A DNA stretch of 64,000 nucleotides. Origin: Clostridium pasteurianum (GTDB lineage Bacteria; Bacillota; Clostridia; Clostridiales; Clostridiaceae). Under the pieces are notes generated by a model. That model saw only the letters and a program-made list of their open reading frames with translations, searched no databases and was not told where the DNA came from. The DNA lies in assembly GCF_001705235.1 (NCBI RefSeq), contig NZ_MCGV01000001.1, positions 3,972,181 through 4,036,180 of the forward strand, written 5' to 3'. Numbering within the stretch: the first letter of the stretch is position 1; every line of letters begins with the position of its first letter. Made by a program: the position numbers and the translations under genes. Positions 1 through 64,000 of the stretch are shown in pieces.

Positions 1-1262
1 AGGCTAACGGTGGACTTGATTTATTGAATGACAATAGCGATATACTTGGAATAAAAACTTGGTACAATGAAATGTATGTAAAAGATATTTCTAGAAAAAT
101 AAGGGCCAGTATGTACTTAAAGCAAAAAAAAGGTGAGCTAATAATGGGAAATTTTTATGGATATAAAAAAATTAAAGTTGGTGACGATTTTAAACTTATA
201 GTCGATGAAAAAATAAAGCCAGTAGTACAGTTTATTTTTGGAAAATATATACAGGGATGCGGGTATAAAAAAATATGTGATCTTCTTGATGTAAGGGGAT
301 GTCCCACCCCAAGTGAATATATACAAAAAAGGCATAAAAAAAAGGGCAGGGTGTTTAAAAATGCTGTAACTCATAAATGGCAGACGCATATGATTAACAG
401 GATAATCAAAAATGATATTTATATAGGTACTCTTAGGACAAGAAAAAGACAAGCTAGGATGATTAAGGGTAAGCAGGAAATGGTACCTAGGGATGAACAG
501 TATGTTTTTGAAAATCACCATGAACCTATTATTTCAAAAGAAGATTTTTTATTAGCACAGGAAATAAACTCCAGAAGGAATAAAGTGAATTTTAGAGGTA
601 GAGCAAAATATAACTATATATTTAGTAGCTTTATGCAATGCGGAGAATGTAAACATGCTATTATTGGCTGCAATTTACGTTCGCAGCCAGCTGTACGTAG
701 AGGTTACAATTGCGGAATGTACAGGAAGTATGGAAATAAAGTATGCAGTAATCATGCTGTAAGTGAGGATGAAATTTTATTCTTTTTTAAGGAGTTTTTA
801 AAGGATGTTAAAGTAAAGTATGCAGATTATATTTTAAGTATTGGTTTTACAGAAAACATGAGTATAGAACAAGAATCTATTGATAGAATGAAAAAAGAGC
901 TTTCTATAGAAGAAGAGGAACTACAATTAATTTTATCAGAGAAAATAAGCGAGTTAGTAAGGGAGAAAGATCAGAGAGGTAAAGATGTAATTGAAGATGC
1001 TTATGTAAAAGTTGAAGATGAGAAGAAAAAAAGTATTTTAAATCTAAAGAAAAAAATTGAAAAAAGCAAGAAAGAAAACAGTAGAGGAGCGGAAAAAAAA
1101 TTAAAAACGGCAGTTGAAATTTTTGATAATATAATTGATTCTGAAATTCCAACGCGTGAGGATCTGGAAAGAATACTTGATAAGATTGTAGTTTACAAGG
1201 ACAGAAATTTGGAGTTTAAGCTTAAAATTAATATTGATAAGTTGACGTATAAAAATTCTTAG
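1..1262 (+). CDS. Large serine recombinase, C-terminal part (truncated by window edge)
   Basis: Site-specific DNA recombinase of the resolvase/invertase large-serine type. The frame is open to base 3, so the N-terminal catalytic domain with the nucleophilic serine lies outside the window; an in-frame TTG at 24 is not a credible start. The visible part begins with the end of the catalytic domain (NDNSD, then SRKIRA), followed by a Recombinase domain (residues ~40-180 of the visible protein), a zinc-ribbon with paired cysteines (CGEC, later CGMYRKYGNKVC), then a long Lys/Glu-rich coiled coil (~285-370). Such enzymes mobilise prophages, ICEs or skin-type elements; no att site or partner gene is visible downstream. 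Confidence 0.85.
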   Translation, partial: ANGGLDLLNDNSDILGIKTWYNEMYVKDISRKIRASMYLKQKKGELIMGNFYGYKKIKVGDDFKLIVDEKIKPVVQFIFGKYIQGCGYKKICDLLDVRGCPTPSEYIQKRHKKKGRVFKNAVTHKWQTHMINRIIKNDIYIGTLRTRKRQARMIKGKQEMVPRDEQYVFENHHEPIISKEDFLLAQEINSRRNKVNFRGRAKYNYIFSSFMQCGECKHAIIGCNLRSQPAVRRGYNCGMYRKYGNKVCSNHAVSEDEILFFFKEFLKDVKVKYADYILSIGFTENMSIEQESIDRMKKELSIEEEELQLILSEKISELVREKDQRGKDVIEDAYVKVEDEKKKSILNLKKKIEKSKKENSRGAEKKLKTAVEIFDNIIDSEIPTREDLERILDKIVVYKDRNLEFKLKINIDKLTYKNS

Positions 1263-1320
1263 TATAAACTTCTATAGGAATATTATTTAAACTAAAGCTA
1301 AAGAAATTGAGGTATTTTAA

Positions 1321-2409
1321 ATGAAATGCAAAAGAATAAAGAAGATTTTTTTAATGATTATAGTTATGACTTTAATGCTTAATGCTTTTTTTACTAGAAG
1401 TGTATCAGCATCCGAAGAGGGAAAAGAAGACGGGGATTTCGAAAATTATTATATAACTGAGAAAAATTATTCAAAAGAAATGAAGGGTGTAGAAAAATAT
1501 TTGGGCAATATACGCAAGTCAGGGTATTTTCATGGTAAAAACAACTTGAAGATTTATTATGAAAAATATGTTTTGTCTGATTCAAAGGCATCTATTGTAA
1601 TATCCCATGGATTTAGAGAAAGTATGGTTAAATACAATGAGACTATATACTATTTTTTGAAAAATGGATATTCTGTATATGGTTTGGAACATAGAGGACA
1701 TGCACGCTCAGGGAGATTAGGAAAAGATTCTACTCAGACGAGTATAGATAAATTTGATTATTATGTTGATGATTTTAAAACGTACATGGATACAGTAGTC
1801 ATACCGGAAAATAAGGGGAAAAAGCTATTTTTGTTTGCACATTCCATGGGGGGAGCAATTGGAGGTCTATTTTTAGAAAGGCATCCAGGGTATTTTAATG
1901 CTGCTATTTTAAGTGCACCAATGTTTGAAATAAATACAGGTAAATATCCTGAATTTTTTTCAAGAGTCACTGCCAGTGTAGTTAATCTTATTAGATGTGG
2001 GGATAATTACGCTCCAGGTAAGCATGCTTATTCAAAAGAATTATATTCAAAAGATTCTTGTACAGGCAGTAAAATTAGATATGATTATTATTCTAGAAAA
2101 ATAGACAATAATACTGAGCTTCAAAATGGAGGACCTTCATTTAAGTGGCTTAATGAATCTTTAACGGCAACAGACGAAGTAACCGATGAGGAAAATGCTT
2201 CTAAGGTCACTATTCCGGTGCTCTTATTTCAAGCAGCAGATGATAATACAGTAAAACCTCAAGGTGAAAACAAATTTGCAAAGAGCGCAAAGAATTGTAA
2301 GCTTGTAGTAGTTAAAAATTCAAATCATGAGATATACAGAGAAAAGGACAGTGTGATAATACCTTATTTTCACAAGGTTTTTAAGTTTCTTAGTAGTAAT
2401 TTAAAATGA
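1321..2409 (+). CDS. Secreted alpha/beta hydrolase, lysophospholipase/monoacylglycerol lipase-like
   Basis: Predicted exported serine hydrolase (Hydrolase_4/PldB-like family) of 362 residues. The N-terminus is a signal peptide: Lys/Arg-rich start, hydrophobic core (~9-22), SVSAS cleavage region near residue 31. Catalytic features are visible: oxyanion-side HGFRE (~96), nucleophile elbow AHSMGG with Ser175, acidic residue in QAADDNT (~305), and terminal His in NSNHE (~338). The family hydrolyses monoacylglycerols or lysophospholipids; the actual substrate here is unknown. It has no RBS as strong as its neighbours (ttgaggta before the ATG) and is followed almost immediately by the HAD phosphatase gene, so the two are probably cotranscribed. 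Confidence 0.8.
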   Translation: MKCKRIKKIFLMIIVMTLMLNAFFTRSVSASEEGKEDGDFENYYITEKNYSKEMKGVEKYLGNIRKSGYFHGKNNLKIYYEKYVLSDSKASIVISHGFRESMVKYNETIYYFLKNGYSVYGLEHRGHARSGRLGKDSTQTSIDKFDYYVDDFKTYMDTVVIPENKGKKLFLFAHSMGGAIGGLFLERHPGYFNAAILSAPMFEINTGKYPEFFSRVTASVVNLIRCGDNYAPGKHAYSKELYSKDSCTGSKIRYDYYSRKIDNNTELQNGGPSFKWLNESLTATDEVTDEENASKVTIPVLLFQAADDNTVKPQGENKFAKSAKNCKLVVVKNSNHEIYREKDSVIIPYFHKVFKFLSSNLK

Positions 2410-2444
2410 TGATTATGAAAGACAGAAGAAAAGGAAGTAGTAGA

Positions 2445-3245
2445 ATGAATAGAAAGATGATTTTTTTTGATATTGACGGGACTATAGTAGATAAAAAAAG
2501 AAATGAAATTCCTGTAAGTGCTGTGGCTGCCATAAGGAAAGCACGTAAAAATGGGCATTTAGTTTTTATAAATACAGGAAGAACATTTTTTAATTTACCC
2601 AAAAATGTTTGTGAAATTGGGTTTGACGGATATGTTTGTGGATGTGGAACGTACATATATTTTAATGGACAACCACTTTTAGATAAGTCAATTCCTCATG
2701 AAAAGTGCGTTGAGATTGTAGAAAAGCTGCGTGAATGTAAAATTGAAGCACTTTTAGAAGGACAGAATGATTTTTTCTTTGATCAAACAGAACATGATTC
2801 TGAAAGGATTCAGTATTTAAAGAATAAATTCAGAAAACGAGGGCATGATGTTACAAAGTCATGGGATTATCCTGGTATTGTTTTTGATAAATTTGTTATG
2901 TGGACAAACGAACAAAGTGAGCTAAAAAAATTTAAATCATATATTTCTAAGGATTTTGAGTACATTGATAGAGTTGATGAGACTGGAAAGTTCGGAGAGA
3001 TAATTCTTAAGGAATATTCAAAGGCAACGGGAATTAAATTTTTAGAGGATTATCTTAATATTTCGCCGGAAAATTGCTATGCAGTGGGAGATAGTAAAAA
3101 TGATTTATCAATGCTCCAGTATGTTCCTAATAGTATAGCCATGGGGAATAGCAATCCGGATTTATTTGATTTAGTTTCTTTTGTTACTAAAGATATAGCT
3201 AATGATGGAATTGAATATGCATTAAGACATTATGGAATTATTTAA
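2445..3245 (+). CDS. Cof-type HAD-superfamily phosphatase
   Basis: Cytosolic HAD phosphatase of the Cof/YidA type (class IIB), probably acting on sugar phosphates or related small phosphates. Motif I is FFDIDGTIVD at the N-terminus (Asp nucleophile and Asp+2), the IIB cap follows, a Lys appears in KATGIKF, and the C-terminal metal motif is GDSKNDLSM. I chose ATG 2445, because AAGGAAG at 2431-2437 sits 7 bases upstream; a longer in-frame start at 2406 overlaps the preceding gene and has no RBS. The stop lies inside the 3' end of the convergent asparagine synthetase remnant. The C-terminus (ALRHYGII) looks natural, so this gene appears intact. Confidence 0.8.
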   Translation: MNRKMIFFDIDGTIVDKKRNEIPVSAVAAIRKARKNGHLVFINTGRTFFNLPKNVCEIGFDGYVCGCGTYIYFNGQPLLDKSIPHEKCVEIVEKLRECKIEALLEGQNDFFFDQTEHDSERIQYLKNKFRKRGHDVTKSWDYPGIVFDKFVMWTNEQSELKKFKSYISKDFEYIDRVDETGKFGEIILKEYSKATGIKFLEDYLNISPENCYAVGDSKNDLSMLQYVPNSIAMGNSNPDLFDLVSFVTKDIANDGIEYALRHYGII

Positions 3246-4400
3246 AAGTATCACTCGTGTAGCACGCTCACCTGATAGTGAAACTACATTATTTTTGGCA
3301 ACGCCTTTGCAGAAGAGAAATAGGGAAGAATCAATGTCTGCCATACCTGGAATATCATTTGCTTTTACAGCATCATATAGAGCAGAGGCTAATTCCAAAT
3401 TATCATTTATTATATTATGATGATTGCTGCCTATAAATTTATGCATTTTTTCAGCCCATACACTATCAGGGGTTATTACGAAATTATCGTTTTTAAAATA
3501 CAATTCATTATCCTTATAATCAATAGAGTAAGTATTTAATGTTTTACCCTGTTTTTTAAATTCAGAAGCTGCAACGGCTGAAATTATACTTGAGTCAAGC
3601 CCGCCTGATAGGAAAGTACAAACAGGAACATCGGCATATAATTGACGTTTTATAGCATCTGTGAGCAATATTTTTATATGCTCTGCTGTTTCCTCTGCAT
3701 TTTCAGGATGAGGTTTACAGGTTAAATGCCAGTATTCTTGAAGTTTAAAGCCATGTTCTGTAAACTCAGCGTAGTTTGCAGGTGGAATATCGTAAATATC
3801 CTTTAAAACACCACTTCCGAGATCACGAGCAGGTCCAAGGGCGAATATTTCCATTAAACCCTCTTTAGTCAAAATTGGTTCTACAAGGGGGGTTGCAAGA
3901 AGAGTTTTTATTTCAGAGCCAAAAATTAAATTATTATCTTTTATAGTATAGAATAAAGGTTTTACTCCAAGGGGATCTCTTGCGAGGAAAATCTTTTTGT
4001 CATTTTCTGAGTATACCGCAAAAGCAAAAATACCATTTATGTGCTTTAAACAATCTTCTTTCCAGTGTATATAAGCTGTTAAGAGAACTTCTGTATCGGA
4101 GTAGGATGAAAAACTATATCCTTCTTTTAGGAGCTCTTTTCGTACATCTTCTGTATTATATAGCTCACCATTATACACTATAATGTACTTTTTACCATTA
4201 TGAACTTTTATCATTGGTTGACTTCCACCTGTTGGATCAACGACTACAAGACGCCTGTGACCTAATAGGGCGTTTTTTGATATATAGTAACCTTTCTCAT
4301 TTGGGCCTCTTTTTATAAGAGTGTCTGTCATTTTTTCTATGACAGCTTTTTTATCAATTAAATTTCTTTTAAAGTTAACATATCCAGCTATTCCACACAT
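3222..4400 (-). CDS. asnB: Asparagine synthetase B (glutamine-hydrolysing), C-terminally truncated, probable pseudogene
   Basis: Class II glutamine amidotransferase asparagine synthetase. Translation must start at 4400 so that Cys2 (MCGIAGY) is the N-terminal nucleophile; GGTGAT precedes it. The glutaminase domain (residues 2-~210) and the PP-loop (SGGLDSS, ~265) are present. The protein reads normally to VVSLSGE, where the family continues CADEIFGGY, but here the frame turns to unrelated residues and stops at 392 aa, against about 600 for full-length AsnB. The missing ~200 residues carry much of the synthetase active site, so Asn synthesis is unlikely; glutaminase activity might persist. The break lies where the convergent HAD gene ends, suggesting a deletion junction at about 3245-3275. 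Confidence 0.82.
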   Translation of the reverse strand: MCGIAGYVNFKRNLIDKKAVIEKMTDTLIKRGPNEKGYYISKNALLGHRRLVVVDPTGGSQPMIKVHNGKKYIIVYNGELYNTEDVRKELLKEGYSFSSYSDTEVLLTAYIHWKEDCLKHINGIFAFAVYSENDKKIFLARDPLGVKPLFYTIKDNNLIFGSEIKTLLATPLVEPILTKEGLMEIFALGPARDLGSGVLKDIYDIPPANYAEFTEHGFKLQEYWHLTCKPHPENAEETAEHIKILLTDAIKRQLYADVPVCTFLSGGLDSSIISAVAASEFKKQGKTLNTYSIDYKDNELYFKNDNFVITPDSVWAEKMHKFIGSNHHNIINDNLELASALYDAVKANDIPGMADIDSSLFLFCKGVAKNNVVSLSGERATRVILLNNSIMS

Positions 4401-4573
4401 ATTATCACCATTCTTCTTTAAAGTTTGCTTATATATCATAGTATGCTTTGTAGAGTTTAATTGATACAGGCTAGTAATTTCTATATAATTTTAAAAGATA
4501 GGAATATCAAGGTCAGAATGTCTTAAAAAGTTTCGTATTAATTTATGAGAAGCTTCTTAGGGAGGAAAAAGAT

Positions 4574-5125
4574 GTGAATATAAACAAAGAAAATTTTATA
4601 GAGCAAATAAGGGAAAAAAATCCACGAGCCTTAGAATTCGTAGTAGACGAGTACAGTAACTTGGTATTTAAGGTAGTAAGGACTACTTTAAATTCAGAGT
4701 ATGTAGAGGAGTGTGCAAGTGATGTGTTTTGGGCTGTTTGGAATAATATTGAAAGTTTTGACATAGAAAAGGGAAATTTTAAGTGTTGGATTGCAGCAAT
4801 ATCGAAATATAAGGCAATAGATTATATGAGAAAACTTTTAAAGGAAAGTAAGAATGAAAATATAGATGACTATGATTTAAAGGATAGTTTTAGTATTGAT
4901 AAAAATCTCATATCGAAGGAAAACAAAAAGGAAATTTTGCAAGTTATAAATACTATGAAGGAAGAAGATAGAGAAATATTTATACGAAGATATTTTTTGC
5001 ATGAGGATATAGAAAACATAGCAAGAGTATTTGGAGTTAACAGAAATTTGGTTGATAAAAGGCTTTCGAGAGGACGCAAATTTTTAAAAGGCAAACTTAC
5101 AAGTTTGAAGGGGGAGCTTTTATAA
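4574..5125 (+). CDS. ECF-type RNA polymerase sigma factor
   Basis: Sigma-70 family, extracytoplasmic-function type, 183 aa. Region 2 (~22-90) includes EECASDVFWAVWNNIESFDIEKGNFKCW split around the -10 recognition helix, with SKYKAIDYMRK at its end; region 4 (~115-175) carries the helix-turn-helix ENIARVFGVNRNLVDKRLSRGRKFL. The start is GTG 4574 after a GGGAGG box; an ATG two bases earlier reads directly into a stop. The stop codon overlaps the ATG of the next gene by one base (TAATG), so it is translationally coupled to a membrane protein that is the likely anti-sigma factor. The inducing signal is unknown. Confidence 0.88.
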   Translation: MNINKENFIEQIREKNPRALEFVVDEYSNLVFKVVRTTLNSEYVEECASDVFWAVWNNIESFDIEKGNFKCWIAAISKYKAIDYMRKLLKESKNENIDDYDLKDSFSIDKNLISKENKKEILQVINTMKEEDREIFIRRYFLHEDIENIARVFGVNRNLVDKRLSRGRKFLKGKLTSLKGELL

Positions 5126-6552
5126 TGAAAAGTAAAAATTTTAAATTGGAAGAGAAAGACATATACAAATTATTCAATTATGTAAAAATGGATGAAAAAG
5201 AAGCAAATGATTTTAAGGAAGATGTATCTGAATCCCAGAAAGAAAAAATAAAGAAAAATTTAAATAAGAGAATAAAAAGAAATAGAAGATTTAAGGTAAT
5301 AAAATATAGTTCAGTGGCAGCGGCAGCAGCTTTAGTTTTTATTATAGGAATAGGAACAGTTTCACCTGCATTTGCTAAGAATATACCAATTTTGAATTCT
5401 ATAACGCAAACTTTAAATGATAAGTTTGGCTTTAATGGAGATTATGCTAAATATTCTCAAAGTGTTAATAGAAGTGCATCTTATGGTGGAGTAACGATTA
5501 CTATAAATGAGGTGCTAGCAGATGATTCAAAAGTTATTTTAGGATATACAATTAAAAGTAAGAAAAAAATTAATGATTTAGAGGTTTCAGGTTTTAGTAG
5601 ATTTTTAAAGATAAATGGTAAAATGCTTTCGGGATCAAATGGCAGCAGCACAGGAAGTTATGAGAATGACAACACATATGTAGGTACTGAAGAAATTCAT
5701 ACAAAATTGCCGCAGGATACTGAAAATTATAATATAGCTCTAAAGGTAGAGGAGATTGGTAATATAAAAGGTCACTGGAATATAGCATTTACAGCATCTA
5801 AAAGGGAATTAGTCAAAGCTAGTAAAGTTATTAAACCAAACTTAAAGCTGAAATTTCCAGATAGTAATATAAGTGTAGACAAGGTTACTCTTTCACCAAT
5901 TGATACATCTATTGATTTAAGCGGTAAATCTAAGTACAAAGACAGCAGTAGTGAATTATGTAAGTATGATTATTGGATAGCTTTTGATGATAGAGGAATA
6001 GAACTTATACCTAAAGGATTAGGTGGAGGATCAAGAGATTTAAAAACAGGAATTTTTACTAGTGAAATGGACTACGTTAGTTTAAAGAAACTACCTAAAT
6101 ATATTACTATTGTTCCGTGTAGGATAATACCATCAGCTGGAGGTGGAGTACAGCTGTCAAAGAATGGTAAAGAAACGCCTATTAAAATTAAAACAAAAAA
6201 GCCAAAGGAAGTCAGCCAAAGTACAGATGTAGCATGTCCGATAGAACTTAAGCAAGGAAGTATGGGGAAGATTATAATAAATGAAATCGAAAAAGAAAAG
6301 GATAAAACTATAGTTAAATATACAGCAGAAGGAAAGGCACCTTACTTTCAGGCACAGGACATTTTAATAAAAGATTCTAAGGGAAATGATATTGATATTA
6401 AAGACTATGTTAAAAGAAGTGACAAGAATCCTAATGAATTTACAAAGGTATTTGAGGCGTTAAAGCCTAATGAGAAATATGTTATATATACCAATGATTT
6501 TAGTAATGTTGAATTTAGAGATGATTTGAAATTTAATATTAAGATTAAATAA
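5125..6552 (+). CDS. Membrane-anchored anti-sigma factor, DUF4179-type
   Basis: 475-residue single-pass membrane protein, coupled to the upstream ECF sigma gene. Residues 1-55 form a charged cytoplasmic head (probable sigma-binding segment), ~57-80 a transmembrane helix (SSVAAAAALVFIIGIGTV), and the rest an extracellular beta-rich region. The sequence just after the membrane (SPAFAKNIPILNSI) is characteristic of DUF4179 proteins, with a DUF5643-like tail. By analogy with RsiV-like systems it should hold the sigma factor until an envelope signal arrives. The stop codon is followed directly by a palindromic repeat element. Confidence 0.75.
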   Translation: MKSKNFKLEEKDIYKLFNYVKMDEKEANDFKEDVSESQKEKIKKNLNKRIKRNRRFKVIKYSSVAAAAALVFIIGIGTVSPAFAKNIPILNSITQTLNDKFGFNGDYAKYSQSVNRSASYGGVTITINEVLADDSKVILGYTIKSKKKINDLEVSGFSRFLKINGKMLSGSNGSSTGSYENDNTYVGTEEIHTKLPQDTENYNIALKVEEIGNIKGHWNIAFTASKRELVKASKVIKPNLKLKFPDSNISVDKVTLSPIDTSIDLSGKSKYKDSSSELCKYDYWIAFDDRGIELIPKGLGGGSRDLKTGIFTSEMDYVSLKKLPKYITIVPCRIIPSAGGGVQLSKNGKETPIKIKTKKPKEVSQSTDVACPIELKQGSMGKIIINEIEKEKDKTIVKYTAEGKAPYFQAQDILIKDSKGNDIDIKDYVKRSDKNPNEFTKVFEALKPNEKYVIYTNDFSNVEFRDDLKFNIKIK

Positions 6553-6743
6553 GCGAAGTAATAGTATTTTGAAACATTAAATAAAATTCATAAGTCTAAG
6601 TTCCAAATTATAAAAATACTAAGAAATTTTAATAACTCGCTGAAAAAAAGCTCAAACAAATTAAAATTTCTAAGTCTTTTTATAATTTGTAACAAGACTT
6701 ATTGAGTTTTATTTAAATTGTTTTCAAAATACTATTACTTCGC
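6553..6743 (+). repeat. 191-bp palindromic element, family 1, copy A
   Basis: Begins at the base after the stop codon of the anti-sigma gene with gcgaagtaatagtatttt and ends with aaaatactattacttcgc. Both ends and an internal block (aattataaaaatactaa.. versus ..tctttttataattt) pair, giving an almost full-length hairpin with a short loop near aactcgctgaaaaaaagctc. Same orientation as copies at 7435, 20191 and 21393. It encodes no protein. It could act as a strong 3' end structure for the gene upstream or be a MITE-like mobile element. Confidence 0.85.
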
Positions 6744-6809
6744 TTAGAATAAAGGCAAGGAGGATTTTCTTCCGCTGGCGCTACCGAAAATCTGAATTAA
6801 AAGTTTATG

Positions 6810-6913
6810 TAAAGCTAAGCTTTTAATAACTCGTATATGATAAGAGTGCCTTTATAATTTGGAGCAAGACTTATTGAGTTTTATTTAAATTGTTTTTAAA
6901 AGACTATTACTTC
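6810..6913 (+). repeat. Degenerate, internally deleted copy of family 1 element
   Basis: After copy A and a GAATAAAGGCAAGG linker, the left-arm words gctaagc and ttttaataactcg recur, then the right arm runs nearly unchanged from tttataatttggagcaag to actattacttcgc. The left outer arm is missing, so it could not form the full hairpin. The remaining bases up to the arsR-type gene hold a short hairpin around acattgtg/tacaatgt (~6971-7000) and no gene. Confidence 0.6.
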
Positions 6914-7011
6914 GCTTAAAATAAAAGCAAGGTAAATTTTAATTCGCTGTTTTACTCCAAAAGCGAATTAACATTGTGTTTTTGCTAATACAATGTTAAT
7001 ATATTTATGTG

Positions 7012-7035
7012 AACATATATTCATATGAATATGTT
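7012..7035. promoter_or_regulatory. Candidate operator of the ArsR/SmtB regulator
   Basis: A palindrome centred on ATTCAT/ATGAAT, flanked by AACAT on the left and ATGTT on the right, ends just before the AGGAGG box of the ArsR-family gene. TGAA/TTCA-type inverted repeats are typical SmtB/ArsR operators, so autoregulation is likely. The left arm carries a two-base insertion, so symmetry is imperfect. Confidence 0.45.
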
Positions 7036-7050
7036 AGGAGGATGAATTAT

Positions 7051-7422
7051 ATGGCTGAAAATGAAAATAATAATGAAGTATGTGAAACTAATGTAATACA
7101 TGTAGATATAGTTGAAAAAGTAAAGGATGAAATGCCTGATGAAGAGGAATTATATGATCTTTCTGACTTATTTAAGGTCTTTGGAGATAGTACTAGAATA
7201 AAAATAATTTGTGCACTTTTTAAAGCTGAAATGTGTGTATGTGACATAGCTTATTTACTTCAAATGAAGCAGTCCGCAATATCACATCAACTAAAGGTAT
7301 TAAGGCAGGCAAAACTTGTTAAATACAGAAGAGATGGAAAGGTTGTATATTACTCTCTTGATGATGAACATATAAAGGGAATATTTAATATGGGATTTAT
7401 GCACATAAACGAGAAAAGATAG
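7051..7422 (+). CDS. ArsR/SmtB-family metal-responsive repressor
   Basis: Winged-helix repressor of 123 aa. ATG 7051 is chosen because AGGAGG at 7036-7041 precedes it by 9 bases; an upstream GTG (7009) and an ATG touching the SD are less likely. The HTH is DIAYLLQMKQSAISHQLKVL. Two metal-site signatures coexist: Cys62-Val-Cys64 in helix 3 (MCVCDIA, CadC/ArsR-like, with Cys11 as a possible N-terminal ligand) and Asp105-x-His107-x10-His118-x2-Glu121 in the last helix (SmtB/CzrA zinc-type). It probably senses Zn, Cd, Pb or Co. No transporter gene adjoins it; both flanks are repeats, so its targets must be sought elsewhere. Confidence 0.85.
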   Translation: MAENENNNEVCETNVIHVDIVEKVKDEMPDEEELYDLSDLFKVFGDSTRIKIICALFKAEMCVCDIAYLLQMKQSAISHQLKVLRQAKLVKYRRDGKVVYYSLDDEHIKGIFNMGFMHINEKR

Positions 7423-7434
7423 AGAATAAATATT

Positions 7435-7625
7435 GCGAAGTAATAGTATTTTGAAACATTAAATAAAAATCATAAGGCTAAGCTCCAAATTATAAAAATA
7501 CTAAGGAATTTTAATAACTCGCTGAAAAAAAGCTCAAACAAATTAAAATTTCTAAGTCTTTTTATAATTTGAAGCAAGTCTTATTGAATTTTATTTAAAT
7601 CGTTCTCAAAATACTATTACTTCGC
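7435..7625 (+). repeat. 191-bp palindromic element, family 1, copy B
   Basis: Starts 12 bases after the stop codon of the ArsR-family gene with gcgaagtaatagtattttg and ends ctattacttcgc. Layout, length and orientation match copy A, with scattered substitutions (for example gaaacattaaataaaaatc). It is followed by the family linker (agaataaaagcaagg) and then directly by the family 2 palindrome. Confidence 0.85.
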
Positions 7626-7642
7626 TTAGAATAAAAGCAAGG

Positions 7643-7822
7643 TTATCATATGCGAGGCTTGGGCTTTGCCCATTATCCTTCTTTGCTTAATATAGGCAAT
7701 CTCTATATTATAAAAAATCTATATAAGCCTTTAAATCAAAGCTATTAGTCGTAAATATCAAGATTGCCTATATTTTATAAAGAGGGATAATGAATCTACG
7801 ACCCAAACTCCATCTATGATAA
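7643..7822. repeat. 180-bp palindromic element, family 2, copy 1
   Basis: Left arm ttatcatatgcgagg...gggctttgcccattatcc pairs with right arm ggataatgaatc...tatgataa; an inner block (taggcaatctctatatta versus aagattgcctatatttta) pairs too. The same 180-bp layout recurs at 7925. No reading frame is supported. The gap 7423-8155 holds only this element, its second copy, family 1 copy B and linkers. Confidence 0.75.
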
Positions 7823-7873
7823 GATTTATAAAATTCCGTAGGTACGGAGGAATTTTTTCCTTGCTTTACTCCT

Positions 7874-8151
7874 AAAGGGAAATAACTTTGATGAAGGAAC
7901 GATTTAAAAAAGTTCTAATAAATGTTATCATACACGAGGTTTGGGCTTTGCCCATTATCCTTCTTTACTTAATATGGGCAATCTCTATATTATAAAAGGT
8001 TTATACAATCCTTTAAATCAAGGTTATTAACCGTAAACATTAAGATTGCCTGTATTTTATAAAGAAGGATAATGGGTCTTTGACAAAAACCCCATTTATG
8101 ATAAGATTTATAGAACCTTTTTAATGTTCCAAATCAAAGTTACTTCCCTTT
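7874..8151. repeat. Nested palindrome: family 2 copy 2 (7925-8104) inside longer inverted repeat
   Basis: The core 7925-8104 repeats copy 1 at the same 180-bp length. Here the pairing continues outward: aaagggaaataactttgatg at 7874 matches the reverse complement of the sequence ending acttcccttt at 8151, interrupted by a gaaggaac/gttcc pair. The whole could fold as one hairpin of about 278 bases. It ends 4 bases from the stop codon of the minus-strand starch-binding protein gene, so it may also serve as that operon's 3' end. Confidence 0.7.
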
Positions 8152-8155
8152 GTTT

Positions 8156-8809
8156 CTATTTCCAGTTGCATTCGTATACTTTTGTATTTTCGTTGACAAT
8201 TAATATCCTGTTTTCTGAATTCTCCCATGTTACATCTTTGTGATCTCCACAGTCTTTTATAGATAAAAATTTAAATTCAATTTCAGTATTTAAAGGTAAG
8301 TGTATATCTTTTCTCCATGTAGGATATAAAGATTTATCTGTATCTAATTTAACCGCTTTGTCTATATCCCAGTTTCCCAAAACTTCTGAATTTCCAGATA
8401 TAAATATATTTTCTCCTATAGAAGTTACTGTATTATTAACAATAAAAGTTACATTAATATTTTTATTCCTGCTTTGTTTTTGAACTGCTTCCTTAGGAGG
8501 CTCTTTAACTGCTCCTTTGATCTCATTTTTAATAGCTTCTTTGGTTTCTTCTTTTACTAATGGTGTTTTAACAGTTTCTCTTATTTGTTCTTGCTTCTTT
8601 AAAGTAGATGAGGTCTTTTTTCTAGCAGTAGTTTTTGATTTTGAACTGCCTGATCTTTTAGTTTTTGGTTTTACATTGGTTGAAATCTCTTTTGGCTTTA
8701 AATCAATAGAAACATCAGTATTTGATGTAGAAGTCTTTTTTTCTTTATCAGCTGCTTTAGATGCAGTTTTTGATTTTGAACTTCTTTTTTTTGATGTTGT
8801 TTTTTGCAT
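8156..8809 (-). CDS. Lysine-rich protein with C-terminal starch-binding (CBM20-like) domain
   Basis: 217 aa, last gene of the glycogen operon. Residues 1-~110 are low-complexity and strongly basic (repeats of SKSKT, KKTS, ARKKTSS, Lys/Ser/Thr/Pro-rich), with no signal peptide. Residues ~118-217 resemble a CBM20 fold: NVTFIVNNTVTSIGENIFIS, GNSEVLGNWD, a hydrophobic YPTWRKDI and WENSENRILIV. The domain binds alpha-glucan, so this protein probably coats or anchors glycogen granules; the basic tail could bind nucleic acid, polyphosphate or acidic protein. No catalytic domain is present. Spacing after glgA is 77 bases. The domain assignment is from motif recognition, the role is inference. Confidence 0.72.
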   Translation of the reverse strand: MQKTTSKKRSSKSKTASKAADKEKKTSTSNTDVSIDLKPKEISTNVKPKTKRSGSSKSKTTARKKTSSTLKKQEQIRETVKTPLVKEETKEAIKNEIKGAVKEPPKEAVQKQSRNKNINVTFIVNNTVTSIGENIFISGNSEVLGNWDIDKAVKLDTDKSLYPTWRKDIHLPLNTEIEFKFLSIKDCGDHKDVTWENSENRILIVNENTKVYECNWK

Positions 8810-8886
8810 AATACTTTCCCTCCCAAATTAATTTATTTATACAGTTTGTAAAATAATCCAAGGTGTTAACAAATAATTATTTATGG

Positions 8887-10320
8887 CTAAAGTACTGAAT
8901 TATACAAATCTCGGTAAATGTAAGCTGACTTATTCCAGCTATTATCTTCATTCATAGCAGTACTTATAAGTTTATGCCAATTATCTTTTTCGTTATAGTA
9001 AAAATATTCAGCAAATCTTATAGTATGAAGCATATCGTATGCATTATAATTTGTAAAAGAAAAACCATTACCTTCACTGGTTAAAGGATTAAACGGATGA
9101 ACAGTATCCTTAAGACCACCAGTTTCTCTTACAATAGGCATACTACCATATCTAAGCGCTATTAGTTGACCTATTCCGCATGGCTCAAATTTTGAAGGCA
9201 TTAAGAACATATCAGATGCAGCGTATATCTTTTGAGCCAGGCTGTTATCAAATCTAATATTTGCAGATAATTTATTAGGATATTTGGAGGCAAAATATTT
9301 GAACATATTTTCGTATTCGGTATCTCCAGTACCAAGGACTACAATTTGTATGCCATCTTGAAGTAAATCTTCTAATATGCACGATATTAAATCTAATCCT
9401 TTTTGACTTACAAGTCTTGAAACTATACCTATGAGTGGTATGTTTTCATTTACAGGCAAATTTAGCATCTGTTGAAGAGCTGTTTTATTTTTAACTTTAT
9501 TTGTAAAGTCTGAAGCATCATAATTAAAGAATATATCTTTATCAGTTTTAGGATTTAATATGTCATAGTCAATTCCATTTACGATACCCCATAAATCGCA
9601 TGAGCGTGTGTTTAAAAGACCATTTAAATGTTCTCCGTAATACGGTGTTTTAATTTCATCTGCATATGTTCTGCTTACAGTGGAAATTTTATCTGCAAAT
9701 AAAAGCCCACCTTTCATGAAAGAAACGCCATCATAAAATTTAAGGCCATATTCATTAAAATATCCTTCATTCAAACATAAAAGTTCACTTAGAACACATT
9801 TATCAAAAACACCTTGATACCTTAAATTGTGTATTGTAAATATAGTTTTAATATGATTATAATTGCTGTAGTCCCTATAATGATCTTTAAGAAGAACAGG
9901 AATAACTGCTGTTTGCCAGTCGTTGCAGTGTATAATATCAGGATTAAAATCACCCATATAGGTTATAGCCTGTAATACTGCTCTTGAGAAATAGGCAAAT
10001 CTTTCACCGTCATCATAATAACCATATAAACCAGATCTATTAAAGTAATATTCATTATCTATAAAATAAAAAGGAATACCATCATATTCATAATATTCTA
10101 GTCCGCCATATTGACTCCTCCATCCTACGGGGACTCCAAAACTTGCAATATGACTTGTGTTATATCTAAAGTGCTTTGGAATATCAGAATATTTTGGAAT
10201 TATAACCCTTGCATCTATACCTATTTTCCTAAGAGCTTTTGGAAGTGCATAAGATACATCGCCAAGACCGCCTGTCTTTATAAAAGGGTAGCTTTCAGAC
10301 GAAACAAATAAAATTTTCAA
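8887..10320 (-). CDS. glgA: Glycogen synthase (ADP-glucose)
   Basis: GT5 glycosyltransferase that extends alpha-1,4-glucan from ADP-glucose; 477 aa, the normal length. The N-terminus has the ADP-glucose motif KTGGLGDV (residues 15-22), and the C-terminal lobe has SKFEPCGIGQLIALRYG (~375-390) with the conserved Glu. The start is TTG 10320, preceded by AAAGGAGG; no ATG fits. Third gene of glgC-glgD-glgA-CBM protein on the minus strand, separated from glgD by 130 bases without an obvious terminator. Together with GlgC it makes storage granulose, known in solventogenic clostridia. Confidence 0.95.
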   Translation of the reverse strand: MKILFVSSESYPFIKTGGLGDVSYALPKALRKIGIDARVIIPKYSDIPKHFRYNTSHIASFGVPVGWRSQYGGLEYYEYDGIPFYFIDNEYYFNRSGLYGYYDDGERFAYFSRAVLQAITYMGDFNPDIIHCNDWQTAVIPVLLKDHYRDYSNYNHIKTIFTIHNLRYQGVFDKCVLSELLCLNEGYFNEYGLKFYDGVSFMKGGLLFADKISTVSRTYADEIKTPYYGEHLNGLLNTRSCDLWGIVNGIDYDILNPKTDKDIFFNYDASDFTNKVKNKTALQQMLNLPVNENIPLIGIVSRLVSQKGLDLISCILEDLLQDGIQIVVLGTGDTEYENMFKYFASKYPNKLSANIRFDNSLAQKIYAASDMFLMPSKFEPCGIGQLIALRYGSMPIVRETGGLKDTVHPFNPLTSEGNGFSFTNYNAYDMLHTIRFAEYFYYNEKDNWHKLISTAMNEDNSWNKSAYIYRDLYNSVL

Positions 10321-10450
10321 ATCAATTTACCTCCTTTTGTAATTGGAAAAATCAAATGAATTTGTAATTAAAATTAAAATAATCATAAACTCATTTGCTG
10401 CATTTACTATAAAGATTTACTAAAAATATATAATAATATTTCTTGCGAAA

Positions 10451-11569
10451 TTAACTTACAGAATAAAGAGATTTTTTTTCTATAACTAAAGGAAATTCAT
10501 TTCCACCCTTTAAAACGGTGTTTGCATCAATTGTAACATTTTTATCAATTATTACATTTGTTAGATCGGCATTTTCATTTATAATACAGTTTTGCATTAT
10601 AATGCAATTCTTTATTTTAGCCCCTTTAAGAATTATCACTCTTCTTGCTATTATACTGTTTTCAACATATCCTTGTATTAAAGAACCATTGGCTATTAAT
10701 GAATTTGATACAGAACAATCATTAAAATATTTTGTAGGTGCTTCATCTTTTACTTTAGTATATATGAGTCCGTTTTTAAAAAATAATTCTCTATTAATAT
10801 CAAGATTAAGCATATCCATATTAACTTTATAATAGGTTTTTACTGAGTTTATATATTCTACATATCCTTTAAATTCATATGCATTTGCACTGAATTTGCT
10901 TATATTCCTATAAATCCATTCTTTTAAAGATGAAACATAACCTGTTTTTATACAATTATTTAATATATCGATTAAAAGACTCTTATCCATAATGAACATT
11001 TCCATTGATATATTTTGATTATTATCTATTCCCGTATTTTTACCTACGCTGAGTACAGAATTATTCTCGTCAATATTTAGTACATCACAATTTAGAAAAT
11101 GATTTGTGCCATCATTTATTTTTTTATATATAATAGTTATATCTTTATTAGAATCCTCATGAAATTTTGCTGCTTTTTCAAAATTTATATTGCATATCAT
11201 AGCGGAAGAGCATAAAACAACCTTCTCTTGTTTACTCCTGTACAAATATTCCATGTTTCCTTTTAACATTTCAACATCACTTAAAGATGAAATAACTCCT
11301 CCAAAATTAAATATAAAAAGTCCATTGATTTTCCTATCTAAGTCCCAAGGCTTACCCGAACCTAAATGATCTATGAGAGATCTCGATTTACCTTGCGTTA
11401 ATATACCAATATTTTGTATGCCGGAATTCACAAGGTTTGAAAGTGTAAAATCTATAATTCTATATCTTCCTGCAATTGGTATAGAAGCTAAAGGTCTTGC
11501 TTTCGTAAGGCTTTTAATATTTTCGTCGTTTTCATTTAAACTTAAAATTGACATATAATTATTTAGCAT
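10451..11569 (-). CDS. glgD: ADP-glucose pyrophosphorylase-like regulatory subunit
   Basis: 372-aa GlgC paralogue. It keeps the fold ([40 protein letters not shown] and the left-handed beta-helix C-terminus with I/L-A-x repeats) but lacks the pyrophosphorylase signature GGxGxRL at the N-terminus, reading LSILSLNENDEN instead. In Firmicutes GlgD is a non-catalytic partner that activates GlgC in a heterotetramer. ATG 11569 follows GGGGGAGG. It lies 20 bases downstream of glgC, so the two are cotranscribed. Confidence 0.92.
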   Translation of the reverse strand: MLNNYMSILSLNENDENIKSLTKARPLASIPIAGRYRIIDFTLSNLVNSGIQNIGILTQGKSRSLIDHLGSGKPWDLDRKINGLFIFNFGGVISSLSDVEMLKGNMEYLYRSKQEKVVLCSSAMICNINFEKAAKFHEDSNKDITIIYKKINDGTNHFLNCDVLNIDENNSVLSVGKNTGIDNNQNISMEMFIMDKSLLIDILNNCIKTGYVSSLKEWIYRNISKFSANAYEFKGYVEYINSVKTYYKVNMDMLNLDINRELFFKNGLIYTKVKDEAPTKYFNDCSVSNSLIANGSLIQGYVENSIIARRVIILKGAKIKNCIIMQNCIINENADLTNVIIDKNVTIDANTVLKGGNEFPLVIEKKSLYSVS

Positions 11570-11589
11570 TTTAATCCTCCCCCAACATG

Positions 11590-12732
11590 TTATTGTGCAA
11601 TGCTTTCTTTTACTCTACTTCCTTCACCTACCACAGCGATATTATCTTTTCCTTCTATAACTAAGTTGTCATCTATTTTAGCACCACTGCCTATTATTGA
11701 TCTTTTTATAACTACATTATCACCAATCTTTACATTTGGCATTATGACCGAATCAGTCACTACAGTGTTTTTACCAACATGTACACCAGGAAATAATACC
11801 GAATTAGTGATTTTACCGAAAACTATACATCCTTCAACTACAAGTGAACCCTTGACATTAGAGTTACAAGCTATGTATTGAGGAGGCATTGTTGGGTTTA
11901 CGGAATAAATTCTCCATTTGGTGTCATAAATATTAAGTTTATTACTATCATCTAATAAATCCATATTTGCCTGCCATAAGCTTTCTATTGTCCCAACATC
12001 TTTCCAATAGCCATTAAATCTGTAAGCGTAAAGTTTTTTACCTGCTTTAAGCATGTTTGGAATTATATTTTTTCCAAAATCATTACTTGAGGTTTTATCT
12101 TCATCATCTTCTTTTAGAAATCTTTTTAGAAGTTTCCAGTTGAAAATATATATTCCCATAGAAGCAAGATTGTTTTTTGGCTTTTTTGGTTTTTCTTCAA
12201 ATTCATTTATTCTATCATTTTCATCTGTGTTCATAATTCCAAATCTACTTGCTTCTTTTATTGGAACTTCAAATACAGCAATAGTTGCATCTGCTTTCAT
12301 CTTTTTGTGATAATCAAGCATTTTTTCATAGTTCATTTTGTATATATGATCTCCAGATAGTACAACTACATAATCTGGATCATAAGCATCTACAAAGTGT
12401 CTATTTTGGAAAATAGCGTTAGCAGTGCCTTTATACCAGTTTCCACCACTCTCACCCATATAAGGAGGAAGAACACTAACACCACCACTGCTTCTATCTA
12501 AATCCCAGGGACTCCCAATGCCTATATGAGAATTCAATGCTAATGGCTTATATTGAGTTAGAACACCTACTGTGTCAATTCCAGAATTTGAACAATTACT
12601 TAGCGTGAAATCAATAATTCTGTATTTGCCACCAAAAGGTACTGCTGGTTTTGCAGTTTTTCTTGTTAGGATTCCAAGTCGGCTGCCTTGACCACCCGCA
12701 AGAATCATTGCAATAATTTCCTTTTTTAACAA
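11590..12732 (-). CDS. glgC: Glucose-1-phosphate adenylyltransferase, catalytic subunit
   Basis: Makes ADP-glucose from glucose-1-phosphate and ATP, the committed step of glycogen synthesis. Catalytic signature AGGQGSRLG (residues ~12-20), [15 protein letters not shown], the Asp-containing [11 protein letters not shown] and a hexapeptide beta-helix at the C-terminus. I place the start at TTG 12732: AGAGGGG lies 6 bases upstream, whereas the more distal TTG at 12750 lies before that SD. First gene of the operon; the 12733-13009 gap is shared with the divergent cymR-like gene and must contain its promoter. Confidence 0.93.
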
Positions 12733-12933
12733 ATCAAACCCCTCTTTCAATTAAATAGAAATAGTAAAATGAATATTTTGAATTAATTTTAAAATTTAAC
12801 ATACCCATAATTCTATTTTACAGTATTTTGCTTCAAAAAAGAATATTTTATGAACAAATAAAATATAAAATTTTAAAAATTATTGCAATAGCGAATAATT
12901 AAAATACTCAAAACAATAAATTTTTAAAATTAC

Positions 12934-12962
12934 TTGACAAGTAAAATGTTTAGTCGTAATAT
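12934..12962 (+). promoter_or_regulatory. Sigma-A promoter of the cymR-like gene
   Basis: TTGACA (12934-12939), a 17-base spacer and TAATAT (12957-12962), a near-consensus vegetative promoter 47 bases before the start codon. Rrf2 regulators are often autoregulated, so the bases around the spacer are a reasonable place for an operator, though I see no clear dyad there. Confidence 0.7.
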
Positions 12963-13009
12963 AAAAACATAGTAAATTAATAAAGAAACTATAAATAGGT
13001 GAAATGTAT

Positions 13010-13453
13010 ATGAAAATATCAACTAAAGGACGCTATGGATTAAAGGCAATGATTGATTTAGCTGTAAATTCTGTAAATGATATTGTTACCCTTAAGAGCA
13101 TATCTCAAAGGGAAAATATATCTGAGGGGTATCTTGAACAAATCTTTTCTGCACTTAGAAAAAAAGGTCTTGTTAAGGGAAGAAAAGGATCTCAAGGTGG
13201 ATACGTTTTAGGAAAAAGCATGAAGGAAATGACAGTACTCGATATATTGAATGCTCTTGAAGGAGATCTTTCTGTTGTAGAGAGAGATGAAGATGCAGTA
13301 CTAAGTGAAGATAAGCTTGATAATTTTATAAGAAATAGTGTTTGGTCAAAAATTAATGAGGCAATTGAAGAAGTAGTTGTTTCAATTACTTTAGAGGATT
13401 TAGTTATTAATTATAGTAATACAATAAATTCAAGTTATATGTATTACATTTAA
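13010..13453 (+). CDS. cymR: Rrf2-family regulator, CymR-like (cysteine-free)
   Basis: 147-aa winged-helix regulator starting MKISTKGRYGLKAMIDLA, the family hallmark; HTH around TLKSISQRENISEGYLEQIF and wing KGSQGGYVLG. Start ATG 13010 is preferred over ATG 13004 because AGGTGAA lies 7 bases ahead of it. The loop that in IscR holds three Fe-S cysteines (here ERDEDAVLSEDKLDNF) has none; in fact there is no Cys at all. This fits CymR, the repressor of cysteine metabolism that in Bacillus acts in a complex with CysK. The next genes are cysK, a cysteine desulfurase and mnmA, matching the Bacillus cymR neighbourhood. Confidence 0.85.
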   Translation: MKISTKGRYGLKAMIDLAVNSVNDIVTLKSISQRENISEGYLEQIFSALRKKGLVKGRKGSQGGYVLGKSMKEMTVLDILNALEGDLSVVERDEDAVLSEDKLDNFIRNSVWSKINEAIEEVVVSITLEDLVINYSNTINSSYMYYI

Positions 13454-13464
13454 TGTACTTGAAG

Positions 13465-13533
13465 AATTATCTATATTGTTAAAGAAGTATAGATAATTTT
13501 TAAAACATATTTTCCTACTAAACAGATATGTTT
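13465..13533 (+). terminator. Inverted repeats between cymR-like gene and cysK
   Basis: Two dyads: attatctata / tatagataat (13466-13497) followed by T-rich sequence, a plausible weak terminator; and AAACATAT / ATATGTTT (13503-13510, 13526-13533) just upstream of the cysK RBS, which could be an operator or leader hairpin. Both are AT-only or nearly so, hence moderate confidence. Confidence 0.4.
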
Positions 13534-13558
13534 CATAAATTAAATGAGGTGATTTATT

Positions 13559-14488
13559 ATGGGTAAAATTTATAAAAATTTAATTGAGACTATTGGAAAA
13601 ACTCCTTTAGTAGCACTTTCAAATTACAAAGAAAAAAATAAAGTTGGTGGAAATATTCTTGGAAAAGTAGAATATTTTAATCCATCAGGCAGTATAAAAG
13701 ATAGAATTGCTTATTCGATGATAAAGGATGCAGAAGAAAAGGGATTAATAGATAAAAACACAGTTATAATAGAACCTACAAGTGGTAATACAGGTGTTGG
13801 TCTTGCATTTATTGCTGCTGCTAAAGGATATAAATTAGTACTTACAATGCCTGAGACAATGAGTATTGAAAGAAGAAAGCTTTTAACAGCATATGGTGCA
13901 GAGATTGTTTTAACTTCAGGAGTTGAAGGTATGTCTGGTGCTATTAAAAAGGCAAATGAACTTGCAGCTGAAAATCCTAATTCATTTATACCTCAACAAT
14001 TTAATAATCCAGCAAATCCAGCTATACATGAAGTTACAACAGCAGTTGAAATATGGGAAGATACTGATGGAAAAGTTGATGCAGTGGTTGCAGGAGCTGG
14101 AACAGGTGGTACTATAACTGGAATTGGAAGAACGCTTAAGAAGAAAAATCCTAATGTAAAAATAATAGCTGTAGAGCCAGCAACTTCACCCGTACTCTCA
14201 GGTGGAAAGCCAGGTCCTCATAAAATACAGGGAATTGGAGCAGGATTTATTCCTGAAGTATATGATGCAGGTGTGGTTGACGAAGTAATTCAGATTAAAA
14301 ATGAAGATGCTTTTGCTGCAACTAAAGAACTTGTAAGAACAGAAGGAATACTTGCTGGAATATCTTCTGGAGCAGCACTATTCGCAGCTAAAAAGGTTGC
14401 TGAGAGACCAGAATTTAAAGGAAAGAATATAGTTGTAATTCTTCCTGACAGCGGTCAAAGATATTTATCAATGCCTATATTTGATTAA
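13559..14488 (+). CDS. cysK: Cysteine synthase A (O-acetylserine sulfhydrylase)
   Basis: PLP enzyme that makes L-cysteine from O-acetylserine and sulfide; 309 aa, normal length. PLP lysine Lys47 in PSGSIKDR, substrate loop TSGNTG (74-79), PLP phosphate loop [10 protein letters not shown] (~179-188) and the C-terminal [14 protein letters not shown] 13559 follows a GAGGTGATTT box. Adjacent to the CymR-like regulator, whose Bacillus counterpart uses CysK as corepressor partner. Confidence 0.95.
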
Positions 14489-14510
14489 TAAAGGGTTCCT
14501 ATTTTAACTA

Positions 14511-14569
14511 TTAAGTTATATGTGCACCATGATGCTTTGATGATAGTGCTTTAGAGCACATATAACTTA
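14511..14569 (+). terminator. Stem-loop downstream of cysK
   Basis: ttaagttatatgtgc (14511-14525) is the exact reverse complement of gcacatataacttaa (14555-14569), a 15-bp stem with a 29-base loop, 22 bases after the cysK stop. The U-tract is poor (gtttcactttg), so it may be a processing or stabilising structure. Confidence 0.55.
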
Positions 14570-14627
14570 AGTTTCACTTTGTGAACTCTATAAGTTGTAG
14601 TATAATATAATAAAGTGAAAATTTAAG

Positions 14628-14657
14628 GGCTGTTTCAAAAATATTTTGAAACAGCTC
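14628..14657. repeat. Short hairpin gggctgtttcaaaa / ttttgaaacagctc
   Basis: A near-perfect dyad with almost no loop between cysK and the cysteine desulfurase gene. It resembles an intrinsic terminator stem but is followed by tatgcg rather than a U-run. Role unknown. Confidence 0.4.
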
Positions 14658-14730
14658 TATGCGTTTATAAATGACTCGAAGTTTTTTATTGAATGTAAAA
14701 ATAAAGCTACGCAAAAACGTAAAAAGAAAA

Positions 14731-14880
14731 TTAAGAATTAAGAAGGATTTTCCTTCGCTTTGCTATGAAAAATCTACATTTTAGAAAAGAACATTTCCAA
14801 TGGTGAAAATGGAGGTATTTATAAGGTTAAAAGTTTTTCGCAGTGCAGCGGAGAAAAAGTTACCATCATTTTTAACTTTT
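14731..14880. repeat. Dispersed repeat, family 3, copy 1
   Basis: Shares a block order with 20520-20646: ttaagaat.aagg, then gaaaaatctacattttagaa, aacatttccaatggtg, a gcagcggagaaaaagtt block and ttaccatcattttttaac-like end. Ends are partly complementary. It occupies most of the 435-base gap between cysK and the desulfurase gene and leaves no room for another gene. Confidence 0.6.
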
Positions 14881-14923
14881 CTAAAGTGTGAAAATTGTAT
14901 AAATAAAAGAGGAGATGAAGATA

Positions 14924-16054
14924 ATGAAAAAGATGATTTATATGGATTATTCTGCAACAACCCCTGTTTTAAAAGAGGTTGTAAATGAAATGATGCCATA
15001 TTTTACAGAATATTACGGGAATCCATCTTCAATATATTCTCTGGCTAATAAGAGTAAAATTGCAATTGATGACTCGAAAATAGCAATATCAAGAGCTTTA
15101 AACTGCAAACCTTATGAAGTGTTTTTTACCAGTGGAGGAAGTGAAGGTGACAATTGGGCAATAATCGGCACTGCTTTTGCAAATAGAAATAAAGGCAAAC
15201 ATATAATAACAACATCAATAGAACATCATGCAGTACTTAATTCATGTAAGTTTTTAGAAAAAGAAGGGTTTGAAGTAACATATCTTCCTGTAGATTCAAA
15301 TGGTTTTATCTCCATAGATGATCTAAAGAGAAGTATAAGGAAAGATACTATACTTGTATCCATTATGACGGCTAATAATGAAATAGGAAGTATTCAGCCA
15401 GTGGACGAAATAGGAAATTTATGTAGGCAAAGAAATATAATTTTTCATACAGATGCAGTTCAGGCAGCAGGCCATTTAAAACTAGATGTCCAAAAGATGA
15501 AAGTTGATTTACTTAGTTTATCATCACATAAATTTTATGGCCCTAAAGGTGTTGGCATATTATACATAAAAAAGGGAACTAAAATAAACAATATTATATA
15601 TGGTGGAGGACAGCAAAGAGGAAGGAGGGGCGGAACAGAGAATGTTCCAGGTATAGTTGGAACAGCTAAAGCACTTCAAATTGTATCAGAAGATCTTGAA
15701 GATGAAAGTATAAGGCAGGAAAAATTAAGAAATTTATTTATTGAAAAGGCATTAGAGATACCATGTGTAAAATTAAATGGGGTATTAAACCAAAAAAGGC
15801 TTTCAAATAACATAAATTTATGTTTTAATGGAAAAGATGGTGAAGGCATTTTGTTTAAACTTGACATGGAAGGAATAGCGGCATCAGCTGGAAGTGCATG
15901 TCAGGCAGGAGCAATGGAACCATCGCATGTTCTCATGGCAATGGGTATATCTAAGGAAGAAGCACAAAGTTCAATAAGATTTACAATAGGAAAATTTACC
16001 ACAGAAGAGGAAGTTTTATATGTTGTGGATAAACTAAAGGAATTTGCTAGATAA
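14924..16054 (+). CDS. Cysteine desulfurase (NifS/IscS family)
   Basis: PLP enzyme releasing sulfur from cysteine as a persulfide for tRNA thiolation and Fe-S assembly; 376 aa. Start ATG 14924, 9 bases after AGGAG; an earlier ATG (14915) overlaps the SD. PLP lysine is Lys203 in SSHKFYGPKG, and the persulfide cysteine is Cys326 in GSACQAG, with an adjoining catalytic His in IEHHAVL (~106). It lies 20 bases upstream of mnmA, as in Bacillus yrvO-mnmA, so its chief task is probably feeding MnmA. Confidence 0.92.
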   Translation: MKKMIYMDYSATTPVLKEVVNEMMPYFTEYYGNPSSIYSLANKSKIAIDDSKIAISRALNCKPYEVFFTSGGSEGDNWAIIGTAFANRNKGKHIITTSIEHHAVLNSCKFLEKEGFEVTYLPVDSNGFISIDDLKRSIRKDTILVSIMTANNEIGSIQPVDEIGNLCRQRNIIFHTDAVQAAGHLKLDVQKMKVDLLSLSSHKFYGPKGVGILYIKKGTKINNIIYGGGQQRGRRGGTENVPGIVGTAKALQIVSEDLEDESIRQEKLRNLFIEKALEIPCVKLNGVLNQKRLSNNINLCFNGKDGEGILFKLDMEGIAASAGSACQAGAMEPSHVLMAMGISKEEAQSSIRFTIGKFTTEEEVLYVVDKLKEFAR

Positions 16055-16074
16055 GGAAATGGCGGTGATGCAAA

Positions 16075-17142
16075 ATGAATAAAAAAGTAGTTATAGGTAT
16101 GAGTGGTGGGGTTGATAGTTCGGTTGCTGCATATCTATTAAAACAACAAGGATACGATGTAATAGGAATAACAATGAAACTTACACCTGATGATGCTTTT
16201 TACACTGAACTTGAGGGTGGATGTTGTTCGCTTTCATCTGTTGAGGATGCGAGAAGAGTAGCATATAGGATAGGCATACCTTTTTATGTAATTAATTTTA
16301 CAGACATATTTAAGGAAAAGGTAATAGATTATTTTATAGATGAGTATTTAAAAGGACACACTCCAAATCCTTGTGTCGCTTGTAATAAATATATAAAGTT
16401 TGATGCACTTTTAAAGAAAGCTCAAGAGTTAGGTGCTGATTATGTTGCTACAGGACATTACTGTAGAATCATAGAGGAAAATGGTAGATATTTAATAAAG
16501 AAATCTGAGGATGATAAAAAAGATCAGACGTATGTTATGTACAATATGACACAATATCAGCTTAAACATACTTTAATGCCATGTGGAGATTATAAAAAGG
16601 AACATATTCGTGAAATTGCAAAAGAAATAGGCTTAAATGTGTTTGATAAAAAGGACAGCGAAGAAATATGTTTTATACCTGATAATGATCATGGTGGTTT
16701 TATAAAAAGGGAGTGTCCCGGGAAAATTAAAGCTGGAAATTTTGTAGATAAGACTGGAAGAGTACTAGGCAGACATAAAGGAATAGTTTATTATACTATA
16801 GGTCAGCGAAAAGGGCTTGGCATATCAGCAGGTAAAAAGGTGTTTGTAACCAATATAAATACAATGAAAAATGAAGTAGTAATAGGTGATGAAGAGGACG
16901 TATTTAAAGACGAATTAGTTTCAATTAAAAATAATTTTATACCTTTTGATAAGCTTAATAATTCTATGGAAGTTCAAGCTAAAATAAGATATAAAGCAAG
17001 TCCAGCTAAAGCTACTATATATTCTATAGACGATGAACATGTAAAAGTTAAATTTGAAAAACCACAAAGAGCGGTAACTAAAGGTCAATCTGTTGTGTTT
17101 TATGATGGTGATATTTTAGTTGGCGGTGGCATTATTAAATAG
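16075..17142 (+). CDS. mnmA: tRNA-specific 2-thiouridylase MnmA
   Basis: Thiolates U34 of Lys, Glu and Gln tRNAs using sulfur from the upstream desulfurase. 355 aa; ATP PP-loop GMSGGVDSS (8-16), catalytic Cys100 in NPCVACN and Cys199 in EEICFIPD, the expected disulfide/persulfide pair, plus GQRKGLGI. Also known as trmU. Spacing and order with the desulfurase indicate one transcript. The following 98 bases before recJ contain a weak agcgat-type dyad only. Confidence 0.95.
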
Positions 17143-17240
17143 CCATCGCTTTTTGTTTGAGCGATTTCATGGGAAATGCATGTAAGCTATGGGGGATGTC
17201 CCTTAATTATGATTTGATGCTAAAGGAAGTGTTTTATTAG

Positions 17241-19004
17241 TTGGAGAAATGGTTTGTTAGAAATAAAAAAGCTGATTATAAATCTATAGCTAAAAAATTT
17301 GGTATAAGTGAAGTGCTGGGAAAACTTCTTATTAATAGAAATATTAATAATGTAAATTTGATAAATAGTTTTTTACATCCAGATTTAAAAAAATTACATA
17401 ATCCATGTCAGATGAAGGATATGGAAAAAGCATGTACCATATTAAAAAATAAAATAAAAGATAAAAGTAATATTAGAATAATAGGTGATTATGACGTTGA
17501 TGGAGTTATAAGTACATATTTACTTTTTACAGCTTTAAAAAGATGTGGTGCTGAAGTAGACTATGATATACCAGACAGAGTGAAAGATGGATACGGGATA
17601 AACATAAATTTAATAGAAAAATGTGTAAAAGATAATGTTAATACTATAATAACGTGTGATAATGGTATTGCAGCTATAGAGCCAATTAATTATGCTAAAA
17701 AGCTTGGGCTTACAGTTATAGTTACAGATCATCATGATATACCATTTGTGGAAAATGAAAAAGGTATAAGAAAATTTTTAAGTTCAGAGGCAGATGCTAT
17801 AATAAATCCAAAACAAAATGAATGTGAATACAAATTTAAAAGCCTATGTGGAGCAGGTGTTGTTTTTAAACTAATACAATGTTTATATGAGAAATTGAAG
17901 ATAAATAAAGAGGAATGCTATAATTTATGTGAATTTGTTGCTATTGCAACAGTATGCGATGTAGTAGATTTAGTTGATGAAAATAGAATTTTTGTTAAAA
18001 GAGGTCTTGAAATGCTTAATATGACTAAAAATGTAGGCTTAAAAGCACTTATAAGACAAACTGGCATTGAGGATAAAAAAATTTCTACATATCATCTTGG
18101 CTTTGTAATAGGACCATGTATAAATGCTACTGGTAGGCTTGATTCTGCCAAAAGGGGACTTGAACTATTAATAACAAAAGATGAAAAAGAGGCGGATAAA
18201 TTAGCAAAAGAACTTTTTGAGTTTAATAATGAAAGAAAGGACATGACTCAAAGGGGCTTAGAAGAAGCAGTTAATATAATTGAAAATACGGGGATAAAAG
18301 ATGACAAAGTATTTGTAATATATATACCAGATGTACATGAAAGTATAGTAGGAATAGTTGCAGGTAGAATAAGAGAAAAGTATAATGTGCCTACAATAGT
18401 TTTGACAAAAACAAAAAATGGAGCCAAGGGTTCAGGAAGATCCATAGAAGAATACAATATGTTTGAGGAATTAATAAAATGTAAAGATATATTATCAAAT
18501 TTTGGTGGACACCCCATGGCAGCAGGATTATCCTTAAGTATAGATAATATTGATGTCTTGAGAAAGAAATTAAATGAAAATACAAAATTAAGCGAAGAAG
18601 ATTTAATACCTAAAATAACTCTTGATATGGGAATGCCTCTTGATAATATAAATTATAAATTTATTACAGATTTGAGTTTATTAGAACCCTTTGGAAAGGG
18701 CAATCCTAAGCCAATATTTGGTGAAAAAAACGCAAAGTTAGTAAATGCTAGAATAATAGGACAAAATCATAATGTTTTAAAATTAAAGCTTCTATCAAAA
18801 AATAATAAATATATTGAGGGAATATTTTTTGGTGATATAGAGAAATTTCAAAATATAGTTATAGATAAGTTTGGTGCTAGTGAAATGAATAAAATGTATA
18901 ATGGATTAGACAATAATATTTATCTTGATATTGCATTTTACCCTGATATAAATGAATATAATGGAAATGTAAATATACAAATAGTAATACAATATTTTAG
19001 ATGA
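17241..19004 (+). CDS. recJ: RecJ-like single-stranded-DNA-specific exonuclease
   Basis: DHH/DHHA1 phosphoesterase of 587 aa. Motifs: GDYDVDGVISTYLL (~80-95), CDNGIAA, TDHHDIPF (~168), the GSGRS and NFGGHPMAAGLSL of DHHA1 (~395-430), then an OB-like C-terminal domain. RecJ degrades ssDNA 5'-3' in recombination and mismatch repair. Start is TTG 17241, 11 bases after GGAAG; no ATG is available. The protein is shorter than RecJ of about 750-800 aa in some Firmicutes, so it may be a paralogue. A weak dyad ttatagcagt/actgttata follows the stop. Confidence 0.85.
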   Translation: MEKWFVRNKKADYKSIAKKFGISEVLGKLLINRNINNVNLINSFLHPDLKKLHNPCQMKDMEKACTILKNKIKDKSNIRIIGDYDVDGVISTYLLFTALKRCGAEVDYDIPDRVKDGYGININLIEKCVKDNVNTIITCDNGIAAIEPINYAKKLGLTVIVTDHHDIPFVENEKGIRKFLSSEADAIINPKQNECEYKFKSLCGAGVVFKLIQCLYEKLKINKEECYNLCEFVAIATVCDVVDLVDENRIFVKRGLEMLNMTKNVGLKALIRQTGIEDKKISTYHLGFVIGPCINATGRLDSAKRGLELLITKDEKEADKLAKELFEFNNERKDMTQRGLEEAVNIIENTGIKDDKVFVIYIPDVHESIVGIVAGRIREKYNVPTIVLTKTKNGAKGSGRSIEEYNMFEELIKCKDILSNFGGHPMAAGLSLSIDNIDVLRKKLNENTKLSEEDLIPKITLDMGMPLDNINYKFITDLSLLEPFGKGNPKPIFGEKNAKLVNARIIGQNHNVLKLKLLSKNNKYIEGIFFGDIEKFQNIVIDKFGASEMNKMYNGLDNNIYLDIAFYPDINEYNGNVNIQIVIQYFR

Positions 19005-19119
19005 TTTATTTTTAAAGTTATTATAGCAGTGCATGAACTGTTATATACCAGCTTTATAATGAATTTTATGAAAAATGATTTTAAATTGAAACGTTATAAT
19101 TATGAAAAGGAGTGTAGTT

Positions 19120-20199
19120 ATGAAAAAGCTAAAAATAATAATGACGGGCGGGGGTTCAGCTGGACATGTTACACCCAATTTAGCGCTTGTCCCCAAACTT
19201 AAAGAACTTGGGTATGAAGTGCAGTACATAGGAACAAAAAATGGTATAGAAAGAAATATAATTGAAAAGGAAAAAATAAATTATCATTATATATCTAGTG
19301 GGAAGCTGAGAAGATATCTTGATATTAAAAATTTTACTGATCCATTTAAAGTTATTTTAGGTGTATTTCAATCTATTAATATATTAAGGAAGGAAAAACC
19401 CAATATAGTTTTTTCTAAAGGTGGTTTTGTGTCTGTACCTGTTGTTATAGCTGCACATTTTTGTAAGATACCAGTAATAGCTCATGAATCTGATATAACA
19501 CCGGGACTTGCAAATAAGATATCTGCACCTTATTGCACAAAAGTTTGCGTAACTTTTCCTGAGTCTCTTAAAAATATAAAAAATAATAAAGGTACACTAA
19601 CAGGTACACCTATAAGGGAAGAATTATTTAAGGGAAGCAAATTAAAAGGCCTTGACGTATGTGGCTTTTCTGGTGATAAACCTGTACTTTTAGTAATAGG
19701 TGGAAGTCTTGGCTCAAAGGTTATAAATGAAAATATTCGAAAAAGTTTAAAAGAACTTACTAAGAGATATGATATAGTCCATATTTGCGGTAAAGGTAAT
19801 ATAGATGAAAGTTTAAACAGTACTAAGGGATATAAGCAATTTGATTATATATCCTGGCAACTACCTCATGTTATGAATGCGGCGGATTTAGTAGTCTCAA
19901 GAGCAGGAGCTAATGTAATTTTTGAACTTTTAGCTCTTAAAAAACCTAATGTACTCATTCCACTTTCTAAAAAATCAAGTAGAGGGGATCAAATTTTAAA
20001 TGCAAGATCTTTTGAAAAGAATGGGTATAGTGTGGTAATAGAAGAAGAAGAATTAAATCCATCTTTACTGGTTAATAAAATTATTGAACTTGAAAAAAAT
20101 AAGAAAAAGTATATAAATAGCATGAATTTAAGTCCTGTAAAAAATGGTGTACAAAATATAATAAATGTAATAGAAAAATACAAAAAAGTTGCGAAGTAA
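19120..20199 (+). CDS. murG: UDP-GlcNAc:undecaprenyl-PP-MurNAc-pentapeptide GlcNAc transferase
   Basis: GT28 enzyme that forms lipid II on the inner face of the membrane. Signature [11 protein letters not shown] at the N-terminus, HESDITPG (~125), the GGSLGSK UDP-binding loop and [14 protein letters not shown] at the C-terminal lobe. Start ATG 19120 with AAGGAG 7 bases upstream; the ATG at 19102 precedes that SD. It stands alone, away from a dcw cluster. The last two sense codons and the stop (gcg aag taa) are the first nine bases of repeat copy C, so the element has supplied the C-terminus. Confidence 0.93.
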
Positions 20200-20382
20200 C
20201 AGTATTTTGGAACGTTAAATAAAGCTCATAAGTCTAAGCTCCAAATTATAAAAATACTAAGAAATTTTAATAACTCGCTGGGGTGATTGCTCAAACAAAT
20301 TAAAATTTCTAAGTCTTTTTATAATTTGGAGTAAGTTTTATTGAGCTTTATTTAAATTGTTTCCAAAATGTTGTTACTTCGC
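20191..20382 (+). repeat. 192-bp palindromic element, family 1, copy C
   Basis: Starts inside murG and provides its stop. Same orientation and layout as copies A, B and D. Several arm positions changed on both sides together: ttttggaac pairs with gtttccaaaa here while copy A has ttttgaaac and gttttcaaaa; aaagctc pairs with gagcttt while copy D has aaactc and gagttt. A fragment of the inner left arm (aataaaaatactgagaaatt, ~20466) recurs downstream. Confidence 0.85.
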
Positions 20383-20519
20383 TTGGAATAAGGGCAAGGA
20401 AGATTTTTATACGCTATCACTACTGAAAATCTAAATTAAAATTCATACAAATAAGGCTACAAAATAATAAAAATACTGAGAAATTTTAATAACTCGTTTG
20501 TTGAAAGATCAATCAAGAG

Positions 20520-20646
20520 TTAAGAATGAAGGATGGTATTCCACCATGTTACTCTAGAAAATCTATATTTTATAGAAGAACAGTTCCACTAGTGTTAATG
20601 GAAGTATTTTGTAGTGAAACGGAAAAAAAGTTACCATCATTCTTAA
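20520..20646. repeat. Dispersed repeat, family 3, copy 2 (imperfect palindrome)
   Basis: ttaagaatgaaggatggta at the left end pairs with taccatcattcttaa at the right end. The interior matches 14731-14880 in block order (aaaatctatattttatagaa, cagttccactagtg, gaaacggaaaaaaagtt). Together with copy C it fills the 573-base gap before the LysM-CAP gene; nothing coding is visible there. Confidence 0.6.
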
Positions 20647-20772
20647 TTCTTCATTTTTAATTCTTAATTTTTTTAAAGTTTATATTTTCGATTGTTATAT
20701 AACAACTTTATGAATATTTTTTAAATAAACTCCTAAAAATAATAAAAACTTATTTTTAGGAGGATGAATTTT

Positions 20773-21393
20773 ATGAAAAAAATCTGCTGCTTTTTTATGA
20801 GTATTCTAATTGCGCTATCAATGAGCGCAGGTAGTGTATGTGCTCAAGCTAATTATACAAATTACAGTGTCAGAAGTGGTGATACTCTTTCAAAGATAGC
20901 AAACAAAAATGGGGTAAGTTTAAATCAAATAATTTCTCTTAATCCCAAGTTCTCAAAGTCAACAGCCATCTATGTTGGAGAAACTATAAAAATTCCAGTA
21001 AATGGACTTACAGGTCAAGAAAATGAAGTCTTAAGACTTGTAAATGTGGAAAGGGCTAAGTATGGTCTTCCAGCTTTAAAAGCTAATGTGCAGCTTTTTA
21101 ATGTTGCCAGAATAAAATCAAAGGATATGCTTACTAGAAATTATTTTTCGCATACATCTCCTACCTTTGGTTCAACATTTTCACTACTAACAAGATATGG
21201 CATATCATATGCTGCAGCTGGAGAAAACATTGCTTATGGATATGTTAATGCTGCAAGTGTTATGAGAGGTTGGATGAATTCTCCAGGACATAGAGCCAAT
21301 ATTCTTGGAAAACAATATAGAGAGCTGGGAGTTGGAGCTGCAAAATCAAGTAATGGGCAAATATACTGGACACAGGTTTTTATTAAAAGATAA
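20773..21393 (+). CDS. Secreted LysM-CAP (SCP/YkwD-like) protein
   Basis: 206-aa exported cell-wall protein. ATG 20773 lies 9 bases after AGGAGG; an ATG touching the SD is rejected. Signal peptide MKKICCFFMSILIALSMSAG with cleavage near VCAQA; LysM (~30-73, YSVRSGDTLSKIANKNGVS), binding peptidoglycan; CAP domain (~80-206) with conserved HTSP, GENIAYG, GWMNSPGHRANIL and a W near the end. SafA/YkwD-type proteins occur in spore coat and vegetative wall; which applies here is not visible. The palindromic copy D abuts the stop. Confidence 0.88.
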   Translation: MKKICCFFMSILIALSMSAGSVCAQANYTNYSVRSGDTLSKIANKNGVSLNQIISLNPKFSKSTAIYVGETIKIPVNGLTGQENEVLRLVNVERAKYGLPALKANVQLFNVARIKSKDMLTRNYFSHTSPTFGSTFSLLTRYGISYAAAGENIAYGYVNAASVMRGWMNSPGHRANILGKQYRELGVGAAKSSNGQIYWTQVFIKR

Positions 21394-21583
21394 CGAATTA
21401 ACAGTATTTTGAAACATTAAATAAAACTCATAAGACTAAGCTCCAAATTATAAAAATACTAAGAAATTTTAATAACTCGCTGAAAAGAAGCTCAGATAAA
21501 TTAAAATTTCTAAGTCTTTTTATAATTTGGAGCAAATCTTATTGAGTTTTATTTAAATAGTTTCCAAAATACTGTTACTTCGC
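21393..21583 (+). repeat. 191-bp palindromic element, family 1, copy D
   Basis: Begins at the stop codon of the LysM-CAP gene (cgaattaacagtatttt) and ends aaaatactgttacttcgc. The outer arms pair through taacagt/actgtta where copies A and B have taatagt/actatta, a compensatory change. The left terminus has drifted (cgaatta for cgaagta). Confidence 0.82.
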
Positions 21584-21919
21584 TTAGAATAAAAACAAGG
21601 TGAATTTTTCTATGCTTCCCTGGGAAAAATAATATATTAACCTAGTTGGTTTGGAATTTTTTAAAAATTACGAATTGAAGAAAAAGATGAATTAACTTGA
21701 AAATAATTTAAGCGATATATATAATATAAAGTAATGCAAAAATTAAAATTTAATTAGCATTATAGGTACAATGAAAAGCTGTACATTAAAAAATTTAGAT
21801 AAGTAAAAAAGAGAAAATAAATGAAAAGTTGTAATTTATGAAGAAATGCTAAGCATTTTCACATTAGAGTTATGATAATTAAAAAAAGAAAAGTTTTGCT
21901 TTGAAAATTTTTTATAGTA
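21584..21919. other. AT-rich intergenic region, no feature recognised
   Basis: This stretch between repeat copy D and the PFOR promoter shows only the family linker (agaataaaaacaagg) and AT-rich sequence with small dyads. I see no reading frame, RNA gene or convincing promoter. Confidence 0.5.
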
Positions 21920-21937
21920 TAGTTAAAAATGTAACAA
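21895..21937 (+). promoter_or_regulatory. PFOR promoter with Rex-like operator
   Basis: A weak -35 (TTTGCT, 21895-21900), 17-base spacer and TATAGT (21918-21923). Overlapping the -10, 21920-21937 reads TAGTTAAAAATGTAACAA, matching the clostridial Rex consensus TTGTTAANNNNTTAACAA at 12 of 14 fixed positions. Rex represses fermentation genes when NADH/NAD is low, so redox control of PFOR is plausible. This is a motif match only. Confidence 0.5.
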
Positions 21938-21949
21938 GCTCTTAAGCTT

Positions 21950-21980
21950 TTATAGGCAAAATTTATAATTTTACCTATAA
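21950..21980 (+). promoter_or_regulatory. Hairpin in PFOR 5' leader
   Basis: ttataggcaaaatt and aattttacctataa form a 14-bp stem (one mismatch) with a 3-base loop, 39 bases before the PFOR ATG. It may stabilise an abundant mRNA or regulate it; there is no U-tract for termination. Confidence 0.45.
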
Positions 21981-22019
21981 TTCCTAATAAAATAATTTGT
22001 AGGAAGGGGTATAAACAAC

Positions 22020-25000
22020 ATGAAAAAAATGAAAACTATGGATGGTAATACAGCTGCAGCTCATATTTCATATGCGTTCACAGACGTTGCAGCAATCTAT
22101 CCTATTACTCCATCATCACCAATGGCAGAACACGTAGATGAATGGGCAACAAAAGGAAGATTAAATCTTTTTGGTCAAAAAGTTAAAATCATGGAAATGG
22201 AATCAGAAGCAGGAGCTGCTGGTGCAGTTCACGGATCATTACAAGGAGGAGCTTTAACTACTACATATACAGCTTCTCAAGGAATGCTTTTGATGATTCC
22301 AAATATGTACAAGATTGCAGGAGAACTTTTACCTGGAGTATTCCATGTAACTGCAAGAGCTTTAGCTACTCATTCTTTAAATATATATGGAGATCAGCAG
22401 GATGTTATGGCTGCAAGACAAACTGGATGTGCTCTTCTTGCTGAAGGAAGTGTACAAGAAGTTATGGACTTGTCAGCAGTAGCTCATTTAACTGCTATAA
22501 AGGGCAGAGTTCCTTTCATAAACTTCTTTGATGGTTTCAGAACTTCACATGAAATTCAAAAGATAGAAGTAATGGATTATGAAGATTTAAGAGGATTAGT
22601 TGATATGGATGCTGTTAATGCATTTAGAAGAAGAGCATTAAATCCAGATCATCCAGTTCAAAGAGGAAGTAATGAAGGTACAGACGTTTACTTCCAAGGA
22701 AAAGAGGCACAAAATAAATTCTACAATGCACTTCCTGAAATCGTTGAAAATTACATGGCTGAAATAAGCAAAATAACAGGAAGAGAATATCATTTGTTCA
22801 ATTACTATGGTGCTAAAGATGCAGACAGAATAATCATAGCTATGGGTTCAGTTTGCGATACTGTAGAAGAAACAATTGATTATTTAATGGCTAAAGGAGA
22901 AAAAGTCGGAGTATTAAAAGTACATCTTTACAGACCATTCTCAGTTAAACATTTCTTAAAATATATACCAAAGACAGTTAAGAAGATTGCTGTTCTTGAT
23001 AGAACAAAAGAGCCTGGTTCAGAAGCTGAGCCATTATATCTTGATGTTGTTAAAGCTTTCTATAATGAAGCAAGCAGACCAGTTATAGTTGGTGGAAGAT
23101 ACGGACTTGGTTCAAAAGATACATTACCAGTTCATATTTATTCAGTATTTGAAAACTTAAAAGCTGATGCACCAAAAGATGGATTTACAATCGGAATAAA
23201 CGATGATGTTACACATACATCTCTTAAAGTTCCAAATGTTGAAATAGATACAACACCAGAAGGAACTAAAGCATGTAAATTCTGGGGTCTTGGATCAGAT
23301 GGTACTGTTGGAGCAAACAAGAGTGCTATAAAGATCATAGGAGATCATACTTCAATGTATGCTCAAGGATACTTTGCTTATGATTCTAAAAAATCAGGTG
23401 GTATAACAGTATCACATTTAAGATTTGGTAAAAAACAAATAAAATCACCATATTTAGTAGATAAGGCTGATTTTATTGCTTGTCATAACCAAAGTTATGT
23501 TAATAAATATGATGTTCTTGCAGGACTTAAAAAAGGTGGAAACTTCTTACTTAACACAATCTGGACTCCAGAACAGTTAGAAGAAAAACTTCCAGCTGCA
23601 ATGAAACAATATATAGCTAAAAATAACATAAACTTCTATACATTAAACGCTATTAAGATTGCTCAAGCAATTGGTCTTGGCGGAAGAGTAAACATGATTT
23701 GTCAAGCTGCATTCTTCAAAATTGCAAACATCATTCCAGTAGAGGATGCTGTTAAGTACTTAAAAGAAGCAGTTGTAACAAATTATGGTAGAAAAGGTCA
23801 AAAAGTTGTTGATATGAACAATGCTGCAATAGACCAAGGTGTTGGAGCTATTGTTAAGATAGATGTTCCAGCAGCATGGGCTGATGCAAAAGATGCACCA
23901 AAAGCTGAAAAAGCAAAGCCTAAGTTCATAACTGATATACTTGAACCAATGAATAGACAAGAAGGAGACAAACTCCCAGTTAGCGCATTCACTGGTAAAG
24001 AAGACGGAACATATCCTGTTGGAACAGCAGCTTATGAAAAGAGAGGAATTGCTATAAATGTTCCTGAATGGGATGTAGACAAATGTATTCAATGTAATCA
24101 ATGTTCATTTGTTTGTCCTCATGCAGTAATAAGACCAGTTCTTGCAACTGCAGAAGAAGTTAAAAAAGCTCCAAAAGAAATGAAATTCAAGAAAGCTATG
24201 GGAGTTAAATCAGCTGAAGATTTACAGTTCTCAATAGTTATAAGTCCTCTTGATTGTACTGGATGTGGAAACTGTGCTGAAGTTTGTCCTGCAAAAGAGA
24301 AAGCTTTAGTTATGAAACCAGCTGAAAGCCAAGCTTATGAAGCAGAGTACTTTGAATATGCAGTAACTCTTCCTCAGAAGAAAGATGTTGCTAATGAGTA
24401 CACAGTTAAGGGAAGCCAATTTAAGAAACCACTTCTTGAGTTCAATGGTGCTTGCGCAGGATGCGGAGAAGCTTCTTATGCTAAAGTTATAACTCAATTA
24501 TTTGGTGATAGAATGGTAGTAGCAAATGCTACAGGTTGTACATCAATTTGGGGATGTAGTGCTCCTTCAATGCCTTATACAACTGATGAAAATGGACATG
24601 GACCAGCATGGGCAAACTCATTATTTGAAGATAATGCTGAATATGGTTTAGGTATGAACCTTGCATCTCAGCAGTTAAGAAATAGATTAGCTGATCTTGC
24701 TAATGAAGCAATTAACTCTGGCGTAAGTGCAGAATTAAAAGCAGCTCTTCAAGAATGGGTTGACAATAAAGATGATGGAACAAATTCAAGAGCAATAGCT
24801 GATAAATTAACAGCTTTACTTGAGAAAGAAAAAGATTCAAATCCAGCTCTTGCTGAAATGTACACTAATAGAGATTACTTAGTTAAGAGATCTCAATGGA
24901 TATTCGGTGGAGATGGTTGGGCTTATGATATCGGATACGGCGGCTTAGACCACGTACTTGCAAGTGGAGAAGATGTAAATGTATTTGTATTTGATACAGA

Positions 25001-25535
25001 AGTTTACTCAAATACAGGTGGACAATCATCAAAATCAACTCCATCATCAGCAATAGCTCAATTTGCTGCTTCAGGTAAGAAGACTAAGAAGAAAGATCTT
25101 GGAATGATGGCAATGAGTTATGGTTACGTATATGTAGCTCAAGTTGCTATGGGTTCTGATAAGAATCAATTAATGAAAGCTTTAAAAGAAGCTGAAAGTT
25201 ATCATGGTCCATCACTTGTAATAGGATACTCACCATGTATTAACCACGGCTTAAAAGCTGGAATGGGTAAATCACAAGTTGAACAGAAGAAAGCAGTTGA
25301 CTGCGGATACTGGGCACTTTATAGATATAATCCATTATTAAAAGCAGAAGGAAAGAATCCATTTACTCTTGATTCTAAAGAGCCAACTGGAAACTTTAAA
25401 GAATTCTTACTTGGTGAAGTTAGATATGCTTCATTAAAGAAAGTATTCCCTGATAAAGCCGATGAACTATATGCTAAGACTGAAAAAGATGCAAAAGAAA
25501 GACTTGAAGGATATAAGAAATTAGCTGCTCAATAA
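22020..25535 (+). CDS. nifJ: Pyruvate:ferredoxin (flavodoxin) oxidoreductase
   Basis: Single-chain PFOR of 1171 aa that oxidises pyruvate with CoA to acetyl-CoA, CO2 and reduced ferredoxin, the central step of clostridial fermentation. Pyruvate-binding YPITPSSP (~27-34); two ferredoxin-type clusters CIQCNQCSFVCP (~689) and CTGCGNCAEVCP (~746); a third cluster with CAGCGEA (~810) and TGCTSIWG; TPP motif from GDGWAYDIGYGG (~963) to SNTGGQ. Codon use is noticeably more biased than in neighbours (few rare codons), as expected for a highly expressed gene. SD GGAAGGGG lies upstream, with a strong terminator downstream. Confidence 0.97.
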   Translation: MKKMKTMDGNTAAAHISYAFTDVAAIYPITPSSPMAEHVDEWATKGRLNLFGQKVKIMEMESEAGAAGAVHGSLQGGALTTTYTASQGMLLMIPNMYKIAGELLPGVFHVTARALATHSLNIYGDQQDVMAARQTGCALLAEGSVQEVMDLSAVAHLTAIKGRVPFINFFDGFRTSHEIQKIEVMDYEDLRGLVDMDAVNAFRRRALNPDHPVQRGSNEGTDVYFQGKEAQNKFYNALPEIVENYMAEISKITGREYHLFNYYGAKDADRIIIAMGSVCDTVEETIDYLMAKGEKVGVLKVHLYRPFSVKHFLKYIPKTVKKIAVLDRTKEPGSEAEPLYLDVVKAFYNEASRPVIVGGRYGLGSKDTLPVHIYSVFENLKADAPKDGFTIGINDDVTHTSLKVPNVEIDTTPEGTKACKFWGLGSDGTVGANKSAIKIIGDHTSMYAQGYFAYDSKKSGGITVSHLRFGKKQIKSPYLVDKADFIACHNQSYVNKYDVLAGLKKGGNFLLNTIWTPEQLEEKLPAAMKQYIAKNNINFYTLNAIKIAQAIGLGGRVNMICQAAFFKIANIIPVEDAVKYLKEAVVTNYGRKGQKVVDMNNAAIDQGVGAIVKIDVPAAWADAKDAPKAEKAKPKFITDILEPMNRQEGDKLPVSAFTGKEDGTYPVGTAAYEKRGIAINVPEWDVDKCIQCNQCSFVCPHAVIRPVLATAEEVKKAPKEMKFKKAMGVKSAEDLQFSIVISPLDCTGCGNCAEVCPAKEKALVMKPAESQAYEAEYFEYAVTLPQKKDVANEYTVKGSQFKKPLLEFNGACAGCGEASYAKVITQLFGDRMVVANATGCTSIWGCSAPSMPYTTDENGHGPAWANSLFEDNAEYGLGMNLASQQLRNRLADLANEAINSGVSAELKAALQEWVDNKDDGTNSRAIADKLTALLEKEKDSNPALAEMYTNRDYLVKRSQWIFGGDGWAYDIGYGGLDHVLASGEDVNVFVFDTEVYSNTGGQSSKSTPSSAIAQFAASGKKTKKKDLGMMAMSYGYVYVAQVAMGSDKNQLMKALKEAESYHGPSLVIGYSPCINHGLKAGMGKSQVEQKKAVDCGYWALYRYNPLLKAEGKNPFTLDSKEPTGNFKEFLLGEVRYASLKKVFPDKADELYAKTEKDAKERLEGYKKLAAQ

Positions 25536-25567
25536 AAATAGAGGACCTTAGGGTCCTTTATTTTTAT
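25533..25567 (+). terminator. Rho-independent terminator of PFOR
   Basis: aggacc / ggtcct stem with a short loop directly after the stop, flanked by taaaaata and tatttttat, giving a U-rich 3' side. Confidence 0.85.
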
Positions 25568-25579
25568 GTTTAAAAGATT

Positions 25580-25608
25580 TTGATACTAATAGTTATTTAA
25601 TATATAAT
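25580..25608 (+). promoter_or_regulatory. Sigma-A promoter of the DUF1292 gene
   Basis: TTGATA (25580-25585), a 17-base spacer and a perfect TATAAT (25603-25608). It would give a leader of about 125 bases. Confidence 0.55.
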
Positions 25609-25739
25609 TTATGACTATGGTATGATACATAGATTTTATTTTTTAGGAAAAATTTTAATAATTTTAGAAAAAAGACTTTTAAAATTATTAAAATAAGGGT
25701 AGAATGATAACATGATGTAAAAAAAGGAGTGAAGTTTTA

Positions 25740-26081
25740 ATGAAAGAAGATGAAATAAAAAATTCCTGTGAAGGCGATTGTGGCTGTGGAGAACATGAAC
25801 ATGAACATGGATGCGATTGTGGATGTGGCGGCTGTGGATCTGAAGAAGCCATGGTAGTTGAATTAGAGGATGAAAATGGCAATGCAGTCTCATGTGAAGT
25901 TGTAGATGGCTTTGTTTATAATGATAATGAGTTTGCTTTGGTTCAAAATCCTGAAAATGGTTCAGTTTACCTTTTTAAAGTTGTAGGTGAAGGTGAAGAA
26001 GGAGAACTTGTAATACCTGATGATAAGGAGTTTGAAGCTGCTACAAAGTATTATGAAGATATTATGAGTAAAAATAATTAA
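25740..26081 (+). CDS. DUF1292 protein with Cys/His-rich N-terminus
   Basis: 113 aa. Residues ~38-105 match the DUF1292 pattern seen in small Firmicutes proteins (VVELEDENGNAVSCEVVDGF, then ALVQNPENGSVYLFKV). The first 32 residues carry seven cysteines (10, 14, 16, 25, 27, 29, 32) and three histidines in alternating HEHEH, an unusual metal-binding-looking head. DUF1292 proteins have no established biochemical role; some are encoded beside tRNA and replication genes, not here. ATG follows AAAAAAGGAGTG. Its own promoter and an unlinked neighbourhood suggest a single-gene unit. Confidence 0.75.
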   Translation: MKEDEIKNSCEGDCGCGEHEHEHGCDCGCGGCGSEEAMVVELEDENGNAVSCEVVDGFVYNDNEFALVQNPENGSVYLFKVVGEGEEGELVIPDDKEFEAATKYYEDIMSKNN

Positions 26082-26301
26082 CCTATATTAGGTGATTAAG
26101 TTGGCTTTGAATTAAGTATATTCAAGTCGGATACTTTAAGAAATTTTGGATTTTATTCATATAAAATTAAATCTGTAAGGAATAAAAAGTCATATATAAT
26201 TTATTTTAATCTGAGATTATTTATTAATTCGTATATGATTGTAAATTTTATCACATGAAACTTATAGTGTGTAGAATGTAATGCTTTTTTCCTTATGTAG
26301 T

Positions 26302-26335
26302 AAAAGGGGTCGTGCATTTTGCATAATCCCTTTTT
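26302..26335 (+). terminator. Stem-loop with U-run before HAD-IB gene
   Basis: aaaagggg and tgca pair with tgca and tcccttttt across a short loop, followed by Ts: a strong intrinsic terminator shape, about 220 bases after the DUF1292 stop. The gap 26082-26383 holds nothing else I recognise. Confidence 0.55.
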
Positions 26336-26383
26336 ATATGCAGAAAAATAAGTTGCTTTTATATATAGAAGGAGAAAAAATTA

Positions 26384-27025
26384 ATGAAAAAATTAGCTAT
26401 ATTTGATGTTGACTACACTTTAACTAAAAAAGAAACTCTATTTGAGTTTTATAAATTTATGGTTAAAAAGAATTTTAAAATAATAATGAAGTTTCCTAAA
26501 ATAATTATTGCAGGTGTGTTATATGTATTTAAAATATTAGATGCAGGAAGTGCAAAAGAAATGTTTATTTCGTTTATAGATGGAGTAAAAGAGGACGAAA
26601 TGAAACAGTATGTTAAAGAATTCTATAATACAAAATTAAGTAAGATATTATATGTTGATGCTATTAATACAATGAAAAAGCTCAAGAGTGAAGGATACGA
26701 TATATATTTAATATCAGCATCAGCAGAATTTTATTTGAATGAACTTTATAATATAAAAGAAGTTGATAAGATTATTGGAACAAGATTTACATGTGGGGAA
26801 GGTGCATTTAAAAGGAAAATCATAGGCGAAAACTGTAAAGGTGAGGAAAAAGTAAAAAGACTTAAAGAATTTTTAAAAAAAGAAAAAATAGATGTAGATT
26901 TTAAGGCATCGTACATGTTTTCTGATTCCTTATCCGATATGCCACTATTTAAATTGGTGGGGCATCCATATCTTGTAAATCCTAAGAAAAGAGATGATAA
27001 TATTGAGGCTTTAAATTGGAAATAA
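26384..27025 (+). CDS. HAD-IB family phosphatase (SerB-like)
   Basis: 213-aa cytosolic HAD hydrolase. Motif I FDVDYTLTKKETLFEFY (Asp nucleophile, Asp+2), a helical class I cap (~20-90), motif II SASAEFY (~107) and motif IV FSDSLSDMPLF (~187-197). This subgroup covers phosphoserine phosphatase-like and lipid or nucleotide phosphatases; substrate is not deducible. ATG follows AGAAGGAGAAAAA. It is 43 bases upstream of the aminotransferase gene, so possibly cotranscribed. Confidence 0.8.
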   Translation: MKKLAIFDVDYTLTKKETLFEFYKFMVKKNFKIIMKFPKIIIAGVLYVFKILDAGSAKEMFISFIDGVKEDEMKQYVKEFYNTKLSKILYVDAINTMKKLKSEGYDIYLISASAEFYLNELYNIKEVDKIIGTRFTCGEGAFKRKIIGENCKGEEKVKRLKEFLKKEKIDVDFKASYMFSDSLSDMPLFKLVGHPYLVNPKKRDDNIEALNWK

Positions 27026-27068
27026 AAATTGTTTTACAAAGATTTTTTAGAAAGAAGTGTATAATAAT

Positions 27069-27920
27069 ATGGAGAAATGTGCTGGAAGTTATTTTTTATA
27101 TAATGGAAAAGTAGAAGATAAAAGTAAATTTGATGGTGGATTTGATTACAAAGGAAAATGTTTATATGAAGTAATTAGGATAATTGATGGTATTCCACTT
27201 TTTTTAGATGGTCATATTCATAGATTTGAAAATTCATTTAAAATTGAAAATTTGAAGTTGCCTGTTACGGAACATAAAATAGAAGAAAATATATTTGAGC
27301 TTGTAAAGGCTAATAATAAGAAAATAGGAAATATAAAATTAGTATTTAATTATGTAGATAACAAATTTGATTTTTATAGTTATTTTATTCCACATAAGTA
27401 TCCAGACAAATCGGACTATGAAAATGGAGTTAAAACAATAATTTACCATGGAGAAAGAAGTAATCCTAATGCTAAGGTTATAAATCTAGATTTTAGAAGC
27501 AGTGTTGATAAAAAAATAAAGGAAATGAATGTTTTTGAAGCTATACTTGTGGACAGAAATGGAAATATAACTGAGGGGAGCAAATCAAACATATTTATGG
27601 TAAAGGATAATAAGGTTTACACGGCCCCTAAAGAGGATGTGCTGCCAGGTATAACACGAGATGTTATAATTAAAGTTTGCAAAAATTGTGGACTAGAAGT
27701 TTTAGATAAAAGAATTAATTATAAAGATATAAATAAATTAGATGGATTATTTATTTCAGGGACATCACCTAAAGTTTTACCAATTTGTGAAGTGGATGAA
27801 ATGAAGTTTGATTCTCAAAAAGTTCAAACTATAAAACGTATAAGAAAAGGATATGACGAATATATAGAGAAATATATTAGAGATTTTAATAGCAGAAATC
27901 AAAAAAATAATATACAATAA
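27069..27920 (+). CDS. Class IV PLP aminotransferase (BCAT / aminodeoxychorismate lyase fold)
   Basis: 283 aa, PLP fold type IV. Features: YEVIRIIDGIPLFLDGHIHRF, PLP Lys expected in NAKVINLDF (~146), then VFEAILVDRNGNITEGSKSN, IFMVKD and the phosphate-binding LPGITRDV. The family contains branched-chain aminotransferase, D-amino acid aminotransferase and 4-amino-4-deoxychorismate lyase; the short length and EGSKSNIF text lean to the lyase/D-AAT side, but no pabA or pabB lies nearby. ATG 27069 is used instead of GTG 27057, which has no proper SD. Confidence 0.75.
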   Translation: MEKCAGSYFLYNGKVEDKSKFDGGFDYKGKCLYEVIRIIDGIPLFLDGHIHRFENSFKIENLKLPVTEHKIEENIFELVKANNKKIGNIKLVFNYVDNKFDFYSYFIPHKYPDKSDYENGVKTIIYHGERSNPNAKVINLDFRSSVDKKIKEMNVFEAILVDRNGNITEGSKSNIFMVKDNKVYTAPKEDVLPGITRDVIIKVCKNCGLEVLDKRINYKDINKLDGLFISGTSPKVLPICEVDEMKFDSQKVQTIKRIRKGYDEYIEKYIRDFNSRNQKNNIQ

Positions 27921-27976
27921 TAGTAAGATGTATTATAATTAATAAACCGTATTAATTAAATTAAATATTATAGTTA

Positions 27977-28003
27977 TAAAGGTTTAGTAAAGTTTTACGA
28001 TAA
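27977..28003 (+). promoter_or_regulatory. Sigma-28 (FliA/SigD) promoter of the fapA-che operon
   Basis: TAAA (27977-27980), a 15-base spacer and TACGATAA (27996-28003), matching the sigma-D consensus TAAA-N15-gCCGATAT in core positions. Identical in layout to the flgM and flagellin promoters in this window. Confidence 0.75.
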
Positions 28004-28077
28004 ATTAAGTAAAAAATGTGTGGGTTAAAGGTAACATGATTTTAATTAATAACTTTTTTGATGGGGAGATTTTTTAG

Positions 28078-30021
28078 ATGAAAAATGAAATTTTTAATGG
28101 ATCCACAGTTGATGATTGCATAGTGCAGGCTTGCAAAAAATATAATTTGACTAAGGCTGATATTAAATACGAAGTAATCGAAGAAAAAAGGGGAATATTT
28201 AAAAAGAAGGCATCAATAAAGGTTCAAATTATTGATAAGAATAATAAGAATAAAGAATTACAGCATGAAAATAGTAATGGCACAATTCAAGTTCTAAATA
28301 GTAAGATAATAGTTAAAGATCCCAAAGAAGGTGGTAATAATGCTGTAATTGTAGTACCTAAAAATATTAATGTTAAAATTGATGGAAAAGAAGTTACTGG
28401 AGAAAATGAGGTTTCCAGCTCTAATATAATAGAAATTTATTTTCATGAAATTGAGAAACCAGAGAGAAGAGCTGATATAAGTGTTTCATCAGATAAGATG
28501 AGTGCATATGTAAATATAACTTATACTAATAAGAACATATATAAGCTTAAAGATACAAAACCTTCAGCCAGAGTAGTTCTGCAGGAAGAAATTTTAAGAA
28601 CCGAAAAACCGCCAATATATACTAAGGCTGAACTTTTAGATACTTTAAGGGCAGCAAATATATCTTATGGTATAGTTGAAGAAAATATGTCCAAGTGTAC
28701 TTCAGATGATGGAGCAATGAATGTATTAGTTGCACAAGGAATTAAAACCCAAGATGATGAGGACGATTATATTGAGTTTAAATTTGATGTAAGAAAGAAA
28801 AATGGCTTCAAGGAAAGCAAAAATGGAAGAATAGACTTTAAGAGTATAGGATTTGTTAATGCTGTTGAAGAGGGAACCATATTAGCTGTAAGACATACTG
28901 GTAAAGAAGGACATGATGGTAAGGACATATATGGAAATGAAACTAAAAAGAAAAAAGGAAAGTCAGTAAAACTTAATGTTGGTGAAGGTTGCCAAATTAA
29001 GGACGATAATACAGTTGTGTCCGTGCGAAAAGGTGAGCCAGTATATAGTGGAAATAAAATTTCAGTTATAGCAATACATGAAGTTAATTCTGATGTGGAT
29101 TTGACAACTGGAAATATAAAATTTGTTGGAGACGTTTTTATTCACGGCAGCGTAAATGAGAGCATGAAAGTTGAATCTCAAAATAATGTTAAAATTGATG
29201 AGAACGTTGAGAATGCTACAGTTATTGCTAGTGGAAATATTTTTATAGAAAAAAATGCTATTTTCTCTACCGTATGTGGGGGTGGAGAGGATGTATTTGT
29301 ATTAAAGCAACTGGAGTTTCTCAATACTATAGGCTTAAATATTAAAAAGCTATTAGAAGCTTTTGAACAATTAAAGAATTATAATGCACCAAAAGCAGAA
29401 GTTTCAGATGGCCAAATTTTAAAAGTGCTTTTAGAAGGAAAGTTTAGGTTAATACCTAGATTGTGTGAAAAATTTGTAAGCATATGTGATATGGATGATA
29501 GTGATAATATTGAAATTATAAATATATTTAAAGCTAAGATAATAGGTATGGGACCCTTAAATATAAAGCATGCTGATGAGCTAAGTGGAATTGCTTCACT
29601 TTGCGATGATAAGGTTTCTAAGCTTAAGCTAATGCTTTCTGTACCTGTAGATGTTAGTGTAGGATATTGCCAAAATTCAAAGATAGAAAGTTCAGGAAAT
29701 GTATTTATATCTGGGAAGGGAGAATATATTTCTGATATATCTGCAAGGAACAATGTTATATTTAATAATGAGAATGCCATAGCTAGGGGTGGCGTTATAA
29801 AGGCTGGTAATGAAATAAAGTGTGGTGTTGTTGGAAGTATAGGAGGCGTTTCTACAAGAGTACAAACTGAGAAGAATGGCAATATATATGCTGAAGTAGC
29901 CTATCAAAATACCATATTTGCTATTGGCAATAAGGAATCTGTTATAGAAAATCCGTGCAAGGATATTCATGTATATGTAGATAAAGACGATGAACTTGTT
30001 GTTGATAAATTATTATTATAG
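28078..30021 (+). CDS. fapA: FapA / DUF342 family flagellar-associated protein with Jag_N domain
   Basis: 647 aa. Residues ~1-50 are a Jag_N-type domain (GSTVDDCIVQACKKYNL, EEKRGIFKKK); the remainder is DUF342/FapA, with a beta-helical stretch recognisable from GDVFIHGSVNESM, ENVENATVIASGNIF and GNVFISGKGEYISD and a helical insertion at ~420-520. FapA homologues in Firmicutes and proteobacteria are linked to flagellum/chemoreceptor function but mechanism is poorly known. First gene of a sigma-28-driven operon leading into cheW, 12 bases downstream, which ties it to chemotaxis here. Confidence 0.82.
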   Translation: MKNEIFNGSTVDDCIVQACKKYNLTKADIKYEVIEEKRGIFKKKASIKVQIIDKNNKNKELQHENSNGTIQVLNSKIIVKDPKEGGNNAVIVVPKNINVKIDGKEVTGENEVSSSNIIEIYFHEIEKPERRADISVSSDKMSAYVNITYTNKNIYKLKDTKPSARVVLQEEILRTEKPPIYTKAELLDTLRAANISYGIVEENMSKCTSDDGAMNVLVAQGIKTQDDEDDYIEFKFDVRKKNGFKESKNGRIDFKSIGFVNAVEEGTILAVRHTGKEGHDGKDIYGNETKKKKGKSVKLNVGEGCQIKDDNTVVSVRKGEPVYSGNKISVIAIHEVNSDVDLTTGNIKFVGDVFIHGSVNESMKVESQNNVKIDENVENATVIASGNIFIEKNAIFSTVCGGGEDVFVLKQLEFLNTIGLNIKKLLEAFEQLKNYNAPKAEVSDGQILKVLLEGKFRLIPRLCEKFVSICDMDDSDNIEIINIFKAKIIGMGPLNIKHADELSGIASLCDDKVSKLKLMLSVPVDVSVGYCQNSKIESSGNVFISGKGEYISDISARNNVIFNNENAIARGGVIKAGNEIKCGVVGSIGGVSTRVQTEKNGNIYAEVAYQNTIFAIGNKESVIENPCKDIHVYVDKDDELVVDKLLL

Positions 30022-30032
30022 GAGGATAACAT

Positions 30033-30476
30033 ATGAATGACAATGTAAAAATACTTATATTTGTTGTGAATAAAGAATATTATGCAGCAGATATTATGCA
30101 AGTTGAAAGAATTCTTGGTCATGAAATATCAACAAAAATTCCAGATGTACCAGATTTTGTTGATGGCGTGATTAATTATGAGGGTAGTATATTGCCCGTA
30201 ATTTCTCTTGCTAAAAGATTTAATCTTCCAGATAGTGATGTTACTAATGAAACAAAAGTAATAGTTTCAAAACTTGAAAATGGTAAGGTTGGAATAATTG
30301 TTGATTTAGTGTCTGAGGTTAGAGATGTAGCTTTAAGTGATATAGAAGAACCACCTAATGTAATATCAGGTATTTCCAAGCGTTATATAAAAGGACTTAT
30401 AAAGACAGACAACAATATAGTTATTTTTCTTGATATATCAAAAATACTAACTGATGAGGAAAAAGAACTACTTTAG
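30033..30476 (+). CDS. cheW: Chemotaxis coupling protein CheW
   Basis: 147-aa cytosolic adaptor linking chemoreceptors to CheA. SH3-like CheW fold from VKILIFVVNKEYYAADI to the C-terminal IKGLIKTDNNIVIFLDISKIL, with the conserved VDGVINYEGSILPVISLAKRF. AGGAGG lies 8 bases ahead of ATG. Second gene in the operon; a second cheW-type gene sits at 35991. Confidence 0.92.
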   Translation: MNDNVKILIFVVNKEYYAADIMQVERILGHEISTKIPDVPDFVDGVINYEGSILPVISLAKRFNLPDSDVTNETKVIVSKLENGKVGIIVDLVSEVRDVALSDIEEPPNVISGISKRYIKGLIKTDNNIVIFLDISKILTDEEKELL

Positions 30477-30488
30477 GGTAGTTGGGGT

Positions 30489-30995
30489 ATGATAATGGAA
30501 GAGATAGAAAAAATTAAGGAGATTAGAGTTGGTATAGCAGATCTTAATGCTGCACTTTCTCCAAACAAGATAATAACTGTTGGTTTAGGATCATGTATTG
30601 GTATAGCTATTTATGATGAGAAAAATAAATTAGGAGGACTTTCACATATAATGCTTCCTGACAGCACTCAATTTAGCAAGGTTACAAATCCTTATAAATT
30701 TGCTGATTTAGCAGTACCTATATTGGTAAAGAAAATGGAGAAGATGGGAGCTAATGCTAGGAATATGAAAGCGAAAATAGCTGGTGGTGCTTCAATGTTT
30801 AACTTTTCAGATAAAAGTATGAACATGGACATAGGAAATAGAAATGGTATTGCAGTAAAGAAAATTTTAAGTGAGCTCCATGTACCACTATTAAGTGAAG
30901 ATATTGGTGGAAATAAAGGAAGGACAATGATTTTTGATACTTTTGATGGAAGCGTTAGTATTAGGACAGTTGGTATGGGAACTAAGAAAATTTAG
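30489..30995 (+). CDS. cheD: Chemoreceptor glutamine deamidase CheD
   Basis: Deamidates receptor Gln residues and, in Bacillus-type systems, binds CheC to stimulate its phosphatase activity. 168 aa; catalytic Cys36 in GLGSCIGI, His in LSHIMLPDS (~57) and the conserved GGASMF (~98). Two starts (30489, 30495) are possible; the SD GGGG suits either. Stop abuts cheB. Confidence 0.92.
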   Translation: MIMEEIEKIKEIRVGIADLNAALSPNKIITVGLGSCIGIAIYDEKNKLGGLSHIMLPDSTQFSKVTNPYKFADLAVPILVKKMEKMGANARNMKAKIAGGASMFNFSDKSMNMDIGNRNGIAVKKILSELHVPLLSEDIGGNKGRTMIFDTFDGSVSIRTVGMGTKKI

Positions 30996-31004
30996 GTGGA
31001 GTGG

Positions 31005-32072
31005 ATGACTTTGGAAAAAATAAAGGTTATTGTAGTAGATGACTCAGCTCTTATGAGAAAGCTGATATCAGATATGTTAAATACCAGTGAAGACATTGAA
31101 GTTATAGGAACCGCGACAAATGGGCAGGATTTATTAAATAAATTGAAAATTATGCAGCCCGATGTTATAACTCTAGATATAGAAATGCCAGTGATGAATG
31201 GTATTGAAACACTTAAAGCTATTAAATACTTAAAAAAGGATATGGCTGTAATAGTTTTTAGTAGTGTTTCACAAAAAGAAGTGAAGTATACTATGGATTG
31301 TCTATATTTAGGTGCTTTTGATTTTATTTTAAAACCTGAAAGAACCTTTGATATACCTAAGTTAAAAGATGGACTCATAAAGAGAGTAAAGGCAGCATAT
31401 AGTCAAAGTGAGTATAAAAAAACAAGTGTAAGTTTTAAGAATAATATTATCAAAGAAAGAAAAGTGAAAAATATAGATAACAGTAATATAAATAATAGCA
31501 ATATAGAAGCAGTAGTTATAGGGGCGTCAACAGGTGGACCTAAAGCTTTATACAAGGTTATTACAAACTTTCCTGAAGACATGAATGTGCCGATTTTTGT
31601 AGTTCAGCATATGCCTGTTGGCTTTACAAAAGCTTTTGCTGATAGACTTAATGACAATAGTAAAATGCGAGTTAAAGAGGCAGAAGATGGAGAAACATAT
31701 GAGGCTGGAAAAGTTTATTTGGCACCTGGAGGATATCATATGGAAGTTAATTTTAATAATAAAATAAAACTTACTACAGATCCGCCTATATGGGGTGTTA
31801 GACCTGCAGTTGATAAGCTGTTTATTTCGGCTTCTAAAATTTTTAATTCGCATATAGTTAGTGCAGTATTAACAGGCATGGGAAAGGATGGTGCAAAGGG
31901 AACAGAAGTTATAAAGGATAATGGGGGAGTGACAATTGCAGAAGATGAATCAACATGTGTTATATATGGTATGCCAAAGTCAGCTTTTGAAACTGGAAAA
32001 GTAGATATTGTTCTTCCATTAGATAGAATATCAGATGAAATAATAAAGATAGTACGAGGTTTCAGGAGGTAA
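31005..32072 (+). CDS. cheB: Chemotaxis response regulator protein-glutamate methylesterase CheB
   Basis: Removes receptor methyl groups when phosphorylated by CheA. Receiver domain (1-~120) with VDDSALMRK, phospho-acceptor Asp58 in LDIEMP and Lys in ILKPE; methylesterase domain (~165-355) with Ser175 in GASTGG, His in VVQHMP (~202) and Asp in GMGKDG (~298). Start ATG 31005 after AGGTGG; a GTG at 30996 lies inside the SD. Note the receiver reads FILKPE rather than FI.KP[FS] of typical CheB. Confidence 0.93.
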   Translation: MTLEKIKVIVVDDSALMRKLISDMLNTSEDIEVIGTATNGQDLLNKLKIMQPDVITLDIEMPVMNGIETLKAIKYLKKDMAVIVFSSVSQKEVKYTMDCLYLGAFDFILKPERTFDIPKLKDGLIKRVKAAYSQSEYKKTSVSFKNNIIKERKVKNIDNSNINNSNIEAVVIGASTGGPKALYKVITNFPEDMNVPIFVVQHMPVGFTKAFADRLNDNSKMRVKEAEDGETYEAGKVYLAPGGYHMEVNFNNKIKLTTDPPIWGVRPAVDKLFISASKIFNSHIVSAVLTGMGKDGAKGTEVIKDNGGVTIAEDESTCVIYGMPKSAFETGKVDIVLPLDRISDEIIKIVRGFRR

Positions 32073-32074
32073 AT

Positions 32075-32842
32075 ATGGATTTAGGCGAATTTAAAAAGTG
32101 GGTGCTAAGAGAATTTGGCATAGATTTGTTTGCTTATAAGGAAAATCAATTACATAGAAGAATCTTAAGCTTAATATCAAGAGTAGGAGCTGAATCTATT
32201 GATGAGTATGTTAAAATACTTAAGAGGGATGAAGATCAAAGGCAGAGATTTTTGGATTTTATAACTATTAATGTTACAGAGTTTTTTAGAAATCCAGAAA
32301 TATTTAAAGAAGCTGAAAAAGAGCTTAGAAATATGGTATACTCAAATAAGGAACCACTTAAAATTTGGAGTGCTGCATGTTCAATAGGTGCTGAACCATA
32401 TTCAATTGCAATTATACTCGATAAAATAGATAGTTTTAGAAAGCATAACATAATAGCTACAGACATTGATTCAACAATATTAGGCAAAGCAAAACTTGGT
32501 GAGTATGCAGAAAATGAAATAAAAAATGTAGAAAAGAAAGATTTAGATAAATATTTTAGAATTATAGGCGATAAATATATCGTGGACGACAAAATAAAAA
32601 AAATGATAACATTTAAGAAGCATGATTTAATATTGGATTCTTATGATAACAATTTTGATCTTATAGTGTGCAGAAATGTTGTTATATATTTTAATCAAGA
32701 TGTCAAAGAAAAAATTTATAAGAAGTTTAGTCAGTCATTAAAGAAAGGTGGATTGCTTTTTGTAGGAGCTACTGAGAGTATATATAATTATAAAGAATAT
32801 GGTTTTGAAAAAGCATCTACTTTTATTTATAGGAAGCTGTAA
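32075..32842 (+). CDS. cheR: Chemoreceptor methyltransferase CheR
   Basis: SAM-dependent methylation of receptor glutamates; 255 aa. N-terminal helical domain, then NVTEFFRNPEIF (~68), SAM motif WSAACSIGAEPYSIAI (~97), ATDID (~128), and DLIVCRNVVIYF (~194) with GGLLFVGATES. AGGAGG precedes the ATG; the gap after cheB is 2 bases. Confidence 0.94.
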   Translation: MDLGEFKKWVLREFGIDLFAYKENQLHRRILSLISRVGAESIDEYVKILKRDEDQRQRFLDFITINVTEFFRNPEIFKEAEKELRNMVYSNKEPLKIWSAACSIGAEPYSIAIILDKIDSFRKHNIIATDIDSTILGKAKLGEYAENEIKNVEKKDLDKYFRIIGDKYIVDDKIKKMITFKKHDLILDSYDNNFDLIVCRNVVIYFNQDVKEKIYKKFSQSLKKGGLLFVGATESIYNYKEYGFEKASTFIYRKL

Positions 32843-32854
32843 GGAGGGGAATTT

Positions 32855-34921
32855 ATGGATACATCTCAATATTTGTCGATATTTCTAGAAGAATCTATGG
32901 ATAATTTACAAACTTTAAATGAAGCACTCCTTCAATTGGAGCAGGAGCCAGATAATGTAGACAAGCTAAATGAAATATTTAGGGTTGCACATACTATAAA
33001 AGGTATGGCAGCTACTATGGGCTATAATACTATGGCAGCTTTGACTCACAAAATGGAGGATGTCCTTTCAGAATTTAGAGATGGACAGCTTAAAGTTACT
33101 CAGGAAGTTGTAACTGTCTTATTTAAGTGTCTTGATACACTTGAGCAAATGGTAGATAATATTCAAAATGGAGAAGAAGAAGGAGTTCCAGTTGATGATA
33201 TCATATCAAAGCTTGAAGCTATATCAGGAAGCGTTAATTCTGATAAAAAGGATACAAATGTTCAGGCATCACCTGAAGGTAATGAAAATAGTGATGCAAA
33301 GGCAGAAGAAAGCAAAAAAGATAATCAAGGCGTAGAACTTAATGAATATGACTTAAATGTTATGAAGCAGGCTATTGAAAAGGGATATAATGCATTTTAT
33401 GTTGAAATTAATTTGAGTAAGTCAACTTTACTTAAGTCAGCAAGAGCCTTTTTAATATTTAAGAGTCTTGAAGAGTGGGGAGAAATTACAAAATCTATTC
33501 CTGCTACTGAAGATCTTGAAGCAGAAAACTTTGAGTTTGAAATACAACTTGTTTATTTAACTACTAAGGAAGAAAAAGATGTAAATGAAATATTAAGTGA
33601 AATTTCAGAAATAGATAGTATAAAAATAGAACAATTGACAGAAGAAGAACTTAAAGCTAAGTATAATAAAGGCGAAGAAAAGGCTAAAGAAGCTAATAAA
33701 GAAAAGAAAGCTGAAAGTAAGCCAACGCCAGCTGCTCAAGAAAAGGCTAAGAAAAGTAGTCCTAAAAAGACAACTCAGCATACACATAAAAAAGTTCATC
33801 AGTCTGTTAGAGTTGATTTAGAGAAACTTGATAAATTTTTAAATATGGTTTCAGAGCTTGTTATAAATAGAACAAGACTTGAGCAAATAAGTCAAAATTA
33901 TAAACTTGTTGAATTAAATGAAACTTTGGAGCAGGTAGCTAGAACTACTAATGATCTTCAAGATTTAGTTATGAAGATAAGAATGCTTCCACTTGATACT
34001 GTATTTAATAGATTTCCAAGAATGGTAAGAGATTTATCAGTTGAACTTGATAAAGACATGGAACTTATTATTGAAGGTCAGGATACTGAACTTGACAGAA
34101 CAGTCATAGATGAAATTGGTGAGCCACTTATCCATCTTATTAGAAATGCAGCTGATCATGGTGTAGAGACAAAAGAGGATAGACTTAAATCTGGTAAAGA
34201 TCCTGTAGGAAAAATAAGACTTATAGCATATCAAGAAGGAACTAAGGCAGTAATAAAGGTTCAAGATGATGGCTATGGAATTAATGTGGAGAAAGTAAGA
34301 GAAAAAGCTGAAGAAAGAGGAATAAACACAGAAAGTATGACTGAAGATCAAATAGTAAATTTGATATTTGATCAGGGCTTCAGTACAAATGATAAGGTAA
34401 CAGATATATCCGGTAGAGGAGTTGGAATGGATGTTGTAAAGACTAAAATACAATCTCTTAACGGAACTGTTGATATGACTACAGAACAGGGAAAAGGCAG
34501 TACATTTACTATAAAATTGCCATTAACCCTTCAAATTATTACTGCATTATTAGTTAAAGTTGGAGAAGAAAATCTTGCTATATCTTTAAATGCAATTGAT
34601 AGTGTAATTGATCTTAAGGAAGCAGAAATAAAGAAGACAAATAATAAAGAAGTTATAATATATAGGGGTAAAGTACTTCCTATAATTAGAATTAATGAAA
34701 AGTTGGGACTTGAAAAGTCAGATAGTGATAAAATATATATAGTAATAGTAAGAATAGGAGATAAAATGGCAGGACTTCTTGTGGATTCACTTATTGGTCA
34801 GCAGGATATTGTTATAAAACCACTTGGAAAAACTTTAAAAGGTTTAAAAGAATATATTGGTGCAACTATATTGGGAGATGGTCTCGTAACGTTAATACTT
34901 GATGTTGCTTCCCTGGTGTAG
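32855..34921 (+). CDS. cheA: Chemotaxis histidine kinase CheA
   Basis: 688 aa. P1 Hpt domain with phospho-His46 in RVAHTIKGMA; P2-like region (~155-270, a CheY/CheB docking domain); a Lys/Ala/Glu-rich linker (~270-310); P3 dimerisation (~315-385) with VSELVINRTRL; P4 ATPase with N box LIHLIRNAADHG (~425), DDGYGI and GRGVGMDVV; P5 CheW-like domain (~550-688). The core signalling kinase of the operon; AAGGAGGGG gives strong initiation. Confidence 0.95.
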   Translation: MDTSQYLSIFLEESMDNLQTLNEALLQLEQEPDNVDKLNEIFRVAHTIKGMAATMGYNTMAALTHKMEDVLSEFRDGQLKVTQEVVTVLFKCLDTLEQMVDNIQNGEEEGVPVDDIISKLEAISGSVNSDKKDTNVQASPEGNENSDAKAEESKKDNQGVELNEYDLNVMKQAIEKGYNAFYVEINLSKSTLLKSARAFLIFKSLEEWGEITKSIPATEDLEAENFEFEIQLVYLTTKEEKDVNEILSEISEIDSIKIEQLTEEELKAKYNKGEEKAKEANKEKKAESKPTPAAQEKAKKSSPKKTTQHTHKKVHQSVRVDLEKLDKFLNMVSELVINRTRLEQISQNYKLVELNETLEQVARTTNDLQDLVMKIRMLPLDTVFNRFPRMVRDLSVELDKDMELIIEGQDTELDRTVIDEIGEPLIHLIRNAADHGVETKEDRLKSGKDPVGKIRLIAYQEGTKAVIKVQDDGYGINVEKVREKAEERGINTESMTEDQIVNLIFDQGFSTNDKVTDISGRGVGMDVVKTKIQSLNGTVDMTTEQGKGSTFTIKLPLTLQIITALLVKVGEENLAISLNAIDSVIDLKEAEIKKTNNKEVIIYRGKVLPIIRINEKLGLEKSDSDKIYIVIVRIGDKMAGLLVDSLIGQQDIVIKPLGKTLKGLKEYIGATILGDGLVTLILDVASLV

Positions 34922-34937
34922 AGGAGGATGATCAAAT

Positions 34938-35540
34938 ATGAATTACTTACAATTAACTCCTATGCAATTAGATGCAATAAAAGAAGTTGTAAATATTGGT
35001 TCTGGCAATGCCGCAACGGCTTTGTCTCAACTATTAAATAAAAAAATAGATATGACAGTACCGGATGTAAATATAGTTCCATTTAATACCCTTTTTTCAA
35101 ACGTAGGTGAAGAAGAGGTAGCAGTTGGGGTTGTGGTTAGGGTACTTGGAGATACTCCTGGAAATATTTTATTTGTATTTGAAAAGGAAACAGCTATTGA
35201 AATAGTAGAAACATTGACAGGAAGTAAGGAAGAAGAATTGAATGATATGTGTGCTTCAGTATTATGTGAAATAGGTAATATAATTTCTAGTTCATATATG
35301 AATGCCATAGCTAAATTCACGAATCTAGTTATAACACCATCGGTACCGGCTTTTACATATGACATGCTGGGGGCTATACTCTCAACAAGTTTTATAGAAG
35401 CTGGACAATGTGATGATAATGTTCTTGATTTGGAAACAGTTTTTCTTCAGGACAAAACTAGAAATATAAGTGGGCATTTTTATTATATACCAATGCCCGG
35501 TTCATTAGAAAAGATATTAAATATTTTGGGAGTAAATTAA
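34938..35540 (+). CDS. cheC: CheY-P phosphatase CheC
   Basis: 200 aa with two copies of the CheC phosphatase helix: EVVNIGSGNAATALSQLL (~15-32) and CEIGNIISSSYMNAIAKF (~113-130), each with Glu-x2-Asn. CheC hydrolyses CheY-P and is stimulated by CheD, whose gene is in the same operon. Followed by cheY after 17 bases. Confidence 0.92.
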   Translation: MNYLQLTPMQLDAIKEVVNIGSGNAATALSQLLNKKIDMTVPDVNIVPFNTLFSNVGEEEVAVGVVVRVLGDTPGNILFVFEKETAIEIVETLTGSKEEELNDMCASVLCEIGNIISSSYMNAIAKFTNLVITPSVPAFTYDMLGAILSTSFIEAGQCDDNVLDLETVFLQDKTRNISGHFYYIPMPGSLEKILNILGVN

Positions 35541-35557
35541 TATGGAGGTTGAAAAAA

Positions 35558-35917
35558 ATGGCTAAAGTTTTAATTGTTGATGATGCTGCTTTTATGAGAA
35601 TGATGATTAAGGATATATTGGAGAAGAATGGTTTTGAAATAGTAGGAGAGGCAAGTAATGGTCTAAAGGCTGTTGAAATTTATAAAAAGGAAAAACCAGA
35701 TGTAGTAACAATGGATATAACTATGCCTGATATGGATGGTATAGAAGCCGTTAAAGCTATAAAATCTTTTGACCCAGCTGCAAGAGTTATTATGTGTTCT
35801 GCTATGGGACAACAAACAATGGTTATGGATGCTATAAGAGCAGGTGCAAGAGATTTCATAGTAAAGCCTTTTCAAGCTGATAGAGTACTTGAAGCTATAA
35901 AAAAGGCATTAGGATAA
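35558..35917 (+). CDS. cheY: Chemotaxis response regulator CheY
   Basis: 119-aa stand-alone receiver that binds FliM/FliY switch proteins when phosphorylated. Acid pair Asp8-Asp9 (VDDAAFMR), phospho-Asp53 (TMDITMPDMDG), Ser/Thr switch in MCSAMGQ (~82) and Lys103 in FIVKPF. ATG 35558 fits GGAGG with a 10-base spacing; TTG at 35549 is too close. A dyad CTTCAAC/GTTGAAG (35935-35962) follows, possibly an attenuator before cheW2. Confidence 0.93.
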   Translation: MAKVLIVDDAAFMRMMIKDILEKNGFEIVGEASNGLKAVEIYKKEKPDVVTMDITMPDMDGIEAVKAIKSFDPAARVIMCSAMGQQTMVMDAIRAGARDFIVKPFQADRVLEAIKKALG

Positions 35918-35990
35918 AAAATACAGTGCTAACACTTCAACAGTAATTATATTAGGTTGAAGCAATTATAAGAGTAATAGGGGTGAGATA

Positions 35991-36392
35991 ATGCAAGTTG
36001 TTGTTTTTAAGTTAAATGATGAGCAGTTTGCAGTTGAAACATCAAGAGTTCAAACAATTGTTGAAAGTATGACTGTAACTAAAGTGCCTAAAGCACCTGA
36101 TTATGTCAAAGGCCTCATAAATATAAGAGGTAATGTGCTTTCACTTTTAGATATAAATCTTCTTCTTGATATAGGTGATGGTGATAATGAAGATGAAAGT
36201 ATAATAATACTTAAATTAGAAGAAGAACTAGTTGGAATATCAGTTAATCAAGTAGATGAAGTATTAGATATAGATGAAAAATTGATAGAAAAAGTAGATG
36301 ATAATAGTAAAAAGGATTATGTAAAAGGCGTTATTAATTTTAAGGATAGAATAGTTACCCTTATAGATATTGATAAATTGATAAAAAATTGA
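35991..36392 (+). CDS. cheW: Second CheW-type coupling protein
   Basis: 133 aa, single CheW domain: MQVVVFKLNDEQFAVETSRV, then VPKAPDYVKGLINIRGNVLSLLDI and a matching FKDRIVTLIDIDKL end. It probably couples a different receptor subset to CheA or works as a CheV-less adaptor. GGGGTGAG lies before the ATG; fliM begins 32 bases downstream. Confidence 0.9.
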   Translation: MQVVVFKLNDEQFAVETSRVQTIVESMTVTKVPKAPDYVKGLINIRGNVLSLLDINLLLDIGDGDNEDESIIILKLEEELVGISVNQVDEVLDIDEKLIEKVDDNSKKDYVKGVINFKDRIVTLIDIDKLIKN

Positions 36393-36424
36393 TAATGAAG
36401 AATGAGAAGAAATGAGGGAAAATT

Positions 36425-37342
36425 ATGGCAGACGTTTTGTCACAAAGTGAAATAGATGCCCTATTATCTGCCTTATCCTCCGGTGAACTTCAGCCTGATG
36501 AGCTTCCAAAAGACGAGGACAAGCAAAAAGTAAAAGTATATGATTTTACAAGTCCACAGAAGTTTACTAAGGAGCATATAAGAACCCTTGAACTTATTCA
36601 TGATAATTATTCAAGAATAATGTCTAATTATTTAACAGCACAACTTAGGGATAACGTAAAAGTAAAAATAGAAACAGTTGAACAAATAACTTATGAGGAG
36701 TTTATTCATTCAGTACCAAATCCTACAATTTTAACAATATTTAAGATGCCTCCTCTCAGTGGAACTATTTTATTTGAAACGAATCCTCAATTTATAGATC
36801 AGGTTATAGATATACTTCTTGGTGGCAATGGTGAAGGGAAATATAAGCCAAGAGATATAACTGATATAGATAAGAATATTATTATGAAGATAAATCAAGG
36901 ACTAATCGACAACTTAAAATTAGCATGGGGAGATGTGGTTAATGTTGAACCAGAGATAGAATCTCTTGAAACAAATCCGGCACTTAACCAAACCTTGGGT
37001 CCTCATGAACCAGTTGCACTTATAACATTTTCGGTAGATGTTGGACACAGCCACACTTATATGAATATTTGTATACCATATCTTAGCATAGAAAAAATAT
37101 TAGACAAACTTGTTGTACAGTATTGGTATCAGGAAAATGATGAAGAGATAATTGATGAATCAAGAACAAAATTGAGGAAGAGACTGGATGTGGTTGATGT
37201 TCCTTTAACAGCTAAATTAGGATTTAGCAAAATAACTGTGGCTGATTTCTTGAAATTATCTATTGGAGATGTAATAACTTTAGATAATAAGTGCAGCGAT
37301 CCTATTCCTATATATATATATATGATAAGTTACATTATGTAG
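36425..37342 (+). CDS. fliM: Flagellar motor switch protein FliM, frameshifted near C-terminus
   Basis: C-ring switch protein. N-terminal CheY-binding peptide LSQSEIDALLSAL, FliM middle domain (~40-230) and the start of the SpoA domain (~240-). The frame reads normally to VGDVITLDNK-like text and then ends after IPIYIYMISYIM at 305 aa. The missing SpoA tail is present in another frame (37321-37422). The shift occurs in (TA)7 at 37309-37322; six units would restore about 331 aa, the usual FliM length. As read, the protein lacks the FliN/FliY-interacting end. Confidence 0.9.
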   Translation: MADVLSQSEIDALLSALSSGELQPDELPKDEDKQKVKVYDFTSPQKFTKEHIRTLELIHDNYSRIMSNYLTAQLRDNVKVKIETVEQITYEEFIHSVPNPTILTIFKMPPLSGTILFETNPQFIDQVIDILLGGNGEGKYKPRDITDIDKNIIMKINQGLIDNLKLAWGDVVNVEPEIESLETNPALNQTLGPHEPVALITFSVDVGHSHTYMNICIPYLSIEKILDKLVVQYWYQENDEEIIDESRTKLRKRLDVVDVPLTAKLGFSKITVADFLKLSIGDVITLDNKCSDPIPIYIYMISYIM

Positions 37343-37422
37343 CTACACCTGGAATTATAGGTAAAAGTATGGGGATTAAGATATTAGATAAAATTGATAA
37401 GGATGTGGGAAAATATGAGTGA
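37309..37422 (+). other. (TA)7 tract and out-of-frame C-terminal tail of FliM
   Basis: From 37321 the alternative frame reads YDKLHYVATPGIIGKSMG and on to DKDVGKYE with a TGA at 37420-37422, typical of the FliM C-terminus (family: ..P.F.G.PG..G...AV.I). In the corrected frame the stop would overlap the fliY ATG (37415) by 8 bases, the usual coupled arrangement. Confidence 0.85.
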
Positions 37423-38650
37423 TGGATTTCTTTCACAAGAAGAGATAGATTCTCTTTTGAATGGGGGAGAAGATAATTCTGATTCACCTGAAGAGCAGAA
37501 AGAGGATACTGCTAATGATGATAATGGTTTAAATGATATAGAAAAAGATTTATTAGGTGAAATAGGAAATATTTCTATGGGCTCGGCATCTACAGCCCTT
37601 TCAACTATAATTGGTCAAAAAGTTAATATAACTACACCTATTGTAACAGTAACAACACTTAGCGAATTAAAGAAAAACTTTGAGGTTCCAAATGTTGCAC
37701 TTGATGTTAAATATATCAGTGGAATTTCTGGAGAAAATTTGCTTGTAATGAAAGTTACAGACGCTGCTGTTATTGCTAATTTAATGATGGGTGGAGATGG
37801 TAAAGTTGAAAGTAAAACTTTATCAGAAATTGAACTTAGTGCAGTATCGGAAGCCATGAATCAAATGATTGGAGCATCTGCCACTTCCATGGCTACCATG
37901 CTTTTACGTGAGGTAAATATTTCACCTCCAGTATCTAAAATATGGGATTCTAAAACTGATATGTTATCAGAGAATATTAAGGAAGATGAAAGTATAGTTC
38001 AGGTGGCATTTAAATTGACTATTGGTGATTTGGTTGATAGTCAGATTATGCAGATATTGCCTATAGAAACATCGAAAAAAATGATAGGAATAATGATGGG
38101 CGGGAATAATTCTAAAGGTGATGAGGAAAAGCAAAATTCTGAAGAAAGTGCACCTAAAGATAATGGTAATTCACCTGTAAAAGATGAACCTACACCTGCA
38201 GTTACGGCTGCTCCGGAGCAGAAGGCATCACAACCTCAGATGCAAGCAGCATATACTAATACTGCACCACCTCAGACGCCTCAGCCACAAATGCAAGTAC
38301 CACAAGGACAAATGTATGCACAACCTAAAGTTGAGGTTAATAGAGCATCATTTCAGCCTTTGGAAGCTTCAGAGGTCTATGGTGCACCTAAGAATATAGA
38401 TCTTATAATGGATGTTCCACTTGAAATTTCTGTTGTTTTAGGAAGAGCTAAAAAGAATATTAAGGATATTCTTAACTTAGGTACTGGATCACTTATAGAA
38501 CTTGATAAGCTTGCTGAAGAACCAGTTGAAATACTTGTAAATGGTAAAAAGATTGCTTATGGTGAAGTTGTTGTTGTTGATGAAAACTTTGGAGTTAGAA
38601 TTACAAGTATTGTAAGTAATGAAGAGAAAATAAAAAGTTTGAGAAAATAA
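37415..38650 (+). CDS. fliY: Flagellar motor switch phosphatase FliY (FliN-type C-terminus)
   Basis: 411 aa from ATG 37415 (a TTG at 37394 lies upstream of the GTGGGA SD). N-terminal CheY-binding peptide GFLSQEEIDSLL; CheC-like domain (~40-230) with two phosphatase helices, EIGNISMGSASTALS and EAMNQMIGASATSMA; Pro/Gln-rich linker (~245-320, PQPQMQ repeats); SpoA/FliN domain at the C-terminus (PLEISVVLGRAKKNIKDILNLG). In Bacillus FliY is both a switch component and CheY-P phosphatase. The linker is longer than usual. Confidence 0.92.
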   Translation: MSDGFLSQEEIDSLLNGGEDNSDSPEEQKEDTANDDNGLNDIEKDLLGEIGNISMGSASTALSTIIGQKVNITTPIVTVTTLSELKKNFEVPNVALDVKYISGISGENLLVMKVTDAAVIANLMMGGDGKVESKTLSEIELSAVSEAMNQMIGASATSMATMLLREVNISPPVSKIWDSKTDMLSENIKEDESIVQVAFKLTIGDLVDSQIMQILPIETSKKMIGIMMGGNNSKGDEEKQNSEESAPKDNGNSPVKDEPTPAVTAAPEQKASQPQMQAAYTNTAPPQTPQPQMQVPQGQMYAQPKVEVNRASFQPLEASEVYGAPKNIDLIMDVPLEISVVLGRAKKNIKDILNLGTGSLIELDKLAEEPVEILVNGKKIAYGEVVVVDENFGVRITSIVSNEEKIKSLRK

Positions 38651-38668
38651 TGTTTTTAGCTTATATAT

Positions 38669-38719
38669 ATGGGAGGATTAATCACTTGAATTTAATTAAG
38701 TGATTAAATCCTCCCATAA
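38669..38719 (+). terminator. Strong hairpin terminator after fliY
   Basis: atgggaggattaatcactt and aagtgattaaatcctcccat form a stem of about 19 bp (one bulge) with a 9-base loop, followed by aattatttt. It separates the che/switch operon from the flgM operon. Confidence 0.8.
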
Positions 38720-38736
38720 TTATTTTAATACTAATA

Positions 38737-38763
38737 TAAATTTATCGTTTATAGTTACGATAA
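38737..38763 (+). promoter_or_regulatory. Sigma-28 promoter of the flgM operon
   Basis: TAAA (38737-38740), 15-base spacer, TACGATAA (38756-38763). Same core as the fapA and flagellin 1 promoters. It lies 73 bases before flgM. A possible vegetative TATAAT lies slightly downstream (~38780). Confidence 0.72.
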
Positions 38764-38836
38764 TAAAATTAGCATATGGTATAATTTTATTTTTGTATAA
38801 GCTTGATATATATGATTAGGAAAGGAGTATACAATT

Positions 38837-39112
38837 ATGAAAATAAATAGTGTAGATGCTGGTAAGGTTATTCAATTTTATAAAACTAGTAAAAATAGTA
38901 ATATCAATCAAAAAAAATCTGTTAATGAAGATAAAATACAAATTTCTAATACAGGCAGAAGCTTAAGTGCATTTGTTATGGATGTGCCTGAAGAACAAAA
39001 TGAGAGAAAAGTTGCTTCTATACAAAATGAAGTATCAAATGGAACTTATAACATAGATCCCAAATTGATTTCACAAAAGATGATTGATGTTATGAGAAAT
39101 AGAACATTATAA
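38837..39112 (+). CDS. flgM: Anti-sigma-28 factor FlgM
   Basis: 91 aa. C-terminal half carries the FlgM signature: ERKVASIQNEVSNGTYNIDPKLISQKMI. FlgM holds sigma-28 until the hook-basal body is finished and FlgM is exported. Here it heads the late filament operon under a sigma-28 promoter, giving the standard negative feedback. ATG follows AAAGGAG. The 190 bases to flgN hold no clear feature. Confidence 0.9.
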   Translation: MKINSVDAGKVIQFYKTSKNSNINQKKSVNEDKIQISNTGRSLSAFVMDVPEEQNERKVASIQNEVSNGTYNIDPKLISQKMIDVMRNRTL

Positions 39113-39302
39113 GGGTATTTGTTTTCGATTTTAAGTTTTAAATATCTTTTATTACTGAGGTTCATGGTGAATTTCCAATCTAGTATTTTCAAGCATATAC
39201 TTAAATTCAATGGAGTTTATACTATAATTTAGTTCTATCTTGGATATCTTAAGTAAAAGCAAGTTTACATTAGAAGAGTAAAGTTAGGAAGGAATGATAT
39301 AT

Positions 39303-39713
39303 ATGAAAAAAATGCTAAATGAACTTATGCTTAAGGAATACGATGCATTAAATGAGTTAATTGTGCTATTAGAGAAGCAGTATAATCTTTGCATTAATGA
39401 AAATGCTTTTGAGCTTGAGGCTGTAGCTAAAGACATAGAAAAAAGCAGTATTACTATTGGTAAATATGAACTTGAACGTAGGGAACTTACTGGTAGTAAA
39501 AGTGTAAAGTTAATTATAGAAGAATTAAATGATAAAGAATTAAATGATAATTTCCTTAAGCTAAAGAATATTATTTTAAAAGTTAAATCTCAAAATGAAA
39601 TTAATCAGAGCTTACTTAAGAGAAGATTAATGTTTACTAATAAAGTTTTGAGAATCTTCAATCCAGATAGAGGTGCAAAAGTATATAACAATTATGGAAA
39701 AGTAAATAAATAG
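39303..39713 (+). CDS. flgN: FlgN-type chaperone for hook-associated proteins
   Basis: 136 aa, all-helical, from ATG 39303 (an ATG at 39294 directly touches the SD AGGAAGG). The N-terminus MLNELMLKEYDALNELIVLLEKQ and lack of Cys-rich or membrane segments fit FlgN, which escorts FlgK and FlgL to the export gate. Position directly before flgK supports it. Confidence 0.8.
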   Translation: MKKMLNELMLKEYDALNELIVLLEKQYNLCINENAFELEAVAKDIEKSSITIGKYELERRELTGSKSVKLIIEELNDKELNDNFLKLKNIILKVKSQNEINQSLLKRRLMFTNKVLRIFNPDRGAKVYNNYGKVNK

Positions 39714-39736
39714 ATAGATAGGTGGGAGATAAAGTA

Positions 39737-41602
39737 ATGGCAGGATTAAATGGAACTATGAATATTGCTAGGTCAGGTATAACGGCGCAGCAAGCTGCAA
39801 TTGATACAACGTCACATAATATTTCGAATTCCAGTACAGATGGTTACTCAAGACAAAGGGTTACCATGGATGCTACTTTCTATAATGGTGCAGGAGAATT
39901 TGATTCCAGAGGCCCTCAGGCAGGTACAGGGGTAGCAATAACTGATATTGCAAGAGTAAGAGATATGTTCCTTGATTATGCATTTAGGAGAGATACAAGC
40001 AGTACTGGATATGCAGCATCTGTTAAGTCATATCTAGATCAACTTCAACACATAACGCAGGAACCTTCGCAGGATGGTCTTGCTACCCAGATAAATAATT
40101 TTTTTAGTGCATGGAGTAAACTTGAGGGAGGAGCGGCAAGTGATCCTACTGCAAGAAAGGGCGTTGTTGAAGCAACTCAAGCACTTACAAATCAATTAAA
40201 TAGTGCATATAAAAAATTGCAGCAGTTAAAAGATGATTGTAAGACAACTATAGGTGACTATGTAAAAAAGATAGATGGTGGACTTAATGATCTTGATGAC
40301 CTTAATACTCAAATAATAAAACTTGAATACGTTGGTGATACACCTAATGACCTTATGGATGAAAGAGATCAAAAAGTTGAACAATTGTGCACATATTTTA
40401 ATGTAGATCAAGATGTAGCTGATAATGGAGGGCTTACTTTAAAAGCTGGTGGTGCATCTTCAGATGAAAATTTAGTTCAACCTGTAGATGCTGATAAGGA
40501 AAAAAGACTCTCATTTGTTAATAGTATAAATGCTGTTGTAGATGGAGGCGGAAATCCTGTAACAGATGCTGCCACAGGAAATCCAGTATATAAAATAACT
40601 TACTATAGAAATGGAGATAAAGATAATCCTAACAATACAATTACAATGTATGCTAATTTGAGTTCAAGTGATTATGATAGCCTTAGCAAATATGGAATAT
40701 TGATGGCAGATGTAAAGGGTAATGCAACAGTAAATGCTGGTGCTGGCTCACGTGATGGTGCATCTCAAACTACATCATTTAAACTTAGTGATCTTAATTT
40801 ATTTTCTCCAACTGATGGTTCAATTAAAGGTATAGTTGATGCTCAATCAAATATTGATAATGCTATTAATAGTTTGAATACATTTGCTAAAGCTTTAGCT
40901 TTCACCGTTAATACAATAGAAAGTGGTCAATCTACTGTAGATTCATCTGATACTAGTGCGCATGCTGATAGTGAGCCATTCTTTGTAAATGGTGATACAG
41001 CTAAGTATAGTTTGGTTTCAGGCAATGCTACTGGATTTTCAACCAAGTATACTGATACTGATGAAGAAGGAATAACAGCGGGGAATATAACATTAAACCA
41101 GATGATAGTTGATAATAATGCAAAGATAAAGACAAGAACTAATGATAATAAATATAATGATGAAAGCTTAAATACAACAGATGGTCCAAATGATGGAAAT
41201 AGGGCTAAGGCAATTGCTAGTATGCAAAATATACTGCTTAATATTTCTAGTATAACTGGGATTTCATCTAGAAATGATTTTATAACTGCGAATGGCGGCT
41301 TAGTTAATAATGCTGACGGAATTGCAGCATTTCACAATTATGATAATGGAACAACTTCATCGGATTATTATAGGAATATAATAGATGCTGTAGGTAACGA
41401 AGCTTCTGAGGCTGATAGAAATTATGCTACTCAAAATTCAACATTAAATGCTACTAAAAATAGCAGAACTGCAGTTTCAGGAGTTTCAGTTGATGAGGAA
41501 ATAACAAATTTAATTCAATATCAACATGCATATCAGGCAAATGCTAAGGTAATATCTACAGTAGCTGATTTATTGGATGTTGTAATTGGACTTGTAAGAT
41601 AA
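39737..41602 (+). CDS. flgK: Flagellar hook-associated protein 1 FlgK
   Basis: Hook-filament junction protein, 621 aa. N-terminal rod motif NIARSGITAQQAAIDTTSHNISNSSTDGYSRQR; conserved C-terminal VSVDEEITNLIQYQHAYQANAKVISTVADLLD. The middle (~200-500) is variable, surface-exposed and Asn/Asp/Thr-rich. ATG 39737 follows AGGTGGGAG; GTG 39722 is inside that SD area. Confidence 0.93.
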   Translation: MAGLNGTMNIARSGITAQQAAIDTTSHNISNSSTDGYSRQRVTMDATFYNGAGEFDSRGPQAGTGVAITDIARVRDMFLDYAFRRDTSSTGYAASVKSYLDQLQHITQEPSQDGLATQINNFFSAWSKLEGGAASDPTARKGVVEATQALTNQLNSAYKKLQQLKDDCKTTIGDYVKKIDGGLNDLDDLNTQIIKLEYVGDTPNDLMDERDQKVEQLCTYFNVDQDVADNGGLTLKAGGASSDENLVQPVDADKEKRLSFVNSINAVVDGGGNPVTDAATGNPVYKITYYRNGDKDNPNNTITMYANLSSSDYDSLSKYGILMADVKGNATVNAGAGSRDGASQTTSFKLSDLNLFSPTDGSIKGIVDAQSNIDNAINSLNTFAKALAFTVNTIESGQSTVDSSDTSAHADSEPFFVNGDTAKYSLVSGNATGFSTKYTDTDEEGITAGNITLNQMIVDNNAKIKTRTNDNKYNDESLNTTDGPNDGNRAKAIASMQNILLNISSITGISSRNDFITANGGLVNNADGIAAFHNYDNGTTSSDYYRNIIDAVGNEASEADRNYATQNSTLNATKNSRTAVSGVSVDEEITNLIQYQHAYQANAKVISTVADLLDVVIGLVR

Positions 41603-41626
41603 TATTAGATATTAAGAGGTGATAAT

Positions 41627-42652
41627 ATGAGAATAACAAATAGTATGCTTTCAGATAATTTTCTTATGTATTTAAGTAACAACCTACAAAATGTTCAAAA
41701 ATATCAACAGCAGATGTCTACTGGAGAAAAGATAAGCTTACCATCAGATGATCCTTATGGGACAACGCAGGTAATGCAAATAAATGAAGAACTTTCTGAA
41801 AATGCGCAGTATGCTAGTAATATAAATGATGCAAAAAATTGGTCAAGTGTTACAGATACAGATTTGGGTCAAGTTCAGAGTGTTTTACAGAGAATTAATG
41901 AACTTTTATATTCGGCTGGTGATGCTGCCTACGGTTCTCAGCAGCTGACAAGTATTAAAAATGAAATAAATGCTAATATAGGTCAGCTTGCACAATGTAT
42001 GAATTCAAATTATGATGGTAGGTATATTTTTGGTGGAACTCGTGCTACATTTAAACCTGTAGGAACCACTACTGATTCAGATGGAAATACACAGCTGGAT
42101 TATATTATGCGAGACGGAACTGCTATAAATAGAAGTAGTCCTAGTGCCAGTGAAACAACTCAGTTAAATCAAATAAATTCAAGATTGTCAACTGAAATTT
42201 CAGCTGGTGTATCAGTTTCGTATAATATTCAGGCAAGTTCTGTAATTCAGTTTAATAATACAGATGGTAACTCTAAAGACTTAAGGACTATTTTAAGTAA
42301 TATAGTTAAAGATTTAAGTTATCCTAATTCTACAGGAAATCATGCAGACGGTGATACAACAACTACGGGTAGATCATTTTTAATTGGTAGTGATTTAAGT
42401 GATATTCAGGATGCTATAAATAATGTATCTAAAGTTCGTACTGAAATTGGAGCAGTAGAAAATAGAATGACTACAGCAGCAAGTGTTAATGATTCAGAAA
42501 ATACAAATTTAACAGAACTTTTATCTTCTGTTAATGATGCAGATTATGCAGAAACTACTATGAAATATTCAGAAACTCAGGCTACTTATTCAGCATCACT
42601 TTATGTAAGTGCAAAGGTACTTCAAGAAACTTTGTTAGATTATGTAAAATAG
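41627..42652 (+). CDS. flgL: Flagellar hook-associated protein 3 FlgL
   Basis: 341-aa junction protein related to flagellin. N-terminal MRITNSMLSDNFLMYLSNN, the GRYIFGGT motif (~137) and C-terminal YAETTMKYSETQATYSASL. AAGAGGTGATA precedes the ATG; 24 bases after flgK. Confidence 0.92.
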   Translation: MRITNSMLSDNFLMYLSNNLQNVQKYQQQMSTGEKISLPSDDPYGTTQVMQINEELSENAQYASNINDAKNWSSVTDTDLGQVQSVLQRINELLYSAGDAAYGSQQLTSIKNEINANIGQLAQCMNSNYDGRYIFGGTRATFKPVGTTTDSDGNTQLDYIMRDGTAINRSSPSASETTQLNQINSRLSTEISAGVSVSYNIQASSVIQFNNTDGNSKDLRTILSNIVKDLSYPNSTGNHADGDTTTTGRSFLIGSDLSDIQDAINNVSKVRTEIGAVENRMTTAASVNDSENTNLTELLSSVNDADYAETTMKYSETQATYSASLYVSAKVLQETLLDYVK

Positions 42653-42663
42653 GAGCGTAGAAT

Positions 42664-43092
42664 ATGAAATTACATTCGAAGTATTATGGCGATATAGAAT
42701 ATAATGATAGTGATATAATAACTTTTAGTAAAGGCTTGCCAGGTTTTAAAAAATTAACAAAGTTCATAATTGTTCCGTTTGAAGGGAATAATGTATTTAG
42801 TATAATGCATTCAACTGAGGATATTGAAATTGGGATAATAATAGTATCTCCTTTTATGGTTGTTAAGGATTATGAATTTAAGCTCTTAGAAAATCAAATT
42901 AAAGAATTAGAGGTTGAGAAGGAATCAGATATTTTAGTATATAATACTGTATGTCCCAATAAGGATGTATCAAAAATGACTGTAAATTTAAAGGCTCCCA
43001 TAGTTATTAATACTAAAAGTAAAGTAGGTGAGCAATTAATTTTAGATAATGATAAATATCCTATAAAGTATCCTCTCTTAAAGGAGGAATAA
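42664..43092 (+). CDS. fliW: Flagellar assembly factor FliW (CsrA antagonist)
   Basis: 142 aa. ITFSKGLPGFKKLTKFIIVP is the family signature, with the Ala/Asn-Leu-Lys-Ala-Pro-Ile-Val-Ile-Asn segment near residue 115. In Bacillus FliW binds flagellin or CsrA; free FliW removes CsrA from the hag leader, coupling flagellin synthesis to export. Four bases upstream of csrA, as in other Firmicutes. Confidence 0.93.
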   Translation: MKLHSKYYGDIEYNDSDIITFSKGLPGFKKLTKFIIVPFEGNNVFSIMHSTEDIEIGIIIVSPFMVVKDYEFKLLENQIKELEVEKESDILVYNTVCPNKDVSKMTVNLKAPIVINTKSKVGEQLILDNDKYPIKYPLLKEE

Positions 43093-43095
43093 GTT

Positions 43096-43311
43096 ATGCT
43101 AGTTATCACGAGAAAAAAAGGCGAATCTATTCTTATAGGCGATAATGTTGAGATTATTGTAACTAAAATTGATGATGGATCAGTTAAACTAGCTATAAAT
43201 GCACCTAGAGATGTTGCTATATTGAGGAAAGAATTATACAAGGAAATCAGTGAGGAAAATAAAAAGTCAGTTTTAGTTGATAGTTCTATACTAAAAAAAA
43301 TAAAAAAATAA
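43096..43311 (+). CDS. csrA: Carbon storage regulator / translational repressor CsrA
   Basis: 71-aa RNA-binding dimer. [20 protein letters not shown] and [16 protein letters not shown] are typical, with Arg/Lys of the first and last strands present for GGA binding. Its expected targets are the flagellin leaders at 47349, 48262 and 50381. Follows AAGGAGG and fliW. Confidence 0.94.
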
Positions 43312-43330
43312 TATGGAGGTTTAAATTAAT

Positions 43331-43690
43331 ATGGATGTTGAAGGTTTAAGTCAAGGAAGACAGAACTTGTATAGCATAGATAATAGTTTGGTTGATAAAA
43401 CTGAAAATGTTTCAGAGCAAAAGTCAATTCCAAATGAATATAATCCTAAAGATAAGATAACAGAAACTAAAGAGGTACAGAAAACAAAGGATAAAATAAA
43501 TAAAATTATTAAAGATAAGTCCACACATATAGAGTATGAACAAGATAAAAGATTTAAATCTGTAATGGTTATGAAGGTTATTGATAACAATACACGTCAA
43601 GTGGTAAATGAAATACCATCAAAACAAATGCTTGATTTAATGGAAGAGTTTTATGGCATGGCTGGATTGGTTCTAAATAAAAAAGCTTAA
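43331..43690 (+). CDS. flaG: FlaG family protein
   Basis: 119 aa. C-terminal FlaG domain (~45-119): KSTHIEYEQDKRFKSVMVMK, then NNTRQVVNEIPSKQMLDLM. The first ~50 residues are polar and disordered. FlaG influences filament length in several bacteria; function is otherwise unclear. 19 bases after csrA. Confidence 0.85.
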   Translation: MDVEGLSQGRQNLYSIDNSLVDKTENVSEQKSIPNEYNPKDKITETKEVQKTKDKINKIIKDKSTHIEYEQDKRFKSVMVMKVIDNNTRQVVNEIPSKQMLDLMEEFYGMAGLVLNKKA

Positions 43691-43715
43691 TTAAAAATTC
43701 ATGGGGGTAGCATAT

Positions 43716-44009
43716 ATGAATAATATCGACATGGATGCAAGAGTGAAGATAGATGATTCTATTAAAACACAAAAGATTCATCATAATGGGAAAATCCAGC
43801 CATTAAAAAGGGAGAAGAAAGATAAAAACAATCATAACTTTAATTCTAAAAGGCAAAAATCAAATGATAAAAAATTTGTTGTAGTTGCATATAAGGATAA
43901 TAAAACTGCTGTTAAAACCATTGAAGTAGAAGCATTTAAGCAGGATGATGGTATAAATCATAATGATCAAAAAAATGATAAAGGTAAGTTTCTAGATATA
44001 AGAAGGTAG
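43716..44009 (+). CDS. Small basic protein of unknown function in the flagellar operon
   Basis: 97 aa from ATG 43716 (GGGGG SD 8 bases upstream; ATG 43701 is before it). Very Lys/Asn/His/Asp-rich, with no membrane or signal segment. The only ordered-looking stretch is KKFVVVAYKDNKTAVKTIEVEAF (residues ~52-74, split here as two short beta strands). I do not recognise a family. Wedged between flaG and fliS with tight spacing, so it is probably expressed with the filament genes and may be a chaperone, export cofactor or RNA-binding protein. Confidence 0.6.
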   Translation: MNNIDMDARVKIDDSIKTQKIHHNGKIQPLKREKKDKNNHNFNSKRQKSNDKKFVVVAYKDNKTAVKTIEVEAFKQDDGINHNDQKNDKGKFLDIRR

Positions 44010-44020
44010 GTGCCATATAA

Positions 44021-44407
44021 ATGAATGTTAAAGATGCTTATAAGCAATATAGAACAAATAGTGTAACATATGCTTCAAAAGATCAGCTTCTTCTTATGCT
44101 ATTAGGTGGTGCTGTGAAGTTTTCTAAAATAGGCAGACAGGCTATAGTAGATAAGGATTTTCATAAAGCAAATGAGAATATAAAGAAGTCACAAAATGTA
44201 TTTTATGAACTTATTGCAACACTTGATTTAGAAATGGCTGGCGATTGGGGTCCTAACATTGTTTCTATATACAAATATATAATAAATGAATTAATTGAAG
44301 CAAATATGAAAAAAGATGTTTCTAAAATGGATGAAGTAATACCTCTTATTGAAGAAGTAAAAGCAACTTGGGATGAGGCATACAAGACATCTGTAAGAAA
44401 CAAGTAG
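44021..44407 (+). CDS. fliS: Flagellin chaperone FliS
   Basis: 128-aa helical bundle that binds the C-terminus of flagellin before export. DAYKQYRTNSVTYASKDQLLLMLL is the family start; the C-terminus ends in an EVKATWDEAYKT helix. AGGTAGGTG precedes ATG. Directly before fliD. Confidence 0.92.
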   Translation: MNVKDAYKQYRTNSVTYASKDQLLLMLLGGAVKFSKIGRQAIVDKDFHKANENIKKSQNVFYELIATLDLEMAGDWGPNIVSIYKYIINELIEANMKKDVSKMDEVIPLIEEVKATWDEAYKTSVRNK

Positions 44408-44423
44408 AAGGGAGTAATGATTA

Positions 44424-46874
44424 ATGAGTAGTACAATTGGTAGCAATCCATATTCTTATGTGGTTCCATATAGTACAAGCGATTTAATTGGAAATGAAAA
44501 TAGTGTGTACACACCTAATAAATCTGGCAGCAATTCTAGTACATCTACAACAAGCGCATCTGGAAGTTATTCTAAAGGGTTGATCTCTCAAATGTCAGGC
44601 TTAGATGTTGGACAAATGACTAATGAAATGCTTGCATCTGATCAGGTACAGTTAGATAAGTTATATGCTAAGCAGCAGACCTCTCAGTGGAGGCAGGATA
44701 TGTATAGATCAATTATAGATAATTTGCAGCATTTTCAAGATAAATATTTTAATCAGTTATCAAGTGACTATATATTCGCACCAAATGCGTTTTTAACCAA
44801 TTCTGCCAATTCTAATGTGAATAATGTTTCAGCTACAGCATTAAATAATGCAAAAGCGGGAACATATCAAATTACTTCAGCGACACTTGCAACATCTGCT
44901 AATGTAACAGCTACTTTAGGTTCAAAGCCACCAGCAGGAACAGCATTGTCGACACTTGGAATCCAGAGTGGTGTGTTACATTTTACAGCTAATGGTAGAA
45001 ATGTAAGCTATAATTTAAACAATAGTGTATCAATAAATACTGCAATGCAGGATTTATCATCTATGTCTGGCATGAATTTTAATTATAGTGAACTTACCGG
45101 AAAATTCAGTATTTCTACAAGCAAGACTGGAAGTGGTCAAAATGTTGATATTGAAGGTGTAGATGATAGTACTAGCTTTTTTAATAAACTTGGAATGACT
45201 TTAAGTGGAGGGACTATATCTACAACGGATACAGCTAGGATAGATGGTAACAGTACTATAACAGCTAATACTACATCATCTTCGGATAGGATATCAAATA
45301 CGAATTTAGCACTAAAAGATGGAGATGTATTATCGTTTACTGCTAATGGAGTGGCTCAAAGTTATACTGTAGATACAAGCAAAACAGTGGGAACGCTTAT
45401 GAGTGATTTGTCATCATTAACAGGTTCAACTTTTAGTTACGATGCTTCAACAGGTAAAATTAGTGCTCAAGCTGCTTCAGGTCAAAATTTGAGTTTATCC
45501 TATGCTAGTGGTAGTAGTGCTCAAACATTTTTTAACAATACATTTGGAAATTCAACTAGTTCCACTAGTATAACAGCTGCGGCTGGTACTTCTATAACAT
45601 CAGGTAATTTAATAACTACAAATTTGGGATTGAAAAATGGAGATACTTTATCATTTAGTGTTAATGGTGGAGCAACTGAAAATTACACTGTAGATACTAC
45701 TAAATCGATTAGTACAATTATGAGTGACCTCTCATCGTTAACAGGTTTAAATTTCAGTTATAATTCTTCAACAAGTAAAATCAGTGTTGAAGAAACAGGA
45801 ACTCAAAATCTAAATATATCTTATGCTGATGGTAGCAGCGCTCAAACATTTTTTAATAGTGCATTTGGCGCAACAGCAGGAGCTACTAGTATAACGCAAA
45901 CATCACATGGAGCTGCCCAAGGTACTTCTGGCGCAAATGGTACATTTACAATAAAAGAACCAGGTGATACTAGTAATGGTGTTGCTATAACGGAGTCTTC
46001 AAATATATTTACAGTTGATGGTGTGCAGTATAATGTTTCAAGTGCTATAGATTCATCAAATCCTGCTACAATAACTGTAAAGCAGGATGTATCTTCAGCA
46101 GTAAGTAAAATACAGGAATTTGTCAATGAATATAATGATCTTATAGGTGGGGTACAAACTATTATAAATCAAAGAACTGGTACTGCAAGTACTGGTGGAA
46201 GATATTCTGTACTTACGTTAGCTCAAGAGCAAGGGATGACAACGGATCAAATTACAAAATGGAATCAGAAAGCGCAGCAGGGCATACTTTCAAATGATGG
46301 CTTACTTGTAGATATGACAACATCTATGAGAACAGCCTTTTATACACCCGTTCAAGCTAATAATCTTACTATGAATGGGATTGGTTTATCAACATCAACT
46401 AAAAATTATACGGATTATGGGAAAATCACAATAGATGTAAGCAAACTTACAACTGCGCTGCAGAATAATCCTCAAGAGGTAATAGATTTATTCACTAAAG
46501 CTTCTACAAGTACAGGAATGTATACACCGGATTTGTCAAGTACTCAGCTTACTGCAAGAAATAGTGAAGAGGGAATTTTTCAAAGAATAAGTGATATAAT
46601 TAGTGAATATGCTGGAACTTATGTAGATAAGAATGGTAATCAAGGTAAGCTGATTCAAGAAGCAGGATGTAACAGTAGTGATTATTCAAATAATAAAAAT
46701 GCTATTTATAAGGAATTAAAGGATGAACAGGATGCAATTGCAACATTTAAAACAAAAATGAGTGGAGATAAAACAAGGTATACTAATAAATTTACTGCGC
46801 TTCAATCTGCACTTTCAACTTTAAATTCACAGTCAAGTTACTTATCATCTATGCTGCAAAGTAGTAATAGTTAA
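44424..46874 (+). CDS. fliD: Flagellar cap protein FliD, expanded by internal repeats
   Basis: 816 aa, against about 450-550 typical. FliD_N is visible at ~49-150 (SGLDVGQMTNEMLASDQVQL) and FliD_C at ~555-810 (FVNEYNDLIGGVQTIINQ, GIFQRISDII). Between them lie three related ~85-residue units, at ~178-260, ~294-380 and ~400-485, each with the pattern L.L..GD.LSF..NG....Y.VD...S...MSDLSSLTG..F.Y and ending SSAQTFFN..FG. Units 2 and 3 are very similar. The expansion probably forms extra surface domains on the cap. SD GAAGGGAG. Confidence 0.9.
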   Translation: MSSTIGSNPYSYVVPYSTSDLIGNENSVYTPNKSGSNSSTSTTSASGSYSKGLISQMSGLDVGQMTNEMLASDQVQLDKLYAKQQTSQWRQDMYRSIIDNLQHFQDKYFNQLSSDYIFAPNAFLTNSANSNVNNVSATALNNAKAGTYQITSATLATSANVTATLGSKPPAGTALSTLGIQSGVLHFTANGRNVSYNLNNSVSINTAMQDLSSMSGMNFNYSELTGKFSISTSKTGSGQNVDIEGVDDSTSFFNKLGMTLSGGTISTTDTARIDGNSTITANTTSSSDRISNTNLALKDGDVLSFTANGVAQSYTVDTSKTVGTLMSDLSSLTGSTFSYDASTGKISAQAASGQNLSLSYASGSSAQTFFNNTFGNSTSSTSITAAAGTSITSGNLITTNLGLKNGDTLSFSVNGGATENYTVDTTKSISTIMSDLSSLTGLNFSYNSSTSKISVEETGTQNLNISYADGSSAQTFFNSAFGATAGATSITQTSHGAAQGTSGANGTFTIKEPGDTSNGVAITESSNIFTVDGVQYNVSSAIDSSNPATITVKQDVSSAVSKIQEFVNEYNDLIGGVQTIINQRTGTASTGGRYSVLTLAQEQGMTTDQITKWNQKAQQGILSNDGLLVDMTTSMRTAFYTPVQANNLTMNGIGLSTSTKNYTDYGKITIDVSKLTTALQNNPQEVIDLFTKASTSTGMYTPDLSSTQLTARNSEEGIFQRISDIISEYAGTYVDKNGNQGKLIQEAGCNSSDYSNNKNAIYKELKDEQDAIATFKTKMSGDKTRYTNKFTALQSALSTLNSQSSYLSSMLQSSNS

Positions 46875-46933
46875 TAATTGAGAAACCTACTTATTGCAAG
46901 CTTTTGATGTCTTGGACTTGTAGAGGAGGAACT

Positions 46934-47284
46934 ATGGAGGATATACAGACTTTAGTTTCTAGTTTTAAAGAAAAAACTGTTAAAATGATATCATGTTTTG
47001 ATACGCAAAATTATGATGAATTAAATTCTTTATTAAAAGAGAGACAATATATAATAAATAGTATACAAGAAAATCTTGATTTCTATGGAAAGAAGAATAT
47101 AATTAAAGAATTTAATAACAGTGATATTGTAGATATTGATAAAAAGGTTGAAAAATTAATTAATGAAAATTTAGACATTATAAAAGATAAACTTAAATCA
47201 ATAAATGAAAAAGATTTTATAAATAAAAAATATGGTAATAGGCTCAGTGGTAATGCAATATTTTTTAATAAAAAAATTTATTGA
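46934..47284 (+). CDS. FliT-like flagellar chaperone candidate
   Basis: 116-aa all-helical protein from ATG 46934 (AGAGGAGG 4-5 bases ahead; an ATG at 46904 has no SD). Position after fliD and features such as YDELNSLLKERQYIINSIQ, like the FliT consensus (L..LL..R..LI..I), suggest the chaperone of FliD. Sequence similarity is weak, so this is mostly context. The flagellin 1 promoter starts within 7 bases of its stop. Confidence 0.6.
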   Translation: MEDIQTLVSSFKEKTVKMISCFDTQNYDELNSLLKERQYIINSIQENLDFYGKKNIIKEFNNSDIVDIDKKVEKLINENLDIIKDKLKSINEKDFINKKYGNRLSGNAIFFNKKIY

Positions 47285-47290
47285 AAATTA

Positions 47291-47317
47291 TAAAGTAATA
47301 TAAAAACACTACGATAA
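47291..47317 (+). promoter_or_regulatory. Sigma-28 promoter of flagellin 1
   Basis: TAAA (47291-47294), 15-base spacer, TACGATAA (47310-47317); 71 bases before the start codon. Matches the other sigma-28 promoters base for base in the -10. Confidence 0.78.
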
Positions 47318-47348
47318 ATATTGTGTAAAGCGATAAGTTATAGAAATC

Positions 47349-47379
47349 GGGAAAGGATTCCCATTTAAATTCAAGGAGG
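47349..47379 (+). promoter_or_regulatory. CsrA-type hairpin and Shine-Dalgarno in flagellin 1 leader
   Basis: GGGAA-AGGA-TTCCC (47349-47362) makes a 5-bp stem presenting AGGA in the loop, the preferred CsrA target; ten bases later AAGGAGG (47373-47379) is the SD and a second GGA. This is the two-site layout known for the Bacillus hag leader. Confidence 0.7.
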
Positions 47380-47387
47380 AATTTATT

Positions 47388-48218
47388 ATGATAATCAATC
47401 ACAATCTTAGTGGAAATACAGCACTTAGTTATTTAAACAAGAATCAAAAAAGTGCTTCAGCTTCAATGGAGAAGTTAAGTTCAGGTTTAAGAATTAACAA
47501 AGCAGCTGATGATGCAGCAGGACTATCAATATCACAAAAGATGCAATCACAAATCAATGGTCTTGATAAGGCACAAAGCAATGCACAAGATGGAATATCA
47601 TTAATTCAGACAGCAGAAGGTGGATTAAATGAAACACAATCAATCCTTCAGAGAATGAATGAATTAGCAACACAAGCTGCAAATGATACAAATGTAAGCT
47701 TAAATAGAAGTGCAGTATCAGCAGAAATGTCAACACTTGCAGATGAAATAGATCATATTTCTCAGCAGACAAACTTCAATGGTGTAAGTCTTTTGACAGG
47801 TAGTACTACTACATTGACATTCCAGATAGGATCAACAGCAAATAGTTATGATTCTATTGGACTTAATTTGAACAGCATAAAAATGGGTTCAGCATCTTTA
47901 TCTGTTGGTACATCAGCTATATCTGTTAGCGATAATACTAAAGCAACAGCTTCAATGAGCCTTATACAGAAAGCAATAGATACAGTATCAACTTCAAGAG
48001 CATATCTTGGAGCAGTACAGAACAGACTTACACATACAATAAATAACCTTTCAACAGAGCAAGAGAATTTAACAACAGCAAATGCAAACATAACAGATGT
48101 TGATATGGCTAAAGAAATGATGAACTACTCAAAAGAGAGCGTTCTTCAACAGGCAGCTCAGTCAATGCTTGCACAAGCTAATCAGAATCCACAACAGGTT
48201 CTTAAATTATTACAATAA
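47388..48218 (+). CDS. hag: Flagellin 1
   Basis: 276-aa filament subunit. D0/D1 N-terminus MIINHNLSGNTALSYLNKN, LSSGLRINKAADDAAGLSISQKM and C-terminus ITDVDMAKEMMNYSKESVLQQAAQSMLAQANQNPQQVLKLLQ (given here as family hallmark). Central domain is minimal (~135-195), Ser/Thr-rich, a likely site of O-glycosylation by the downstream locus. No Cys, no signal peptide; exported by the flagellar system. Differs from flagellin 2 by one residue (Ser139). Confidence 0.95.
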   Translation: MIINHNLSGNTALSYLNKNQKSASASMEKLSSGLRINKAADDAAGLSISQKMQSQINGLDKAQSNAQDGISLIQTAEGGLNETQSILQRMNELATQAANDTNVSLNRSAVSAEMSTLADEIDHISQQTNFNGVSLLTGSTTTLTFQIGSTANSYDSIGLNLNSIKMGSASLSVGTSAISVSDNTKATASMSLIQKAIDTVSTSRAYLGAVQNRLTHTINNLSTEQENLTTANANITDVDMAKEMMNYSKESVLQQAAQSMLAQANQNPQQVLKLLQ

Positions 48219-48261
48219 TATTGCGCTTTTAATAAAAAAATTAAAAATATAAACAAAATAT

Positions 48262-48292
48262 GGGAAAGGATTCCCGCTTAAATTCAAGGAGG
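48262..48292 (+). promoter_or_regulatory. CsrA-type hairpin and Shine-Dalgarno in flagellin 2 leader
   Basis: Same GGGAA-AGGA-TTCCC hairpin (48262-48275), 10-base gap and AAGGAGG (48286-48292) as in flagellin 1. No sigma-28 promoter is visible in the 82-base gap, so flagellin 2 is probably transcribed from the flagellin 1 promoter but keeps its own translational control. Confidence 0.68.
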
Positions 48293-48300
48293 AATTTATT

Positions 48301-49131
48301 ATGATAATCAATCACAATCTTAGTGGAAACACAGCACTTAGTTATTTAAACAAGAATCAGAAGAGTGCTTCAGCTTCAATGGAAAAGTTAAGTTCAGGTT
48401 TAAGAATTAATAAGGCAGCAGATGATGCAGCAGGACTATCAATATCACAAAAGATGCAGTCACAAATCAATGGTCTTGATAAGGCACAAAGCAATGCACA
48501 AGATGGAATATCATTAATTCAGACAGCAGAAGGTGGATTAAATGAAACACAATCAATCCTTCAGAGAATGAATGAATTAGCAACACAAGCTGCAAATGAT
48601 ACAAATGTAAGCTTAAATAGAAGTGCAGTATCAGCAGAAATGTCAACACTTGCAGATGAAATAGATCATATTTCTCAGCAGACAAACTTCAATGGTGTAA
48701 GTCTTTTGACAGGTGGTACTACTACATTGACATTCCAGATAGGATCAACAGCAAATAGTTATGATTCTATTGGACTTAATTTGAACAGCATAAAAATGGG
48801 TTCAGCATCTTTATCTGTTGGTACATCAGCTATATCTGTTAGCGATAATACTAAAGCAACAGCTTCAATGAGCCTTATACAGAAAGCAATAGATACAGTA
48901 TCAACTTCAAGAGCATATCTTGGAGCAGTACAGAACAGACTTACACATACAATAAATAACCTTTCAACAGAGCAAGAGAATTTAACAACAGCAAATGCAA
49001 ACATAACAGATGTTGATATGGCTAAAGAAATGATGAACTACTCAAAAGAGAGCGTTCTTCAACAGGCAGCTCAGTCAATGCTTGCACAAGCTAATCAGAA
49101 TCCACAACAGGTTCTTAAATTATTACAATAA
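48301..49131 (+). CDS. hag: Flagellin 2
   Basis: 276 aa, identical to flagellin 1 except Gly for Ser at 139; at DNA level the genes are almost identical including third codon positions, so they have been recently duplicated or homogenised by gene conversion. Leader hairpin conserved. Ends with a strong terminator also found after flagellin 3. Confidence 0.95.
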   Translation: MIINHNLSGNTALSYLNKNQKSASASMEKLSSGLRINKAADDAAGLSISQKMQSQINGLDKAQSNAQDGISLIQTAEGGLNETQSILQRMNELATQAANDTNVSLNRSAVSAEMSTLADEIDHISQQTNFNGVSLLTGGTTTLTFQIGSTANSYDSIGLNLNSIKMGSASLSVGTSAISVSDNTKATASMSLIQKAIDTVSTSRAYLGAVQNRLTHTINNLSTEQENLTTANANITDVDMAKEMMNYSKESVLQQAAQSMLAQANQNPQQVLKLLQ

Positions 49132-49146
49132 TATAGATTTTAATAA

Positions 49147-49175
49147 AACCTCCGCTATTATGCGGAGGTTTTTTC
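49147..49175 (+). terminator. Rho-independent terminator of flagellins 1-2
   Basis: aacctccgc-tattat-gcggaggtt followed by a run of Ts. Nearly identical to the flagellin 3 terminator at 51273. Confidence 0.9.
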
Positions 49176-49252
49176 TAAATGCCATATAATGATTCGGTGC
49201 GTTTGTTTACTGAGTTAATTTATTGAGGAAATGGATTTAACAGATTTGTATT

Positions 49253-49282
49253 GGACCTAATATCGTATACGGTATTAGGTCC
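49253..49282. repeat. 30-bp near-perfect palindrome
   Basis: ggacctaatatc / ggtattaggtcc around gtatac, one mismatch. It lies between the flagellin 2 terminator and transposase debris. No U-run. It may be an insertion-sequence remnant or protein-binding site. Confidence 0.5.
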
Positions 49283-49304
49283 TAAATATATTGTATTGCT
49301 TACT

Positions 49305-49561
49305 TTAGGCTATCAGCATACGGATACTACAAAGCTAATTCCATTTATAAAAAAATCATGGAAAATTTTTTGCATTTTAAGCACTCAAATATAACTGCGG
49401 ATGCAGGTTATGAGAGTGATATTAGTAGATTGGAAAGTAACACACATAATGTAAATAAGTTACATTGCAAAACCCAATCAGATAGCACAGAAACACATCT
49501 TTTTCAATTTAAAATCCACGTAATTAAAAAAAGCTTCTTTTACAAAGACTTATTAAAGTGA
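49305..49561 (+). pseudogene. Transposase fragment (IS1182/IS5-like DDE), frameshifted
   Basis: YQHTDTTKLIPFIKK in one frame continues as FKHSNITADAGYES in the next after a slip in a poly-A run near 49347, matching the central D-containing segment (..TDTTTLIPFL...KNI.ADAGYESE..) of IS1182-type transposases. Both ends are missing, so it is a dead fragment. Confidence 0.7.
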
Positions 49562-49564
49562 ACA

Positions 49565-50152
49565 ATTTTTTTTTTTATTGAACTTTAGTAACGTTCTCTT
49601 TTAAGGATACCACAAAAGCCTTTTATAAGACCGTTGTCAATGTTTAGTAGATTTTTAGCTATGTATTGTGGATCTGCTGTGTGCCTAGTACAACCTTTGT
49701 TTGCATATTTAAGTGTTGATTTTATATTTAAATTACGACATATGCGTAAAACACGTTTATCATTCGCTTTAATATCATGATATCGTTCTGAATCATCTCG
49801 TATTCTTTGATATCCTTTATTAGGGCTTTCTTCATGAATTTCTTCAATTTCATAGGCAATGAGGTGTTTTATACTCTCATTTTCAGCACGCAGTTTTTCT
49901 TCCTTTAGTCATGACAGTATTTTCTCCTGTTCCCAAAGATTTTAGCTTTTGATGACCAGTATACTTCTTAATCCATCTTCTGAGTTGAGTTTCTGACCGG
50001 ATTTTATATTTTTTCAGTATTTCAGAAGCTGTATATTTTTTCTTTCAGATAATCATTAATTGCTGCATGTTTTAATACTGAAGAATATCTACTTGCTTTA
50101 CTGCTTGTTCTTAACCCATCAAATCCAAAAGCGAATATTTGTGTTTAAATGC
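49565..50152 (-). pseudogene. IS3-family transposase remnant (OrfA-OrfB), degraded
   Basis: On the minus strand: start-like MAFKHKYS near 50152 with an early frameshift, the OrfA helix-turn-helix (SEILKKYKIRSETQLRRWIKKY), then OrfB text NKGYQRIRDD, RICRNLNIKSTLKY and CTRHTADPQYIAKN, then directly GLIKGFCGILKRERY. The DDE catalytic middle has been deleted. Several frameshifts; not functional. Confidence 0.72.
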
Positions 50153-50160
50153 CATAAAAA

Positions 50161-50222
50161 TATGCTCCCTCCTAAGTAACAAGTTTTTTATTATTTTACT
50201 TGACCACTTAGAAGGGAGCATA
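50161..50222. repeat. Inverted repeat upstream of the IS3-type remnant
   Basis: tatgctccctcctaagt and acttagaagggagcata are near-perfect complements separated by an AT-rich loop. It lies just before the remnant's OrfA start and may include the left IS end; a hairpin covering the transposase RBS could limit its expression. Confidence 0.55.
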
Positions 50223-50310
50223 TTTTTTATGCTAATGTAATACCTTTGTTTTTACTTATTAGTGTATAAAAAGTTACATACAACAATAAAACATTTTTCG
50301 ACAAAAAGTA

Positions 50311-50337
50311 TAAAGCATCATTATAATATTACGATAT
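50311..50337 (+). promoter_or_regulatory. Sigma-28 promoter of flagellin 3
   Basis: TAAA (50311-50314), 15-base spacer, TACGATAT (50330-50337), the closest match to the SigD -10 in the window; 83 bases before the start codon. Confidence 0.78.
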
Positions 50338-50380
50338 ATAAATTAGTATTAATGAAATTCTAAAAATATAAACAAAATAT

Positions 50381-50411
50381 GGGAAAGGATTCCCATTAAA
50401 GTTCAAGGAGG
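50381..50411 (+). promoter_or_regulatory. CsrA-type hairpin and Shine-Dalgarno in flagellin 3 leader
   Basis: GGGAA-AGGA-TTCCC (50381-50394), here extended by flanking AT/AT pairing, a 10-base gap, then AAGGAGG (50405-50411). Spacing identical to the other two flagellin leaders despite other sequence drift. Confidence 0.7.
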
Positions 50412-50419
50412 AATTTATC

Positions 50420-51259
50420 ATGATAATCAATCACAATCTTAGTGGAAACACAGCACTTAGCTATTTAAACAAGAATCAAAAAAGCGCTTCAGCTTCAATG
50501 GAAAAGTTAAGTTCAGGTTTAAGAATCAACAAGGCAGCAGATGATGCAGCAGGACTATCAATATCACAAAAGATGCAGTCACAAATTAATGGTCTTGATA
50601 AGGCACAAAGCAATGCACAAGATGGAATATCATTAATTCAGACAGCAGAAGGTGGATTAAATGAAACACAATCAATTCTTCAGAGAATGAATGAACTTGC
50701 AACACAAGCTGCCAATGATACAAATGTAAGCTTAAATAGAAGTGCAGTATCAGCAGAAATGTCAACACTTGCAGATGAAATAAATCATATTTCTCAGCAG
50801 ACTAATTTCAATGGTGTTAATTTGTTGTCGGCAGATACATCAGTAGCTAATACTTTAACTTTCCAAATAGGTTCAACATCTAATGCATATGATTCTATTG
50901 GACTTAACATAAATAGTATAGCTATGAATGCAACTTCTTTAAGTGTTGATACATCTTCTCTAAGTGTTAGTAACAATGCTCAAGCAACAGGTTCAATGAG
51001 TATTATACAGAAAGCAATAGATACAGTATCAACTTCAAGAGCATATCTTGGAGCAGTACAGAACAGACTTACACATACAATAAATAACCTTTCAACAGAG
51101 CAAGAGAATTTAACAACAGCAAATGCAAACATAACAGATGTTGATATGGCTAAAGAAATGATGAACTACTCAAAAGAGAGCGTTCTTCAACAGGCAGCTC
51201 AATCAATGCTTGCACAAGCTAATCAGAATCCACAGCAGGTTCTTAAATTATTGCAATAA
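50420..51259 (+). CDS. hag: Flagellin 3
   Basis: 279 aa. First ~120 and last ~85 residues match flagellins 1 and 2 almost exactly, while the central segment (~122-195, NLLSADTSVANTLTF, SIAMNATSLSVDTSS) has diverged and is 3 residues longer. This mosaic fits gene conversion at the ends plus diversification of the exposed domain. Own sigma-28 promoter and terminator. Confidence 0.95.
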   Translation: MIINHNLSGNTALSYLNKNQKSASASMEKLSSGLRINKAADDAAGLSISQKMQSQINGLDKAQSNAQDGISLIQTAEGGLNETQSILQRMNELATQAANDTNVSLNRSAVSAEMSTLADEINHISQQTNFNGVNLLSADTSVANTLTFQIGSTSNAYDSIGLNINSIAMNATSLSVDTSSLSVSNNAQATGSMSIIQKAIDTVSTSRAYLGAVQNRLTHTINNLSTEQENLTTANANITDVDMAKEMMNYSKESVLQQAAQSMLAQANQNPQQVLKLLQ

Positions 51260-51272
51260 TATAGATTATAAT

Positions 51273-51303
51273 AAAGCCTCCGCTATTATGCGGAGGTTTT
51301 TTG
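51273..51303 (+). terminator. Rho-independent terminator of flagellin 3
   Basis: gcctccgc-tattat-gcggaggt and a T-run, a copy of the terminator after flagellin 2. Confidence 0.9.
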
Positions 51304-51333
51304 TTCATGTTCACTAAGCTGATGGATATTTAT

Positions 51334-51360
51334 TAAAGTATAATAAAATATTATCGATAA
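51334..51360 (+). promoter_or_regulatory. Candidate sigma-28 promoter of the glycosylation locus
   Basis: TAAA (51334-51337), 15-base spacer, ATCGATAA (51353-51360). The CGATAA core and spacing match the four stronger promoters; the first two -10 bases are swapped (AT for TA). It lies 32 bases before the glycosyltransferase gene. Confidence 0.55.
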
Positions 51361-51391
51361 TCAGAGTATTAAGTTCTATGGAGGATTACTA

Positions 51392-52555
51392 ATGAAAATT
51401 AGCCTATGTATGATTGTTAAAAATGAAGAAAAATATATAAAAATGTGTCTTGAAAATGCTATGAAACTTGCAGATGAAGCTGTAATTGTAGACACCGGTT
51501 CGACAGATAAAACTAAAGAAATAATTAGAGAGTTTGATAGTAATATTAAGATTATTGATTATAAATGGGAAAATGATTTTTCCAAGGCAAGGAATATATC
51601 CATTGAAAATGCATCAGGGGATTGGATTCTTATTCTTGATGCAGATGAGAAGCTATTGTGTGATGCAGCTAAGGTTAGAGAAATTCTTAAAGATGCAAAA
51701 GTAGAAGGATATAAAATACCATTATACAACATTATGGACGCAAGCATGATATTATATTCTGCAGTTTATACTAAAATTTTTAGAAATAAAAAGGAATATA
51801 GATATTCTGGAAGTATACATGAGCAAATAAATATTCCAGATATTCAGAAAAATGATTTTATATTGGATGACAAAATATGCAAAATTATTCATTATGGATA
51901 TTTAGCATCTGTGGTAAAGAAGAGAAACAAATCTGACAGAAACTTGAAAATACTGAAAAAACAGTTAAAAGAAAAACCAAATGAGCCTTTTGTTTATTAT
52001 AATATTGGTGTAAGCTATGAAGTAGCAGGTGATTATAAAAAAGCACTGCAGTATTTTTTTAAATGCAATGAACTGGCAGGGAAAAAAGATCCTACAGGTA
52101 TAACACTGTATGAGATTGATATGGCAAAAAGGATGGCAGAGGCTCTTGTTAAAATTGAAGAATACGATGCATGTATTGAAATGGTTGATAACCTTTTAAG
52201 CGATGAGTGTTACAAAGGCTTTGTTGACTTAGAATATATAAAAGGTTTTTGCTATTATTTGAAAAAAGATTACAAAACAGCTATTAAAGTGTTTAAAGAA
52301 TGTATAGATATGGGTGAAACAAAAAAATTTGTATCAGTATTTGGTATGGGAAGTTTTAAGCCTAAACGTATGATAGCCCAATGTTATGTTAATTTGAATG
52401 AAGAAGTTAAAGCAATAAATGCTTTTATGGAATGTGTATTTGATACTAATAATTTTGTGTATGATGGGTTAAATGAATTTAGGAAGTATCTAATAATTAA
52501 TAAGAGGGCTGAAATATTAAACGAGCTTAATAAATTGGTTGGTGAAAAACATTGA
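51392..52555 (+). CDS. Family 2 glycosyltransferase with TPR region
   Basis: 387 aa. GT-A domain (~1-190): SLCMIVKNEEKYI, VDTGSTDKTKEI, DFSKARNISIENASGDWIL and the metal-binding LDADE (~88-92). C-terminal half has TPR-like helix pairs (EPFVYYNIGVSYEVAGDYKKALQYF, split about residue 205-230, and LEYIKGFCYYLKKDYKTAI). Proteins of this type glycosylate peptides and proteins (SunS-like) and occur next to flagellins, so flagellin is the likely acceptor. SD ATGGAGG. It overlaps the next gene by 4 bases. Confidence 0.85.
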   Translation: MKISLCMIVKNEEKYIKMCLENAMKLADEAVIVDTGSTDKTKEIIREFDSNIKIIDYKWENDFSKARNISIENASGDWILILDADEKLLCDAAKVREILKDAKVEGYKIPLYNIMDASMILYSAVYTKIFRNKKEYRYSGSIHEQINIPDIQKNDFILDDKICKIIHYGYLASVVKKRNKSDRNLKILKKQLKEKPNEPFVYYNIGVSYEVAGDYKKALQYFFKCNELAGKKDPTGITLYEIDMAKRMAEALVKIEEYDACIEMVDNLLSDECYKGFVDLEYIKGFCYYLKKDYKTAIKVFKECIDMGETKKFVSVFGMGSFKPKRMIAQCYVNLNEEVKAINAFMECVFDTNNFVYDGLNEFRKYLIINKRAEILNELNKLVGEKH

Positions 52556-52872
52556 TTGAGTTACTTAACAATTTAAAATTAAATTTATATAATATCATAT
52601 ATGAGTTTCAATCAGGTCATGATAATTCAGCAGTTATAAGAGTTGGCAGTTTATCACAGGAAATATCAAAAATCATGTGGAATATGAATCAAAATGGGAT
52701 GAGCAATATTATCGAAAATGATGGCAGGAAATTAAATAACATTTTACTTAATGTAGCTAATTCCATAAAAACTGAAAATTATATTTTAATTGATGACTTG
52801 CTTGAATATGAATTTATACCGATGATTGATGAATGGATTTCAAAATTAGATCCTTTAAAAGGAGATGTCTAA
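52552..52872 (+). CDS. Small helical protein of unknown function
   Basis: 106 aa starting at TTG 52552, which overlaps the stop of the glycosyltransferase (TTGA), so translation is coupled. Predominantly helical and amphipathic, with an acidic C-terminal half (LLEYEFIPMIDEWISKLD). No motif recognised. The position between a glycosyltransferase and a Maf protein in a tightly packed cluster suggests an accessory subunit for one of them. Confidence 0.65.
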   Translation: MIELLNNLKLNLYNIIYEFQSGHDNSAVIRVGSLSQEISKIMWNMNQNGMSNIIENDGRKLNNILLNVANSIKTENYILIDDLLEYEFIPMIDEWISKLDPLKGDV

Positions 52873-52873
52873 T

Positions 52874-54106
52874 TTGGCGATAGGAAGAAAAGTGGAATTA
52901 TTTAATACTTATGATAATGTCTATACACTGTCAGTCAACGGCGTACTGCTTCATAGTGTATATCATCCATTAAAAGAAGCCGTGAATTTTGCAAAATATA
53001 GAGAAAAGAAAGTTAAGGATAAAAGGAATATAGTTATATATGGTATAGGATTAGGATATCATATTTTGGAATTATTAAAAGTAATAGATGAAAAAAGTAA
53101 TGTTAACGTATTTGATGTAGATGAAGAAGTAATGAAAGCTGCGCTGCAGTATGGTGTTTTAAAGGAAATTTTAAAGGATAAGAGAGTAAGTGTTTCATGT
53201 ACATATAATGGGGATACTTTGAAAAAATTATCTAAATGTATTGATGAAAGTGATGCGTTTATTATATACAAACCATCAGCAAGAGTTCTTCCCGAAGGCT
53301 GCAATGAGTTTAAAGAGGCATTACAAAGATTTGAAATTGCAGTAATAGAATTTGAAAGGCACGGTGAAATAGCTAAAAAAAATTCTCTTTTAAATGAAAA
53401 GATGAAATTTGATACTATTGAAAAGTTTTTTAAAGAATACAATTTTAGAAACAAAAAAATCATTATTGCAGCAGCTGGACCGTCGTTAGGCTTAAATATT
53501 GGTAAAATAAAAAAAATTAGAGATAAGGCTATTATTTTTGCAGTTGGAAGTTCATTAAAAACGTTAATGAATGCTGGAATAAAGCCAGATATGATAACAA
53601 TTATAGATCCTCAAGAAATAGTTTATAACCAAATTGAAGGATATGAAAATTTAGATGTACCTATGTGCTTTTTAAATATTGCCTCAAATTTAGCTGTAAC
53701 AAAGTATAATGGACCTAAATTTATGTTTTACAATTCAGGTGATGGTGTAGTGAATGAGGATAAGGTAATTGATACTGGGAAATCTGTGGCCACAGCAGCC
53801 TTGAGCATTGCTATAAAAGAAGACGCAAATTCAGTAATATTTGTTGGACAGGATTTGGCTTATCTAAATAATAAATCTCATTGTGATGATTATATTCATG
53901 GAAATGCACCTGTTTTTAATAGTGATTTAACTAAAAAAGTAGAAGGAGTAGATGGAAGTATTCTCAAGACTACATCTGGATGGCTGTACATGAAAAAATG
54001 GCTTGAAGATAAAATTGCTAAGTATACTCACATTAAATTTATAAATTGTAGTGCTGGAGCTAGAATAAAAGGAACTATAAATGCAGATATTGAAAAAATT
54101 TTTTGA
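52874..54106 (+). CDS. Motility-associated Maf / DUF115 family protein, probable flagellin nonulosonate transferase
   Basis: 410 aa from TTG 52874 (AAGGAG 9 bases upstream; an ATG at 52865 touches the SD). Contains a Rossmann-like N-terminal part (NIVIYGIGLGYHILELL) and the MAF_flag10/DUF115 core (~195-360): IIIAAAGPSLGLNIGKIKKI, FAVGSSLKTLMNAGIKPD, DPQE and GQDLAY. Maf proteins are required to attach pseudaminic or legionaminic acid to flagellin in Campylobacter, Aeromonas and clostridia. PseB- and PseI-like genes in the same locus support this. Confidence 0.83.
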   Translation: MAIGRKVELFNTYDNVYTLSVNGVLLHSVYHPLKEAVNFAKYREKKVKDKRNIVIYGIGLGYHILELLKVIDEKSNVNVFDVDEEVMKAALQYGVLKEILKDKRVSVSCTYNGDTLKKLSKCIDESDAFIIYKPSARVLPEGCNEFKEALQRFEIAVIEFERHGEIAKKNSLLNEKMKFDTIEKFFKEYNFRNKKIIIAAAGPSLGLNIGKIKKIRDKAIIFAVGSSLKTLMNAGIKPDMITIIDPQEIVYNQIEGYENLDVPMCFLNIASNLAVTKYNGPKFMFYNSGDGVVNEDKVIDTGKSVATAALSIAIKEDANSVIFVGQDLAYLNNKSHCDDYIHGNAPVFNSDLTKKVEGVDGSILKTTSGWLYMKKWLEDKIAKYTHIKFINCSAGARIKGTINADIEKIF

Positions 54107-54126
54107 AATAATATGGAAGTGAAACT

Positions 54127-55146
54127 ATGAATTACTATGAAGATAAAAAAATATTGATAATTGGTGGGACTGGTACAATTGGATCAAAAATGGTCACAGA
54201 ACTTTTAAAATCAAATCCTAAGGTAATAAGGATATTTAGCAGAGATGAGTATAAGCAATTTATGATGCAAAATGCTATAAAAGACTGCAATAAATTAAGA
54301 TTTTTAATTGGCGATGTAAGGGATTATGATCGTGTTGAAAGAGCTATGAATGGTATAGATATTGTATTTAACTTAGCAGCTATGAAGCATGTTCCAGCCT
54401 GTGAGTATAACCCAACTGAGGCAATTAAAACAAATGTGTCAGGCATGGAGAATGTTATAAAAGCAGCAACCTATAACAACGTACAGTGCGTACTTTTTAC
54501 AAGTTCAGATAAAGCTATAAATCCAATAAATGCTTATGGTGCAACTAAATTATTAGCTGAAAAATTAGTTCAAGCAGCTAATTTTAGTAAAGGTTCCATT
54601 AGAACTAAATTTGTTGCAGTAAGATTTGGCAATGTTATGGGGTCAAGGGGATCAGTTATACCATTTTTCAAAAAACAAATTATTGATGATGGTATAGTTA
54701 CAGTAACAGATGGGAGAATGACACGTTTTATGATGACAGTAAAGCAGGCAGTAAATCTTACACTTATAGCAGCAGAAAAGGCATTAGGTGGAGAAGTTTT
54801 TGTGCTAAAAATGCCTGTTCTATTGCTTCAAGAACTTGTTGATGTTGTAGTTGAAGAAACCTCTAGAAAATACAGTTTGGATAGAGAAAAAATTAATACA
54901 AAAGTAATAGGATTAAGAGCAGGAGAAAAGATGTATGAAGAACTTATGACAGAGGAAGAAGCTCAATATGCCTATGAATTTGATGATATGTTTGCTGTTA
55001 CGCCTACAAGCTTTGACAGACTAAAGTATGAAAATTTTTATTCAAGTTGCAAGAAAGCTAAAATAAAAAGTTATACTTCAAATGATGAGATTATTTTAAG
55101 TAAAGAGCAATTAAGAAATATAATTAAAAATGAAAATTTAATCTAA
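54127..55146 (+). CDS. UDP-N-acetylglucosamine 4,6-dehydratase-like (PseB/CapD family)
   Basis: 339-aa extended SDR. NAD loop GGTGTIGSKM (~13-22), SRDEYKQ, NLAAMKHVP, and catalytic TSSDKA with YGATK (~138-142). This is the first step of pseudaminic acid synthesis or, in LegB form, of legionaminic acid; the PseI-like gene at 63169 favours pseudaminic acid. A dyad aaacttag/ctaagttt (55158-55181) follows, possibly a partial terminator. Confidence 0.85.
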   Translation: MNYYEDKKILIIGGTGTIGSKMVTELLKSNPKVIRIFSRDEYKQFMMQNAIKDCNKLRFLIGDVRDYDRVERAMNGIDIVFNLAAMKHVPACEYNPTEAIKTNVSGMENVIKAATYNNVQCVLFTSSDKAINPINAYGATKLLAEKLVQAANFSKGSIRTKFVAVRFGNVMGSRGSVIPFFKKQIIDDGIVTVTDGRMTRFMMTVKQAVNLTLIAAEKALGGEVFVLKMPVLLLQELVDVVVEETSRKYSLDREKINTKVIGLRAGEKMYEELMTEEEAQYAYEFDDMFAVTPTSFDRLKYENFYSSCKKAKIKSYTSNDEIILSKEQLRNIIKNENLI

Positions 55147-55216
55147 ATGTAAATTTTAAACTTAGGGAAAACTCTAAGTTTATTTGATTATTATAATTAA
55201 AATTGGAGGAACAGCT

Positions 55217-56929
55217 TTGAAAAGAAGTATTAGTGAATATATTAGCACATATAAGCAATTAAATAAATGTGGCACTAGGAATATTAGAATAGCTTATCTT
55301 TCTAGTTTTACAACAAGGGCATTTAAAGAAGTTTTGACTGTGGAGTGCGCAGATGAAGATATTAAGTGCGAATTTTATGAGGGAGCATATAATCAGTATT
55401 CTCAAGAAATTCTTAATTTGAATGGTAGCCTTTATAAATTTAACTCTCAATTAATAATAATATTTATAGATATTAGAAGTTTGCTTGGTGAAAATTATTT
55501 TCAATTTTATGCTTTTAATGAAAATCAAAGACGAGAATTTTTTGATGAAAAATTGAATAACATAGAAAATTTATTAGAAGTTTTGAAATCAAATACAAAT
55601 TCTAAAATACTATTTCATAATTTTGAAGTGCCAATGTATTCATCTATGGGAATTTTAGAGAATAAACAGAATGAGGGTATTGTCAAAAGTATTACTATGT
55701 TAAATGAAAAACTTAATGCTAAATATATTAATGATAATCAGGTGTTTATATTTGATTATGAAGGTTTTTGCTCAAAGTACGGGAAAATAAATATTCACGA
55801 TGATAAAATGTATTATATAGGGGATGTAAAACTTAAATTTGATTATATTCCATATCTTTGTATGGAATATATGGGATATATTAAACCAATGTGTTCTATT
55901 ATAAGGAAATGTATTGTTCTAGATTTAGATAATACTTTATGGGGCGGTGTAGTTGGTGAACTTGGTATAGAAGGAATAAAACTTGGACCGACAAATGAGG
56001 GTAAGCCTTTTTGGGAACTTCAAAAATATCTTTTAGCCCTTAATAAAAGAGGAGTTCTTTTAGCTGTAAATAGCAAAAATAACAAGGATGAAGCACTCGA
56101 AGTTATTAAAAAGCATCCTTATATGGTTTTGGGAGAAGATAATTTTGCATGCATAGAAATAAATTGGGATGATAAGGTTTTAAATTTAAAGAAGATTTCA
56201 AAAGAACTTAATATAGGGCTTAATAGTATTGTATTTATGGATGATGATAAATTTAATAGAGAAATTGTAAAAGGAGAACTTCCAGATGTTAAGGTAGTAG
56301 ATTTGCCCAGTGATCCTGCATTATATTTAAGTACTGTTATGGGTCTAAATGATTTTAACATATTAAGTCTTACACAAGAAGATAAGAATAAACAAAAGAT
56401 GTACAATGCTCAAAAGAAAAGAGACATAGAAAAAAGAAATAGTACCAATATTGATGAATACATTAAAAATTTAAAAATAAAAGTTGATATCAAAGAAAAT
56501 GATATATTTAATGTTGCAAGAATTTCGCAGCTGACTCAAAAAACAAATCAATTTAATATGACTGGACGCAGGTGTTCAGAAGAAGAAATTAAGAATTTAA
56601 TGAATGATAAAGAATACAAAATTATTTCTGCAAAAGTTTCAGATAAATATGGAGATAATGGACTTACAGCTGTTATAATAATAAATGTAAAAGAAAATAA
56701 ACTTGTTATAAATGGGTTCTTTATGAGTTGCCGCATTATAGGAAGAAGGATAGAAAATAATTTAATTGATTATATAGTAAAAAAAGCTAAAAAGTTAAAA
56801 CTAAATGAAATAATAGGGCAATTTAAAGAAACAGCAAGGAATGTGCCCTGCATGGACTTTTATAAAAATTATGGATTTAAATTATTAAAGGAAAAAGATA
56901 AAACACAATATTGGATATATAAATTATAG
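55217..56929 (+). CDS. FkbH-like HAD-IIIC enzyme with C-terminal GNAT-like domain
   Basis: 570 aa from TTG 55217 (GGAGG 8 bases upstream). N-terminal SGNH-like region (~1-220), HAD motif LDLDNTLWGG (Asp236, Asp238), VNSKN (motif II), FMDDDKFNRE (motif IV), then FkbH C-terminal with TQKTNQFNMT and a GNAT-like end (DKYGDNGLTAVI, CMDFYKNYGFKLL). In polyketide pathways FkbH loads a glyceryl unit from 1,3-bisphosphoglycerate onto an ACP. The following gene is an ACP, so a similar activation is likely, with the product destined for a glycan. Confidence 0.82.
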   Translation: MKRSISEYISTYKQLNKCGTRNIRIAYLSSFTTRAFKEVLTVECADEDIKCEFYEGAYNQYSQEILNLNGSLYKFNSQLIIIFIDIRSLLGENYFQFYAFNENQRREFFDEKLNNIENLLEVLKSNTNSKILFHNFEVPMYSSMGILENKQNEGIVKSITMLNEKLNAKYINDNQVFIFDYEGFCSKYGKINIHDDKMYYIGDVKLKFDYIPYLCMEYMGYIKPMCSIIRKCIVLDLDNTLWGGVVGELGIEGIKLGPTNEGKPFWELQKYLLALNKRGVLLAVNSKNNKDEALEVIKKHPYMVLGEDNFACIEINWDDKVLNLKKISKELNIGLNSIVFMDDDKFNREIVKGELPDVKVVDLPSDPALYLSTVMGLNDFNILSLTQEDKNKQKMYNAQKKRDIEKRNSTNIDEYIKNLKIKVDIKENDIFNVARISQLTQKTNQFNMTGRRCSEEEIKNLMNDKEYKIISAKVSDKYGDNGLTAVIIINVKENKLVINGFFMSCRIIGRRIENNLIDYIVKKAKKLKLNEIIGQFKETARNVPCMDFYKNYGFKLLKEKDKTQYWIYKL

Positions 56930-56940
56930 GAGGATTGGTT

Positions 56941-57168
56941 ATGGATGAATTAAAACAAATTTTTTCATCAGTTACAGGTATGAAGGTAGAAGATATTAAT
57001 GATAATATATCTAGAGATAATAATGACGATGTATGGGATTCTTTTGCTCATCTTATGCTTATTTCTGAAATTGAAGATAAATTAAAGATTAAATTTACAA
57101 TGGAAGAGGTAGAGGGAATAAGAAATTTTAAACAGCTTAATGATATTGCAGCTAAAAAGAGGGGATAG
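56941..57168 (+). CDS. Acyl carrier protein
   Basis: 75-aa ACP; Ser34 in WDSFAHL is the expected phosphopantetheine site (DSLxxL family with Phe for Leu). ATG 56941 follows GGAGG; the TTG at 56935 is inside the spacing. Coupled to the FkbH-like gene and 1 base before the acyltransferase, indicating one loading-transfer module. A separate essential fatty acid ACP presumably lies elsewhere. Confidence 0.85.
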   Translation: MDELKQIFSSVTGMKVEDINDNISRDNNDDVWDSFAHLMLISEIEDKLKIKFTMEEVEGIRNFKQLNDIAAKKRG

Positions 57169-57169
57169 A

Positions 57170-57982
57170 ATGTTTAGAAGTGAAGATAAAATGGAAATAT
57201 TAAATCCATTATTTAAGACAGAAGATGGATATTTGTATTGTAATGACTTTATAAATAGTTTGAAAAATATTGGAATAAAAAAGGGAGATACAATTCTTGT
57301 ACATTCTGATATAACTGTATTTGGTAAATTGGCATTAAGAAATAGAAATGAACTTTTGGGGGCACTTGTAGATGTGTTAAAACAATGTGTTGGAAAAGAA
57401 GGTACCATAATAATGCCTACATTTACTTATAGTTTTTGTAATGGTGAAGTTTTTGACAAAGATAAATCAAAATCTACTGTAGGTGTACTTACTGAATATT
57501 TTAGAAATATGCCGGGTGTAGAGCGGACTATTCAGCCTATATTTTCATGTGCTGTATATGGAAAGCAAAAAGAAGAATATTTAAGAATAGGTAAAGATTC
57601 TTTTGGTGATAAATCAATATTTCAAATTTTACATAAAAATAATGGAAAACTTTTATACTTTGGAGCAGATTTTCATGCCTGTACTTATATTCATTATGTA
57701 GAGCAGAGCTTTAAGGTTCCTTATAGATATTTTAAAACCTTTAAAGGTATAATAAAAGATGGTAATAATCAGTATGAAGATGAGTGTACTTTTTATGTAA
57801 GAGATTTAAAAATAAATCCCATGCTTGATGTTAATTTTTTAAAAAAACATCTAATGGATAATGGATACATGAATGAAGAACAGATAGGATATGGAAAAGT
57901 ACTTTTTGTAAGTGCGGCAGATGTTTATACTCAAGGTAGGAAGCTTTTACAAAATGATATAAATTCTTTTCTTAAAAAGTGA
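57170..57982 (+). CDS. AAC(3)-fold N-acyltransferase
   Basis: 270 aa related to aminoglycoside 3-N-acetyltransferases: GDTILVHSDITVFG, TIIMPTFTYSFCNG, ERTIQPIFSCAVYG and GADFHACTYIHYVEQ with the likely catalytic His. Start ATG 57170 after GAGGGGA. In sugar loci such enzymes N-acylate aminosugars. Given the upstream FkbH and ACP, it probably moves an acyl group from ACP to an aminosugar of the flagellar glycan. Drug resistance is unlikely from context. Confidence 0.8.
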   Translation: MFRSEDKMEILNPLFKTEDGYLYCNDFINSLKNIGIKKGDTILVHSDITVFGKLALRNRNELLGALVDVLKQCVGKEGTIIMPTFTYSFCNGEVFDKDKSKSTVGVLTEYFRNMPGVERTIQPIFSCAVYGKQKEEYLRIGKDSFGDKSIFQILHKNNGKLLYFGADFHACTYIHYVEQSFKVPYRYFKTFKGIIKDGNNQYEDECTFYVRDLKINPMLDVNFLKKHLMDNGYMNEEQIGYGKVLFVSAADVYTQGRKLLQNDINSFLKK

Positions 57983-57994
57983 TATGGAGGTACT

Positions 57995-59317
57995 ATGGAT
58001 TTAATAAATAATTGTGAGATTTATGGTGAAAAGATGTTTAAACTCATGAAAGAGATGTTTCCAATATGCAGGAGCATAACTGGTGATGGAGTAAGGGAAA
58101 CATTAAATATAATAAAGGAAATAATTCCTATAAACATAAATGAAGTGCCATCGGGTACTGAGGTTTTTGATTGGACTGTTCCAAGAGAGTGGAATATAAA
58201 AGATGCATGGATTAAAAACCCAAGAGGAGAAAAAATAGTAGATTTTAAAGAATCAAACCTGCGTGTGTTAAATTACAGTAGTCCTATTAATAAGACCATG
58301 AAATTTGAAGAGTTAAAAACTCATATATTTACTTTGCCATATACACCAGATTGGATACCATATATGACGTCTTATTATAATGAAAATTGGGGATTTTGTA
58401 TGAGTCATAATGAATTTATTAAGTTTCAAAACGAGACAAAACCTGATGAAGAATTTGAAGTCCATATTGATTCATCCCTAAAGAATGGATATCTTACGTA
58501 CGGAGAGTATTTTTTACAGGGGGAAAGCAAAGAGGAAGTGCTTATAAGTACATATGTGTGCCATCCTTCCATGTGTAATGATAATTTAAGTGGAATAGCA
58601 CTTACAACTTATTTAGCATATGCTTTAGCAAAAATGAATGAAAAATGTAAATTAAGATATTCATATAGATTTCTATTTGTGCCAGAAACTATTGGCTCAA
58701 TTACGTGGCTAAGTTTAAATGAAAAGAAAACTTCAAACATTAAATATGGTCTTGTAGCAAGCTGTGTTGGAGATAGAGGATGTCTTACATATAAAAAGAG
58801 CAGAGATGGAAACAACTTAATAGATAAAATAGCTGTTAATATATTAAAATACAGTGGTGCTCAATATAAAGTTTTGGACTTTTTTCCTTGGGGAAGCGAC
58901 GAAAGACAGTTTTGCTCACCGGGTTTTAATTTACCAGTAGGTTCACTTATGAGAACCCCTTATGGGTATTACGGTGAATATCATACTTCAGCGGATAATT
59001 TTAATTTTGTAGATAAAAAAAGCATTGCAGACACTTTTGATAAATATATTAAAATTATTTTTATAATTGAAAATAATAATGCATATTTAAATTTAAATCC
59101 TAAATGTGAACCGAGACTTGGAAAAAGAAATTTGTATGGAAGTCTGGGTGGAAGAATGTTATATGAATATGATGAAACTGCAATGTTTTGGATATTAAAT
59201 CAAAGTGATGGAAAGAATTCTCTTCTTGATATATCTGAAAAATCAAATATAGATTTTTTCAGGATTAAAAATGCAGCGGATGCCCTTTTAAATGCAGGGT
59301 TATTAAAAAAGTTATAG
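57995..59317 (+). CDS. DUF4910 / M28-like aminopeptidase-domain protein
   Basis: 440 aa. Start FPICRSITGDGVRETLNII and VPREWNIKDAWI are characteristic DUF4910 text; the M28-like zinc centre is recognisable in CHPSMCNDNLSG (His, Asp), PETIGS and SDERQFCSPG, EYHTSADN (His). C-terminal ~70 residues form a winged-helix. It is common in polysaccharide and flagellin glycosylation loci but unassigned; it could be an amidase or deacylase acting on sugars. SD ATGGAGG. Confidence 0.78.
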   Translation: MDLINNCEIYGEKMFKLMKEMFPICRSITGDGVRETLNIIKEIIPININEVPSGTEVFDWTVPREWNIKDAWIKNPRGEKIVDFKESNLRVLNYSSPINKTMKFEELKTHIFTLPYTPDWIPYMTSYYNENWGFCMSHNEFIKFQNETKPDEEFEVHIDSSLKNGYLTYGEYFLQGESKEEVLISTYVCHPSMCNDNLSGIALTTYLAYALAKMNEKCKLRYSYRFLFVPETIGSITWLSLNEKKTSNIKYGLVASCVGDRGCLTYKKSRDGNNLIDKIAVNILKYSGAQYKVLDFFPWGSDERQFCSPGFNLPVGSLMRTPYGYYGEYHTSADNFNFVDKKSIADTFDKYIKIIFIIENNNAYLNLNPKCEPRLGKRNLYGSLGGRMLYEYDETAMFWILNQSDGKNSLLDISEKSNIDFFRIKNAADALLNAGLLKKL

Positions 59318-59325
59318 GAGTAAAT

Positions 59326-60249
59326 ATGAATATATTATTAACAGCAGTAGGAAAGAGAGTACAATTAATAAAGCATTTAAAGAAAACTTCTAATGTTTTT
59401 GGAACTGATATAAGTATGCTTGCTCCAGCAGCATGCTTTGTAGATGGATTTTATATTGTGCCAAAGTGCAGTGAGAAAAATTATGTAAATGAATTAATAA
59501 AAATTTGTAAAAAAGAAAGCATTGATATGTTAATTCCACTGTATGAAAGGGAATTTGAACTGCTTTGTGAGTATAGAGAAGAATTTGAAAAAGTAAATAC
59601 TATCTTACTTTTAAGTAATAAGAATGTAATAAAAGTCTGTAATGACAAGTGGGAAACCTATAAATTTTTTAATGAGAATGAAATTAAAACACCAAAATCT
59701 TTTTCGATTAAAGAAAAGCCTTATGATGTAAGATTTCCACTTATAATTAAGCCAAGAGATGGCATGGGAAGTAGTAGTGTATTTAAAATATATGATAATA
59801 ATGATTTGAATTTTTTTGCAAGTAAGGTTCATAATCCTATCATTCAGCAGTACGTTGAAGGCACGGAGTATACCATAGATGTTTTATGTGATTTAAATAG
59901 TAAGATAATATCCATAGTTCCAAGACAGCGTATTGAAGTAAGGGCAGGAGAGGTAACTAAAAGCAAAACTGTTAAGGATAAAAAGATTATAGATAAAACT
60001 TTTGAATTATGCACCAAATTAAAGGGAATAGGACCGCTTACTATTCAGTGTATTAAAGATAAGTTTGATAATATATATTTTATAGAAATTAATCCTAGGT
60101 TTGGGGGCGGCGTTCCTTTAACATTTGAGTCTGGTGCTGATTACGGAAAATTTTTCAATTTTATGAAGGCAGGAAAAAAGATAGAATATGAAATAGGTGA
60201 TTTTAAGGAACTAACTATGCTTCGCTATGATGAGGCGGTGTACAGGTGA
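59326..60249 (+). CDS. ATP-grasp ligase (carbamoyl-phosphate-synthase-like)
   Basis: 307 aa. N-terminal Rossmann-like MNILLTAVGKRVQLI, ATP-grasp with FPLIIKPRDGMGSSSVF (~142-158) and the Mg-binding FIEINPRFGGGVPL (~254-267). ATP-grasp ligases form acyl-phosphate intermediates to join carboxylates to amines; here it may attach an amino acid or acid to a sugar. Its stop overlaps the GTG start of the next gene. Confidence 0.82.
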   Translation: MNILLTAVGKRVQLIKHLKKTSNVFGTDISMLAPAACFVDGFYIVPKCSEKNYVNELIKICKKESIDMLIPLYEREFELLCEYREEFEKVNTILLLSNKNVIKVCNDKWETYKFFNENEIKTPKSFSIKEKPYDVRFPLIIKPRDGMGSSSVFKIYDNNDLNFFASKVHNPIIQQYVEGTEYTIDVLCDLNSKIISIVPRQRIEVRAGEVTKSKTVKDKKIIDKTFELCTKLKGIGPLTIQCIKDKFDNIYFIEINPRFGGGVPLTFESGADYGKFFNFMKAGKKIEYEIGDFKELTMLRYDEAVYR

Positions 60250-60911
60250 TTAAATTAATAATCTTTGATTTAGATGATACTTTGTATGATGAAAGAGATT
60301 TTGTAATTGGTGGATTTAAAGATGTTTGCAAATATTTAAGTCTAAAATATTTGGATGATTATGATTTACTTATGGAAGAAATTTTAAATATATTAAATAA
60401 GGATGGTAGAGGGAAGATATTTAATGTATTATGCGAAAATCATGATTACAACGAGGATATAAAAAAGCTTGTAAGAATATACAGACAAGCTAAACCTAAA
60501 TTAAAATTGTATGATGACAGTAGATATACTCTAAGTAAGTTAAAAGGAAAATACAAACTAGGAATTATAACAGATGGACTTGCAGCTGTGCAATGGAATA
60601 AAATCAAATTATTAAATATAGAAAATTTTTTTGATAAAATAATCGTTACAGATGACTTAGGAAAAGATTTCTCTAAACCAAGTGAAGTTCCTTATATGAA
60701 AATGCTTGAATATTTTAATTTAAATGCCGAAGATTCAGTGTATATAGGTGACAATCCTCATAAAGATTTTATTGGCGCAAGAAAAGTTGGAATGAATACT
60801 GTGAGGATAATTCGTGAACATGGTGACCATAAAAATGATAGATTAAATTTGGATTATGAAGCAGACTGTGAAATTCATAATTTAAATGAACTCATGATGA
60901 CATTAAAATAA
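60246..60911 (+). CDS. HAD-IA family phosphatase
   Basis: 221 aa from GTG 60246, overlapping the upstream stop. Motifs: FDLDDTLYDE (Asp8, Asp10), ITDGL (Thr, ~115), Lys in FSKPSEVPY and the terminal YIGDNPHKDFIGA. HAD-IA enzymes dephosphorylate sugar phosphates such as nonulosonate-9-phosphate, which would fit this locus. The next gene begins immediately downstream. Confidence 0.82.
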   Translation: MIKLIIFDLDDTLYDERDFVIGGFKDVCKYLSLKYLDDYDLLMEEILNILNKDGRGKIFNVLCENHDYNEDIKKLVRIYRQAKPKLKLYDDSRYTLSKLKGKYKLGIITDGLAAVQWNKIKLLNIENFFDKIIVTDDLGKDFSKPSEVPYMKMLEYFNLNAEDSVYIGDNPHKDFIGARKVGMNTVRIIREHGDHKNDRLNLDYEADCEIHNLNELMMTLK

Positions 60912-60926
60912 ATGAGGTGTATAAAA

Positions 60927-62060
60927 ATGAAGGATATAGTGATTTTTAAAGGCACAGGTGCATATGATATGATGCAGTATTTTGCTGATAAATTGGATTT
61001 GGCATTTAAAGAAGAAGGTTTTGAATCTGGAATAATTGATTTAAATAGTTTGGATAAGATGCAGTTTGCAGATGAAATTAAGCAAAAAAAACCTAAACTT
61101 TGTATAGGCTTTAATTCAATGAGCTTTAATTATAATAATATTGCATATTATAGGTATTTTGATTTGAAGCATTTATCTATAATGGTAGATCATCCAATTT
61201 ATCATATACCGACGATAGATTTAAATTATGATAATTTATATATTTTATGTAATGATGTAGGTAGAGTCAATTATTTAAGAAATGAAATAAAAATAAAAAA
61301 TGCTTATTCAATGCTTTTAGGTGCGGATAAGAATATTGAGTGTAGCAGTGATAAAAGGGATAAAGATATAGTCTTTTTTGGTACTATGATTGATTATGAA
61401 GAACTAAGAAAATCATGGAAAGTTAAATTTGGAAAACCTATTAATAAATTATTAAACGATGCAATTGAAGTAGGAATGTATAATTCTTTTTTGCCAGTTC
61501 ATGAAGCTCTTAATATTTCTATGTCATATAATGGATATGACAAAATAAGTGAGAATGACAAGATGAAATTTCAATTAGTACTTTTACCAGAAATTGATGG
61601 ATATCTGAGATTTTTTAATAGACATAAATACATAGAAAAAATAAAAACGCACAAAATCCATATATATGGGAATGATGTTTGGACAAAATTTTTAAATAGA
61701 GATAATGTTATACTTCATTCTCCAGTGGGAATTAATGATTCTATTGAGATTTTAAAACGATCTAAGATATCTTTAAATGCCACTATGACCTTAGTGTATA
61801 ATGGAATAACAGAAAGGGTGCTTAATAGTGCTATGTGCGGGAGCGTTGTACTTTCAAATTATACGCCGCTGCTTCATGAAATTTTCAAGGAAAATGCACT
61901 GCTAGTTGATATTAAAGATATGAATAATATAGATGAACGATTAGATGATTTAATAAATAATGATAGTAAAAGAAACTTAATGGCGGAAAAAGCCAGAAAT
62001 GAAGTAGAAATGAATCATACATGGAATAATAGAGTTAGGGAAATAGCAAATTTAATATAA
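60927..62060 (+). CDS. CgeB-like glycosyltransferase
   Basis: 377 aa from ATG 60927 (GAGGTG 7 bases upstream; an ATG at 60912 precedes it). GT-B-like with CgeB/spore-type text: FNSMSFNYNNIAYYRYFD, DHPIYHIPT, and C-terminal NGITERVLNSAMCGSVVLSN then DLINNDSKRNLMAEKAR and HTWNNR. Such proteins transfer sugars onto surface structures. Acceptor unknown; likely flagellin or glycan precursor. Confidence 0.75.
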   Translation: MKDIVIFKGTGAYDMMQYFADKLDLAFKEEGFESGIIDLNSLDKMQFADEIKQKKPKLCIGFNSMSFNYNNIAYYRYFDLKHLSIMVDHPIYHIPTIDLNYDNLYILCNDVGRVNYLRNEIKIKNAYSMLLGADKNIECSSDKRDKDIVFFGTMIDYEELRKSWKVKFGKPINKLLNDAIEVGMYNSFLPVHEALNISMSYNGYDKISENDKMKFQLVLLPEIDGYLRFFNRHKYIEKIKTHKIHIYGNDVWTKFLNRDNVILHSPVGINDSIEILKRSKISLNATMTLVYNGITERVLNSAMCGSVVLSNYTPLLHEIFKENALLVDIKDMNNIDERLDDLINNDSKRNLMAEKARNEVEMNHTWNNRVREIANLI

Positions 62061-62075
62061 TGAAAAGGTGATAAT

Positions 62076-63074
62076 ATGAAAGTTTTAGTTACTGGAGGAG
62101 CGGGATTTATAGGAAGATGGGTAGTAAAAAGACTTCTTAAAGATAATAATGAAGTAACTGCCATAGATAATTTGTCTAATGGCAATCTATCTAATATTTC
62201 AGAATTTAAATCACTAAAAAATTTTTCATTTTATAAAGGTGATATAAAGGATAATGATTTTCTGGATACGATATTTAAAAATGAATTTGATATAATTTTT
62301 CATCTTGCAGCTTCAATAAATGTTCAGGACAGCATTGATGACCCTAAAACAACATTTTTTAATGATGCAGTGGGAACATTTAATATTTTACAAAAAGCTA
62401 AACAGCAGATGTTTGGCAAAGATAGCAGAATGCAGGGTGATGAATGGAATATTAATGTTGAGAAAATTCATTCATGCAAAGTAGTATTTATGAGTACATG
62501 TATGGTTTATGATAAATGTGATGAAAGTGGGATTAATGAAAAACATCCTACCAAACCTGTATCACCCTACGGCGGAAGTAAGATAGCGGCTGAAAATATG
62601 GTACTATCTTATTATCATGCTTATGGTCTTCCAGCTGTTGTTATTCGGCCTTTTAATACATATGGGCCTTTTCAAAAATCAGGTGGAGAAGGCGGTGTTG
62701 TTTCTATTTTTATAAAAAGTTCTTTAGAAGGTAAGCCTATTAAAATTTATGGTTCAGGTGACCAAACAAGGGATTTGTTATTTGTAAAAGATTGTGCCGA
62801 ATTTATAGTTCAATGTGGTTATAATGATAATGTTAATGGGGAAATAGTTAATGCTGGTACAGGGGAAGATATAAAAATAAATGAGCTTGCAGAGCTTATA
62901 TCAAATAACAGGGTAAAAGTAATACATGTAAAACATATTCATCCTCAGAGTGAAATTATGAAGCTAAAATGTGATTACAGTAAAGCACAAAAAATTTTAG
63001 CTTGGAAGCCGAAATATAATATTAAAGATGGTATTATGGAAACTGAAAAATGGATTTACAATAACAAGTTATGA
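62076..63074 (+). CDS. NAD-dependent sugar epimerase/dehydratase (extended SDR)
   Basis: 332 aa. NAD loop GGAGFIGRWV (7-16), HLAASINVQDS, a catalytic Ser/Thr in MSTCMVYD and YGGSK (~165-169), RPFNTYGPFQ. Resembles UDP-glucose 4-epimerase or dTDP-glucose dehydratase families; substrate cannot be fixed from sequence. SD AAAAGGTGATA. Last complete gene of the cluster. Confidence 0.83.
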   Translation: MKVLVTGGAGFIGRWVVKRLLKDNNEVTAIDNLSNGNLSNISEFKSLKNFSFYKGDIKDNDFLDTIFKNEFDIIFHLAASINVQDSIDDPKTTFFNDAVGTFNILQKAKQQMFGKDSRMQGDEWNINVEKIHSCKVVFMSTCMVYDKCDESGINEKHPTKPVSPYGGSKIAAENMVLSYYHAYGLPAVVIRPFNTYGPFQKSGGEGGVVSIFIKSSLEGKPIKIYGSGDQTRDLLFVKDCAEFIVQCGYNDNVNGEIVNAGTGEDIKINELAELISNNRVKVIHVKHIHPQSEIMKLKCDYSKAQKILAWKPKYNIKDGIMETEKWIYNNKL

Positions 63075-63082
63075 TGATATAT

Positions 63083-63113
63083 AAAACTTAGAGAAAATAA
63101 CTCTAAGTTTTTT
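63083..63113 (+). terminator. Terminator after the SDR gene
   Basis: aaaacttagag / ctctaagtttt with an AT loop and T-run. It would make the PseI-like gene a separate unit. A candidate sigma-28-like box (CTAA-N15-GACGATAA, 63103-63129) overlaps it but is weak. Confidence 0.75.
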
Positions 63114-63168
63114 GTGGTTTTTGACGATAATAAATGTATGACTTTTAGATTAACTAGAGGTGAATTTG

Positions 63169-64000
63169 ATGAAAAAGGTATTTAATATAGAGAATAAAAA
63201 GGTTGGTAGTGATTCACCTGCATTTATAATAGCAGAATTATCTGCAAATCACCTTCAAAGGTATGAAAATGCAGTTAAGCTTATAAAAGAAGCTAAAAAA
63301 GCTGGAGCGGATGCTGTAAAGCTTCAAACATATACTCCTGATACTATAACAATGGATTGTGATAATGAGTACTTTCAGATAAAACAGGGTACAATATGGG
63401 ATGGAACAACACTTCATAAATTATATGAGAAAGCGTATACTCCGTGGGATTGGCAGCCAAAGCTGAAAAAAGTTGCAGAGGAGGAAGGACTCATTTGTTT
63501 TTCGTCTCCGTTTGATAATACGGCTGTGGATTTTCTTGAAAAAATGAATGTTCCAGCGTATAAAATTGCTTCATTTGAAATTACGGATATACCATTTATA
63601 GAATATGTGGCTGCTAAGGGAAAACCAGTAATTATATCAACAGGTATTGCTGAGCTTTCTGATATAGAGGAAGCATTAAAAGCATGTAAAAGAGTTGGAA
63701 ATAATGAAGTCGTACTTTTGAAATGTACAAGTGAATATCCAGCACCATACGAAGATATTAACCTTAAAACAATACCTAATATGGCTGAAACATTTGAAGT
63801 GGTAGTGGGTATTTCTGATCATACTCTTGGAACTTCAGTTTCAGTGGCAGCAGTGGCATTAGGAGCAAAAATAGTTGAAAAGCACTTCACACTAGATAGA
63901 AATCTTGGAGGACCTGATTCTAAGTTTTCAATGGAACCAAAGGAATTTAAAAATATGGTAGATTCTATTAGAAATGTGGAAAAAGCATTAGGAAAAGTTA
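63169..64000 (+). CDS. pseI: Pseudaminic acid synthase-like enzyme (NeuB family), 3' end outside window
   Basis: First 277 residues of a NeuB-type aldolase that condenses PEP with a 6-deoxy-diamino-hexose or ManNAc. IIAELSANHLQ (~16-26), KLQTYTPDTITM, a PseI-type GTIWDGTTLHKLYEKAYTPW, FSSPFD, KIASFEI, LLKCTSEYP and ISDHTLG. The TPDTIT and W-rich segments favour PseI over NeuB. ATG 63169 follows AGAGGTGA. The C-terminal SAF antifreeze-like domain should lie beyond 64000. Confidence 0.85.
   Translation, partial: MKKVFNIENKKVGSDSPAFIIAELSANHLQRYENAVKLIKEAKKAGADAVKLQTYTPDTITMDCDNEYFQIKQGTIWDGTTLHKLYEKAYTPWDWQPKLKKVAEEEGLICFSSPFDNTAVDFLEKMNVPAYKIASFEITDIPFIEYVAAKGKPVIISTGIAELSDIEEALKACKRVGNNEVVLLKCTSEYPAPYEDINLKTIPNMAETFEVVVGISDHTLGTSVSVAAVALGAKIVEKHFTLDRNLGGPDSKFSMEPKEFKNMVDSIRNVEKALGKV

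What the first reader, a model, noticed from the sequence alone, without database searches (positions are those of the whole stretch)
36425..37422. fliM is frameshifted at a (TA)7 tract that would be in frame with six units
Seen directly: the FliM frame runs into a TA repeat at 37309-37322 and stops 18 bases later, while the conserved SpoA tail (HYVATPGIIGKSMG..) continues in another frame to a TGA that would overlap the fliY start by 8 bases. Removing one TA, or adding two, restores about 331 aa. Slippage of dinucleotide repeats is a known phase-variation mechanism; a switch in a C-ring gene would turn motility or rotation bias on and off. Alternatives are a fixed mutation in a lab lineage or a sequencing error.
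Basis: partly seen in the sequence, partly recalled or inferred. Interest (0 to 1): 0.78.

Follow-up and report, generated by a model that had tools for sequence, protein, structure and literature searches.

The report
Flagellar motor gene broken at repeat
In this clostridium's genome record the flagellar motor gene fliM is cut short at a stretch of repeated TA letters, the kind of stretch that can shrink or grow when DNA is copied, so the culture may be non-motile, able to switch motility by chance, or simply mis-read at this spot.

Summary
Observation confirmed. fliM (36425-37342, 305 aa) goes out of frame in an alternating TA tract at 37309-37323 and stops at TAG 37340-37342; its conserved C-terminal tail continues in another frame to a TGA that overlaps fliY by 8 bases. 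The three same-genus relatives held have open 331-332 aa fliM genes with shorter tracts of 7, 11 and 13 nt. The tract is the longest TA run in the genome. fliM is the only gene with an internal frame break among 77 conserved genes over 124 kb. The tail still shows coding-like substitutions, so the break looks recent.

Best reading: one slipped-strand indel in a mutable tract, leaving this culture with truncated, probably inactive FliM. The tract needs no special cause: IYIY residues plus AT-rich codons give it, and 0.4 such runs per genome are expected by chance. A selected phase-variation switch is possible but untested: no second isolate or read set was available. A local sequencing or assembly error is not excluded. 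Interest is modest, because motility genes with frame-shifting repeats are known.

The parts
36425..37342 (+). fliM as read in the record: 305 aa, full FliM domain, FliMN_C/SpoA domain cut short, last residues not homologous
37309..37323 (+). alternating TA tract, 15 nt, site of the frame change; longest TA run in the genome
37340..37342 (+). premature stop TAG
37324..37422 (+). conserved FliM C-terminal tail, in another frame, ending in TGA
37415..38650 (+). fliY (FliMN_C plus CheC domains); its ATG overlaps the TGA of the fliM tail frame by 8 bases, 72 bases after the premature stop

Best explanation
The sequenced culture carries a recent slipped-strand insertion/deletion in the TA tract of fliM. 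Shown: the frame changes inside the tract, the product is 305 aa with an incomplete SpoA domain, intact 331-332 aa copies exist in the three same-genus relatives held, and the flagellar and chemotaxis genes examined around it are open. Inferred: replication slippage made the change; truncated FliM cannot build a working C-ring with FliY, so cells are probably non-flagellate or non-motile; ribosomes stopping 72 bases before the fliY start may also lower FliY if the two genes are translationally coupled. The tract is an incidental product of the residues IYIY written in AT-rich codons; it makes the locus mutable and in principle reversible, but there is no evidence that it evolved as a switch.
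For: The tract is the longest TA run in the 4.68 Mb genome. Tract length differs between the four same-genus species: 7, 11, 13 and 15 nt. 76 of 77 genes conserved with C. acetobutylicum over 124 kb have no internal break; the other five flagged rows are record edges, start-site differences or a diverged but open FlgD-position gene. Tail differences from C. acetobutylicum fall 3, 1 and 10 at codon positions 1, 2 and 3, much like 19, 13 and 71 in the rest of the gene, so the tail was under coding constraint until recently. IYIY is written ATA TAT ATA TAT with probability 0.225. Two other coding TA tracts of 13-14 nt lie in open genes with near-complete domain matches, so such tracts exist without a break. 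Loss of FliM abolished motility and flagella in Listeria (PMC5816908, abstract).
Against: A single record cannot separate a real mutation from an error at the one tract where errors are likeliest. MutS and MutL are intact, so no raised mutation rate is indicated. The length change could equally be one state of a maintained switch.
Confidence: 0.52

Rival explanations
1. Sequencing or assembly error: the true tract has another length and fliM is intact.
For: The tract is the longest dinucleotide run in the genome, where length errors are likeliest; it is the only internal break among 77 conserved genes; the flagellar genes around it are open; 124 of 127 family genomes with a FliM match have it unbroken.
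Against: The record is otherwise clean: 68 homopolymers of 7-9 bases lie in the 77 conserved genes and none of these genes but fliM shows an internal break; coding TA tracts of 13 and 14 nt elsewhere are in open genes.
Confidence: 0.27
2. Selected SSR phase variation: fliM is a contingency locus whose tract length switches motility on and off in clonal populations, captured here in the OFF state.
For: Tract meets the published dinucleotide cut-off; tracts of 11 nt or more occur in three of four same-genus species; the tail and the other flagellar genes are kept intact, as expected of a gene that is used part of the time; frame-shifting repeats in swrA, flhA and fliP are precedents (PMC2831843, passages).
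Against: No isolate or read variation could be examined. The tract is explained by protein and codon use and is only 7 nt in C. guangxiense. The two like-sized relatives' tracts are in frame. Seven units is near the lower limit for useful switching. The tract sits at the far 3' end of the gene, unlike the 5' tracts of swrA and flhA.
Confidence: 0.14
3. Recoding: ribosomal or transcriptional slippage at the TA tract lets some full-length FliM be made from the broken frame.
For: Repeats allow re-pairing in principle; the tail frame is conserved.
Against: No stable downstream RNA structure (z -0.32, 69 of 200 shuffles fold as well); the three same-genus relatives need no frameshift; no conserved slippery element.
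Confidence: 0.04

Closest known systems
Bacillus subtilis swrA poly(A) frameshift phase variation (Kearns et al. 2004, recalled; rates as cited in PMC2831843, passages)
   Same: Frame-shifting simple repeat in a motility gene of a Gram-positive soil bacterium, with a laboratory strain in the OFF frame (PMC12501158 passage: swrA is non-functional in B. subtilis 168)
   Different: Homopolymer near the 5' end of a regulator with measured switching of about 1e-4 to 1e-5; here a dinucleotide tract near the 3' end of a structural motor gene, with no switching data
Campylobacter coli flhA poly(T) and Helicobacter pylori fliP homopolymer phase variation (as cited in PMC2831843)
   Same: Structural or export flagellar genes turned off by repeat-length change
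   Different: Homopolymers, host-associated Gram-negatives, reversibility shown experimentally
Clostridioides difficile flagellar switch (PMC8890394, abstract start in the listing)
   Same: Phase-variable motility in a clostridium
   Different: Recombinase-driven inversion upstream of the flgB operon, not repeat slippage within a gene
Haemophilus influenzae hif TA-repeat pilus switch (recalled, no call)
   Same: TA dinucleotide repeat as the variable element
   Different: Promoter spacing rather than reading frame; pili rather than motility

Membership tests
SSR phase-variable (contingency) gene | Repeat tract long enough (six or more dinucleotide units) | tested here: met
   15 nt TA run; cut-off from PMC6321876 passages
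SSR phase-variable (contingency) gene | Tract lies in the reading frame so that its length decides the product | tested here: met
   Frame changes inside the tract; the two pieces of FliM match relatives in two frames
SSR phase-variable (contingency) gene | Tract kept beyond what composition and protein sequence predict | tested here: inconclusive
   0.4 runs of 15 nt or more expected per genome, IYIY codon probability 0.225; tract 7 nt in C. guangxiense
SSR phase-variable (contingency) gene | Tract length varies between cells or isolates of one strain | not testable with these tools
   Only one genome per species held; four in the genus; no reads
SSR phase-variable (contingency) gene | Reversible change of phenotype | not testable with these tools
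   Needs culture work
FliM | FliM domain (PF02154) | tested here: met
   E 1.5e-55, profile 1-192/192
FliM | Complete C-terminal FliMN_C/SpoA domain | tested here: not met
   Only profile positions 2-47 of 73 in the translated ORF; 2-72 in C. hydrogenum
Programmed frameshifting | Frameshift conserved in relatives, with a stimulatory element | tested here: not met
   Same-genus relatives are open without a shift; RNA z -0.32

The most novel reading that the evidence does not exclude
In a free-living, probably solvent-forming clostridium group, fliM is a dinucleotide-repeat contingency locus: a TA tract in the SpoA coding region, lengthened within this genus, switches the whole flagellum on and off in a clonal population, a slippage route to motility bet-hedging beside the inversion switch of C. 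difficile.
Probability: 0.14. Interest if true: 0.6.

Novelty: new member of a known kind. Interest (0 to 1): 0.33.

Why it matters
If the tract switches, it would be a slippage-based motility switch in a structural C-ring gene of an environmental clostridium; my paper searches listed no fliM example, though only 5 to 15 or so titles per search were seen and few papers were opened. If it is a fixed mutation, the sequenced strain should be treated as a probable non-motile derivative, which matters for work on chemotaxis or biofilms with it. If it is an error, the fliM annotation in the record is wrong.

Tried and rejected
Chance as the sole explanation of the frame break was rejected: one internal break in 77 conserved genes falls in the genome's longest TA run. 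Flagellar decay was rejected: nine flagellar genes outside the window (FlgC, FliF, FliG, FliI, FliP, FlhA, FlhF, FliA, FlgF/G-type) give near-complete matches, and FlgK, FlgL, FliW, FlaG, FliS, a FliD-type protein and flagellin in the window give matches (FlgM and FlaG below their curated cut-offs, and the FliD-type match, covering residues 319-814, below its cut-off). A mutator background was not supported: MutS and MutL are open. Programmed frameshifting was not supported. A plasmid look-up to name the organism gave no close record. The first tail comparison was off by one base and is replaced. One search skipped 17 of 101 loci because of their orientation; two of them (L002, L003) were read. 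Papers on dinucleotide slippage rates were seen only as a listing and gave nothing used here. Reviews PMC11868660 (passages) gave no dinucleotide example.

Full report
What is there. The ORF 36425-37342 encodes 305 aa with a complete FliM domain and an incomplete FliMN_C (SpoA) domain, profile positions 2-47 of 73. Upstream lies a CheW gene and further up a CheA gene; downstream lies fliY with FliMN_C and CheC domains. The frame of fliM enters an alternating TA run at 37309-37323 and stops at TAG 37340-37342. The next frame carries the conserved tail to TGA 37420-37422, which shares 8 bases with the fliY ATG at 37415. There is one copy of the locus in the genome.

Where it comes from. The genome has 4,677,181 bases in two contigs of 4,485,768 and 191,413. 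Four genomes of the genus are held. G003 is probably C. acetobutylicum, from its 3,940,880-base chromosome (recalled size). fliM DNA is 88% identical to G003, and a piece of the 191 kb contig matches G003's small contig in several segments. A comparative-genomics paper (PMC5343299, passages) describes C. felsineum/roseum/aurantibutyricum as a sister group of C. acetobutylicum with a pSOL1-like megaplasmid, so the window probably comes from that group. This is inference; no call names the organism.

Comparison with relatives. The three same-genus relatives have open fliM genes of 331, 331 and 332 aa. Their tracts at the same place are 11 nt (G003), 7 nt (C. guangxiense) and 13 nt (C. hydrogenum). 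Over the family, 127 of 146 genomes have a FliM match at E 1e-40 or better and 19 do not; among the 127, three primary matches are broken: the window's, G152 (stops after 292 codons; the same place as C. tagluense A121, L054) and G062, a fragmented assembly with one internal stop. Three further rows are second, more distant copies. Of the 71 named loci, 69 have a frame of at least 328 aa and two are short: C. tagluense L054 (289) and Caloramator sp. L090 (247). The C. tagluense break lies near the same part of the gene but shows no TA or A/T run, so fliM is lost or mis-assembled in other ways too. FliM breakage at about 2% is the base rate against which this case must be judged.

Is the tract special? 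Seven TA runs of 13 nt or more occur in the genome; this is the longest. A first-order model expects 3.7 runs of 13 nt or more and 0.4 of 15 nt or more. Two of the other six lie in open genes with near-complete domain matches (DUF5697 and GerAC-type), three lie outside ORFs of 40 aa or more, and one touches only short ORFs of 46 and 64 aa. In 34 window genes Ile is ATA in 57.1% and Tyr is TAT in 83.2% of cases, so IYIY gives ATA TAT ATA TAT with probability 0.225. The tract is therefore what the protein and codon use predict; selection for a repeat is not needed.

Is the rest intact and the break recent? Of 182 non-overlapping C. acetobutylicum ORFs of the matching region, 102 had a match and 77 matched at 50% identity or more in 124 kb of the window's genome; six rows were flagged. 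One is fliM. The others are an ORF cut by the window edge, one cut by the end of the fetched stretch, two start-site differences, and a diverged gene in the FlgD position that is open over 254 codons. Genes less than 50% identical, among them several filament genes, were not in this count; those in the window were checked by family match. Nine flagellar genes beyond the window are near-complete. The fliM tail differs from C. acetobutylicum in 11 of 33 codons, 6 of them synonymous, with differences 3, 1, 10 at the three codon positions, which says the tail was read as FliM for most of the time since the two lines split.

Likely consequence. The lost part belongs to the SpoA fold by which FliM pairs with FliN-type proteins; solved C-ring chains match the relative's FliM up to residue 289 and FliN chains match residues 258-324. 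Deletion of fliM or fliY in Listeria abolished flagella and motility (PMC5816908, abstract). I infer that the 305 aa product does not work. This step is not shown.

Error, mutation or switch? The record has no sign of general indel errors: 68 homopolymers of 7-9 bases lie in the 77 genes without a break. A single error at this tract cannot be excluded. Mismatch repair genes are open. Published candidate cut-offs include six or more dinucleotide units, with a warning that such tracts may mutate below 1e-5 (PMC6321876, passages). For comparison, swrA and flhA homopolymers switch at about 1e-4 to 1e-5 and 3e-4 (PMC2831843, passages). No variation data exist here. I give a real recent slippage mutation 0.52, an error 0.27, a selected switch 0.14 and recoding 0.04.

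Verdict. The exciting part, a phase switch, is plausible and cheaply testable from reads, but the evidence at hand favours an incidental mutation in a mutable tract.

Noticed in passing
window 47388-48218 and 48301-49131: Two tandem flagellin genes, 98.9% identical in DNA and 99.6% in protein (276 aa each), with a third flagellin at 50420-51259 (91% identical in protein).
   Followed up: partly
window 49566-49576: A run of 11 T between the flagellin genes, the longest homopolymer in the window; outside the listed ORFs.
   Followed up: no
L054 near 3867 (C. tagluense A121): Another fliM that stops early, at about residue 289, with the tail in another frame but no simple repeat at the break.
   Followed up: partly
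L090 (Caloramator sp. mosi_1): fliM frame ends after 247 codons.
   Followed up: no
G000:C1:2465816-2466691: A MutS-family paralogue match with one internal TAA; the main MutS is open.
   Followed up: no
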